Of a stretch of DNA of 64,000 nucleotides, positions 1 to 64,000 are shown one piece after another. Origin of the DNA: Apostichopus japonicus (lineage: Eukaryota; Echinodermata; Holothuroidea; Aspidochirotida; Stichopodidae). The position numbers and the translations under genes were made by a program. Positions within the stretch are counted from its first letter, which is position 1, and each line of letters begins with the position of its first letter. The DNA lies in assembly GCF_037975245.1 (NCBI RefSeq), contig NC_092568.1, forward strand, positions 31,404,501 to 31,468,500. The letters are read 5' to 3'. The notes beneath the pieces are model-generated. The model did no database searches and was not told where the DNA came from. It worked only from the letters and a program-made list of their open reading frames with translations.

Positions 1-171
1 CAGTATTTGAATATTGCTGCATCTGTACAACTGCAGCATCTAATAACGTTTGTATACTTCGTAAACATTCTACTCTGGCCTCCACATTCTGCCTCTCGTG
101 TCCTTCTAACTTTCGCAGCTCTTCGTCCGAAAGACCTGTAAAGTTTACTGGTGGGACAGGGGGAGGAATAC
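1..171 (-). CDS. SYVN1: SYVN1 exon 12: conserved C-terminal helix, cut by window edge
   Basis: Acceptor TTTTCCAG at 172-179. It encodes GIPPPVPPVNFTGLSDEELR and then KLEGHERQNVEARVECLRSI and QTLLDAAVVQMQQYSNT, which aligns to the FAGLTPEELRALEGHERQHL region of vertebrate SYVN1. The reading frame is open at base 1, so the exon or the gene continues past the left edge. Confidence 0.94.
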
Positions 172-3100
172 CTGGAAAAGAGATTTAAAAAAATTGAAAG
201 GAATGCTTAACATCTTGAGAGGTCATATCTGTTCTGTAATACGCCTAGCCTTATGATATCACTTGCTGATTATTTATCAAAATTTATGAGGTATGGCAAG
301 CAGATTAATACAAGATATATTGAATTATGATATATTACAATCTGAAAATACCTACCTGTTACTAGGTGAAACATGAACGCTGCAATACCTACCCTACCTG
401 TTACTAGGTGAAACATGAACACTGCAATACCTACCCTACCTGTTACTTGGTGTAACATGAAGGCTGCAATACCTACCCTACCTGTTACTAGGTGAAACAT
501 GAAGGCTACAATACCTACCCTACCTGTTACTAGGTGAAACATGAACACTGCAATACCTACCCTACCTGTTACTAGTTGAAACCTAACGTTGCAATACCTA
601 CCCTACCAGTTACTAGGTGAAAAATGAACGCTGCAATACCTACCCTTCCAGTTACTAGGTGAAACATTAACACTGCAATACCTGCCCTACCTGTTACTAG
701 GTGAAACATGAATGCTGCAATACCTACCCTACCAGTTACTAAGTGAAACATGAATGCTGCAATACCTACCCTTCCAGTTACTAGGTGAAACATGAATGCT
801 GCAATACCTACCCTACCTGTTACTAGGTGAAACATGAACGCTGCAATACCTACCCCTACCAGTTACTAGGTAAAACATTAACACTGCAATACCTACCCTA
901 CCTGTTACTAGGTGAAACATGAATGCTGCAATACCTACCCTACCAGTTACTAGGTGAAACATGAATGCTGCAATCCCTACCCTTCCAGTTACTAGGTGAA
1001 ACATTAACACTGCAATACCTACCCTACCTGTTATGATATGATAAACATCATATTCTGGTATTCTAAGGCATTGCAGTCTTTGCACAGAGAGTTTACCCAC
1101 TTCCTCATATATGCATTCTGAAAACTTAGGGTTTCCTAATAGTTAGAACTTACTACTGATACACAATATCTAGGCATAATTCTCTACTTTAGCACAATAC
1201 TTGTGTACAAATACTTGTCTTCACTTCACTCACCGCAATAATCACGACAAAGTCGTAGATGCCCGAGGGACAGAATTAGTACTTTAGACATATGTGGGAG
1301 ACTTTAATGTTCATATACAAATCAGGTACTTTTGTTTGGAACAGAAAACAGCTCCTGCTACACAAATTAACAAATCTATGTTAGTACAGGTCTATAATAC
1401 CACAAAGTCTTCCTTTTCTAAATAAATAACAACATGTAAGAATAGAGGTACCCCCACTGAATATATACAAAGCCTATCATGCATCAGTGCAAACATTGGT
1501 ATAGATATTCACTGGTAAGGATTATAACCAGCAAACATGTATCTTTATGGGTGATCATGGTACCCTCATGCCATTCATGCTTCATGAGTTACTTGGGTGA
1601 ACCTGATGGTAAGTGAAATAATGGCATTGTAATGATATTTGTAACGAAATGCAAAGAGCTGCTTTCACTGTTGTAGAATTGCCAACTCCTAACTGGGTGT
1701 TTACAAAGTGAAGAGAATGACTTACCAAATGGTGGCATCATTGGAAATGGAGGAGGCATCATAAATGGTGGCATGGGAGGCATTCCAGGCATCCCAGGCA
1801 TTGCATTTGGTTGAATACCTGGTGCATGCTGCGGTGCATCTGTCGTAGTTGAAGATGGCTCTGTTGTAGTCCCTGGAGCTGAAATTAAATGATTTGCTGG
1901 TACTGAGCTTTAAAAATTAATATAACGGGGCAGGGTGGACTGATTGATAACTTTGATGGGAAACTGATTTCTTGCAGTACTTGACAGACAAGCTATGAAA
2001 GCTAGATTCAGTGACCTGAGAAGGAAATGGTTAGCTACATGCACTAAATGGACAGAGGGGTACATGTAGCTAGATTTAGTGCCCCGTACAGAAGGCAGGG
2101 AAGCTACATGCACTAAATGGACACAGGGACATAGGTAGCTAGATTTAGTGCCCCATACAGAAGGGCATGGGAAGCTACATGCACTAAATGGAAACATGTA
2201 GCTAGATTTAGTGCCCCATACAAAAGGCAGGGAAGCTACATGCACTAAATGGAAACATGTAGCTAGATTTAGTGCCCCATACAAAAGGCAAGGAAGCTAC
2301 ATGCACTAAATGGATTCAGGGGCATAGGTAGCTAGATTTAGTGCCCTGTACAGAAGGCAGGGAAGCTACATGCACTAAATGGACACAGGGACATAGGTAG
2401 CTAGATTTAGTGCCCCATACAGAAGGGCATGGGAAGCTACATGCACTAAATGGAAACATGTAGCTAGATTTAGTGCCCCATACAAAAGGCATGGAAGCTA
2501 CATGCACTAATAGGAAACATGTAGCTAGATTTAGTGCCCCATACAAAAGGCATGGGTAGCTACATTCATTAAATGGATGCAGGGGCATAGGTAGCTTGAA
2601 TTAGTGCCCCCCATACATAGCTAGATTTGGTGCATCAGACAGAAGAGTATGGGTAGCTTAATGCAGTAACCGGAAATAGGGGCATAGGTAGTTTGATTCA
2701 AGAACCAAACAGGACATGGGTTGCTACATGCAGTAACTATTTAATGGGGCATATGTAGCTAGGTTCAGTGACCACACAGAAGAGCACAGTGGCTAAATTA
2801 ATATCCAGGTAGAAACACAATGGACGGAAAAATGTTTTAACAAGAGGCGGAACATCAATTGGGTTACTATAACCTAATGATTAAAAACATAACTACGGAC
2901 ACAACATTGATGTTCCTCAGTGTACGTAACAAGCCATACAGCTGTAAGTATCTCATACACATTTGACTGCATCTTAAACCAGACAATGAACAATTGCTCA
3001 AGCATCAAACAACATCTCATAGTTCAGTTAGTTAGACTGGTCTTTATCTTTTTGACTTACAAGCAGGTGTCGTTGACGATGGGACTTCAGCAGACGGTGT

Positions 3101-6100
3101 CTGGGACTGTTGCTGGTCACTTCCAGAAGAGGAAGGTTCCTGCTGCCCTGGTGGAGGAGGAGGAGGACCTCCAGGGGGAGCATGGGGGAATCCTGCTCCT
3201 GGCTGAAAGGGTGGTAGCCAAAAAGGGTAACCTGGGAATGGCGGCATAGCTATCGATGAAGTAATTGACAGAAAACGGTGGAAAAGTCATTGAAAGTGCA
3301 GAGGAAGAAAGTCAAGGTAAGGGTGGTATTAAACATTTTGAAGATTCCAAATATCACTTGCAATGTCTCCTCACATGTACAGAAGCATTCAATTGTTTTT
3401 TTTTTATAAATGAGTCACTTTTGTAAGCTTTCTTTTCATTTGCATCTACACGCTTGTTGACCCCTGAAACTAAATCTGATCAAGACACTACCATGTTGTA
3501 ACTAAACTTCACTACCACTGACTACTACCACCCGTAACTACTGTACATGGTTTGATTTGATATCTTCCCAGTGGTCATGTTCATACATGGCAACATCAGA
3601 TCTGTAAAATTCAGTTTTCTGTCCAAGAAGGCACAACTTTAGTCATTAGGTTGCCTCATCAAAGTTATCAAAAACATACTGGCTTCAGTCCCGATTCTTA
3701 TATGCAAAGTAGATTATACAAGGTAACTCTGGTATCAAATTGTGATAGTTCTAGGTAAAAGTGTTTGTTTAGCTTTTCTCAAGATTTTAAATAAGTTTGC
3801 AACATTACAGAAACAAACTAATGGCTTCAATACCTTGTTCTTATTTGCGAAGTAGGATACCAAAGTGAAGTCTGTGGAACAAAAGGTGTGGGCTTAGTGT
3901 CATGTCTGTTTTTACAGGAAAAAGACTCTCCCCAGATTTTAAAGCATCTGTTTACAGCATTTACAAAACTAATTGATAGAAACAGTTTCTGTTCAAGTGC
4001 AATCAGCACTTAATGGTTTTTTTTACCTTTTTTATTTTTTATTTACTGGTTTTTATTTATTGGTTTTTATTTACTGGTTTATTTATTTTTTATTTACTGG
4101 TTTTATTTATTTTTTATTTACTGCTTTTTTTTATTCTATTTTATTTTATTATATTTTATTTTATTTACTGGTTATTTACTGGTTTTATTTACTATAGTGG
4201 TTTTATTTACCTTGCCCAGGCTGTGGCATGTTGTTAGCTTGTGGCTGTTGTGGTTGCTGTGGTTGCTGGGCTGGTGGCTGCTGTATCTGTCTCACAGATG
4301 CTCTCAGCACATCCATTCTGCAAGTCGGGCAAGTCTGTTGTCTCTGAAACCAAGATCTCAAGCAACTAGTATGAAAGATATGATTGCAAGGTAGTTTCTT
4401 GCAAGCTGTGTTCATGTCTTCCCTGCAGATAATGCACACATTGTCCATAGATGCGAGTTCCTCTGGTGTGGCATCTGGATATCTGGAGAGATGGGATATA
4501 AACAGCAGTATGAAACCAAAGGATCATAAAATAAAAACTAGGTTTGTGCTACTTGACCTTATATAGTTTTGCTTTATACAAAGTAGTATATGTATTGAGA
4601 AAGTGTTTGCAACCCTTCCCAACATTTCAATATGTGTTGTTGTATTAGTTGCTCTGTTGAAAGAATGCACAGACAGACATTAAAAAATTAGTGCAATCGT
4701 TCATTAGCTTGCTACAATGTCCAGATCAGAATGTAAGAAGTACTTCTTACGTACTTCATTGAAGTACGTTTAACGTACTTCATTGAAGAATATCAGTATT
4801 CTTTTCTTTAACACTGCGTCAACAAATTGGCTGAACATGTAGATACTTCTCAAATGAGATAAAGCATTGCATTCAACAAATTGGCTGAACATGTAGATAC
4901 TTCTCAAATGAGATAAAGCATTGCATTCAAAATAGCGCAAATTGTGCTGTTGTGGATCTCTTACACAATGCCTACTATAAGTAAATATTACAGGAACAGC
5001 ATTATAAACTTAAGCTCTGGCAAAACTGGTAATGACGTGACAAATTGGGGTAAGAGATACCAGCCAGAAAAGAAGAAAAAACGGGAAAATAAAGAAGCAT
5101 TTTGATGTAGCTCAGTGATTACATATCACCCTGGAATACAAGCAGCCTGAGAAAAAGAAAATCTGACTGTTCATAAAATCAAGCTGCTTCAATCTTCTCT
5201 GATATGCAACGAAAAAATAAGATAAACAGTCCTCAATGTGGAAATAAGACTTAAGTATACGCACAAAAATTATCTAGCTTATCTCAAAATGGAATGAAAA
5301 AATACATAAGGATATAAGTTGATATCAACAACCCATTAATCTTCATGAACTGTTTCACAGTCCTTGTTTACATTTGATATTTTGAAGGATCCGTACATAA
5401 CTAAATCTGAACATGCCGTTAATTTGGAATGTCGTATATGATGTATGAGGGTATGATGCATTACGCTTGTTACTTACAATGTGTTCATGTTTCTGATTGC
5501 TCTTCGAGACATGATGATATCGTTGACGGCCTTCTTAAAGGACCTTGAAGAAAGAGAGGAGGGCAATTCGTTAAGAACCAACTCGGTATAGAAATGAAAG
5601 CTACCACTTATAAATGTTTACGAGAAAACAGTGAGTCTTTCAGAGGTGTAATTGGTCGAAATGTTGTAGATCCCTGTAATGGGATGATAAAACAGTTCTC
5701 TGCTCCTTTTACCAAAATGAAATTTCATGAAGAGTTAAGCAAGAACACACTACAGCCAAGACTGCCTTGCTTGCGTGATTGCAGGTATTATAGAAATACG
5801 TCCTGAAGGTCGCATAAATTATGCATTACATGAAAACACAAACAGAAAACTGGCAAGTTTAGCCTCATTTGCACAGAAAGCACTCAATTATACCGAATTT
5901 GAAAATTATAGGTGTTTTGGCGTTAAAGCAATTTTTGAATGAATTGCTGATTTTTAACATGCCATATACAAATGCAATAACCTCACCTAGTAAAGTTTTC
6001 TTAGTTCAAATAATGCATATATGTTCTAAAATGTTTGGAACTTTGACTTTTGAATGTTGTTTGCTAGTGGTATAGACCATTGTCTATGCATAAGTGAGAA

Positions 6101-9100
6101 TATCAACACTTTTCTTAGCCTGATTTAATACTTGCGATTTTTTTTTCTATGTAGGGTTTGTAAACTTCTGCGAAAGTTTTGACCATGTGCAAAAAGTTTA
6201 CTTTCACCTACAGAATCTCTTTACAATCTTTAGTGATATCGTACTTAGTCAAAGCTTTAAATAACTTTATTCCTCTTCTTCCAACCCACACATTTTTAAC
6301 CTCCACAATTTTTCAAAATTCTCCACACTCTCTGATATTACCCATCGATGCAAAGCAATTCTGAGAAACCACAGAATGTCATATTCCATTTTTCATCTAG
6401 GCATTGCTTTGATTCAAGCAGTATCAAACAGTTGTTGATAATCTAGCTTGGAAAATGTTATCACACATACTTCATATCTGACATTCTCTCGTCAACAATT
6501 TCAGTCAAACGGAATCTAGGATTGGCATCCATCAATCGACCTTCTAATTGCAAAGTTGTTTTTACCAGTTGGTCGTAAACGGAGAATGTGCTGGAAGCAG
6601 ATATCTCAGGCAGACATTTAAACATATCAATCAATATTAGTGAGTGCGAGTCAGACCTTCCCTTCATCGTTGTCATTCTAGAACGGCTTATTTGGGTTGC
6701 CTTACGGCTGGCAGGATGAGTAATTTTATGGAAAAGAAACCACTTAGGTTGTATTAACTGTGGTTACAAGTTCTCATATGTAACTGCCATGATACACTTA
6801 ACCACTGCTAACCAGGAATGATGTATTAGGGTTTTCTTTTTCTTTCTGAAGAAATAGGATGATTGAGCAAGTAGAATGCATTAGCTTTGGGGAATATTAT
6901 CAGCCTGGAAGGTGGTTATTTTATCACGCTAGCGCCCCAGTTGAATGTGGGAGCAGCTGATTGGCTTGTAACTTACACTACCCGTCGGAATGTGATCCAA
7001 TTAACAGTTTTAGCTCATGTTGGATTGTTGACAATTTAGAAGACCAATTCAGATGGGAAACCATGGATTTTTTGGTGGATGTAAAACCCACCTTTCTTTG
7101 GTATAAACATTGAAAGTGTTATAGGGATACAACCTAAACTGATAGAAGTTGCTTTAAATGGTCTAAGACATAACAAAATTAGTTTTGTTGCTTAAGTCAC
7201 CCTTTAAATGGAAAGGCATTATTACTGCCATATCTGAATTGAAAAATTATTCACAGATCCAAGCAAATGTCGGCATTCTTTTTCCGTTGAAAAATCAACC
7301 AGCATTTAGTGTTTTTGTTTTTTTTCGACTGTAACTCAGAACTTAATATTGTTAAAACTTATTCATAGTTAAAGTTGACGAAGAATCCGTTTTAATAAGT
7401 TTTAAACTACATGAACCTTAACAGGATTTAGAATAACACTTTTCTTTGCATTTCAAAAGCCATTTGTAAGCCAATCACATGATAAGGGTAATGAATAAAC
7501 TTTCCAGGAGAATCACTTCATGAATATGGCAAAAGTAACTAATTAAACATCAGCTATGGTGTACCTGTTCTATTATGCATTGTTAATACCGATTGTCAAC
7601 CAATAACCATGACAGCCATGACCGGAGCCATTAAGTGCTCTGTTGGGCCCAGGGGACGATTCTGTCATTGAACACTCTCCTTGAAGTCGTCATTCTTCTT
7701 AGGTACATTTAGATACATAATTCTTTGTCCATATTTCCCCTGTTGTTCCCTGGCCACACTGTTTTAGACCCCTGATCCCTCTCTTGTCAGGCCTGGCCAA
7801 GATATAACATGACTTATATTCAAGAGAGACAAAGACCCATCGGGTCTGTCAAGTTAAGACAGATAATGTCCTGTTATAACACTTACCTCATAGTGAGATA
7901 CATTGGTCTTATCGCAAACAGAGGGAAGGTATGTATCTTGATCATAATGGCAACGAAAGCAGTGTAGAGGAACACTTTGATGAAACCTGTATAGAGTAAA
8001 TACAAAGAACAAAAGCAGTGTACAAATTAATGAACCACATGATTCTGAAGTTTTAGTTTGAATAGAACTGAAAATGTTTACCAGAATGACTTCAAACAGG
8101 CACATTCCTGCATCCATACCTGTACTATTATCAGTCATATACTCTTAGTGATGCTCACCATGAATATATGTGAACTTTAAGCCTTATGAAACTTAATCAG
8201 TAACAAGCCACAAGAATGTAACAAAATGTAGCAAAATGGTTTGCCATTCACTAGATCATTTATGTTTATTCCACTGTACAAATCCATTTAATTCACAGCC
8301 GACAAGAAGTCTGTACACATTCCTGTGAGCATATCAAGGCCAAGCTTAGAGTGAGATCTGATTCAGTCTAACCAATGTGCTGCACTGACATCACATCTCG
8401 ACGTAAGTCAGTTTTAGATTCAAATTTTCTAGCAGGACGGACCAACATTTCAAGCACTCTATCACGGAAACTAAAGTTCATCACACGGCAGGGCTTAGGG
8501 TGATACAAAGACAAAAAATGATATGACCAGAAAGACTAGATCCCATCTTTCACTAAAATATTCCCTTAACTAATGATATGACCTGGCTTCCCATCTGTTC
8601 TCGTTATTATCACCTTACCCATTATGAGGTCAGTATACAACATGTAGACAGCTTTGTTCTCCCAAGGATTCTCACTTTGAAGATCTATAGTGTGAAGAAC
8701 ATACTTCAAGAGGACACTGCAGATGATTGTAAACAGGATAGCATACTGAAAGAGAAGTACATATTCAGATTAATATTTCATACAAACAAACAAATATGTC
8801 AAATAATACAAACAAATAAATATACAAACAAATAAATAAATATACAAACAAATTTGTCAAATAAACAAACAAGCTAATCATTTCCGGCCTGGAAGATTGC
8901 TGTGTTACAGATTCTATATATTTTTTTTATATATTTTGACTTTCCCACCAACATTTCACCATTCTATCTTAGACTTCTTGGCAATCCAATCAAATCCAAA
9001 TGTTCACTTTAGATTCAGTTTGCCAATTTGGAGAAGGGTTCATTCACATATGTACACTTCTGATAGCTTGAGGTGGAATCCCCACAGCTCTTTGGCTGAT

Positions 9101-12100
9101 CTGAATTTGAACTAATGAACCAGGAGACTATTTATTCTTGTTTCATCCCTTACACTGTCACTGCCATTATCCACTTGGCCATAGCACTCCACTTGGCCAT
9201 ATCCACTTGGCCATAGCACTGGTAACTTTGTGTAAACCTTGACAGAAAAAGCCTTGATGCCTTCCGGTGATGACAATCATATAACTTTACTTTTAATATG
9301 TCACTAAATAAACCAAGGCTATAAAAATTATCTATGCACAGTTTTCTTTTTGCTTGAACTTTCAATGATTACCCTTACTCTGGTACTATTTGATTATTAA
9401 TATTAACTGCTGTAGTAATAGCATGCCAATGATGGTCATTAATCAACTAGGCTCTCTTCTGAAGTGCCATATCAGCTGAATTTCCCAGTCCTTCCCAGTA
9501 CTCAAATTTAGATCGTACAATCTTCTGCTTGACTGTAATTGTTATATTAGGCAATTTCTTCTTGCTTGCAATGAGATTATGACATAGTATTACTAATACG
9601 TTGTGGAGTGTAAGCTCAGTGGTTAACACTGGTGCCTTTCAATCATAAGGTCCCCGGTTCGAGTCACTCCCAGATTAATGTATGTCGTCCAGTTACAGAG
9701 TTGTTGACAATTAACAATTCATAATCATGGACGTTAAATATGAATGTGAGAGACTGACTTCGGTCAGCTTGCAGCTTTGATAAGCCAATTAGGCTTCTTC
9801 GCGAGTTCCTGCTTGCAGGAGGATCTAATATACATACATACATACAATACCCAATGGCTAGACCCTGTGCCATAATTTACAGTTTGATCTGCAATAAATG
9901 TATTTTAGGCCTACGGTACCTGTAACATTTGATTGTAAAAGAACAAAGTATCTCAAGGTAAACATAATGAAATTGTGTTTTACTTCAGAATGGTGGCTTC
10001 AAAAAAAAAAGTGGGTGAGTTCCTGGAAGTGGGTCAGGGAGGGCGCAGTGGTCAAAATTTTACCAAGTTTGGCAAGTTCTGTAGATAGGGAAAGTGGACG
10101 ATTTATGAACAATAAGTTAAGAGAGCAGATAAGTAATATCCATGAATCTTACAACAAAAAAATAATTAATTTGTGTGTCCAATTACAGGGAAAAATAAAT
10201 ATCTAATAAAACTTACTGCTGTTTTACTGTACTTGCAGTAGACAGTAAAATACTGCAGTGAAACATTCAAATCAATAAAACACTTGTCAAATTACCTCAA
10301 AGCCAAATACTAGCTGAACTGTTGCTCCTTTGGTGAGGGTACTGTGGTATGCAAAGTTCACCCAAAGGGAATCCAACGTGCCCAAGAATAAGAGTAAAGC
10401 TGTTAAGATTAAAAGATAAATATTATTTTCATTCATTCCATAACAGATGCTAAGGTGATCTGAAGAATGATGCAAACGATTTGACCAAGAGCACCTTGTT
10501 GAATCTGGTGATATAGTGGTAGGGTTCAGGGAGCATGTACACTCTAACACAGCATTTGGAATTTAGCTGGCGATAGAAACCCAAAGTTTTAGAAATTTGA
10601 CATAGAGAATAATTGGTGTGTACTGTGTAAAATTTCTAATTATTCATTAACAAAATGAAAGGATTGCTTGTAAAGAAATACTTTACAAATGTGACTCGAA
10701 TGAAGGGGCTTCTTAATCTACTATTTTACCACCAAATATCCCAGTGTCATACTCTCAGCTTAAATGGACTAACTGAACCTATTAATATACTGGTCTTTGT
10801 TTTCTTCTCTATCTTTAGAGAGAGACGAGAGAGAGGAACAAACAAAAGCACAAAAATTCATGTATGGAATGACAATTATTTTTTCTAAATTATGAGAAAT
10901 TTTATTTGCATACTACATGGTTTGTGGGATGATCCATATATTAATCAGGAATCTGGGCAAGACAAAGAAATTTTCTACTGTAGCTTTGGTTACCTACTAT
11001 ACTGTATAGCTTAAATTTATTAGATAGGACATTATATTTGCAAACGACCAATAAGAGTTTTAATTATAGTAGGAAATTTTCACCCCTGCTTTCCCTTCTC
11101 CAATGAAAACTTGGAAAGAAGCTGAAAGGCAATTTATATAATTCCAACCATTGCAATTTTTAACTGTATAAACTATAAGGAAGTCCTCCCAAGAAATACT
11201 TTTACTATAAATTCACGCAAACACAGTAAAGTCAAGCAATCACATTGATGGTCAGAGTAACTTACTCTGAAAGGACGAAGAAATATATAAGCTACCCTCA
11301 TAAACCTGTCAATTTAACCATTGGGGAGTCATGGCACAGCCTTTACGGTTGTTCCCTGATCAATGTATTCATAGCTCATGACTCTACAGTATGGACCTTT
11401 TGACAAGCTAGCAATCTTAATAGGTTTGAAGGACTTACTGAGAACTCTTAGATGGAAGAGGACACTAATAACAGGACTTCTTTCCATCTGAATGAAAAAG
11501 AAGGAAATGAGATATTTATTCTTAATTTAAGCATTACCAAATCTGTTTCCTGAACAATGTTGTATTTCCTGTATAACAGATCCTAGATAAGGCATTCCAA
11601 TAAAAATAACACTACATCCTGTTTAGAAAGACATGATGTCCGATTTTGACGTGTAAAACATCTTGTAATGTATCTCTGGCTTAGCCTAACAGCAGATGGA
11701 CAGCCCTATCCATACAGTGTAGGTATACTAAGCGGATACAAATTAATTGAATGAAACAGCTACACAGGACCACCAAAAGCATATTAGATTCCACAGATAC
11801 AGAATAGGGTTCCATGTAACAGAAAACAACATACACTTTTGTTTCATTACACTAATTTCTTCTTTTATTTTTTATTTTTATATAAATTTATACCCGTTAA
11901 TTAAAATGCACTTACATAGTCCACTCTATCTTCAGCTAACCAATGGAAACATTTTAGAAAAAGCAAAAGAGTGAACATGGCCACAAATTTGGGGCTGAAG
12001 TCATCTCTGAAGACTGTGAAAGCAAGACAGGTCTCTGTGACGGCATACCATGACCTCTCTATAAGATGCTGGGGGCAACAAAAAAAAAGGGAAAATCTAT

Positions 12101-14562
12101 TGCATTAAATAAATAATTACAATGAGTGTGTAAACAATACTTCTTGTACCCTTTACGGATGTCAATTATAGGGAATAGTTTAGTTTTTTAAACTTTGTGT
12201 AGCATTTTCGAATGCTCTGATATTTTTTCTCTCAATGAATACTATAGTTCCTGTGTAGAAAGCTGCTACACATCTTTACATACATGTAGCAACTTGACCA
12301 TTTTGTATACATTTTGCAATGTGAAACTGTATAAATTATTCCCAGATGTATCCAAACAAAAACTCAGTATTTTTCAGAGATGTTTGTAACCTGTAACAAG
12401 AAACCAAATGCCTGTATGCAAACCAACAAAAGGTTCTCCATATTTCGGACATTTTCTGAAGCCTCTCTCAGACTCTTTTTCCCCCTCTCTTGCTGTTGCT
12501 TGACAGCTAGCCATTTCCATAAAGTGACTCCCTTACCCAATGAGTAGAAATAATTCTCATCATACAAAATGCAGCCCTAGATAGATGTTCCAGAAATGTA
12601 CAGTACAGTTTAGTACAACAACTAAAAAGCCCATTACAATAATAACAAGGGGTGGGCATTGGTCTGAGGGAGGTCCATCCACAGACTATTTGCACACTAA
12701 CATACTGTATTTAATCTAAACCCATATTCAAAACTATTTAAAATCTCCCATCCTTGCCCTCCTCTTCCCTACTATATGAACAGAGTCCTTGAGCAATACA
12801 AAAGCAGTGCAGAATAAATTGACGGCATAAAGTACCTCCATTTCTGATGCCCTCAGCTGTCCAAAGAAGACTTTCTTCACTAATTTACCCATCAGAATTA
12901 CAAACACGAAAGCTTGTATGTAGAGTACCTGGAAAGAAATATCATTTTCATGTAAAGCAAGTTCATTTTTTACTGATCTATTATTACAACAACATATTAC
13001 AGGTTTATACTGTACATTCCATTATATAATAGTATGACTATTTACAAAACTTTACACCTTAGTACAGTACATAATGTAATGCAGGAGGGTGGGTGATATT
13101 TGCTTAATATTGTACAATTACATAATCACCTAACACTGGAATTTCCCCTCCATTTTTAGTATACAACTAGTGCTGTATCTGCATAGTGCATATACTGTAG
13201 TGATATGCAGTAACATATGTGTGGCCTGTGACACTTTTCATGTATAAGATTCTATATCTAAATGCAACAGAGCATATAAACTGAAATTACATTATATTCA
13301 CAACTTTGATTGGTCATGTAGAAATCCCATCATGAGTTATGTACAGTAACTTGTACACACATCTGACAGAAACAATTCCTGAATACAACTGGCACTGTAC
13401 CACTGTATTATTAAACATGTATATATAGCACTGGTGCAGTGTCTAGGTCTATGGTATACAGAATCTTCCAAATTGCAAACATTACAAGAGTATCAATGAG
13501 TGACCTGTGTCCAGAAGGAATCAGTCACCGCAAGACATGTAGGCATATTTCAGGGTACACACTGTGCTAATAAAGGGAGATGATGGCTTTTAACATCTTG
13601 AGAGAATGAACAATCATCAAATTGTAGGTTTCTTGTGTGACAATTAGCAAATTGTAACAGGACGAAGCAATCTGTGAGTTATGGAATCAAAGTGGAAACT
13701 TTCTACATGCCTTCTATGTATAATACACACACACACACACACAAAATGACCACAGTATGTTTTCAATGTATGTACTGGTGCTCAGTTAATTGTCTAGCCA
13801 TATTTTCAATTCCTTTGTAACTATAAATATTGCTTAAATTGCACAATTAAAGTTGAAGTGGTGGTGTAGATGTAACAGTGTCAGCCCAGGTGTCTGGTTT
13901 AAATTCCCATGAAAAGCTAGCTTCTCTTGACTCATTAAAATTGTAGCCTCACACTGGTGTTGAGAGGGATCTTCCACAGATTTACATTTTTCTGATTTGG
14001 GAATTTGAAAGTGTTGTTACTTCCACATGTATTGATCACTGGTTTGAAACAATATATATTGGCCATGGCTCCAGTAGCGTGATGTTGAATGGGTACTTTC
14101 ACCTCCCTCAGTATATGAGGAAGTGGTCAGATGCTGAGATATACTCTAGCAGGTTGAATGGGTTCCTCAGATCAGGAATGGGTACAAAACTCACATGTCT
14201 TCCTCATTTTGCTCTGGTATACTGTAAGCTTATCAGATGCTTACAGCTGATATATTTGGCAGAACCTCATTAAGTTACTGCCATCTGTAGGCCTATTGGA
14301 ACTTCTTCACAACACCGTGCAACAAACTGAACTACACTCAACAGTAATATGCAGGCCTTGGTCTGTCATGAATGTTCTTGACTGGGGCTTATGAAAGGGA
14401 AAGTAGAAAATCTTTCTCACTTACCGCCATGCTGGGATTTGATTTAGTAATGTAGACCACTGACGGATAAAACTGTTTCTTCTGATAGTAGGCATGTCCA
14501 ACAACCGCAGCCGTCAGCACAAAGCTGGCTGTGGTTAATGCTGCGCCTCTCATATTTATCAT
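1..14562 (-). CDS. SYVN1: SYVN1/HRD1 ER ubiquitin ligase, 12 exons, 3' end beyond window
   Basis: E3 ubiquitin ligase of the ER membrane. The family forms the core of the HRD1 complex with SEL1L, Derlins and HERP and ubiquitinates misfolded ER proteins for the proteasome. Twelve exons with GT-AG borders and matching phases join in the order 14562-14425, 12928-12836, 12068-11916, 11487-11439, 10399-10296, 8745-8619, 7986-7887, 5543-5478, 4482-4211, 3249-3061, 1878-1726, 171-1, giving about 538 residues. Hydrophobic segments lie near residues 5-25, 44-64, 105-122, 142-161, 180-197 and 222-243. A C3H2C3 RING finger lies at 293-331, followed by a Pro/Gln/Met-rich linker and a conserved helix from about 490 (family HAF-H region, reported to bind HERP and FAM8A1). 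I chose the first Met because an in-frame TAG lies 21 bases upstream. The human protein is 617 residues, so roughly 70 to 80 residues are missing at the left edge. Identity is certain; exon borders come from eye-read splice sites and homology. Confidence 0.96.
351..1033. repeat. 42-bp minisatellite, about 16 copies (SYVN1 intron 11)
   Basis: Unit of 42 bases with the core CCTGTTACTAGGTGAAACAT followed by GAACGCTGCAATACCTACC. Starts are exactly 42 apart (351, 393, 435 and so on). Because 42 is a multiple of three, all frames repeat a 14-residue pattern and give false open frames. On the gene-sense strand every unit carries an acceptor-like TATTGCAG and a donor-like ACAGGTAGGG. Confidence 0.95.
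1726..1878 (-). CDS. SYVN1: SYVN1 exon 11: Met/Pro-rich linker (residues 431-482)
   Basis: 153 bases encoding a Thr-rich segment and then a strongly Met/Pro-rich run (NAMPGMPGMPPMPPFMMPPP). It corresponds to the PFPPPWMGMPLPPPFAFPPM portion of vertebrate SYVN1. Acceptor TTTCAG, donor GTAAGTC after one base of a Gly codon. Confidence 0.9.
2022..2790. repeat. 61 to 69-bp minisatellite (SYVN1 intron 10)
   Basis: About nine good copies of a unit containing AGCTAGATTTAGTGCCCCAT, then ACAGAAGGCA, then AGCTACATGCACTAAATGG. Spacings between successive TAGATTTAG cores are 61, 63 and 69, so units differ by small indels. Copies decay from about 2600 onwards. Confidence 0.92.
3061..3249 (-). CDS. SYVN1: SYVN1 exon 10: proline-rich linker (residues 368-431)
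   Basis: 189 bases encoding a Pro/Gly/Phe-rich segment (MPPFPGYPFWLPPFQPG, then a run of six prolines) and a Ser/Gln/Thr-rich tail. Vertebrate SYVN1 has a comparable low-complexity cytosolic linker at this place (PPFPPGMFPLWPPMGPF). Both borders agree in phase with the neighbours: the acceptor GATAG completes an Ala codon and the donor is GTAAGTC. Confidence 0.88.
4017..4208. repeat. T-rich simple repeat (TTTATTTACTGG type) abutting exon 9
   Basis: Imperfect units of TTTTTATTTACTGG and TTTTATTTATT. It ends at the donor of SYVN1 exon 9. On the sense strand the units read CCAGTAAATAAA, resembling the true donor GTAAATAAA, so the repeat may have expanded from the donor itself. Confidence 0.85.
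4211..4482 (-). CDS. SYVN1: SYVN1 exon 9: RING-H2 finger (residues 277-368)
   Basis: 272 bases. Encodes YPDATPEELASMDNV and the catalytic RING-H2: Cys293, Cys296, Cys309, His311, His314, Cys317, Cys328 and Cys331 are all present in the C3H2C3 pattern, and the segment FHTSCLRSWFQRQQTCPTCR is identical to vertebrates. An extra Cys304 replaces a non-cysteine. The RING recruits the E2 and is essential for ligase activity in the family. A Gln/Pro-rich stretch follows. Donor GTAAATAAAA runs straight into a T-rich (sense A-rich) simple repeat. Confidence 0.97.
4749..4769. repeat. Short perfect inverted repeat
   Basis: Ten-base arms ACGTACTTCA and TGAAGTACGT around one T. Half of it repeats directly after (ACGTACTTCATTGAAG at about 4774). 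Lies in SYVN1 intron 8. Confidence 0.7.
4820..4930. repeat. 54-bp perfect tandem duplication in SYVN1 intron 8
   Basis: The block beginning CAACAAATTGGCTGAACATG and ending AAAGCATTGCATT occurs twice head to tail with period 54 and no visible difference, implying a recent duplication. Confidence 0.93.
5478..5543 (-). CDS. SYVN1: SYVN1 exon 8 (residues 255-277)
   Basis: A 66-base exon completing Arg255 and encoding the basic cytosolic linker SFKKAVNDIIMSRRAIRNMN that joins the membrane domain to the RING. Vertebrates have QFKKAVTDAIMSRRAIRNMN. Acceptor TTCAAG, donor GTAAGTA. Confidence 0.92.
7887..7986 (-). CDS. SYVN1: SYVN1 exon 7 (residues 222-255)
   Basis: 100 bases encoding GFIKVFLYTAFVAIMIKIH, the last membrane segment of the core, and TFPLFAIRPMYLTM, identical to the vertebrate motif except for one residue. 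It ends two bases into an Arg codon, donor GTAAGTG. Confidence 0.94.
8619..8745 (-). CDS. SYVN1: SYVN1 exon 6 (residues 180-222)
   Basis: 127 bases encoding the fifth membrane segment (YAILFTIICSVLLKYVLH) and the loop IDLQSENPWENKAVYMLYTD, which aligns to VDLQSENPWDNKAVYMLYTE in vertebrates. It ends one base into a Gly codon, donor GTAAGG. Confidence 0.94.
8770..8875. repeat. AAAT/CAAA low-complexity tract
   Basis: Imperfect ACAAACAAATAAATAAAT run between SYVN1 exons 6 and 5. Nothing else is visible in it. Confidence 0.7.
9605..9846 (+). mobile_element. tRNA-derived SINE (family A), near full length
   Basis: The head looks like a tRNA: GGAGTG at the 5' end pairs with CACTCC, the A-box-like segment is AGCTCAGTGG and the B box is GGTTCGAGTC. 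A body of about 170 bases follows (TGACTTCGGTCAGC and GCAGGAGGATCTAATA are shared by copies), ending in an (ATAC)n tail. Three further copies lie at 43.4, 43.8 and 49.4 kb. The anticodon region of the copies resembles tRNA-Gly(UCC), so it is probably tRNA-derived. This copy lies in SYVN1 intron 5, on the strand opposite to the gene. Confidence 0.88.
10212..10261. repeat. Small imperfect hairpin
   Basis: ACTGCTGTTTTACTGT and, 11 bases on, ACAGTAAAATACTGCAGT form an inverted pair with a small bulge. It lies about 35 bases below the exon 5 donor. No function is evident. Confidence 0.55.
10296..10399 (-). CDS. SYVN1: SYVN1 exon 5 (residues 145-179)
   Basis: 104 bases. It completes the split Thr codon and encodes the fourth membrane segment (LLLFLGTLDSLWVNFAYHS) and then TKGATVQLVFGFE, the family signature TRGASVQLVFGFE. 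Acceptor TTAACAG, donor GTAATT after a complete codon. Confidence 0.93.
11439..11487 (-). CDS. SYVN1: SYVN1 exon 4 (residues 129-145)
   Basis: A 49-base exon encoding MERSPVISVLFHLRVL, matching the vertebrate MERSPNISWLFHCRIV, plus the first base of a split Thr codon. Acceptor CAG, donor GTAAGTC. Confidence 0.92.
11916..12068 (-). CDS. SYVN1: SYVN1 exon 3 (residues 78-128)
   Basis: 153 bases, phase 0 at both ends. It encodes HLIERSWYAVTETCLAFTVF and then the third hydrophobic segment with KCFHWLAEDRVDY. This is one of the most conserved stretches of the family membrane domain. Acceptor CCCCCAG, donor GTAAGTG. Confidence 0.94.
12836..12928 (-). CDS. SYVN1: SYVN1 exon 2 (residues 47-77)
   Basis: 93 bases, phase 0 at both ends. 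It encodes VLYIQAFVFVILMGKLVKK, the second membrane segment, and then FFGQLRASEME, near-identical to vertebrate FFGQLRAAEME. Acceptor CCAG and donor GTACTT are visible. Confidence 0.93.
13724..13744. repeat. (AC)n microsatellite
   Basis: About ten AC dinucleotides in SYVN1 intron 1. Confidence 0.9.
14425..14562 (-). CDS. SYVN1: SYVN1 exon 1 (residues 1-46)
   Basis: Starts at the first ATG of MINMRGAAL; a second in-frame ATG three codons on is an alternative start. It encodes the first membrane segment and the family motif HAYYQKKQFYPSVVYITKS, which matches HAYYLKHQFYPTVVYLTKS of vertebrate SYVN1. The donor is GTAAG directly after a complete GCG codon (phase 0). Confidence 0.93.
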
Positions 14563-16300
14563 TCGGAATTTAAAGCCAGCCTAAGGCTCAAATACTGACT
14601 GACTCCCTGTACTCGTCTGGCAAAAAAGGCTGGTATACACTCAGTCTAAAGTCAGCGATCGATGCAACTAGTCTAAGTCTAAAGTAACAAGAGTACGACT
14701 GACATCTGTCTAGCCTAACTTAGGGCAGTTCCATATCTTCTTGCAACAAGGTTAATTTCAATAAAAAATAGTTGAACAAGGACGATATTCGATCGTAGGT
14801 TAGGTTACGTATCTCCACGATCTCACATTAATAGTAGTTTCTAAGTCACATTCACTAGGCCGCTGTATTGTAAGTCAGTGTTGGGCCTACGTTAGCCTAC
14901 GGCTAGGTATGACTGGAGGTCATACAGCAACAACTCGACAATATAGAAATTCGTCTACAATCAAAGATCCTATGCACCACTATCCTGAGGTGTCTTCCTT
15001 CTAACTGAACCCTCAGCTCGTCATATAGGAACTTAGACTAGCACCTGAATAGCTGCAGTTCCCTATGTCAAAGCGATGGCCTGCAGTTCGCTGGTGTAGT
15101 ACTAAGCAGGAGTGGGCCCTACTAAGTTACAAGCTTATGTGTCGTATAAGTGCTATGAAAGAAATACGTGTGTATAACATGCAGATACAAACGGATCTTT
15201 ACTTTCTGTGGAGCAGATACAGTAATAACAGTACGATTACATCAAATTCGATCCAAAATAGTTGATCAGATTTGAGAATATATTATTCTGCCATTTTACG
15301 CTACGATTGTCCATTAAATGAACATTTTAATTTAAGAATTATAAAATAGTTGAAACATTCTGCGTTATTTCTAGCATTTAAAAAATGTTTGGTATAACAT
15401 TGTACGTGATCTTATATAACTTCCCAACTGATTCGTATGTGTGTGTAGCGTGTGTAGTTATAACAGAGACACGTCGCTCAATGCATGACGTCACTATGTA
15501 CAGCAACTTTCCTTCTGATCAGCTGTGTTCAATGGATCGATACGATTTGGTTCCCATTCCTGATAATTCTTGACATAATGAATTGTTCAAAAGGCTTATT
15601 TTCCTGCATACGAGTAACTTTCGACGAAACAAGATTTTTAAAAAAAAAAGCAACCATTGGAAATTTCGACATATTGTAACGAACATCTGAAAATTTGGAC
15701 TGTATTACCTCCAAATTTTACACTGCATTTTCGAAATTAAGATTATGTTATTGCAGAATTACACATTTCTAGTAATTGCAACTTCTTGCATCGAAATTCC
15801 TGTCTGTCGATATTTGGTGATTGTTGATCTCAAGTTTTTGCTTGTTTATTTTGAAATATTTATGTTTTACAGCTTATTCGTTGAAATTACGGGTTTTTTG
15901 GGGGGACGAAACTTCCACATAAAGTGTAGAAAGTTTGATGCTTCATCGAAATCTAAACATTTAATGGCAAATTTTCGAGCACAATATGCAGCTCGTGAAC
16001 CGAACCTTTTTATCATTTGAGGCATTGTATTGGCTAATCAGGAATCAGCTGAATGGTCATATATCATTCAGGTCGTGGAATGCATCCCTTTGTTGTAAAA
16101 GTACTGACACCATGCTATAAGGGTCATCGTGGTGCGATCTCTTAAAAGAATCATTGTAAGCAAGTTGATATCGTACTAAACAGAAAACTTCTGCTGCCTA
16201 AAAGCTAGGCTGAAATACTGGAAGTAATTCCAGTTTAGGTTGTAATACAATTATTTGCAAGTTCATTTTAAACTTTGTTTATCGATTTGGTGTTGGGCGA
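14563..16300. other. SYVN1 upstream region, no coding sequence recognised
   Basis: Contains the presumed 5' UTR and promoter of SYVN1. Besides the ACGT-core sites at 15.47 to 15.49 kb I see no gene, RNA or clear repeat. Confidence 0.5.
15465..15493. promoter_or_regulatory. Candidate UPR/CRE-type sites upstream of SYVN1
   Basis: A perfect TGACGTCA at 15486-15493 and, about 17 bases away, CACGTCG (CGACGTG on the gene-sense strand), about 0.9 kb upstream of the SYVN1 start codon. SYVN1/HRD1 is known in mammals as a target of the IRE1-XBP1 and ATF6 arms of the unfolded protein response, whose binding sites share the ACGT core. The link here is inference; no TATA box or transcription start can be fixed. 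Confidence 0.35.
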
Positions 16301-16624
16301 CATGCCGTGCGCAAGTGTGACGGTCAGGGACGTCGCTAAAGGGGGTGTGGGGTGTCTCACCCCCACCCCCAACTTGGTAAAACTGACAATAGTTGGAAAA
16401 TTGGAGTGCGACAGTCGCACTCTAGTTCATCCAGGCCAATTCATATATTCATGTGATTGTGAATGACCTAAAACTTTAGGTCAAAATTGACCTTTAATCA
16501 GTCATATTTACCACGTTTTCCTTGCCACTTTGAGAAATTGTATCTCGCGATTCTTATACTCCACCATACAAAACTTCGTATGATTTTGAATACTCAAAAA
16601 AAATATGCCTAATAGAACTACCGT

Positions 16625-16950
16625 CATAGGCGTAGGCGCCTAATTTGATTTGGGGGATGCAACGACTTGCCTGAAAAATATAACCAAACTTTTTTCCACA
16701 TGTTAATGTGCATATCATATAGGCATGCATCGGTTTTTACATCACATGCCAATAATATAAAACCATTTTTTCGTGTTATTACCATTCCTATTGGTTATAA
16801 TTATTGGGGAAGTTGTTACAATATTAATGGTAATAATAATATAAAGTTTAACCATTGAAAAACACATTGCAAATTATTTTTCAGTAGGTGCCCGAAAAGT
16901 TATCAACATATTGCCCGAATTTTCACAAAATATTTGGTTGGGGGTGCGGG
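16625..16950 (+). mobile_element. Partial copy of the 30.5-kb MITE, nested
   Basis: Begins CATAGGCGTAGGCGCC and follows the 30517-30906 element through landmarks such as TGTGCATATCATATAGGCAT, ACATCACATGCCAATAA and AACCATTGAAAAACACATTG. Its right terminus is not recognisable after about 16950. It lies inside the 871-bp element. Confidence 0.8.
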
Positions 16951-17153
16951 GCTAATAAGTTTGTGAAATGATTGCCGGTGGGTACAAATGTATCGAAAAA
17001 AAGTTCGGAACAAAAGTGCAGTCGCGAAAGATGGGGTGTGTGACTGACACTGACCGTATCGTTGACGAGTAGCGCGGGGGTGGGGGTACAAGGCAGCAGT
17101 CGGAATTTTCTGGCTTCAAAACCCATCCAGTTGGATTTTCAGCCACTACACCA

Positions 17154-17168
17154 CCCCCCCCCCCCCCC
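17154..17168. repeat. C homopolymer
   Basis: Fifteen consecutive C near the right end of the 871-bp element. Confidence 0.9.
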
Positions 17169-17465
17169 AATCATCAGGCCTTAGCTACGTCTCTGGAGAC
17201 GTTATGTGTGTGTGCCTGTATAATCAGTAATGTAATGATATGTTAGAACGACTTCGGCATTATAAAAGTCGTTGGCTGTAAATTAGGCCTATGTATTTCC
17301 ATATCTCTCTATATCATGTATTCTCACGTTTCTGTATTCTTCATTGATATCTTCTCTCTTTGTTTTACTCGTACCGCAGTTTATTTATTTTTGTAATTTG
17401 GTCACTATACAGTTTGATAACACCGCGGCCTTATGGCAAGCCGTTTTACTTTTTATTCAATATTT

Positions 17466-17875
17466 AATGATATCTTCAATTATTTGATGATATCATTAAA
17501 TCAATTGTTGATATCATTAAATCAATTGTTGATATCATTAAATCAATTGTTGATATCAAGAATTCGAATTGATGATATCAATAATCAATTAATGATATCA
17601 TTAATTCAATTCATTTCTTGATATCAATAATTCATTTAATGATATCATTATAAATGAATTAGTGATATCAAGAAATGATTTAAAGATATATTTAAATGTA
17701 TTTGTGATATGTACATATCACTAATTCGAATTAGTGATATGTACATATCAATAATTCGAATTAGTGATATCATCAAATATGACGTCATATTTACTGATGT
17801 CATTAATTCGCTTTAATGATATGTACATATCACTAATTCGAATTAGTGATATCATCAAATATGACGTCATATTCA
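17466..17875. repeat. GATATC palindrome array
   Basis: About twelve GATATC sites in 0.4 kb, mostly as NATGATATCATT or GTTGATATCATT, with AATTCGAATT palindromes between them, three copies of the 14-base palindrome GATATGTACATATC, and two copies of ATATGACGTCATAT. Positions 17705-17750 form one perfect 46-base palindrome. A repeat of this kind may extrude cruciforms. The family is unknown to me. Confidence 0.88.
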
Positions 17876-18317
17876 TTGCTGTGTGAATAAAGGGCAATGA
17901 CATTAGAAGCAATAAAACCTAGCAACTGGCTGGTCGTTTAGGTTTGGCAACTGGCTGGTCAAAGAAAGGTGGATTTTTCATCCAAGGAACTTCCAAGGGG
18001 TTTGAATATGAAAAAGTCTTTCAAATTATGAACAACTTATAATGAGCCAATATAGGATCACGATGAAAGGTAACCTATATATCGCTGTACTCGTGAAGTC
18101 GATTAGCGGTTAGTAGAAATATCACGAAACATTGCATTTGTTTACATGAAGTATAGGCTTTATCTATATTTTGCAGAGCCTGTACACGCACTGATCATGG
18201 TTAAGTTTGAAATCATCCTTTGATTAATAGTAATCTGTACGAAATAGTTTTCCTTAAATTATTGTGCAGACCAAGCTTCTTGAAGTGTATATATTCTGAT
18301 ATATAACTTCTCAAAGT

Positions 18318-19320
18318 ATCTTATTATTATTATTATTATAATAATCATAATAACAATAATAATAATAATAATAATAATAAAAAGTAATAATAATAATAAT
18401 AATTTACATAGCGCATTATACCGACGGTCCCAATGCGCTTTACAAAAAACAGAAGTACAAAAACACAGTATAGTAGAAAAAAATTAAAGATACACGAAAG
18501 GATCGCAAAATTACATGGTCCAATGAGGGTAGCACATAAATAAGTGAGTTTTTAAATTAAGACACTTTTAAAAATTGTCTATGCAAGGGACATTCGTAAT
18601 GTGGATGGGAAAAATGTTCCAGAGTTTGGGGGCCGCATATTGAAAAGAACGCTCACAGTACATGGATAGCTTTGTAAGTGAGGGTTTGTACTTTATTCTT
18701 TCAGAAACAGGAGGCAAGTGAAGTTGATGGAGAATATTTTTAATTTAATGTGGGATCTGTCATTTGTTATAGGGTAACCTTTCTGGCGGTGATGTTTTGC
18801 ATGATGCGTTGAAGCTAAGAGATTTGATAAGCATGGGAAGTCCAAATAAAAGGCTGTTACAACAATCAAGTCTGGATGATACAAAAGCATGGTTAAGTGT
18901 CTCAATCAACTTTCGATCAAGATATTTGTGAATTTTGGCCGACTTCTCTGATCGCGTGTGCAGTAGAGCGGCAGATATTATTTACATGAGGCACCAATGT
19001 GACCCTTATCATAAAAATTAACACCTAGATCTTTAACAGAAGGAACGGGAGATATACAAGAATCACTCATCTTCACGAGAGTTACAGCGGTGACATTACA
19101 GAACCGTGGCGAAACATGAATCAATTCGGTTTTGTTGTCGTTGAGAATTAGTTTGTTGTTTACACACAAAGTTTTTAGTCTGTTAAATTTCATGTTATAT
19201 AACTGATGATGTACCGTGCAATCATCATCTCTCCATACCGCCGATGAATTCCACCTTGCTAATACGTCAAAATTTGTGCCATCTGTAGAGTTACATATGC
19301 AAGTTTGCCACATAAAAAAA
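18318..19320 (-). pseudogene. Degenerate LINE reverse transcriptase, 3' fragment with AAT tail
   Basis: Read on the minus strand, interrupted frames carry late reverse-transcriptase-region motifs: NNKLILNDNKTELIHVSPRF, then ISPVPSVKDLGV, and near the end RSFQYAAPKLWNIFPIHI, resembling the 'SFxxAAPxLWNxLP' block at the C-terminus of non-LTR retrotransposons of marine animals. The 3' end reads GCGCTATGTAAATTATTATT and runs into an (ATT)n tail at 18318-18405, which is how such elements end. Several stops and shifts break the frame, so it is dead and 5'-truncated. Confidence 0.8.
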
Positions 19321-19329
19321 CGATGTTGA

Positions 19330-21580
19330 TGTACGCAAACACATTTCCTGTTCTTGCGAAACAGAGCTTGTAATCACCACTTGTCCTCAGACTGCAGCAA
19401 TATAGTAGTACACGCCAACGCTATATGAAGCTATACACATATCTCCATTACTTGATATTTAACAGCGCCATCGTTTTTAAACTTCCTATTTCTCTTGCAA
19501 CGCAAAAAGTGCGGAACAACACTATATAGAAAATCATATTTTTCTTTTTTATAAGAGAAAAACAAACAAATTTTCGGGTTTTGAGGCTTGGATTTCAGAG
19601 TACACAAGTACATGTTTTGGGTACATGTTTGAGTTTGGGATGAAGAGGCTTGTTATTGTAGTACGCATGCGCGCTACATTATTGGCATTACTGGCAAAGT
19701 GAACGATACCTACATGACTGGACGTTGAAACTTCAAGTTTAATATAGTCTCTGTACATTTGTAGCTTCAGAGGCTAGCTACGTAGCCAACTTATTCTGAG
19801 CCTGCCATGGCGCTCACAAGCGCCCTCACCATGTATAAGTATACATGACTATACTCCCTGGTATATGTTGTCCGTCCAAAAAAAATAACACAATGAACAA
19901 CAGAAATTAGTTAAGTTCTTCCTACAACTGCAAGCACTCCACTTGCACTAAAATACTGCGTATTTGCAGGCAAATGCTGTTCTAGCTTACTTTGGGCTCT
20001 CACAGCTTAACTTTAACATGGTCATGATACGGAAAGTTCAAGGTGTCATGAATGGACCAACGTGTCGGCTATCTAGTGAGTGGTAGAGCTTAGCAACTTC
20101 TATGATGACTTAGCGAATTCTGCATACACATGTACATAAAAATTCTGCATAATTTGTATTTGATCCTTCCATGTGACATGATTAATTTGTCGCCTGCATC
20201 ACAACACCTTGTGACATTTGGCAGACTATTTATGGGATATCGTTATGATGCTTCCTGCTATAGTAGTAATTCAACATGTACGATATTAATAGCATACGGT
20301 ACCGTACTGATTTATCTATTAACAAGAATGAGATGTACACCATTATCAAGAAAGTCGTTTTTACTCGTGTCCAAGTCACGAGTATCTTTATAAAAAAAAT
20401 GTAACTGTAATTTACAGTAGTTCCAGTTCTTGAACATTTTAATAAATTATAGATTATTAATTTTTGATTATTAATAACTTTTGATGGCCCTTACAAATAT
20501 GTCTTATGTAATTTCATTTGCTGACTTAAAAACGGTTACAAGTAGTAGGGCTATTATTATCAGTGTTAGTATACACAACTTGCCTGGTTCAAATTCGCCG
20601 ACGGGTCCGACTTGAATCATGAATGGATTTGACCCAGTCGACAAGTACATGATTATCCAATAGGTATAGCTGAAGCCAATGTTGCAGCAGTCCCCATTGT
20701 CAAGGGTCCTCCGAGAAAACTCAAACTCAAATAATTCAAATCGTAAAACACCAACACTCTATTGTGCGGTTGAGCCTGTAAGTCTTAATTTGGAATATGC
20801 ACCTTATGATACCATGTATCTTTCCGGTGGTTGTTAACCAGACACTGTATAAGTTCATTAGTTGTTTGCAGTTACAAGGGCTATTTTTTCAATTATCGCC
20901 ATAGTTAAGTCCCATCAGGTGCCAAGTTCAACTCAACGTTTTCTTTTAATACTCAGTGGTTTTTGGTTATTTCATTACTTATAACCAACTTTATACAGGT
21001 ATTTCATCTTGTACGATCATGGGTCAGGGTCTCAGGGGAAGTTGTCATTAAGGTCAGCTCTCATGGTTTGATACAAGGTGGAGGAAGGGCGGCTAGAAGT
21101 AAAAATAAATGGTGTAATCACATTTACGATACGGTACCAAACTTATGCTCATTGGGACCATTTGTGAACGGCCATGCCAGTACAGTGATACCGAAATTTC
21201 ACCCAAACCAGCGGCTTCTCTACCAATATCGTCATTTAAATGTTTGCTTGGTGAACTTATGAAATCAGTTTGACCATTCTTAGACTTTGACTATCTATAT
21301 GTCATTTTGTATTGGCCGTTTGAGAAGGTTTCAATCTTTGTCGCCTTCCATGACGTTTCACTGGAACGAATATCCTGTAGAAAATGCTTATATGTAAGCT
21401 TCTGAAATGACTAAATGTGTTTTCAACGTGACTAACAGTGAGGTATCTTCACGATGAAACGTAAACAATAACACTACTTGTGTAACCGGATACTTTTATT
21501 TTTCCGAAGTTCACCACGATTGCTTGATCCCTTTGTAGCTACATTATACTCTCTAGTACTGATATCAACTTCTGACAAGT
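19330..21580. other. No gene recognised
   Basis: Ordinary AT-rich sequence. A CG-bearing stretch near 19660 (GTACGCATGCGCGC) resembles an NRF-1-type site. The open frame at 20963-21262 has no recognisable domain. Confidence 0.5.
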
Positions 21581-21609
21581 GAATGATAAAAAAAAGTGAG
21601 AAGAACGCA

Positions 21610-21787
21610 ATCGCTTCTCGGCCTTTTGGCTAAGATCATGTGTAGTATCTGTTCTCTTCGGGAATGGTGATGCACACCTGACGACTCACACAGTCACAGT
21701 CCCGATGCAAGGGGACTGGGGCTGAGAGCGGATCAGTCGTTTGGTAGTTTGGTTTTCGTGCCCAGGTTCTTTCCTGGGTGACTTTTT
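21610..21787 (+). ncRNA. U2 snRNA-like RNA, tandem copy 1
   Basis: The first ~45 bases equal the U2 snRNA 5' end: ATCGCTTCTCGGCCTTTTGG, then CTAAGATCATGTGTAGTATC, containing the branch-point-pairing GTAGTA. One base differs from the standard form (ATCATG for ATCAAG). After CTGTTC the sequence leaves U2: there is a TTCG hairpin, GGTG(ATGCA)CACC, CAGTCCC(8 nt)GGGACTG and a terminal hairpin CCCAGG(TTCTTT)CCTGGG, then a T run. I see no canonical Sm site (ATTTTTG). An A/T run ATAAAAAAAA lies about 25 bases upstream. It could be a variant snRNA, a snRNA-derived retroelement or a pseudogene. Confidence 0.65.
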
Positions 21788-21797
21788 CTTAAAAAGT

Positions 21798-21980
21798 ATC
21801 GCTTCTCGGCCTTTTGGCTAAGATCATGTGTAGTATCTGTTCCCTTTCGAGGGGAATGGTGATGCACACCTGACGATGATCACACAGTCACTGTCCCGAT
21901 GCAAGGGGACTGGGGTTGAGAGCGGAGCAGTCGTTTGGTATTTCGGTTGTCGTGCCCAGGTTCTTTCCTGGGCCACTTTT
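21798..21980 (+). ncRNA. U2 snRNA-like RNA, tandem copy 2
   Basis: Second unit, 188 bases after copy 1 and nearly identical in its first 42 bases. Differences fall so that hairpins survive: the second stem lengthens (TTCCC ... GGGAA) and the terminal stem becomes GCCCAGG(TTCTTT)CCTGGGC. The GTCCC/GGGAC stem is retained but shorter. Only about ten bases separate it from copy 1, so it has no room for its own upstream promoter. It may be read as part of a dimer or be a simple duplication. Confidence 0.62.
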
Positions 21981-22189
21981 CTTAAAAATAAAAAACTATT
22001 TCAAATATGGTAGGATACAAAGTCAACACAAGTTAACCAACAATTAATTGACTGTGATCGGAGAAAACTATGTTACGAACATGTGAAAGCAGTTTCAATG
22101 CTCCATTGTGAATATTGTCTCGAAAAACTTTACAAATAATGCATTTTATTTGTAACAAAACGTCTAAAAAATCCAACTGTTTGTTGTCT

Positions 22190-22400
22190 ACCATACTGCC
22201 CGGATGTGTTTCCCACGCCCCCTTTCGGTGAAGTCCCTTCGAATTATTTGATTGGCAGCTTTGAGGCACCGCCACTTCCGAACTGAGTACAGCGCGCGAA
22301 CGGTCAAACCACGAGTACATAAACACGCCTTGATAATGAGCAAGTCTGCTGTTCTACGTACGTACGTACACACGGCATCATCATCAGTTCATCACCATTT
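22190..22400. other. CpG-bearing block, possible promoter
   Basis: Richer in CG than its surroundings, with ACTTCCG (ETS-like), an inverted CCAAT (ATTGG) and GCGCGCG-type bases. No downstream coding exon is recognised, so a promoter role is only a guess. Confidence 0.25.
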
Positions 22401-25400
22401 TGAAGCGAGAGCAGTTCTGTCGTGTTACAACATATTTCAAAATCTATTCATCTAAGTTTTGGATTCGTGGGATGAGAACCCGTACCAAGGATTTGGTTAC
22501 CTAGCACTTTATCAAGAACAGTTATTGGCTTCATATCTCATATCCGTCGTTTTTGTTCACGTTTGGAAACACATGGATAGCTTATGAACGTTGGGAACTT
22601 ATTTTGAAGAAGAGAGAAACCATCAGACAGGGATTTATGAACTAGCCTACACCAGAATATATTTACCAACGGATTATCATCAGTAGGTAAGTTACCCCAG
22701 ACTATATCTCTTTCTCTCTCCGTGTGTAGGGTTGAACTAGTCAACTTCTGTAGGCTAGTTATTAAAACTTACAATTTAAAAAAAAAATCGTATTACGCTC
22801 AGGGTATAACACTAACAGTAAAAGCTCCTGCAGATGTACTTGTATTAGGAATTCGTACCACGTCAGGTTTAGGGCCTAGGTCCATACGTTAGGCATACAC
22901 ATTAACAGTTCGCAAAAAGGCCCAGTCTTAATTCTACGCAGGTATCCATACATTGGTGCCAAGACAATTTTGTATTGAACCTTGAGTATTTACTTAGAGC
23001 GAATAACTAGTAGCCTATATAGGCCTAGTGTCATTATTTTCAATTGGCCTATTATTATTATTTTCAATTGCAAGCAATACAATATATGCATTATATTGCT
23101 TGCAATGTACAGGTATTCTGTATATGTTGTAAAGGCCCATGGGCCTAGTAATAGATTTAAAAGCTTATATTAACAACTATAAAATGTGGTATAAGTTTAG
23201 AAGCATAGGTAGAAAAATACATTTAGTGAAGAGGTAGACCTAGTAATGGAGTTGAATCTAGCCATTTTCGACAGTTGTCCCAGTTGTTTTGTTAAATCCA
23301 TCACTGTATATGCGCAATGCCATTTGGTAATAATGAAATAATAACATATTCTGAGACCTAGCTCATTCATAACTGTATGGTATGCTTTTTTCATTTTGCA
23401 TGAAGGATGACTGGGCCATACATTGTATGGAGCAGATATATCATTACCTAGAATGGAATTAATTATTATCTGGTGTAAATAGATTAACTTATCAAATTTG
23501 GATGATGATGATGTACCAGTAACTTGCATTAACATCTCAAAGAAGATTAGTTAAAATAAAAGAAGAGTTAATACATATGAGGTTCAACTGGCATTCATAA
23601 GAGAGGTGATGCATATTGCGGTTGTTTTCTTTATAATCGCCTGAGGCAACTCCTCCATAGAAAAAGCAATTGATTGGGATTGTTAAAGGATTCCATTATT
23701 AAAGAAAATGATATCTGATCATTATTCTTGTATTTATTTAAACCCTCTTCATAGAGGACCTTTTATTCTTTTTCATTTACAGTTTCTTAATTTCTGTTAG
23801 TTTTAGCAGTGCATACTGCAGTATGATCTATGGTGAAGTGCTCATCATTTTTCTTGCTCATCACTCTTCTTGTTTTTATTTAAACCCTCTTCATAGAGAT
23901 CTTTTTAATCTTGTTCATTTACAGTTTCTTAATTTCTGTTAGTTTAGCAGTGCATACTACAGTGTGGTATAGATGGTAAAATGCTCATTTTGCCAATAAT
24001 AGTCTATTGTTTAGAACAAACTTAATCAGGTTATTTCCACATCGCACACAACCCCAAATCTCCAAACTATTCTAGGGTCACAAAAATTTGACTACCCACT
24101 ATATACAAGAATTATCTTCTGTTGCGTCTTTTTAAGCCATGGAAGTATGTCCCTATGCCTCCATAGGTAAATGGTAGTAGGAAAGAATTGTCTTTCAAAA
24201 ATGAAAGCACAGACTAATAGATGTGTACATATGTGTGTGCAATGACCATTTGTGTGCTTGTAAAAGTTTGAGTCCAATACTGATAACTTTTGTGGTGTAC
24301 TGAGTGTACAGTATATATATGCAGGGTCTTTTGAAAATATCAGTGTACAATAGCACTAGTAAGGTTAATTGTTTGTATTGAACTAAACCTGAAAATAAAC
24401 CTGTTTCTGAACAAAAACAAAACAGAAAAACAAAATGAAGAAGAAACAAAGAAAAGACTATATGAAACCTGGGGTTCCATTTTGTGCTTTGAGAAATTTT
24501 ATATATATTCTTGCCATCTTTGAACTGTTACTATATCATTCCTTGTTAATTGTTTATGAAATATCTTCCTTTTGGTCATCATCTGTTAACATGTTAATTG
24601 TTGTGGGGGGAGAGTTTTCCAGTTAGGAATCGATTCCCCTTTAAAATGTACGGTACCTTCTCTAGCACGGAGGACGTGAACACTCGTCCAACAGAAATAT
24701 CGACAGTTGTGTTTACTAATTCATTTTATAGCCCTGATGAATATGAGTGAAAGAACCTTCCATCCTTTTGTTGTTAAGCCGGCGAATGACATGATATGTG
24801 TGATATGAAATTGAATACAGAGATGTGAGGCTATCCATTCACAGGTTACATCTACTCAAGCATGAAAATTTGTGTGATTTTACTCCCTGTAGTAAACATC
24901 CTTGACACAAGGCTGTGTTATCCTTGTGGAAACCCTCGAAAATTGCGCAGTGCCCTGGATGATAGTATGTGTTGGTGATTTTATGTGGAAGATTGGAAGA
25001 TGGCTGCTTGTTAACAGTAATGTTACAGTTCATCAATTCTGGAGAGAAAGAGTGGGTGGGGGCGGGGGGACTTAGGAGACACATGAGTGTGGACTGAGTT
25101 AAATATTATACTACTGTACTATCAAGTAAAATGTGGAACAACAAATTAAAAGTTTACAAAAAAATTATAAAAACTTCATTGTATTATAACATTCTTTTTT
25201 CGGCATTAAGTTTAAGAATATTTTTTATAACATTTAGAAGTAAAACTCTGCTAACAACTTACTACTTTGCAAGGTTTTTTTTCCATTTATGAAATGTAAA
25301 ATATTGTTCATATTTTAAATTTAAAATATGACATATGTTTGAAAATTCTCAACTTTGATTTTTACATGTGTATATGGTGATAAAAAAATAGCATTATGTA

Positions 25401-27480
25401 GAATCACTAATTGCTCAATATTATTTGATACTTCATCAAGATCAGATGGTCTAGAAGGATGGTCTAATGCGATCAATGGCACTGACTCATCTTTTTAGTA
25501 ATATTTATAAGGTCAATTTGATAAGATTACAAACCAAGCTCACAGATATGTTTTAAGAGTAACATATAGCTGGAACTTTTAAAGTCATAAGTACATATTA
25601 CTTGTAAAAAAAGAAGGGCTCCTTTTCTGCTGGATTTTTACAAGCTTTTGATGCAGGCCTACTAGATTTGCAATCTTAGCCACTAGCAATAAATGGAAGT
25701 ACTTTAAATTGTACTGGCTAAAATAAATTTCCCCACTGGCATTTTCCTGAAATACAGCAAACATCAGTTACAGTATAGACTAATATATCCTACTATTTTG
25801 TTGATACTCTATGCATTACTTAGTATGCGGGGTTTATTTAAGGTTTGGAAATCATGATGATTTTGACTGACAGTTGAACAGATCTGGAAGTTTTAATGTT
25901 ACATAAGATGTATGTGTGAACTTATCAAAAGTAGTTTTTCATGTTGGAACTAATTGGGTCTGTGTCAAAAGTTTTAATTCAACAAATCCATCAATGAACT
26001 TGATGAGTCACTAAAATGTCTCTTAAAGTTAATTAATAGAAATCAAATTATTTTAAAAATAATTCAGATTTGTTTTATTTCTGAATGGTGGCTGCATGAT
26101 AGAATCAGATGTAAATTGAAGACAATATTAAAAATTGCAAATATTGATATTGACCTTTCATGGTCATGACACTGTAAAAATTTTGTGTCAAGCCTTTGCA
26201 TGGCAACACAGAGACGACAACCACAGTCATCGACAGGTTATTAAATGTGCACATGGGGCGAAATTTGTTTAATTCACCATCAAATTTTGATCCTGTATTA
26301 ACATTTTAACTAGCAGCATTTTGGTTTTCCTCTTTAATGCACCGATAAATTCAGATTACTTGCAAACAAGGAATCTGGTACTGATCTTGAACTGGAGGGT
26401 CTTTCCATATCTGCCATTCCTTTCAGATCATTTTCCAGCATAACTTGCAAGATGCAATCCAAATTTGAACATGCTATGTTCAGAGCAACATCTTTCTAGC
26501 TTAAGATATTTTTCCAGCTCTCAGAGCAAAACATTGCTAAGGTGTGAATTAAATTGATATCATGAAATCCATAAAAATCATTTGTAAAGCACAGACTAAG
26601 TGAAGGGTTTGTCAACTTTTAGCATTTATTCTGTAACAAATAGTCGTAGGAAATCTACTTTGTGTCAGTTTACAGAATAATTTAAAGGAAACTGCATGAA
26701 CTTTAAAATCTGTATTTGGTTCCAAAATGGAACCCCTAAGGAAGATGATACAGACCAACTGAAAACTTTATCTACAATAGTTAAAGCTTTAGGGGGATGA
26801 AACCAAAATTGTTCGGATGTGATTAACGAACCACATGCTAGAGGTATTGATTGCCGGGAATGGAATGTTCCAATTTATCGCCCTTATAGCTACTGTGTTA
26901 GGATATGACCATGTTTACTCACCTGTAGCCTCATGGCACATTTTCCATTCTCTTGTAGAGCAAGGTCCTCTATAGCTGTACAAAGATCTACAGAGAATTC
27001 ATCATGTTTTCATAATTATCAACTCAAATTGTACTGTACAGTATCTAGGCACGGCACCACCTCACCATTAATGTAGAACCATTCAAAACATTAGATCTAT
27101 GTAAACAGGGAATAATTTATCCAGCATCGCATCACAAAATGGTTTGGAAAACGGTCAAATTGCTGCACAAGTCTGTCTAAGGATGTGTACATCTAGATAG
27201 CTGTTTGTAGTTACTCAGGAACCATAGTATTTTATACTGTAGGAGCCAAAATTAGGAGCCTTTAAAACAGCACTGCACAATATTTGAATGTACATAAAAT
27301 TATTCCGTGTTTTCCTGGGCTGTTCTTATTTGAAACAGAGTGTAAGAGATGATACACTGTGTGGTCACACAGGTTTACACTGTAGACCTGTCATTGAGAA
27401 TTGTCACTCACAGAACATTTTTGGTTTATAAATGTATAAGATTGTTACTTTCCTTGAATTTTTGAAGCCATTATAGTTGC
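22400..27480. other. AT-rich sequence without recognised genes
   Basis: Apart from the 142-bp duplication at 23.7 kb I see no exon, RNA gene or clear transposon. Short open frames on both strands lack familiar motifs. Confidence 0.5.
23728..23985. repeat. 142-bp imperfect tandem duplication
   Basis: The blocks starting at about 23728 and 23869 share AAACCCTCTTCATAGAG, CATTTACAGTTTCTTAATTT and TTAGCAGTGCATACT, with period about 142. Confidence 0.88.
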
Positions 27481-27497
27481 ATCTGATTTGCCCCTGT

Positions 27498-27676
27498 CAA
27501 GCACAGATCCAGGCGGTTGGGGGTTGGGGGAAGTTTATCCCCCTTTTCATGTTGGCCTAATGATTTTCACCCTAAATATGCTTCAGAATGCACCTTTTCT
27601 GGGAACAGAGACATGCGAGTTGGCTCCACTGAACTCAGGGCTGTACCCTCTCCTCTTGACTATCCTGGGTCTGCAT
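27498..27676. mobile_element. Possible small inverted-repeat element
   Basis: Left CAGATCCAGG and right CCTGGGTCTG are inverted copies with one mismatch about 170 bases apart, with a G-rich block inside the left end, in the style of the hAT-like elements here. No matching flanking octamers, so support is weak. Confidence 0.35.
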
Positions 27677-27719
27677 TCTTTTTCCTGTCTTTTGTGCGAG
27701 TAAGTGTTCCTTTGATGCA

Positions 27720-30500
27720 AATTTGAAGATGATATTAAAACTGCTATTTAAATGAAGAAAAGTAATAAAAGTAAAAGTTCCTCCCCTACAAATGTTAAAT
27801 TCATAAAGTTTCTATCATCGCTGTCTAATATTTTGGCAGGATGAAAAAAAAATTGTCACTCAGGGTTTTGCCTACATTCTACAGAATCTTGGGGAACAAA
27901 AAAGAACTGGGTGTGTCTTAGCTGACTGTGTGTGTTAAATTGTACAGCTAGTATAAAGCATACTGGACATTAATACAAACTTATGAAACCCTAAGAATGA
28001 CATAACAAGAAGCATCCACTTTGTATCTTCCATTTGGTGTTTTATAGTATATACTTAAACAAAATATGTAAGGATTATATTAAAAGGTTTCTGAAGAAGT
28101 AACATGTTGTTTGCATAAGTTCGTAACCTGAAGCAATTATCATAGACTGCAATTTGTAATGTAAAGCATGTGAGTGTACACTACTGTAAGCATTAATATT
28201 GTGTTTTACTACTGGGGAGGGGGGAGGGGGAGGGGGAAGGGAAAGAGAGAGTAAAACCAAATACCTACCCTATGTATTATTCTTTTGAGTGCCCATACAA
28301 TAAATTTGCAGTGTTATAAAAACTGGCTGAGTGGCTATAAAGTCCTTGAAATTATTTTGTTGGTTTTGTGCTTAAATACGTCGTCTGACCTATTAAACTG
28401 ACACACGGAGATGAAGGTATTACCGTATGTGCCAATGCTATCAATGGATCTATCTGCCGTCCACATCTGTGATTCATACTTTACTCCGTCATAATGAAAT
28501 AAAACGATCTTTGCAAACAGAATTCATGCTATATAAACTTAATGAATTCGTTTCATTTGGAGACTGCTGTATATTGCTCCCCATAGGATATTATTGTAAT
28601 AGCTATGCTGTATTCATGCATTCCTTCATAGTACCATATTGCATGGGCTTAGTTCGACTGTCTGCAGTCAGTTGTCTTTACTTCAATTAAAGCAGTGTAT
28701 GCTGCTTATAGAGTGTCTAGAAACTTACGAGAAGGCTAGGTCATCGTTCTGTATTGTTTATCATACCCTTAGATAGATCTATTAATAGCTATAGGCTGTC
28801 AGTATTTACCGTATTACTGGCATGTCGGCATCTAGAAAATCATTAATTTGCAAATGTCTGTTTTGATAACCTACGCAATTGAATTAAATACTGTACAGTA
28901 TGTATGTTTTAAGCAGAAGAATAAAAGAAGAAGAATATGAAATGGTAATCTGGAATCTACTTTATATGTATACTGGGTGTACACTTAAATTGTATTTATA
29001 CATTTTGGTGTTTTTGTCAGGATAATACAAACAAGTAATACATGTATACATTTTCAAGGGGAATAATTTATCTTGTATGGCATAGCAAAGTGCACTGCAA
29101 ATGGTGCAAATAGCTACAGAGTAACTGTACTATATACAGTAACTAGGACTAAATGCATAGTATTCTTACAACACAGAACAGTTGGCTGGCCCCTATTCTA
29201 TAAATATTTTATGACTGAACCCAAAATTCATGACCTTCAATAGTGTATTTATATATCTCCCATGGAATATTAATTTAGCCCTTGAATTTTGTTTAGTGCA
29301 GTAAAGTTCCTTTAGAAAAATAGACAGTTGTTGTGTACAGAAATTGGTACTTGTGTTTATACATATATATATGCAGTTAATGGTCCAGTCAAAAGTGTTA
29401 AACTTGAATATAGCTGGTGCTCAGGAGAACTTGTGAACAATTTTATCTGGTATAGCGAATGCTTAAACCATTATTAAAGTGTAAACTGTATAAACATAGC
29501 ATACAACTTACTCCACTAGTTTATAGGACTCTGATATTGATCATGTCACTAAGTATGATAATTTATTACATTTTAAATTAGCATAATTTTAATCAGGATC
29601 AATTCTAAAGGAAATCCTGGAAAAACTCTGTCGTCATCTGGTCATCATTGTAAAACATGAATTATGTATGGCGGAAGATAATTCATTAAAGTGTAACTGT
29701 TCAAGGTTTAAGTTTTTTGGTTTGTCATTAAATATTTTAGAGAATAGGGCCTACTGTAAAATGTTTTATAAGTAATTGCTAGTGATAGGTCATTGTACAA
29801 TTTAACACTTTATAGCTATTTGATAAAAATTTACATTATAATATTTTCCTATGCCACATGCAATAAATGATTCCCTTTGGAAAAATGAATATGTCATATA
29901 TGTTAGTCTTACTGACACATCAGATATTAATTTGTCATCAATTTGGCAGTCAGTTGCACAAATCTACTAAGCTTGAGATTATTCTTAGCACAGACAGGTT
30001 TATAGAGGCAAATATCCAAAGTTTCCTGAAATTTATACATTATTTATGGCTTTAATAAACCATATTATCACTGTTTGTTATAAAGGCAATCAGTTTTGCC
30101 TCCAAGTATACCAGAAAGCACCCGAAAAGGTCTTCGATCTATATCTAGGTACGTATCGTCAAATTTGTACATTTTTTAAAACTGCCATTTTCAGAGCATT
30201 ATTCTGCATCTGAGTATTCATGGCTCTGAGCTAAGACTACAGGTATATACTTTTGAATAAGAGGTTTGAAGGATTTGCAACTGGAAATATTTTTGGAGAC
30301 CAACTATGTACCGCACAATCTTTCTTTTTACAGTCATAGCAATTGTGGATAATTATGTAGGTGACCTTTTGAAAAGGTCCTTTTTTATCAGATCTCATGT
30401 CGGTTGAATGTCTGTAGCACAAGGTTATCATCTAGCAGGAAGAACGGAATAAAAACATGATCAAAGACACCTATGTTTGCCTGCCCCTGCAGAGATTGGT
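27720..30500. other. No gene recognised
   Basis: AT-rich, with a G-rich tract at 28.2 kb. No exon with convincing splice sites was found by eye. Confidence 0.5.
28211..28250 (+). repeat. G-rich tract, G-quadruplex candidate
   Basis: Runs GGGG, GGGGGG, GGGGG, GGGGG and GGG separated by single A or AA, meeting the usual G4 pattern. Confidence 0.7.
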
Positions 30501-30516
30501 CTGTATGTTAGATCTG

Positions 30517-30906
30517 CATAGGCATAGGAGCCTAATTTGATTTGGGGGGGGGGGGCTGTAACGACTTGCCCTAAGAATATAAATAACCAAAATTGTTCGC
30601 GCGCTCCGTGCGCTTTCAACATCTTAATGTGCATATCATATAGGCATTCATTGGTCATTACATCACATGCCAATAACATACAATCATTTTCCGTGTTATT
30701 ACCCTTCCATATTGGTCAATTATTGGGGAAGTCGTTACAATAATAATGATAATAATAATATCAGTTTAACCATTGAAAAACACATTGCAAATTATTCTTC
30801 TTTCAGTAGGTGCCCGAAAAATAATCAGCATATTGCCTGAATTTTCACAAACAAATTTGGTTGGGAGAGTTACAGCCCCCCCGCCCTCCCGCCTCCTACG
30901 CCTGTG
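30517..30906 (+). mobile_element. 390-bp hAT-type MITE with perfect 8-bp target duplication
   Basis: TAGATCTG flanks both sides exactly (30509-30516 and 30907-30914). The ends CATAGGCATAGGAGCC and (inverted right end) CACAGGCGTAGGAGGC match at 13 of 16 bases, and a G-run plus CTGTAAC repeats near each end in inverted form. An 8-bp duplication is the hallmark of hAT transposition. No transposase is encoded, so it moved in trans. A second, partial copy sits at 16625. Confidence 0.88.
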
Positions 30907-32579
30907 TAGATCTGTGATATTTAGTTACTGTACATACAACTCTGTCTCCACGGCTTATAGGAGAGATGTGTGTATATATTGATCTCCGCAAATTACTGAA
31001 TTCATCACTGAAGTGATTCCCACCAGGAATGTCTCTATTTTAGGTGGTTCGTAATCTGAAAACAGAAACTTTTAACATACGCTGTTCTTATGTTAGCTAT
31101 CACTGCACATGGTCAAGCTGTGTTACTCAGTGAATTTTTGTTCTTGGAGACACAGGTTAATAGCTTATAGTGTTGTTTAAATATAAGCCCCACTGAAGGA
31201 AGAGGCCCTGTTTAAGTACCAAGTGTTGGGTTACCAACAGCTGTGAGCAATTAATCACAGTTTCACAGAGTTGTCTACAGTTTGTATAACATGAATTGAA
31301 GTGAATGAGAGGAAATATGTGACCTTGTTAACTTGTAGAATTCATGAATATATACACTGTCAGCTTAACAGAACTGCAAGATGACTTTATGTCGATCGTT
31401 CAAGATAGTAGTGAGTACTCTGATAATAATTATAGTTAAAAATGTGGTTCATGCTCCCAGGTGGGTGTCCTGTCCTGTATACATGCTGGGAGTTGTAACA
31501 CAGCCAAAATAAACAGCTTGCTGCTTTAAGCCATAAGCTGTACATATTTTTCAAAATCTGTCAGAATTGTCAATATTTGCATTAACTTTTTGACATTTGA
31601 AATTAGGACAAATATGATGACGTAATTACTACATTTTTTTTACTTGATAGTGCTCACGAATGTTTAGATCGCTCATTTTACCTATCATGTTAAAAAGCTC
31701 ATATCTTGATCTGGTTCTGTCTGTGATGTCCTTCTTTAAATGATGTATCTTTCTTCGACAACAGTTGTGCTCGTTGTGCAACGTAGAGGCCTAGCCGTGA
31801 AATCTGTAATGAAGAAACTAAGAAGCCCCAGCGCCGACTCACATATGTACCGTACTTACGCTTCCAGAAACTAATGTATCATGCATGATTTGTGCTATAA
31901 TGTTGCCAACAGATATACCAAGGCCTGACAATTCGGTCATGAGGCCTATTTTGGATCTTTAACAATCTACTTAATACTCATTTAGGCTTTAAAATAGCTT
32001 AAGGGTAGCTTGACAGAAATTAACTCAAGGTTGAGTTGCCAGGAATATATGCAATCTGTATGTACAGTGAATATAGCGTTGGACTAGATTTGCCTCGCTT
32101 CAAAAGAAATATGTATGAAAATGGACACCATAATTGTCTTTCAGTATTGTGCAAGAAGTGACATTTACATCGAAATGTTATCAGAATGTTTTAAGAATTC
32201 TTGATAAATATCATGACAGAGAATCTTGCAATGAAAGATGTGAAATATCAGACTGTTGGAAATGTCAGACCATGCAGGCAACAACTTGATTACCATAGTA
32301 ACTAGAGATGTTTAAAAAACATTTGGTCTTTATCTAAGATGGCTCTCAGCACATTTTATTAATATTCAAAAACAAAAATTTGTTTCAATTATCACAGAGC
32401 TGTCATGATTCATGAGAACATGTCGGTATTCATTGTTCTGATAAGAGCTTTTCTGAATATCCCAGAGACACCAAGATTCAATGTGTCTCTGTAGTGTCGA
32501 TGTACATAGACCATACTGTACTCTGCAAACTTGTATTCATAAATTATACACACACTGCAATACATGTATGTCCACTTTT

Positions 32580-32600
32580 TGTGATGGGGGGGGGGGGGTT
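32580..32600 (+). repeat. G homopolymer
   Basis: A run of about 13 G after GATG. Confidence 0.8.
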
Positions 32601-32767
32601 GAAGGAAATGAATTTTAATAATGATGTTTTGTTTGAACTTCATTTTCAGAATTTGTTTAGATATTTGCAAAAGGTAGGGTGGCAGGGGATTCCAGGGGAA
32701 GGGGGTCAGCAAATTTTCATAACTTCCCTCGACTGATTAAGATAGGGGCCTGATCTTAATTGGAAGG

Positions 32768-32897
32768 ACCAGTGGCAAATCAATGATTTTATAAAGGAGG
32801 GGATACTGCCCTAAGGTCTTGAAGCCAACTACCATGATGGGAGGTGTTACGTCATGTCCCCACACCCCACCCTCCCTCTTGGGTCATGCCACTGAGT
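32768..32897. mobile_element. Fragment of a dispersed repeat with CAGTGGCA / TGCCACTG ends
   Basis: Starts CCAGTGGCAAATCAATGATT and closes with TGCCACTG, an eight-base inverted terminus. Its start resembles the two blocks at 60.2 and 60.45 kb (GCAAATGAAGGATTTAATAA). No target duplication is visible. Confidence 0.5.
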
Positions 32898-32999
32898 TTT
32901 GATTATCTGATGTACAGGTGCATGATGATGTTTTGCTATATATATTTAAAATGAAGACTGTTAATGGAACCTAACCTTTGTAGGATACTAATAAGCTTC

Positions 33000-33180
33000 T
33001 CAGGAGGAGTAGAGGGAGAAACGGAAAGAGTAGAGTAGAGGAGTGAAGGGGACAGGAGAGGAGAAGAGAGAGAGAGTATATGGCAAACGTGGGAAGGAAG
33101 AAATATGGCCGCGGGATCTAAAAAGAAAAAAAAAAAATGGAAGTGAAACAGAGGGAGAAGGAGAAGGAGAAGTATAATAA
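33000..33180 (+). repeat. Polypurine tract
   Basis: Some 180 bases almost entirely A and G (GGAGGAGTAGAGGGAGAAAC, GAGAAGGAGAAGGAGAAG), able in principle to form triplex DNA. Confidence 0.8.
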
Positions 33181-34497
33181 TCAGGCCTCAGAATTCAGGC
33201 TCTTTACTGGCTAAATGAGAACTTGATTTGACTTAAGTCAGTACTTAGATGTTTAAGCAGTACAGTACTGGTTTCCACTAACTGATTCATCAAATTTTGA
33301 TGGTCATATGAAATGAAATGAAGTAAATGGTTGCATTATCTAGGTTAACTTAGAATTCATGAAAGAAAATGACATGTGCTACACAAAGTTCAACTTAAAG
33401 ATTATTACATGCAGTAATGGCATAGTGCAGGAATCATATGGCAGGCCAAATGTACAAGTCTTATTCATGGCCTTAAATATTTTTTTAATTTTCAAAATGC
33501 TATGCTAAATGGTAAGTTAGTTATGATATATCTAACACAAATGCAAAAGCACATAATTATGAGTGAAAATTTTCAATATTTTACATTTCTAATTTGAAAC
33601 TAACATCAACAATCGAAGCAGCTATGAGATAAAAAAAGCATTAAATTATAAAAAATTTCCTTGATTTATTATGTTATGAAGCAAAAAATTGCTTGTCCAT
33701 GGTGTGTAAACAGTATTTAATATATCATATTATACATAATACAGGTATCTTAACCTTGCTATTGACATGCTTCTATTAATTGTGTTCCCAATTTCATTAA
33801 TAAAATAGCAGTGAGATGTAATTGTTCATTGCAACCATTGTCACATTCCAAGCCCTTTGGTTGACTACGTAAATATAGATCTTTTACGTACCTTGATTCA
33901 AAATTGCAAATTTGATTTAGTTTTATTAAGAGACACCAATTCAAAGGTAAATATGAGCATTGATTGTCTGCTGGTTTCAAGTCATCCATATATACAAACA
34001 GCAGTATACCAGGCAGATTATTTTTATGCAAAACATTTAAATAACTCTTGAAAATTACTCTTTGGTCTGTGAAGATCCATTGTTCCACATTATTGATCTT
34101 CTGAAGGTTGCCATAACAACTAACTGCATACCAGCCTTCCATCAGGAAACGTTTTTTCCTGTTCTCAAAGAGCAGGAAATGTTACAATGTGATTTCTATG
34201 TAAGCAAATATGAAACCATTTTTTAGGTCAGCGGTCGCTCTTACCAATCTCAGATTCAGAGCAGTATGACAGAGGCGGTGCAGCTCACATCAATGTGAAT
34301 TTGTTGAATCGATAAACTCAGCATACACTTACATGAAAGACTTTTCATTCACATATTCTAGTTTCAGTTTTAATGATTTTTTTTTTGCAACCAAAATTAA
34401 ATGGACAAGATTCCTTTGATGATTACAACTTTGAATACTGACAGTTCAGGAATGTTGTTGACTAAATCCAGCAAGGTGATGAGATACAGTTCAGCAT

Positions 34498-34620
34498 CAA
34501 ATAATACTAATAATAATAATAGTAATAATAATATGTGCTATTTATAAAGCGCTTTCCAATAAAATCTCAAAGCGCTGTACAGAAATAAATACCTAAAAGA
34601 TATCAAACAATACAAAAAAA
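34498..34620 (-). mobile_element. Retroelement 3' tail with (AAT)n
   Basis: An (AAT)n run followed on the plus strand by GCTATTTATAAAGCGCTTTC and CAAAGCGCTGTACA. The arrangement is the same as at the 3' end of the LINE at 18.3 kb, so it is probably another minus-oriented LINE or SINE end. Confidence 0.55.
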
Positions 34621-35029
34621 AAATTGCACCAGGTAACTAAAAAAAAACAATACAAAGAATAAAAAGGAATAATTAAAACATAAGAGCAAAATATCAGTTT
34701 ATAGTGTGTCTTGTATCTTCATAGATTTAAAAGAGATCGGTACATGTCCTATTTTATATGCTATTGACACTTAGGGAGGAGATGGAAAGTTTGGCTTCAT
34801 GTTATCATGATTTGAACCCCTTTATATACTCTTCAAAATGACCAGATGGCAGATTGTACAGGATATCATATCTTTAACGTCAAACTTGAAAATCACCAGC
34901 TTACATATATATATATGATCTCTTAACTTCTGCCATGTGTATTGTCATAAAACCCCCTTCATCTACCTGCACTCCTTTCTTGGGATGTGGATACGATGGG
35001 ATGGGCTCTGCATGCAGTTGGGGGGGGGG

Positions 35030-35160
35030 GGGGATACAGGGGAGAAACAGTATATATGCGAGAGCAGAAAACAGCATAGGACGGACAGGATGGCTGCAGC
35101 GAATATAATTAAAATTAACCTTGTAAGTAAGGGGAAGAGGCATGGGTGGAGGAGGGGGGT
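35030..35160. repeat. G-rich tracts
   Basis: A run of about 12 G near 35022 and a GGAGGAGGGGGG stretch near 35150. No other signal. Confidence 0.5.
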
Positions 35161-35639
35161 TTGAAGTTGACTCAGAAAAATATTAGAGTACTAGAACTAA
35201 TCCCATCTATCTGGTCATCTCTGCATGTACTGTATCGTAAAGTTATCCATTGTACTTTTAATGCTTCATTTGCTTTATGTTGTAAGTTTGTGTCACCCTG
35301 ACCAAGTCCACGTGTTAACTCCTTATCTGGATTTAAAAGCTCTCAGTCTAACCAAATAATTCTATGGTTACAGCTATTCGACAGCTCCAAATCACCACAG
35401 TATTTACAACACTTTTCCTCCTGTACAGAACATACATAACAATTCCCACAAACTGAATGTACTAATATTTCATATAAATTTTCATGTGCAAGAGATTTTA
35501 ATGCCCATTTGGCATTCTTCATGGACAATTTCAGTGAAACAAAACAAGGTGTCATATTCTCAGATGATACCATATATATTTCCTTTAATGGCCGAGTATG
35601 GTAATGATAGATTCATAACAAAAATGTAGTAGCTCAAAG

Positions 35640-35906
35640 AGAAGCTCTACAGAGAGAAAGAGAGCGTCGGTCCTCTCATCGGCCGACTCGTAGTTTCAAA
35701 GCTTGAGCTTGCCGACTTACGAATCTGTGAGATATTCCGCTCTCCTAAGAGATGGCAAACCAGCTGCCTGGGCAAACAGACCAGCTTCATCTAAAATGAT
35801 CCATGTGGCAAGAGGCCGGCCTACAGTATCGTTTTGACCTTCAGAGGCAGACATATTGCAGTATTGGAGTGTTCTCTACGGTACAACGCTGTAAAGAAAG
35901 AACGGA
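35640..35906 (+). other. CG-richer block ending in a strong splice donor, possible non-coding first exon
   Basis: Contains CATCGGCCGACTCG and GGCCGGCC, richer in GC than the surroundings, and ends ACGGA|GTAAGT, a near-consensus donor. Three ATGs start short frames. It may be a 5' UTR exon of a plus-strand gene, but there is no direct evidence. Confidence 0.25.
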
Positions 35907-36492
35907 GTAAGTTGAGACTGTTTAACAGAAGCGGCTGTGAAACCTTCTTGTGTGGAGACTGGTGCTGGTTTCAAATATAGGGATGCAGTGTTTCACGACG
36001 GCCATGAGTTACGGAGGTCTAAACAAAATCAGCATATCTAGGCGATAGCTGAGAAGGTGTCCTTGTGGGAGAGTTCTTCACAGAAATTTATTTATGTTAT
36101 TTGATCAAAATAGCATAATCACACCTATACTGAAAATTTTAGCCAGGTGAAGAGAGAAGAATGATGTCGATTATTAATGAAGGAATGTTTTGTTAGCCTT
36201 CTGTAGTCTTCCTCAATTATCATCTACAAAAATTGATGTAAAAAATATGGTTTATTAGAAATCATTGATTGACGTACAGTACGTGACACAAGAGAAAAGG
36301 AAAAACCTGATAATTTTTGGCAATTTTTTACGATACGGTGAGTTCTTTAATGAGTTTTTGTATTGACTGTGCTTACCTGTACAACCTTGTCAGTGAGGAC
36401 TCAGTTGATGTGAGAATCTAACATTGAACTCTTCCAGAACCTTGAATTAATTGAAAGTACAGTGCTGCTCATAACCATGTACAACCTTGAAA

Positions 36493-36513
36493 TTTTTTTT
36501 TTTTTTTTTTTTT
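36493..36513. repeat. T homopolymer
   Basis: About 21 consecutive T. Confidence 0.9.
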
Positions 36514-37116
36514 CTGAGAACAGCAATTTTCTTCACTGACAGTATTTGTAGTTATCTCTTATCTTATGCCTTAAATGCAGTGCAGTGAACATTGGAGGGA
36601 TATCTCGAGCGTCTCATAACCCTCAAGGCCTGAAGGTATATATACGCTGGACTCAATTTAATCGCAGAGCCTTTCTGAAGACAAAAACGTGTAATTGCCG
36701 CTCTCTCTCTCTCCCGTTTCCTCATCGGCAGGAGAGTTGGCTGTTTTTGACCTTAAAACAAAAGGTGTGTACATTTTGATATTGATTACAGAGTGGCTGA
36801 GCCAGAGAAATGTTTTCAGCTAATGAGATTAAAATCCTTAAAAGCAACTTTAAAAGGCAGTGTGAGATTTACTGCGATAATTTATAGAGGTATCCTGTAT
36901 GCGTACACATGTACGTGGGCAGACGGGTGCGGGAATGTGCTAATAATTTAGGCACTAATCTGCATTGCATTTCGGGAGCTTTTGAGCCTTGCTGTAGTAC
37001 TAAGTTTAATAATACTGATTGTTGGCTGTGTGAAATATACTCTATAAAGTTAAGAATTACTTGGTTTTAGAATTAAAAATAACAAGGCAAACTTGAACTA
37101 AGCGTGCAACATGATG

Positions 37117-37888
37117 AGTATGGGTACAAGTAGAATTACCCTTGAGTACAAGTAGACTTCTACTTGAGTACAGGTAGACTTGTACTTGAGTGCAAGTAGA
37201 CTTCTACTTGAGTACAAGTAGACTTCTACTTGAGTGCAAGTAGACTTCTACTTGAGTACAAGTAGACTTCTACTTGAGTTCAAGTAGAATTACCCTTGAG
37301 TTCAAGAAGACTTCTACTTGAGTACAAGTAGACTTCTACTTGAGTACAAGTAGACTTCTACTTGAGTGCAAGTAGACTTTTACTTGAGTACAAGTAGACT
37401 TCTACTTGAGTACAAGTAGAATTACCCTTGAGTACAAGAAGACTTCTACTTGAGTACAAGTAGACTTCTACTTGAGTACAAGTAGAATTACCCTTGAGTA
37501 CAAGAAGACTTCTACTTGAGTGCAAGTAGACTTCTACTTGAGTGCAAGTAGACTTCTACTTGAGTGCAAGTAGACTTCTACTTGAGTACAAGTAGACTTC
37601 TACTTGAGTACATGTAGAATTACCCTTGAGTACAAGAAGACTTCTACTTGAGTACAAGTAGACTCCTACTTGAGTACAAGTAGACTTCTACTTGAGTACA
37701 AGTAGAATTACCCTTGAGTACAAGAAGACTTCTACTTGAGTACAAGTAGACTTCTACTTGAGTGCAAGTAGACTTCTATTTGAGTAAAAGTAGACTTCCG
37801 CTTGCATGAGTACAAGTAGACTCCCCTTGAGTACAATAAGACTTCCCTTAGTGTACAAGTAGAATTCACCTTGAGTGCAGGTAGACTT
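37117..37888. repeat. 22-bp hairpin minisatellite, about 35 copies
   Basis: The unit CTTGAGTACAAGTAGACTTC plus TA repeats. Every unit contains TCTACTTG-AGTA-CAAGTAGA, a perfect 8-base inverted repeat around a 4-base loop. A variant unit with GAATTACC recurs irregularly (about 37133, 37286, 37420, 37485, 37615, 37705), giving a higher-order pattern. Divergent at both ends. Confidence 0.95.
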
Positions 37889-37889
37889 A

Positions 37890-40800
37890 AAAAAGGCCTA
37901 GAGACTAGAAGGAAAAGTTCTACAAATTCTGGGGGCGGGTATGAATACTGGCAAGTGAAATGTTAGAATACATTAGAAAGAGTAGGGACTCGCTACAAGT
38001 ATGTGAGGAGGTAATTTATTGCCCTCCTATGTTACCAATCTCTACTCTTCTGTTGCAACTTTGTAATGTTTGAATATCTATGTACATACCAAGCCCAGAC
38101 TGACCTATTTCCTTGAACCTCTTGGGAAGAATTACCACCAAATACAGGTGTGTACAAATTAGAATGAAACGATTATTCAGATTGTAAGTATATTTTAATT
38201 AGCATAATATTCTTCAGGCTACAGTCATCCTTCTTTTACAACTTTTTTCTTCTTCTTAATACTACCAAAAATTTGGTCTGCCCAATTACAAAAATTTCAA
38301 AATGTATCTAGCAGACTATAGATTCATCTTGTGAAGATGAACTTCATTTTGGTATAAATTGCCATTTAAAGTCATAAGTTACTTGAAGTTGAATATTTTC
38401 AGCACTTTTAATCCATTCCATCTTGTTTCTAAGACACCATTTTATAAATTTATATCACTATATAAATTTGGTAAATAATAATAATTTTATATTATTCATT
38501 AATTTGCCAGATTTTCAATTCATCAAGGTTATCAGTATATAGCCATGTACTTCAGCCCATACAGTATTAATACATACAGTACTGTCTAAGAAACATTTAG
38601 TATTCAAGTTATCATAATGTTGAGTAGTGTGAAAGGCTCTCTCTTATTGAACACACCATTAGTTACTGTGTTAAAACCTACTCTACATTTTTGTAGAGCA
38701 ATAAGAACATTTCAATTTGTATGTCATTTTGCACAGCATTTTCCCATGCAAATACCTGAGAAATTATTCCCTGACTGTACTATAAATTGTCTTTGCCTGT
38801 TAACAGTAAACGTGGACCATGTAATATATACATAGAGACATATATATCTATATCTATATATATATGTGTATATATATATATATATATACTGTACAGTTTA
38901 TATGTTGCACAGTCGATTACCTTCTTCTTGTTGCTACACTATACTCATTGACACACATATTAACCTACAGGATACTGTCTGTACAGTGAGTCATCATAGC
39001 CTATGGTTCAATTCATCCGATCCTCTGGGATTAAACCCAGTTTTATTTTAAACATTAACCTCAGAGCAGTCTTTCCCTTTGCGTATACTATTGAGCTACG
39101 AGGACAGAACGATTTGTAGATCAACGTATCTCCGACCATTTGTTTGGCTCAACGGTGCCTAAGCAAACTAACGGATGGAACTGTACATGAGTGTATATAT
39201 AGACGCTTAATTACGAGTGTGATGATTGGCGACAGTTAAATGGCCTCCGATGTATTTTATGTAAACAGTTACAAGTATTTTACCAGTTTATGCTAGATTT
39301 GTGTCTCACTTTAAAACAATCTTGACATTGATTTTGTGAAATATTCGATGCAACGAGACAGGGAATAAAATTATGCGGTTTAATATTATGGTTTGTCAAG
39401 ACGATTGTTATTTCAAATATTGACAAACATATGTAAAAACAAATAGCAATGATATGTGATTTGCTTTTAAAAGTTATTAATACAAATAATGATTTTAAAA
39501 TTGTTTTGAATAATAAAATGAAATCTTAAATTACTTTAATGGCTAAGTTAATTGTAACTTAAATTTGATAAATAATGTGTGTACATTGCTTTAAGGGGAG
39601 AAGAAGGAGGAGGAGGCTGTAATCTCATGTTAATTATTTAGTTGGTTTGTAAAAAGCGAATGGAACAATTGACAAATCAAGTGCTACCTAACAAGCTACT
39701 TTAAAGTTGTTGTTAGTGACTTTTTGAAGAATGTGCAGTCTTAGGACGATTCCTAAAGTGAGCAATTAGTAGGCATATCTACTCAAATCTTCTCAATGCT
39801 TTCCAACTTTTTTTGAAAAATTTCCTCCATATTTTTTATTTGTAAAGGCATATCTCCTCTTGTATTAACTGTTTTTCACCACATATGGGACTAATTTGCA
39901 TTGCTAAGTGCCTACTGTATATATGTATACAAGTATGTTATGTACTCCATTGTTTCTTTCAATCAAAAGTACACAATTTGCCAATTAATTTTAAAAGCTT
40001 CATTTCCCATTTTAGGCCTTTTGTTTGTCTCATATTCTTTGCAAGTCTACAGGTCCAAACATTTCAAACTTCTCCCTTGAAACCTAAATTCTGTAAATCG
40101 CAATTACTTGAAAGTGCAAACACAGACAAAAAGGATAGAAAAATGTCAATAGGTACCCCATAGGGGTGAATTGTATGAATATTTCTCTACAGTTGGCTGC
40201 ATTCTAAATGAGTTGTGCACTTTTCATTTATAAAAAAAAAGGATGGTTATTGTGGGTGGATTTTAAGTAAAATGAAATTCAGAACTCAAAGTACATGTAT
40301 ACAAACATGCAAACAATAAATTATTTGCTACAATGTATTTGCAAACCAGAATCACTCGTTAGTTGCTTGAACATGGTTCTTTAAGAGGCGGTGGTGTGCT
40401 AAATTCGGGAAGGGTGGGGGGGGAGGGGTGCATAGCCACTATGTTTAGCATTAGTTGGAGGTAGGATTTTCAGTCAGGGAAGTTATTACATTAAATCTGT
40501 CAGGAAGATGTAGATCGCTCCTTGGGTCACAGGAGAGCCTACCATAAAGACCTCATTCCCCTACCAAACTCAGTTGGGAGAATTTTCAATTGTCCATCCC
40601 TCTCGCCCCCCCCCCCCCACCCAAACACACACAGTTTGAAAGCCTTTTCATGTCATTGCTAAGAGGTTTGCTTTCTTCCCAGAGTCATCTTTGCCTCAAT
40701 AACAAATAAAAGTAATGCCTAGATCAGTGCACCATTAAACAATGACAAGTATACTAAGGTTTTAAAGCTTAGCCGCTAGGAAAGTATGGTAGGCTACAGA

Positions 40801-43370
40801 ACTAAGGTTAAGTCTGGGTTACGACTGTTAATGAAGTATGTTTGGAGATCTGAACAACAGACATTCTTGATTTATAAAGCATATTTCTGTGGTGACACAA
40901 ATGAACAAAGTATGTTTGGTCAAGTTTATCAGAACCAATATTAGTGCCTCACAACCAATAGTTCTCCAAGAGTGAACAGGTAGCGGTTTTAGCACTCTAC
41001 ACCCATGGCAACCGTGGTCACTTCTATCTTGTAGGCTTGACTTGTTGTCATGCAAGTCTGTAAATAGTCATGTCATGTACTCATGTGACTAGATACATTG
41101 TGAAGAGATACTCAGTACTCTTCCTATGCAACCAGGTGCATGTAATTGATTGTTCTTTCTTAGTAAGAATTTGAAATATAACAAAGGTTCTCATTTCCTG
41201 GGTTAAACTTGAAATAGTTTTATGGATATAAGATGATGGTCATGCAGAGAGAGCAATATATAACAAGGATTGGTTTCGTCCAAGGTATGCCCTGAATGTT
41301 TGCATCACCAGAGGAAATCACATACACCACTGAATACTATTGTTAATATTAAAATCATTTTAAGTTTTATAGATTGATGAAAGTCACCCTTTCCCCTCCC
41401 TCTAAAATCATGGATAACATTGACATCTAACAGTCTTATTATAAAGGATCATCAGTAATTAATATCACTATTGAAAAATTAAAGCTCTGTGGGCAGCATT
41501 TGCCATGGTGACATTACTGACATTTCCAAACTTGTGTTGTGTCAAGTAAGAAATGACATTTATTAGGCTATCTTTCCAAGCTTATAAGTTACTGACAGAT
41601 TAATCTCCATCTCCCCTTCTTAAGTACTCTCTCATTGCGACTTCAAAAACCAAAGTTGCAGGGTCAGTGATAACTTGCAGCTGGGGGAGGGGATGAGTGG
41701 AGGGCAGGATGCTGATAAGTTTCAAAGGCAGTTTCAACACCACTGAGGATTTGTTTGACACCTTGTCCCCAAACCTCAAAACCGTTTGATGCGATCCATG
41801 AGTTCACTCTGGCTTGACAACTGATCTATACAGCCGCCCACTATTATATTTTACATGATATTTCAATAGCTGCTCAAGATTATGCATTTGCAAATTGGAA
41901 AATGTCAATTTTTTGTCTTGAAAATTATTAAAACTATTGAAATTTGCCTAGATGTCCTCTTTAGATTTCAATTTTTATTATTGTTATTATTACTACTACA
42001 GTATTATTATAAAGAATGTTTCTGAAATATTGAATATATGACTAGATAACTGGTGCCACAAAGTGGTTTTTATAAAGGAGCCATCTCAACCAGCACTTAT
42101 ATATATTTTTATGTATATTTTGTTAACAAGAAACTCCCATCAATCTCTCCATAAAAAATTAATTTTGTATTTATTAAATCCTGTTTATCATGTCGATGTC
42201 ATTCGACACGTACGATTATGTTTCCTCAGTCACTCAGATTCAGTCCATTCCAAAGAAGAGAAGAAGAATAAATAAACAGCCCTAATGAACTGTTAAATGA
42301 ACGTCAATGGCTGCGGGGATAATTAAAAGCTTGTTTGGAAGGAATCTATTAAGTACGCTACTTTCTATAGAAATCCTCTGATTGATGGTACAGTAAGATC
42401 GATTGTTGCTAAAACTCATGATTCATTCATTTGCTCTAATTATTGTCAATGTGCATGTTATTAGCGGGAAGGATAACTTTTGTTCCACAAAGTGATGAGG
42501 TTGGTCAAAAAATTACCAAGCCTTCTAAATGGAAAAAAAAATTAGAAAAAAAAAAAATTAGAGAAACATCAACAAATTTCTATCACTGATTCACTATATT
42601 CTTGTTATTAGTTTTTGCTTTGATGGATCTGTAGGTGTATTGTTAACTTGTTGCCGTAGTTGTGCATTAACGCAACGGGTTATAAATAGAAGGCGAGTGT
42701 ATGAATGAATAAGGTGGAATCGCTATAATCATAATGGACTATTAGAGGTGATTGATTAGACAGTTTATACGATATTGGTATGATTAATGTTGACATGATG
42801 GTAAGCATGCCTTCAGAGTCAAAAGCATGATGGTTGTTGTACATGTCGTTATTTGCTTTTCCTGAATTTATTTGTTCCTTGAAGCATTGCAGGTTCAGTT
42901 TATTAATATGTGATCTTTGCAGTGGACAAATAGCAATTTTGCAGGTACAGGACATCTGCCTTGAGTTTATGTTGCTAAGGGACAACAAGTCACTATAGTT
43001 ACCCAAAGATGCTAGATATGCTAAAGTGGTCATAGTTCTTTGAAACATAATATTTGAGAATCCCTTTGGGCTGTTTTTAGAATGTTTTCTCCATGATGTT
43101 CATAATGCTTGGAGTTTATTGTAGCATTCCAATTTTGGTAATATTTGAACAAACGGTCGTTCTATAAATTTGCAAGGGAACCTTTGTATATTTGGCAGTG
43201 TAAATTACATTAAAAAACAAGTAATTTAGGCAGATCCAAATATTTTTTATAAGCAAATTGTTATTATGAGTAGCTATCCCATGGATACTTTTCTAAAATA
43301 GTATTTGTGCCCAGGATTTGGAATTTCAAGTTCGGTTGGATATTTGCTGGATTCATCCAAAAATTCAAAA
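37890..43370. other. No gene recognised
   Basis: AT-rich, with polyG/polyC runs near 40410 and 40605. The only open frames are short and lack motifs. Confidence 0.5.
38850..38890. repeat. (TA)n tract
   Basis: TATATCTATATATATATGTG followed by further TA repeats. Confidence 0.85.
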
Positions 43371-43379
43371 ATCCAAAAA

Positions 43380-43555
43380 TAAGGTCCCCGGTTCGAGTCA
43401 CTCCCAGATTAATGTATGTCTTCCAGTTACAGAGTTGTTGACAATTAACAATTCATAATCATGGACGTTAAATATGAATGTAAGAGACTGACTTCGGTCA
43501 GCTTGCGGCTTTGATAAGCCAATGATGAGGATCTAATATACATACATACATACAT
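43380..43555 (+). mobile_element. SINE family A, 5'-truncated copy
   Basis: Begins inside the tRNA-like head at AAGGTCCCCGGTTCGAGTCA and follows the 9.6-kb copy, with a deletion of the GCGAGTTCCTGCTTGCAGG part before the (ATAC)n tail. Confidence 0.9.
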
Positions 43556-43639
43556 TCTGGCAGTCATTCCTGCCAGATTTACTGTTGGAGTTTGGAAATT
43601 AACTAATCCAACAATTTCTTTAGGGTAGAGAGTGGTAGG

Positions 43640-43670
43640 TGATGGGAGAAGGGTGGGGGGGGGGGTGGTT
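43640..43670 (+). repeat. G-rich tract
   Basis: GGGAGAAGGGTGGGGGGGGG, a G-quadruplex candidate lying between two SINEs. Confidence 0.65.
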
Positions 43671-43714
43671 GTTCTTGGTGGTTGTGTGAATGAAAAAGTC
43701 CATATATGTAATTA

Positions 43715-43943
43715 TGTATGTGCATGTATGAATTTAGATCCTGGATCCAGGAACTTGCGAAGAAGCCTCTTTGGCTTAGCCACAAGCCAACCGAAGTCAG
43801 TCTCTTAGATTCATATTTAACGTCCATGATTATGATTTGTCAACAACTCTGTAACTGGATGACATACATTAATCTTGGAGTGACTCGAACCGGGGACATT
43901 ACGATTGGAAGGCAGCGGCATTATACCACTGAGCTAACACTCC
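43715..43943 (-). mobile_element. SINE family A, near full-length copy, inverted to its neighbour
   Basis: On the minus strand the head reads GGAGTGTTAGCTCAGTGG ... CTGCCTTCCAATCG ... CCGGTTCGAGTCACTCC; the GCTGCCTTCCAA part equals the tRNA-Gly(UCC) anticodon arm. The body and TGACTTCGGT motif match the other copies. The tail shows as TGTATGTGCATGTATG on the plus strand. Confidence 0.9.
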
Positions 43944-44159
43944 AACACTAAAACGCATATATGCTTGCCTTTCTACTCATGAATGATATTCAGTGGGTGA
44001 AGTTTAACAAAAAGATCTTCTTTTGTATGACTTTGCAGAAGGAATTTAACTATATTATTACAACCTACTGCTTACAAGGCTACAGTGTAGAACACACAAA
44101 TATAGTCTGACATTCCTTACCTACGGCATATCAACCAACAAGTCATTTCATGACTCCTT

Positions 44160-44350
44160 CCAAGTTACATATATGGCATCATCAGAAACAGAGACCTGAC
44201 TGGGAAATTATAAAAACAATTTTAAAAGAAGGAAAGAAATTATTGGTGAGAGCAGGATTCGAATCAGTGACATTATATGAATGCATATATGTCCTGGCTC
44301 TAAATTAGGCAGACCTTTAAAGACCAGACCAGACTTTAAAGAACTTATCG
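44160..44350 (-). mobile_element. Second tRNA-derived SINE family (B), diverged
   Basis: On the minus strand GTCACTGATTCGAATCCTGC carries a B box, followed by CTCACCAATAATTTCTTTCC. The tRNA-like sequence at 54.7 kb has the parallel GTCACTGAGTTTGAATCCCA and then AAATAAATTCTTTGCTC, so both seem to be one family. Confidence 0.5.
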
Positions 44351-44480
44351 TTGCTGCCATGCGATACAGGTAGTTTCAACCAGAAACAGTAACCATGGAA
44401 ATGAAAGTTTCATTCAGCATGTGTGCGCTCATTATACACGTACACTAAAGCTTGCTCCTTCTGGTATCTCATCTTTAGTT

Positions 44481-44482
<2 letters not shown>

Positions 44483-44513
<31 letters not shown>
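44483..44513. repeat. (TA)n microsatellite
   Basis: About fifteen TA units. Confidence 0.9.
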
Positions 44514-44516
<3 letters not shown>

Positions 44517-44884
44517 ACCTTGCAGATATCAGATTTTTCCAGTTGAGTCTCGTAACACATGAATGAGTGATTTTTAACACCCGGTGTTTATCTACTACTG
44601 CGTGATGAAATGTTCATTGACAGCAGAGAGATGTAATGTTTGGTGTTCAGCTCTTTGTGTTTGACTTTGTCATGAGAAAAACTCATTGATTAGGATTGTT
44701 AAACGAGATATGAAAGTTTCCTTTTTTTCGTAATTTTCTCGTCTCTCAAAAAGCACCTGTTCATTATAAAAGAGGAAATACAAAGACACAGCTGAGCAAA
44801 CCTAATAAATGTTATAGATTTTCTGACTGAGGCCTGTTTTGTCACTTCTGGCTGCTTTGCCAATGTTATCTTCCTGCCTCGCAG

Positions 44885-45000
44885 GGGTTGTCAGAAATTC
44901 TTTCGATCTGGATCTTAAATTGACCGAAGGAAAAGCAGAAAAGAACATCAAGATTCATCGTCAAGAAGGAGAGGAGTCATCTCTGCGTTTCATCCCCGAT
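44885..45000 (+). CDS. Candidate internal coding exon of an unknown gene
   Basis: Acceptor TTATCTTCCTGCCTCGCAG (pyrimidine-rich) and donor GAT|GTAAGA enclose 116 bases that are open: two bases of a split codon and then 38 codons, VVRNSFDLDLKLTEGKAEKN followed by IKIHRQEGEESSLRFIPD. Charged and soluble in character, with balanced codon use unlike the AT-rich surroundings. I do not recognise the protein. A weak likeness to the strand region before BRICHOS domains (FDLDLKLTEG... IKI) is a guess. If real, a plus-strand gene spans this region; I found no partner exons. Confidence 0.4.
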
Positions 45001-45363
45001 GTAAGAAATGTCAAGGGTATTGACAGCAGTGTTCAAAACCAAAAAATCTTTACAATTTGATGAGATACCAGGGGAGATGGAGTCTCAAAGACGGTGTTGA
45101 TTTTGGCCTCATGTCGATGGGAGAAGTAAAACCCGAAAGGTCAATGAGCAGCACTGGCAGTATATATGAAAATCATTTCCACCGCTTGTTACGATACGAG
45201 AAGTGACAAACATGCACAGATTTTACCGCAATTTTTATCCAGAAGTAATTGTGTAATCTAGCAAAAATTCAACTTACCAATATTTCGGTAGACTTTCAGC
45301 TGTTCTGGTAAGAGCTATGACGAATTAGCGCAATTTTTTATTTTGGTGCTCTTAGTATGTACT

Positions 45364-45460
45364 GTAATAATAATAATAATAATAATAATAATTAATGCAA
45401 ATTTATATAGCGCCAATATCCAGAGGAAAACCAATGCTCAGTGGCGCTAGTGCTTAGGGA
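45364..45460 (-). mobile_element. Retroelement 3' tail with (AAT)n
   Basis: An (AAT)n run, then AATTTATATAGCGCCAATAT and GTGGCGCTAGTGCTTAGG. Same layout as the LINE tails at 18.3 and 34.5 kb. Confidence 0.5.
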
Positions 45461-45469
45461 GGGCAGTCA

Positions 45470-48400
45470 AAAATAGATAAGTTTTGAGTCTGTTTTGACT
45501 TGGTACATCGTTATAGCATTTCCCACACTGTCATCCTCAAATACATGTAAAGAATTACAGGTGTGCGAAACTCTGAAAAGAAATTTGTAAACTTAAAGTT
45601 TAAGAAATGAGATTTATGTAATTAATGCAATATTTGGTGACTTTGACCAGATGTGAAATGGATTAATGAATTTAACAACCTGGGCAACTACTGTATTCTG
45701 ATTATTTGACTTTTGAAGCTTTCTATTTGTATTCATAACTGTATTTAACCTAATTAATGAATCTAGTGTATAAATTGTACCATATGAATTAATGTTTGAA
45801 TGCATTTTGATGCTGCAGTGATGCTTGGTGGTCGGTGAGTACTGTACTCACTGTACTGTACTGTTGTCAATGTCGGCTTCCCTCTTATCTTTTAAGTTAT
45901 TTCCACCTTTCTGCTGTCAGTGAGAAGTAAAGCTTCGAGGAACATGCTTCAACTTTTAATTGTTTAATCTAGCAGGACAGGTCTGTGAGCGTGGCACCTT
46001 CCTTAATTGCCATTCACTAAATCTTACATACCTAGCTCTTTGAGCCTACTATACAGTAAACAACAGAATCAATCACACACCGCATATATCACTCTTTTTG
46101 TTTTCCTAGTACTAGCTAATTTATACTTTCAGTTGTTTGTGACCAAAACTGTCAGTTTCATATCCTCACCCGAGTACAAGGAATAAACGTCAGCTTCAGG
46201 AATTGTCTCAGTCCTGGGTTATGTAGTACTTTAATATATCACTGAGCTCAAATTCAGTCACTTTTTAGTTTACATTGTTTTCACTTGAAAAGGTCTTGTC
46301 ACTCCTAACGACCACTCCAAACCAATACTAACAAACAAAAACCAATGCAGCAAATACTACAGTACACTATACACATCTCATTATCAATATATATAAATCT
46401 CTCTGAGCAGGTTTCTACAAACCCTGCTATTTCCACTCTCCATCTGTGCTATTTACCCTAGGCCTCCACACTGCACCAGCAGACGGTATTAAAGTTACTC
46501 CATCTAGAACTATAAAATTACGCTCCAACACTAGCGTCACATTTCCTCCAGCTTCCTTCCTAATCCCAGAGATATTGTTAAACAGATTCTCTGCTTTCAT
46601 ATTTTTGCCTGAATTCTTCTGTAACAAGATATTTAGCTGCCAGGATTACAGCATATGCACCATTAAAGTTGATTTAGTGTGTATACAGAGCAGCAGTGGT
46701 AACAGCAATCTTGTCATCTTCCTACTGTACCGCAGAAAAAAAATAAATCCATTTGTCATTTCCCAAAATACTCTTCTGGCTTGCTGTAATTTTCCTTGAT
46801 TGGAGTCCCATCCTGATTCAAGGTCGGAGGATTTTTTTGTTTTTTTGTTTAGGGTTGTATAAATAAATATGTATGTATTGTATACACATGAATCCGTTTT
46901 GATTAATGCGTAGTGGTTGTTATAATACTGCCTCTTTTTAGTTTGTTCTTTTGTTTATACTGTAGATTTCTCTTCTGCTCCTTGTCTTGCTTTCATTTTA
47001 TTTACAAATTAAATCCCTAAAAATACAAATAAATAAATAAATAATGGATAAATGTTTTAAATGTGTCCTTAGAATTAAGTCTTTGATCAAATAATGAAAC
47101 CAATGCAATGTATGGACTTAATGTATTCCAAAATGCTTTTAGAAGGGATCCCTTTCCAATATTGTAAAATGGTTGTTTGTCATAAATTAAATTCTCTGTA
47201 CTTTACTGATACTGCCATATATTGCATGTCATAGTCGTTCAGGGAATTCTTCCAAAGAAAAGAATTTGGCAGTGAAGAATTTAAACTTTTTCCTTGCCTG
47301 AATTAGTGGTTGCATAAATTGCAACGTATGTACTACCAATTCAATTATAATGCACGTACGCGAACAATTATAATTTTGTGCATTGTTCTATTTGGATGTT
47401 CACATCTTTGTGTACTGAAGAATTTGTACCTTCACAATTTGCTACAACTACAGCTGCAACTTGATACATATTAAACAACAAATTCTTAATAATAGTCCCA
47501 ATGGCATATTAATGTCTACATGAGCAGCTAGGATTGTGCAATGTTCAATTGCTCCCTATATCCAATGATCGAAACATTGAGATTGGCAGATTTTTGGTAA
47601 GGTCAGTTCTTTATCTATCCCATAACTAACCTGGGATTAGCCTCAAAGGAATTACTGTAGTTAACATGTTTTCGACTATAGATCTTTTCTTCTCACACTT
47701 CCAGACAACCAATTCTAAATACATGGAATCTTGCCAAGCAGGTCATCCAAGGTGTGCCACCAAAAATAACACACTCTTTTGAAATATACGCTTCCTCCCA
47801 AATGCAATTTTCTTTTTGTCTAATTTGGCCTTTCCAAAAGTTTCTGGCAATAAATTCTTAGAGATGAAAAAAACCAGTCGATTTTTTTCTTTTGAGACAA
47901 TTAGAAAAGGAACAAAGTAAACTGAAGATCGTTAAGTAGTCCAAACGTTAGAACTATTCAAAGCTCTTCATACTTATTTAGGCATACATTGCATTCAAAG
48001 ATTTGACTGAGTAATACACAAATTTATTTCAAAACATTTGTGTCCAAACATGGCCAGCTTCTAGACCTTAGTCTGTTTGGCACAGTACCAGTAATGGTAT
48101 AAACATACTTGTCTACAGCTTTAATTGACTTTTCCCTCAGCAAGAACTATCACTATTCAGCGGATAGTTTCAGTGTTGCCTCTATCTGTCCTGGGCCTGA
48201 AATCGCAGTCTGTTGACAAGCTGTTAGCAATTTTGAATTGAGCTCACATCAAGATATATCTCCCCAGTTTATTACCCCCTTGCACTGAGTCAGAGGATCT
48301 AATTCACACTTTCATTTCTTAGTGACAGAAGAGAAAACTGCTGAAGATCAAGGAAATGGGGAGAAAAATGGAAAAAAAATAAAAGTCTGTGCCTTGTAAA

Positions 48401-49090
48401 TGTGTGAATGTTGCCTCTGATTCCTTCTCCTTACTGTACATTTTACAGAAAATGTTTAGAATTTACTGCCCTGTCTTGGCATATGAACCGAATGCCCTAC
48501 TGAAAAAACACAGTGCATTTAGAAGGTAGAATTTATGCAGGAAGACTGGAATATGGGGGCTTGTGAAGGGAATACCTGTACCTCAAGCATTTATGTGAAA
48601 TGTACCGTTAATTGTTGAAACTTTTCAATCTGAAATATTGCTATTCATGTTAGGAAACGTTACCATAATTATAGTTATATATGTTGGAAATAAGAATGAT
48701 GGGTATATGGAAAGCTTAATTATAGTACTCCAAAGTCTGAGGTCTTAAGACTATAGGGGTTAAAGTCTGTCGAAATAAGGGATTACAAGAAGTGTGCAGT
48801 ATATGAAATCACACGGATGGTGAAAACTATCAATCTATTAAAATTCTGAGTCTTCAAATCAGTCTTTGTGATCAACTAATTTTACCATAACAATGTGATT
48901 CATTTTTGGTTCCCTCGGAAACCATATAATGCTCTTCCAAAGGTGTTGAAGGTTTATCAGAATGCAATGCATGTCTAGGTAACTTTCTCATTCTTGATAT
49001 GGGGATAACCTTATCACAAATTCTCAGGCAGAAGATGAGGTAGCAAAGCATGTTCAAATGAAATGTACTGGAAATTTACTTCAGTACATT
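45470..49090. other. No gene recognised
   Basis: Unremarkable AT-rich sequence. Open frames at about 46.45 to 46.8 kb on both strands overlap each other and have no known domain. Confidence 0.5.
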
Positions 49091-49103
49091 TTGAACGTGA
49101 CAC

Positions 49104-49288
49104 AATGAATGAATGAGTGAATGAATGAGTGAATGAATGAATTAATAAACGAACGAACGAACGAACTAATGAGTGAGTGAAATGATTGAATGAATGAATG
49201 AATGAGTTTATGGGTGAATTAATATATGAGTGAATGAATGAATAAGTAAATGCGTTGAGTGAATGAATGAATGAATGAATGAATTAAA
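49104..49288. repeat. (AATG)n tetranucleotide repeat
   Basis: GAATGAATGAATGAGTGAAT-type units with some ACGA units, resuming after the SINE at 49551-49582, so the SINE appears to have inserted in or next to it. Confidence 0.9.
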
Positions 49289-49542
49289 TGTATGTATGTA
49301 TTGTTTGTATTTTAGATCCTCCTGCAAGCAGGAACTCGCGAAGATGCCTCATTGGATTATCTAAGCTGCAAGCTGACCAAAGTCAGTCTCTTAGATTCAT
49401 ATTTAATGTCCATGATGATGAATTGTCAATTGTCAACAACTCTGTAACTGCATGGACGACATACATTAATCTTGGAGTGACTCGAACTGGGGACCTTGTA
49501 ATGATTGGAAGGCACCGGCGTTAACAACTGAGCTAACACTCC
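49289..49542 (-). mobile_element. SINE family A, full-length copy
   Basis: On the minus strand it starts GGAGTGTTAGCTCAGTTG, has B box AGTTCGAGTC and CACTCC, then the shared body and an ATAC-type tail (seen as TGTATGTATGTATTG). It retains the CGCGAGTTCCTGCTTGCAGG part missing in the 43.4-kb copy. Confidence 0.9.
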
Positions 49543-49589
49543 TTGATGGAATAACGGAATGATTGAATGAATGAATGAAATGATTTGGA

Positions 49590-52500
49590 ATAATTTCTAA
49601 TGTTTCCTAAATTATATATCAACAGCAATGTTGCACTGAAAGTGTTTTATGGCTAGCTGAAATGGCGGTAAAATGTTCCAAATTTTCAATTTAAAACGTG
49701 AACTGTATCACACTTTTTCTCTGCTGATTTCCGGTTGTATGTGTCAGTTGAATGCTCTAGATTGTAGGTATATCACTACATAACTCTGTTGTTAACTTTG
49801 CACATACATGTAGCAGGCATGAGTTTTTCCGCGAATTCGCGGAATATCCATGATTTCCTTTCTACCTCCAAGATTTAAACCTCTCAGTTTCTGTGCATTC
49901 TAACAACAGCATTGTATCATTTGATCCATCGTGCGCATGTTTTTCATTACCAATGGATGTCCAACCTGCAGGGGGACAAAAACTATATTATTACACACTG
50001 TAGGCATTTGCAAACTGGAGCCTATACCGCAATTTTTGCAAAGTTCCGTGATTTTTTTTACCCCAGGCTCATCCCTGATGTAGCTAAATGAAGAGACCAC
50101 TTTATCAGAGTATGAATGGCGATTTATCTTCCAATTAAAACAATAAGATGAAGGAAATAATAGAACAGATGGTCGTTTCATAGCTTTGAAGGAGACCTTC
50201 GACATAAGTTTTCAATTTTTCATTGCATGAAATTCCCTGCAACACATGCTTCATATTATATTTGCATCATAGCATCGTATACCATTTTACAATGTGGAAT
50301 CTGAAAAGAATCTCCTTTCCTCTCTGGGTTGTTGCTTTCAGAGGTCAGTACCCTTAATTTATATCCTGAATCCTAGCTCATTCAGGAGAAGCTCAAACAT
50401 TAGAACGTGATCAAGTTGGAAGCACCATTTATTAAAGGTGATTTTTCTCACACTTTTCTTATTAAGTCTCTCGCTATTTCCAGAAAACCGATTTCATTGG
50501 ATTCCACGAGGCTCAATTATATATCCTTTTGTTATTAAGATTAGACATTGTTAGGCTCTTCCTCTCATTCCTTCAAGAAATAAAGCTGGATTTGCTCTCA
50601 CGAAATATCTGGAACCTTTTGCGTATTCGGACAAATAATGAAAAGAATCGACAAAAAGCAGAAAGCGTCTTAAGAACGCTACAATTTATTATTTCGAGAG
50701 GGAGGGCAGTTTTTAAAATTTTAACGGTCGTGGATCTTATTATCTGGAGTGCTTTTACAATTGAGGTACAGTAAATTCTCTTTGCTACATCTGACAGGGG
50801 ATATTTGGAAACTAAGTGCATCTTATGAGGTCAGTGAAGTTTAATTGATAAGTCAAGAGGTAACAGGATTAGTGCATGGTCGCTCTTCTGCAGAGGTGAA
50901 ATATACCCAGCATTAGAATAAGTTTATAACAAATTTGAAAAGAGAAGAAAACACAATTTTCTCAGTCAGGTTTTCCTTGGTGATGTTCTCATTGTTTAGC
51001 CTAATGATATACATGCAAAGCATGATAGTTCTGCTGTAATGTGGAAGACTGGAAAAACTTGAATTATTATTTTATTGATATTGAGAAAATGACATGCATG
51101 CATGCAAAACAGAATAGTTGAATGTAAAAAATAAACAATCAAAAAAAGGAAGAAAAAACCGGAAAGATAGAGAGCGATAGAGAGAGGGAGAGAAACCAGA
51201 GTGAAGAAAAACAACAAAATAATGGCAGCAATTGGAATGATTAGTGATTAATAAAAAACAGATTATTTCTATAATTGATATTAGTACTCAATTGGAGTTG
51301 AGACGTAGATTCTTTAATGACATTAATACTGTAATTATCTGATGAAATTGACAAACATGTGATGCAAATTATATTTTAACTGGTTTAATTGAACTAACTC
51401 ACCAACAATTGTTAACTACAGTAATTAATGTCATGGAGCTGGTAATATCCACCATATTGTTTAACAGTATATAAAGGATACAAAGCTAGCTGACAGGTTG
51501 AATGTGAAAATGCTACAACATTGAATGTTAATAATATATATACTGTATAATCTTCCATTAGTTCTGTTTTGGGTTTTAATACTCCTAGTATGCAGTGAGT
51601 GTGTGTATGATGTTCCAAATCGAAGATTCGCCAGACTGCTTTGTCATTATAATTGCAGCAAGTAAATAGGTAGATGTTTATTGCAGATGCATGTAACCAG
51701 CGGGAAATAATTTAGTGTTATGCATGCTTCCTGTTGATAGCAAGAAGGGCAGGGAGAGGGGTGGGGGGGGGGAGGTTCGCGGTGAGGAATATAAGGAGAA
51801 GGGGAGAGACAGGAAAGGATTTTCCTCACAGATGGTTAATTGTAAGTAGTATGGAAGATAGTCAGCATGTATTCGCCACCTGCATTTTCCACCAGTATTT
51901 TCCACCTACATTATTATTAAATTAATTACTCTGATTGACAGGTAGTTGTTTCACACTTAATATAGAAAAAGGAAATGTAACAGTACTCAGGTTATAAAGA
52001 TTTCCAAATTCTGTTGAGTTGTGCACAAGGGAAAGCTGCATGATAAGAGACATTTCACTATATAAATAGAAAGTAGCTTCTGTATCTTTTGTGGTTATAC
52101 TTTAGGGAGACAAAATGGTGGTGGCTTCTCTCTGTTATCCTGCATTTCAATTAACCAATTATATTGATCATTACGACTGGTGTATAATGAGCTATCAGAA
52201 TGAACTTTGAATCTGTCTCCCTCCCCCCCCCCCAAAAAAAAAAGAAGTAGAAAGAAGCAAAAGAATAAAGATCAGGGAAAATTCCCCTTTCATTCCCTCC
52301 AATTCCCAATTCAGTTTTATTTTGGAGGAGGGGGGGAGGGAGAGGTATGGAGGGTGGGGGGCTGACATGTCTTCATGACTGTGCAAACTGAGGTTGGACT
52401 TTTATTTTTATTCTTTTATTCTTATTGAACCCAAATATGCTAGTCTGTATAATTATGTAAAACAATGGTCACTTATGATGTAACTTCGCCAAGCATTTTA

Positions 52501-54690
52501 CTGACTATCTTCTTAGAATTTTTTTTTCCACCGAGAACTTTAATTTTATAATTTTTAATTTAGCACACTGTTATTTCTGGAAATAATTTTGGACGGCCCA
52601 AAATTACCAGAAAGTTAATTTTCAAAACTATTATAATTTTTTAACATATGTACTAAAAGTTCCGGCAAAATACTGATGACCTTTATGCAGATATTATTTC
52701 TCCTTAAAAGAAGAAAATGAAGAATATATGGATAAGGTATATCCTTTCAGAAAAAAAAGGAAAGAAGAATGATACAATGTTATCACATTCGAATTTTTTT
52801 TATTAGTCTGACACCCTTAGCAATACTGTATTTTATACTCCACCCCCCCCCCTCCTCTAACCTAAAAGGTAAGAAAAATGAAATCTGATATGGAATCTCA
52901 ATTTAAGGCAATAATTGGTAACATTCATCAATTGATATATGGAAATATATATCACAGCACTGAGCCATATCTTTGTATACATTGCCTGTAATTGAATCAA
53001 ACACACAAATTTACACAAGACAGGTTTCTGATGTGAAGTACATATATGTCTTGTTGTCACTAGAAGTAGTTTCTTGGACAGCCAACAGAGTGATGTCAAA
53101 ATTTTTATTCTGCATATCCTAATGTTTATAGGTAGAGGGTATCCTATGAGATTTTTGAAAGAGATAAAACCAAAAGTAACTACCTGAGGGAATTTATGAA
53201 ATTTATATACAAAGTATTTTACATTGGTGAATATTCTTTCAATTTGCTAGGAGTCGATCTATGAGGTGATTGAAGGATGGAGGGAGATGAAATGAGATAA
53301 GACGGATATAAACAAACTGTTTCTCTTCTTCTTTATTCATATATTGATCAAAGCTATTTCCCTCATATTTTAGTAGCAATGCAGTATTTCCACCTCCCCC
53401 TGCTCCCTACTTCACAGCCTAATACCCCAAAAATGATATTTTGTTTTGCATAATTTGCATTATTTACTATTTTCTCTGGTATACACTGTTTATCAAGAGC
53501 TATACTTAAATGTGGGAACTTTAGAAGGAAAGTTGGATTCTGCTCTAAAAAAGACTAAATATTTTTAATTATTTTTTTTGTTATCTTATCTTTTGTCTTT
53601 TACTTACTTTGCACTTTTCACTGTGCCACAAGCGTCTTTTTGATGGAAACTGGTGCATTACAGATATTCATTATTATTATTACTACTTTAATGTTACTTA
53701 ACTTCATCTCACTTGGTCCTAATTGAATACCTAGAAAAGCCAAATATTTTATACTTGTCTAGTTGCTGATTAGAAATGAACCGAAGTAGTAGCACTACAG
53801 AGTACAAAACATGCTTAAAGAAAGAAAGAATTCAAAATCAATCTTTTAGATCCTTTAACAAATTTACAAGGTTTCAACAACAAACATAAACTTTTCATAT
53901 CAACCATGATTAATCTACTTGGAGAGAAATAAACATGACTTAAATACATGATATTTATACACTGTTTTAACTGTGCTGTAAGATGATGAATGGGAACAGA
54001 GTCATGCAAATCTGTTGCCACCAAGGTAGAACATGCATAAAACAGAAACTATGGATTCCATTCCTCTCTCCTTCCCCGTGCTATGCTCTTATGATTCTAT
54101 CTATCCTATATCTTTAAATATCACATTTGAAGAGATGTATGTCTCATCTTTCAGAGGAGGGATTAATTTAACACATTTTATTATCAACAATCATAAATAT
54201 CAAACAGGCCTTATAAACAAAATGTCTGGGAAGTCCTTTATCAGTAGATAAGTATAGATGACCCTAGCTCTCTTTAAAGATAACTGCATGACATAGATCA
54301 GAACTATAATAGATCAAGTTTGACTTACTCAGATTATTATTTTTTTTGTCTCTAAAAAGAACTTGAGAAAGACAGATCCGTTTGATTAGATTTGTTCAGC
54401 TGTTTGTTTCCACAAGCATTGCTTGCATGCTTCCTTCTTGTAACTCCTTGAAAGACTGGGTGACATTGCATGAACTTCACATTCATCTTAACAAGATGAA
54501 TGTGTAATCTGGCATAAATCTGTTAGTGGATTAGAATTTCTAGACTTTACATTGGACTGTCTATTGTAAATATATATGTACTACACTGACAATTTGTAAC
54601 AACTGGCTGATGCAGCGGTATTTATGATGTGAGCTTTCAGCTGTTTAATCATATCAAGATGATTATTGTTCAATGTCTGTGGGATATTCC
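49590..54690. other. No gene recognised
   Basis: Low-complexity A/T and G/C tracts (C run at 52220, G-rich 52325, C run at 52845). The block 50.50 to 50.78 kb is of higher complexity with long overlapping open frames on both strands, but no known domain. Confidence 0.5.
51740..51780 (+). repeat. G-rich tract
   Basis: GGGCAGGGAGAGGGGTGGGG and more G, a G-quadruplex candidate. Confidence 0.65.
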
Positions 54691-54703
54691 ATCCCTAATA
54701 AAG

Positions 54704-54776
54704 ACTGGACAGCTCTGTTGGCAGAGCACTGGACTTTGTAATCCTGAGGTCACTGAGTTTGAATCCCATTCTAACT
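54704..54776 (+). mobile_element. tRNA-like sequence (SINE family B head or tRNA pseudogene)
   Basis: GGACAGCTCTGTTGGCAGAG, anticodon-arm-like GGACTTTGTAATCC and B box GAGTTTGAATCCCA follow tRNA order with a threonine-type TGT in the anticodon place. The anticodon stem is imperfect and the loop has eight bases, so a working tRNA is unlikely. The 3' flank matches the 44.2-kb copy. Confidence 0.55.
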
Positions 54777-54844
54777 AAATAAATTCTTTGCTCTGTTCCC
54801 AGTTAATATTCCATTGTGCAGTGCTTGTTTGAATTAAAATGTGT

Positions 54845-56290
54845 TAGTATGTGGTACTGTATTAGTGTATGTGATACTGTGTACTGTATTTGATACTGTA
54901 GTATGCTGTATACTGTAGTATGTGACACGGTATACTGTATGTGATACTGTGTACTATATACTGTATGTGATACTGTATTACTGTATGTGATACTGTATTA
55001 CTGTATGTGATACTGTATTACTGTATGTGATACTGTGTACTGTATTGATACTGTAGTATGCTGTATACTGTAGTATGTGACACGGTATACTGTATGTGAT
55101 ACTGTGTACTATATACTGTATGTGATACTGTATTACTGTATGTGATACTGTATTACTGTATGTGATACTGTACTACTGTATGTGATACTGTATTACTGTA
55201 TGTGATACTGTGTACTGTATTGATACTGTAGTATGCTTTATACTGTAGTATGTGACACGGTATACTGTATGTGATACTGTGTACTACTATACTGTATGAG
55301 ATACTGTAAATTACTGTATGTGATACTGTATTACTGTATGTGATACTGTATTACTGTATGTGATACTGTATTACTGTATGTGATACTGTATTACTGTATG
55401 TGATACTGTATTACTGTATGTGATACTGTATTACTGTATGTGATACTGTATTACTGTATGTGATACTGTATTACTGTATGTGATACTGTATTACTGTATG
55501 CGATACTGTACTTACTGTATGTGATACTGTATTACTGTATGAGATACTGTAAATTACTGTATGTGATACTGTATTACTGTATGTGATACTGTATTACTGT
55601 ATGTGATACTGTATTACTGTATGTGATACTGTATTACTGTATGTGATACTTGTATTACTGTATGTGATACTGTATTACTGTATGTGATAATGTATTACTG
55701 TATGTGATACTGTATTACTGTATGTGATACTGTATTACTGTATGTGATACTGTATTACTGTATGTGATACTGTGTACTGTATTGATACTGTATTACTGTA
55801 TGTGATACTGTATTACTGTATGTGATACTGCATTACTGTATGTGATACTGTATTACTGTATGTGATACTGTATTACTGTATGTGATACTGTATTACTGTA
55901 TGTGATACTGTATTACTGTATGTGATACTGTATTACTGTATGTGATACTGTATTACTGTATGTGATACTGTATTACTGTATGTGATACTGTATTACTGTA
56001 TGTGATACTGTATTACTGTATGTGATACTGTATTACTGTATGTGATGCTGTATTACTGTATGTGATGCTGTATTACTGTATGTGATACTGTATTACTGTA
56101 TGTGATACTGTATTACTGTATGTGATACTGTATTACTGTATGTGATACTGTATTACTGTATGTGATACTGTATTACTGTATGTGATATTGTGTACCGTAT
56201 ACTGTATGCGAAACTACTATATATACTGTAATATTCTGTATACTGTAGTATGCTGTGTACTGTACAGTAGGTATGTGATATGTAATACTG
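54845..56290. repeat. 20-bp minisatellite with higher-order units
   Basis: The unit TGATACTGTATTACTGTATG repeats for about 1.4 kb, in long runs without a change between 55.3 and 56.2 kb. Near 54880, 55030 and 55210 a longer block recurs (TGATACTGTAGTATGCTGTA, then TGTGACACGGTATACTGTAT), so a compound unit of about 150 to 180 bases was duplicated too. Ends are diverged. Confidence 0.95.
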
Positions 56291-56299
56291 TACAGTAAG

Positions 56300-57460
56300 T
56301 ATACTATATAGGATGAGATACTGTAAAATGTGATATGATGTTAGCATTCTAGTTACTTGAAGCTTTATTTTGTACAATAATATGATCAGTGATAATGTTC
56401 ATTTGGTCTCTCAATTGCGAACTTATGGTAGGACAGATGAATATTCGAATCTAAGTTTTAGCTTTTACCTTGATAACATTAACTGTGCTAGTGAAATAAG
56501 AGAAACAAACTTAAGGAATAAGTTGTGTAAGATTGATGTGAATTGCTTTACAAACTGACTAAACTGCACTTCAGAAAAAGTAAAGATGATACATTGCAGC
56601 TTTTGTATACACTAAAAGCCCTATGTTAAGGAAATATTACCATGGAAACCAAGATATATACTCAGTCATTTCCTCAAAGATATCCACAAGGAAAGGTACT
56701 AAAAAGGTAACATTGTCTCAAAATACTTAATTTACTGTAAGTGCACAGTATTGTAAAAAGACACATAAATGGTTAAAAAAAAATGGCAAGGAAGTTTTGT
56801 CTTTTCATAACTTTAAGAGAATTATTTCCTTTTAACCCATTATCACCAGCAGAATGGTAATTCATAATTGTATAGATCCGAGGTCACTATAGCTGCTGTC
56901 TCTCTCTCATGCTCATGAGAGTTTGATTTACTAGCAATGGATTGCGTGCAGGATTAGCCTGGATGTGTAATATTTTTATGGTGTGTATAGCTTAATGGTT
57001 TAGGAGTCTTACTGCACAGTAAATCATTCTGAGCCTTGGAAATGCCTTTGGCATTGTTCCAGTAGAAAGATGGAAAAATTTGTGATTTGTGACTGATCTT
57101 AAAATTACAAAATGTGACAGTAGTGAAAGTAGTAACATATGTTGGTTTGCTTAAAATATGTACCAGGAGAGCAGGAAATGGGTAGAAAATAAACAGTGGT
57201 GTAATTTAAAGGAAATATTGATAGAAATGAGATGGAGGATGGGAAAGAGTAGGGTATGAGGGGAGGAGGGAATGATGAGCCTCAAGCTGTGCAGGCTCAT
57301 ATCTGACGTTATTCCTACATATAATGATAACAGATCAAAGATTTTTGTGAAATCACTGGAAACTGCATCTATCAACACAAAATCAAAACCCTTGCTTACA
57401 AATGTAATGTGTGCAATTCTTACCAATACTTGGTTGCTCTGCGTTCGTGTAGTACACTGT
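56300..57460. other. No gene recognised
   Basis: Ordinary AT-rich sequence between the minisatellite and the MITE. Confidence 0.5.
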
Positions 57461-57466
57461 TGTTAA

Positions 57467-58060
57467 AGCAGCATTTTGCGTTTGGTCGCCTTTTTCTACT
57501 TTTTTGACATGTCCATCAAGTTTTTTACATATATCAATCACAAAACAGCAAACTAAGATATAATCCAAGTTTTTCCCTGCCAACAACGTTTATTGGCGAG
57601 TAATTAAGGATATTTGCAGATAACGAGAAGAGTTTCCACGATAAATTCCACATTTAAAACTAAACGCATACAGTTCCCCCCAAACCCACTAGTTTGAATT
57701 CAACCAATCAGAGATGCAGGTTTAGTATGAGTTTGCGTTGGTACAACCAGGGAGTTGTTATGGAACTCCCTTGTACAACTGCCATATAGACTGTACACAC
57801 ATAAGGCATGGTGTTGTATTACGTATTGGTCAAGGACATGAGTAGTGTTTAAATATTCATATTATGGGCGAGGTTTATTGGGATCCCAACGGAAAATATC
57901 TTGGAGAAAACAAAATTGAAAGTTGCAAATTTTTCGACTTTTATGCCACCATTTGAAGTAAGATTTAAATAGATAAGCTAGTTACAGTATGTATGTCTTT
58001 ATGGCATAGTGGAGTCAATGAGGTTGAGAAAAATCATAGAAAAGGACGCAAAATGCTGCT
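57467..58060. mobile_element. 594-bp MITE flanked by TTAA
   Basis: The ends AGCAGCATTTTGCG and CGCAAAATGCTGCT are perfect inverted repeats of 14 bases, extended imperfectly by CTTTTTCTA / TAGAAAAGG. TTAA lies directly outside each end (57463-57466 and 58061-58064), the target used by piggyBac-type elements. There is no open transposase, so it is non-autonomous. Confidence 0.88.
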
Positions 58061-58171
58061 TTAAGATATTGCTTCGGTACGTTGTTATTAATTTTGGAAA
58101 TATGAAAAGCTCAGTATTCACAGTGATCTTGTTCTAAATGGAGGCAATTGTACACATATATACAACCTTAT

Positions 58172-58192
58172 CCCCCCCCCCCCCCCCCCCCC
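58172..58192. repeat. C homopolymer
   Basis: About 21 consecutive C. Confidence 0.9.
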
Positions 58193-60204
58193 TCCTTCAT
58201 CCTGTTTAAAACTACAAGTAGTCAGACTGGCATTTTACTTAAGCAGACATCCTAAAATGTTATTACACTTTTGCTGGATTCTTCTGTGGTATTCAAAGAG
58301 TTCATGGCACTTTCATTTCAAAGGATACCGTCACTTCTATGAGCAATTGTATTATTGCCACATTCTGCCTGTAGCCTAGTGTTTGTAAAATGAGGGAGAT
58401 CTAAATAACATGGGAACTCTGTGGCATTTCCCGAACAGCTACAGTACATATGCATGTGGAATGCTAGCAGCGAGTTTGACTGTGGAGAGATATATTTAAC
58501 AAGATTGAATTTATGATTAGTCTTTTCAAATGCTCCAGTTTACTGGCCATTCTGCCGTGGTATAACTAGAAATATGGGTGAGGAAAGTAGTGAAGTTTGG
58601 GTGGGAGACAGAAAATGAGGAAGGGGCTTGATCAGGGATGGGTGTAATAGGATGAGAAAGCAAAAACACTCTATGTATTTTATTGTTAGTGTTAAAGAAA
58701 GTTTATACAATAAAAAAATTAAAGCATTTTTGAAAGACAAGGGAGAGAGGGAAGGGTGGGGAAGGGGTGAATGGCAAGGGGAAAGTTTTCAATGATATTC
58801 TGGTTCTGTTGAGTATGTTTTGATAATACACCATTTGTTTCCCTATAAATTCTTTAATTTACCTTTTTGGTTATTTAATTGATGACATTAGGCATGCCTC
58901 ATGTACAGTCTATTCACATATTTCTGTAACTAAACAGTTACTTGCTGGATACAAATACTTGAATAAATAAAGGAAAAATAAATAAGAAATAAAAGGTTGG
59001 AATGTTGTAAACCTTGGAAGTGCACCACAATCAGTCCAAGTTGTTTTCCTATACCACTTTTAATTTTTGAATTGAGGTTCATCACTTAAAATGACTGTAC
59101 TACATAGTCTAAGAAACACACCATTTAATATAAAGTTGGTCAGTTCTTCAGATTGCAACACAAAACTCAATGGGAAAACATAAGTCTTAAAGATGGCCTC
59201 AAGTTATTTCCTTACGATGCAATTGCAAATTTGGAGAATTCCAGAGATTTAGCATGCTTCAAAGGTAAATATCTTGAAAATAATAATTTTAGCCACATTA
59301 AAAGGACCTCAACTTGTTCTTTTAATTCTCTGGGAATATAACCCATCAAGTCTTAAATTCTGCCTAAAGTCATCCTTTAATGTTGAAGTGGAGGGGAATA
59401 TTTTTTTTGGTCAATTTTGTTGTCAGTGCACTCTTATCTGAGAACATGTAACATATACTTAGCAAGTAATGCATATTCATTAATAAGATTTATGAATATT
59501 TAACATTAAATGATTTCTGATAGATATACTTCATAGAAAGGTTTTGAGTAAATGTTGCTTTAAAAGACTTGTTTACATCATTCAAAATAACACCAGGTTC
59601 TATTTTATTATTTCTGGCTGTTAGCTGCTCCTTAGCCAACCAGTACTCGGTGTCCCGACATAATTTGCACAAGAAAATGTAACCGAGAAAAGGGATATTG
59701 ACACAACTTGAAGCTTTTAGCCTAGTTGTGTGTTATAAAAGGTGTTTCCTAGGTAAGTGACAATAGTGAAACTTGAGAAATGGCAAGTGTTTCGCTCGAC
59801 ACAGGAAGTAGGTGGCATTTAGAGTTAATTCGTTTACTCTTACAAAATTGATCACAGTAGGTGCTTTACAGCCCAATTCAAGAGCGGTAAGTGGACTTGC
59901 TGACCGACTGATGGGGGGTTTTATGTTATTGACAAGGAATAAAAGATAAGGGAGCCCAGCATCTTGATTTAGCGGTATTCTTTGCACTGTTAAAGAGCGG
60001 TTGCTAAAGTAGAAACGCTTTCAAGTTGCTTGGTGGAATATAATTGTATGATTTTTATACCAGTGTAAATGCTTTGATGGAAGTGTTGGTACACTTTATT
60101 AAATTTTTGTTAATGTTGTGTATATTTATGTTGTGGTTGAAATTTGGCTGTAGTTCTTCATTATAACCTAACATTAGTTTATTTCAAATGATTTTTAAAG
60201 AGGG

Positions 60205-60650
60205 GGAAGGGTGAAAGGGCCAGAGGCAAATGAAGGATTTAATAAAAGGGGAGGAGGAGGTGAGGCTACAATGGGGTCATTGAACCGTCTCCTATTTAAG
60301 GGGGTCTAGGAATTCTTCCCCAGAAAGAAATAAAATGTCAAATGTTAATATATTCTGAGGTTTATGTAGATTACGATATAGGTTTACACAAGTAAATAAT
60401 GTAAATAAGTAAATAAATAATGATAAACTTCAAAATTCTTTCTGGGAGGGCCATAGTCAAATGAGGGATTTTATAATGAATGGAATGCTGCCATCTGGTC
60501 ACTGAAGCCATCTCCTATGTAATGGTAGGGTTGTCGCGGATGACCTCCCAGATAAACAAATCTAAAACTTAGATTTTAAATGGTGCATTCTAAGAATTAT
60601 TTAGAGTATAAATTAGATCTACATAAGTAACAATAACCACAAGGATTTGC
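60205..60650. repeat. Two diverged tandem copies of a dispersed repeat
   Basis: Blocks starting near 60215 and 60455 share GGCAAATGAAGGATTTAATA-like starts, a 'GGTCATTGAACCGTCTCCTAT' versus 'GGTCACTGAAGCCATCTCCT' middle and AATAAAATG/AAACTTAGAT parts. A third start lies at 32768. The first block has GGGGGTCTAGGAATTCTTCC, typical of an old transposon end. Confidence 0.6.
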
Positions 60651-61339
60651 TAATAAATACATTGTGTGAGATTGAAAAAAAGGGTACACCTGTAGCAGTG
60701 GGCTATTCCTTTGAAGGCAAAAAATCACTCAACCATGTATTGGAGGGAGTATACCCCCTAGCTGGCCCCCTCGCCTGTTGCACACATCGGTGACTAGATG
60801 TATACACATAGTACATGCAACCACTCTCACTTAACAAGTTTTCACTCTCACATGTAACATTTAATGTTATTTAATGTTTGTTTTATAAAACAAAGCTCAT
60901 TTTACGCAAGACCTTTCAGAGTGCAGCAAGGGTTATTTCACCTCAGCTCTTGGCTATTTCAAGCCATTCCCCAGACTAGGCATGAATATAAACCATGATC
61001 AATTTTACATTCTGGCTGCAACTTAGCTAATTAATCAGAAGGAAGTACATGAACTTTTCAATCTCAATCAGTTACTTTCATTGTGAGCTGTCACAAGCCA
61101 TTCATTGGCTTGTATTGTAAAGGAAGAAAGTAAATGTATACCACCTTGGAAAAGCTACTGAACCCAATGTAACTATAAAAGTAACCAACACTGTTTTACG
61201 CTGTGATTTATGGTTAAGTACAGTCTTTCCGTACTGTAGGTAGTTCTTGAATGTGTGAAAATATATTTTAATTAAAATTATATACCTCTAGGGGTGATCT
61301 GCATTGGAATAGAATGCTAACTTCTTTTAATACATGGTC

Positions 61340-61445
61340 ATTTGCATACATTTGCATACATGTTAAAAGCTGGCTACATGTGTATGTGCAATATACCACA
61401 ACTTACCATTACTTAAATACAACTTACCATTACTTAAATACCACT
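61340..61445. repeat. Short tandem duplications
   Basis: TTTGCATACA occurs twice and CAACTTACCATTACTTAAAT twice, head to tail. Confidence 0.8.
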
Positions 61446-61849
61446 AACCGTAATTAGATTAATAGAAACATATTTATCGAGAAATGCCTTTCCTCAGTCA
61501 TGAAGAATTTTACTTGTCTTACTCACAACAAAATTTCAAAAAGATGAAATACTTTCAGGGCTATGTAAGATCAATAAGCTAGAATGCAAAGAAATTATTG
61601 TTGACATTTAATCAAATGTGCCAAAGGTTTCAATGTGAAACTTGCCACCACTGTTCCAATGCAAACTATCTGTGTGAATAATATATGTGGTAACATTGAT
61701 CGGTATTATGATGATAATACATGTACTGTACTGCTCTTTACACGGTAATTAACCTGAGAATATAAACTGAGCAGATCCAGCTCTCCAGCTCTCCTCCTTT
61801 CTCCCTCGCAGCTCAAATTTGTGGAGTGCTCAAACTATTTAGATATTTA

Positions 61850-62330
61850 ACCTCTTGCCTTGTAATTAATTTTTAGCTCTGAAAGTTTCCCTTTGCATAC
61901 TTCAATCGTGGCAGAGTAAATGTTGCTGCACGGCCTTCCAAAGGATGTATACTCAGCCATCGCAGATCCGAGCGCCTTCCCCTCGGAGTGAATCGTAGAC
62001 ATTACCAATGCAAACATGTCTACCCATACAGAGTAACCACATCGCCGCAGGGAACATTTAATCACCTCACGCTAAAATTTGATCTATTTAATATTCCTCT
62101 CCTGCAGTTATTTTCTGGCACATTGCTTTTTCAAGAGTACTAAAATGCAAACTGAAAAGATAGCAAAACATGCCTATGAGACAATCAAGCATCTTTGTTG
62201 GCAATCCCGGCAGTATCGTATCGTATGTCCGCTTGGAATTCCTCTTTATTGCCTATGGTGCTGCATTCACTCATATCTTAATTCTGTAGCGTTGAAAGAC
62301 GAGAGAAACAACATGAAGGCTACATAGTTG
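61850..62330. other. High-complexity block, possible conserved non-coding element
   Basis: Denser in CG and more complex than its surroundings, with CCTTCCCCTCGGAGTGAATC and TTTAATCACCTCACGC. Overlapping open frames on both strands (minus 61847-62065, plus 62079-62327) show no known domain. Conservation is only suspected. Confidence 0.25.
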
Positions 62331-64000
62331 ACATTGTGTTCACGGTTTGTATGTTATTGTTCATGAACTGTTAACATTCATCATGATGTGGATGTGTATA
62401 AATAACTTAAACAGCTACTGTGGTTGAATGTATTACTTGTAATGAACATTTTACATAATTTGATTACATCATTTATTAATATACTGTGCTTCTAGCTGAG
62501 ATAGCAGTATTTAGGGTTTTAACGCTGCGCATGCATAACAAAATTCTAGCACCTGCTTGTTTGTAATATTATTATGTATTAATGGAAACTTCTGCTTCAG
62601 TTTAATAGATGTATAGGCTATTGCAGGAATAATGCCACAGCATTCTTGTGTCAGTATCAACATAGCATAACACCTTCTAACTGTGGTAATGAACAGTAAA
62701 TGACACAGCATGCCAGTAACATTGTAGGTGCTATCAATAGAAGACATGGTTGAGAAGTAAGTGGTCTTGAACAAAAATAGCATAACACCTAGGACTAGTG
62801 GTAATTAGGATTGTAACTTCACAATACTATGTTATTTAAAAGTCAAAGGTTATGATGAAGATGTACATTTGAGTTTGCTCTGAGGTGAAAATGTCGGGAA
62901 CCGTTACTGTAGGTTTATACATATATTCTTCAATTAGGCTACATTATTGATGCTTTGATCAGATTATCTTTCAAAAATGAGAACAGTGGAAGCCAAGAAA
63001 ATCTTCCAGTAATGCAAATGCATTATTACTTTTACTGTAAAGTTTGGTCTATGGCCTTGAAAATATTTGTGTGAAAATATCTATAAAATACAAAACTGAT
63101 GTTTTCTACTTTCACTGTATAAATTTTAGGTATTTTCATTGAGGTAGTATAGATTAAAAGTGGTTTACAATATGACTTTCAACCCACACGACAACTACAG
63201 TTACTTTATAAGTGTGGAGCACCGCAATGAATATGTTAAGGGACACATGAAGTTACCGTACACCATTATAATGTACTTGTATGGACGAAAATGTACAATA
63301 TACCCTCACATGAATTAACATACTACACCTTCCACTGCAACATTCTTGTTTAATGTTTTCATTTTTGATATCAAGGTTTAGTAAGTTTAAGAGCAGAAAT
63401 ATCTATAAGCAACAATATGTGAAATATTTTGTTGCAAAATCGAAAGCAATATAATTATTACTCAAGTTTCATGCAAATTTTATATACATCACCCCTATTA
63501 GTGGAAAATGGAACTGTCCTTTATTGGCCTGGATGGACTCGTACACTAAACCAGCAACATATGGTCCCATGAAAACTATTCTTTCACTTTTCATAAAATT
63601 ATGCATTTATAGGAGTCACATTACAAGATAATTCACACTTGATTCAATCTACCTAATGAAGCCCTGGCTGGCAAAGTAATTTTAGGTAAAATGCAAAGAA
63701 AAAATCCCCTGAGTGGACCTCATTTCAGGTCATTTATGGTGTACTGTATAAAGTCAAGTGTAATACAGCATTGTGTGCAGCCTGTATGGAGCTTTAACAC
63801 ACAACAGCGTCAATCTGGATCATAAAAAATCCAAAGTTTTTCTTAAAAGTCTCTCGGTTGGTTGGTACCCGGTCCGAGTGAAGGAACTGGTGTACGAACA
63901 TTGATAACCACACTTTCCATGTTAGCACATAAAGAAAAAAAGCAACAGCTAAAGCTGCTGACTTTCAAATTTGGAAGAGATATTTTTGACGAGCAATAGA

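Follow-up and report, generated by a model that had tools for sequence, protein, structure and literature searches.

Genes and repeats around the locus

Two abutting units, each beginning with the 5′ end of U2 snRNA, lie on the plus strand of a 64-kb window (the whole stretch of DNA analysed here), some 7 kb upstream of where the first coding exon of a SYVN1/Hrd1 E3 ubiquitin ligase gene was matched. The SYVN1 gene (4299-14550, minus strand) has long introns. A human SYVN1 query produced eight exon-like matches on the minus strand from 14550 to 4299, all at E 4e-8 or better and 48-89% identical, and by these matches the window is animal DNA. In a Pfam search that took in ten of the 271 open reading frames (ORFs) of at least 55 aa, the RING finger (zf-RING_2) scored 46.5 bits against a cut-off of 27.3. 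Two further rows belong to the N-terminal TPR family of SYVN1, one above its cut-off of 31.4 (40.5 bits) and one below it (24.4 bits).

A tRNA-type SINE is present in four copies, some of them partial (9624-9838, 43372-43525, 43778-43923 and 49302-49502), with a tRNA-like head that contains the box-B-like GGTTCGAGTC or a close variant, and with a ATACATACA-type tail. This SINE is reminiscent of those of echinoderms; twenty of its letters found no match in the literature. ARAGORN called no tRNA genes. An ORF at 18981-19373 (minus strand) looks by eye like a fragment of a LINE reverse transcriptase, and had no Pfam match at E 0.01.

Organization of the two units

The tandem was reported by TRF as 2.0 copies with a period of ~190 bp in the 64-kb window, and alignment of the two units placed their starts 188 bases apart, which agrees with the initial annotation of this locus. 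Each unit consists of U2 nt 1-45 (the head), followed by a body of ~125-130 nt (Table 1). The terminal hairpins were seen in the consensus fold and in a bacterial promoter/terminator scan, used for hairpins only.

Table 1. Features of the U2-headed tandem, in window coordinates.
Feature	Position	Strand	Description	Basis
Unit 1	21610-21797	+	U2 head, body, terminal hairpin, T5 run, short A-tail	Rfam U2, TRF, alignment to unit 2
Unit 2	21798-21988	+	Abuts unit 1; A-rich tail continues to 21995	Rfam U2, TRF, alignment
U2 nt 1-45 (head), unit 1	21610-21654	+	T at nt 30 vs A in human U2	
U2 nt 1-45 (head), unit 2	21798-21842	+	Same letters as head of unit 1	
GTAGTA letters, unit 1	21642-21647	+	Mostly paired in predicted free fold	
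GTAGTA letters, unit 2	21830-21835	+	Mostly paired in predicted free fold	
Hairpin of U2 nt 27-45 and body start, unit 1	21636-21681	+	-14.5 kcal/mol; 23/2000 head-fixed shuffles as low	
Lengthened hairpin of U2 nt 27-45 and body start, unit 2	21824-21873	+	-19.7 kcal/mol; 1/2000 head-fixed shuffles as low	
Central hairpin GTCCC...GGGAC, unit 1	21699-21716	+		Fold prediction
Central hairpin, unit 2	21893-21910	+		Fold prediction
Terminal hairpin GCCCAGG-TTCTTT-CCTGGGT, unit 1	21760-21779	+	T5 shortly 3′ of it	
Terminal hairpin GCCCAGG-TTCTTT-CCTGGGC, unit 2	21954-21973	+	T4 shortly 3′ of it	
T5CTTA5GT tail and junction to unit 2	21783-21797	+		Direct reading of sequence
T4CTTA5TA6 tail, unit 2	21977-21995	+		Direct reading of sequence

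Extent of the U2 similarity

At the gathering threshold, the two U2 heads were the only Rfam matches in the whole 64 kb. The matches to U2 (RF00004) covered 21610-21690 in unit 1 (55.7 bits, E 2.5e-08) and 21798-21874 in unit 2 (52.6 bits, E 1.4e-07), both above the gathering score. In the Rfam alignments the similarity is confined to the first 45-46 nt of both units, nearly all other model positions being skipped. Compared with human U2, nt 1-45 contain a single mismatch at nt 30, where both units have T instead of A, while extension to nt 55 raises the number of mismatches to 7 in unit 1 and 9 in unit 2. The letters that characterize the 5′ domain of U2 snRNA, i.e. stem I and GUAGUA, are present in both units. 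The initial description of an almost exact U2 5′ domain with GTAGTA, from which the sequence then departs, was therefore accurate, and the Rfam U2 model, proposed there as a check, recovered both units.

Credible similarity ends at ~nt 46, and U2 stem-loops IIa, IIb, III and IV are absent from both units. For the body, no credible Rfam family was found in a search of 901 bases at E up to 10, which returned eight rows: the two U2 matches and six others at E 1.4-9.8, below their gathering scores.

Predicted folding of the units

The whole units fold better than shuffled sequences (unit 1, z -3.18, 1/400 as low; unit 2, z -2.49, 8/400). For the bodies by themselves the difference is smaller (z -2.04, 11/400, and z -0.15, 167/400), and when the head was kept fixed and only the body was shuffled, energies as low were reached in 0/400 cases for unit 1 and 8/400 for unit 2. 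The head therefore appears to be part of the fold. The branch-recognition segment lies within the strongest predicted element, a hairpin that starts at U2 nt 27 and extends to nt 72 in unit 1 and nt 76 in unit 2; besides the few head-fixed shuffles that equalled it (Table 1), whole-body shuffles were as stable in 27/2000 and 6/2000 cases. In the consensus fold this long hairpin is accompanied by the central and terminal ones, and the 5′ end of U2 forms a helix with the body, in competition with U2 stem I. The initial description of four other hairpins is borne out in part.

The units were also said to keep the branch-site-pairing 5′ end, which holds for its letters, but in the predicted free fold most of them are paired with the body. 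The modelled probability of being unpaired is 0.00-0.39 at five of the six GTAGTA positions in the units and 0.63-0.70 at A35, as against 0.92-0.98 at five of the six positions in human U2 (0.08 at G33). Similarly, the per-pair probability of U2 stem I is 0.12-0.17 in unit 1 and 0.01 in unit 2 (174-nt piece), compared to 0.80-1.00 in human U2. Forcing stem I costs 2.5 kcal/mol in the consensus fold and leaves the GTAGTA hairpin in place, whereas in the single units it leaves nt 36-39 unpaired in the model, so that half of GTAGTA (nt 36-38) opens; for this reason the burial of GTAGTA is uncertain. The head-body duplex energy (RNAduplex) was not significant (38/500 and 39/500 shuffles), and the number of head-body pairs stood out weakly in unit 1 (32/400) and strongly in unit 2 (0/400). 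For unit 2, the piece used in the duplex test and in the fold with stem I forced was 174 nt long and ends inside the terminal hairpin; the shuffle tests used 177 nt.

A hammerhead ribozyme was considered on account of CTGANGA at nt 69 (unit 1) and 73 (unit 2), and was rejected, as the GAAA core is absent.

Differences between the units

The units differ in 17 of 192 aligned columns, with none of the 45 head columns and 17 of the 147 body and tail columns affected (Fisher P 0.014). When the differences are counted as events (10 substitutions and 4 indels) P becomes 0.024, and with substitutions alone 0.12. The unchanged head hints at constraint, at P 0.014-0.12 depending on the counting mode; because of the value of 0.12 with substitutions only, we treat it as weak evidence.

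The differences in the body were compared with a simulation in which the same kinds of substitutions, together with the insertions, were placed randomly in the body of unit 1 (n=400 pairs). The observed consensus energy was reached by 4/400 simulated pairs and the observed structure conservation index (SCI) by 17/400, while 32/400 of the changed copies equalled unit 2 in stability. Going by the 4/400 simulations, the differences between the units seem to keep the predicted fold better than random changes do, in a comparison of n=2 sequences in which all tests rest on one folding programme. The earlier statement that the hairpins survive the differences is correct for the second stem, which lengthens symmetrically from 6 to 8 pairs, and for the terminal stem, where a G-U pair of unit 1 corresponds to G-C in unit 2, as originally noted, but not for the central stem, which A89T shortens from 7 to 5 pairs in unit 2.

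Boundaries, tails and transcription signals

U2 nt 1 is the exact point at which the two units start to resemble each other; the left flanks are unrelated (...AACGCA in unit 1, ...AAAAGT in unit 2). Unit 2 starts directly at the end of the unit 1 tail, with no spacer. The tails have T4-5-CTT-A5 in common, and the dimer ends in A5TA6. No convincing target-site duplication was detected: the longest word shared by the searched flanks is an A-rich 8-mer, ATAAAAAA, which stops 16 nt short of the U2 start and thus lies off the element edge.

As observed from the start, a canonical Sm site (A-U3-6-G-R) is absent from both units and each of them has a T run near its end, T5 in unit 1 and T4 in unit 2. 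The AGTTTGG of unit 1 is one mismatch away from RAU3GR and unit 2 has no such site at one mismatch; a near-miss of this kind occurred in 643/5000 random 30-mers. An ancestral Sm site, TATTTTGG, from which each unit would be one change away, is not claimed here, as it is one of four possible ancestors and near-misses are common by chance.

No box B was found in either unit when one mismatch to GWTCRANNC, or two to GGTTCGANNCC, were allowed. A box A-like stretch with one mismatch is found inside the U2 head of both units, and a second one in unit 2 at nt 123. The head also contains a T4 run at nt 15-18, as long as the presumed terminator of unit 2, and a run of this kind should hinder pol III. 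Transcription of the units by pol III is thus weakly supported: the T-run ends would suit it, but the T4 in the head and the lack of a box B would not. The same applies to the chimeric pol III RNA suggested initially, which has the T runs at the unit ends in its favour and these two features against it.

Searches for further copies

Within the 64-kb window blastn gave no further copy of the unit, its next best row (E 0.11) being internal to unit 1. With a covariance model built on the body there were three rows in the window: one for each unit and a weak one in antisense orientation inside unit 1. The body pattern gave zero matches in viral contigs and zero in genome contigs, collections other than those of animal genomes, so that these zeros say little. 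The same is true of the head pattern, with zero matches in viral contigs, and of blastn against phages and plasmids, which gave no match, since animal genomes are not part of these collections. The papers listed by the literature search added no U2-headed element to those discussed below.

Comparison with known U2-derived elements

SINE heads are mostly derived from tRNA, 7SL or 5S RNA, and to our knowledge heads from pol II snRNAs are rare. SINEU, from the work of Kojima in 2015, are reportedly crocodilian SINEs with heads derived from U1/U2 snRNA. The units resemble such elements in being short and in joining the 5′ part of U2 snRNA (in the units, from nt 1) to an unrelated body; by description SINEU are known from crocodilians, and the present units were found at one locus in 64 kb. 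Compared with U2 snRNA itself (RF00004), they have nt 1-45 in common with it, including the stem I and GTAGTA letters, but have no alignable stem-loops past nt 46 and no canonical Sm site, and their head is predicted to pair with the body. As summarized in PMC7245038, SINE heads typically come from 7SL, tRNA, 5S or snRNA and serve mainly as the internal pol III promoter, with Kojima 2015 cited among the sources for the snRNA-derived ones.

Two further systems are described in PMC4640811. One is U2_sat, a satellite from the U2 gene in Ciona, which likewise consists of tandem repeats with U2-derived sequence; set against it by description, the present locus has two units only, with boundaries at RNA ends. 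The other comprises LINEs that insert in U2 genes: Utopia is reported there from several animal groups including sea urchins and starfish, and on the downstream side of U2-inserted LINEs (Utopia/Keno) the U2 sequence begins at nt 39. The units involve the same 5′ region of U2. A U2-targeting LINE insertion was nevertheless rejected as an explanation, as downstream U2 would be expected from nt 39, while in the units U2 reaches nt 45 and is followed by the body and then only by nt 1 of the next unit.

Origin of the tandem

We tentatively read the two units as a retroposed head-to-tail dimer of a small U2-headed composite RNA, comparable to SINEU elements, a reading to which we give nearly half of our belief. 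The source RNA would have had a 5′ head made of U2 nt 1-45, from the first nucleotide of the transcript, joined to a body of ~125-130 nt that ended in a stable hairpin followed by a T-run and a short A-rich tail. A LINE reverse transcriptase may have started at the tail of this RNA, copied it as far as the 5′ end of the U2 head and then switched to the tail of another RNA molecule, so that no spacer would separate the resulting units. Selection for structure probably maintained the source RNA, given that body and head fold together and that the differences spare the fold; an active source gene elsewhere and a LINE partner would also be implied. We infer reverse transcription with template jumping because the similarity starts at U2 nt 1, no spacer separates the units and no promoter was carried along. 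A duplicated snRNA gene normally brings its upstream promoter and may start anywhere, whereas an RNA copy starts at transcript nt 1; the chance of a random 188-bp phase falling on U2 nt 1 is, by our own estimate, ~1 in 188. Among the three options offered initially, the snRNA-derived retroelement fits best, given the RNA-level boundaries, the missing spacer and the A-rich tail. Precedents for it are the snRNA-derived SINE heads (PMC7245038) and, in PMC4640811, U2_sat and the U2-targeting Utopia LINEs. Several observations weigh against the retroposed dimer: the window has no further copy of the unit as against four of the tRNA-type SINE, there is no internal pol III promoter beyond the box A-like stretches and no convincing target-site duplication, and the evidence for head constancy fades with substitutions alone.

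The units might instead be a functional, lineage-specific pair of RNA genes, i.e. U2-derived snRNA-like RNAs in which the body keeps the branch-pairing segment within a hairpin and which, once opened by a protein or an intron, could act as decoy, sensor or regulator of U2. The fit of the body to the head, the few shuffles that matched the GTAGTA hairpin and the structure-sparing differences all speak for this, as does the consensus fold, where an unpaired linker precedes the stable terminal hairpin, the arrangement of Sm-class RNAs, together with the AGTTTGG of unit 1. We nonetheless find it rather unlikely, since the Sm near-miss is common in random sequence and missing in unit 2, an upstream promoter has no room before unit 2, A89T breaks pairing, forced stem I frees nt 36-38 in the single units and the head-body duplex energy alone is not significant. 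A working snRNA variant, another of the initial options, is not supported though conceivable, with no canonical Sm site and no promoter room at unit 2. That a lineage-specific RNA is maintained in which the new body holds the U2 branch-recognition segment in a hairpin, as a switchable U2 mimic spread by retroposition, strikes us as improbable. The absence of both the Sm site and box B would suit a dead one-off chimera, produced by a single reverse-transcriptase switch from U2 to another RNA, with the insertion then duplicated and now decaying. LINE-1 insertions chimeric with non-coding RNAs are on record (PMC13174262), no second locus was found in the 64-kb window, and when only substitutions are counted the head does not come out as significantly more conserved than the body; yet the fold-preserving change and the body-head fit are ill-suited to neutral decay of a random joint, and we judge such a chimera unlikely. 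The tandem arrangement with its ~190 bp period would also allow the units to be a piece of a satellite array that derives from U2 and spread through unequal exchange at the DNA level, as the Ciona U2_sat offers a precedent (PMC4640811), but with two units only and a left edge that coincides with U2 nt 1, this is very improbable.

If the retroposed-dimer reading is true, a U2-headed SINE outside the known hosts would mean that U2 RNA has repeatedly been captured as a head, and such an element would raise the question of its transcription without an internal pol III promoter. If the RNA is functional instead, it would be a natural decoy of the U2 5′ domain.

Other repeats in the window

At E up to 1, Rfam reported ten sub-threshold miRNA-family rows in the whole window in addition to the two U2 matches, located in AT-rich palindromes at 17.5-17.9 kb, a 22-bp minisatellite at 37.2 kb, a TA-rich stretch at 38.8 kb and a stretch of C/A/G runs at 52.2 kb. 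The palindromic, repeated AT-rich stretch at 17685-17878, where such matches occur on both strands, might be a MITE-type hairpin. Minisatellites were observed with 22-bp units at 36989-37926 and with 20-bp units from 54847 to beyond 55900.
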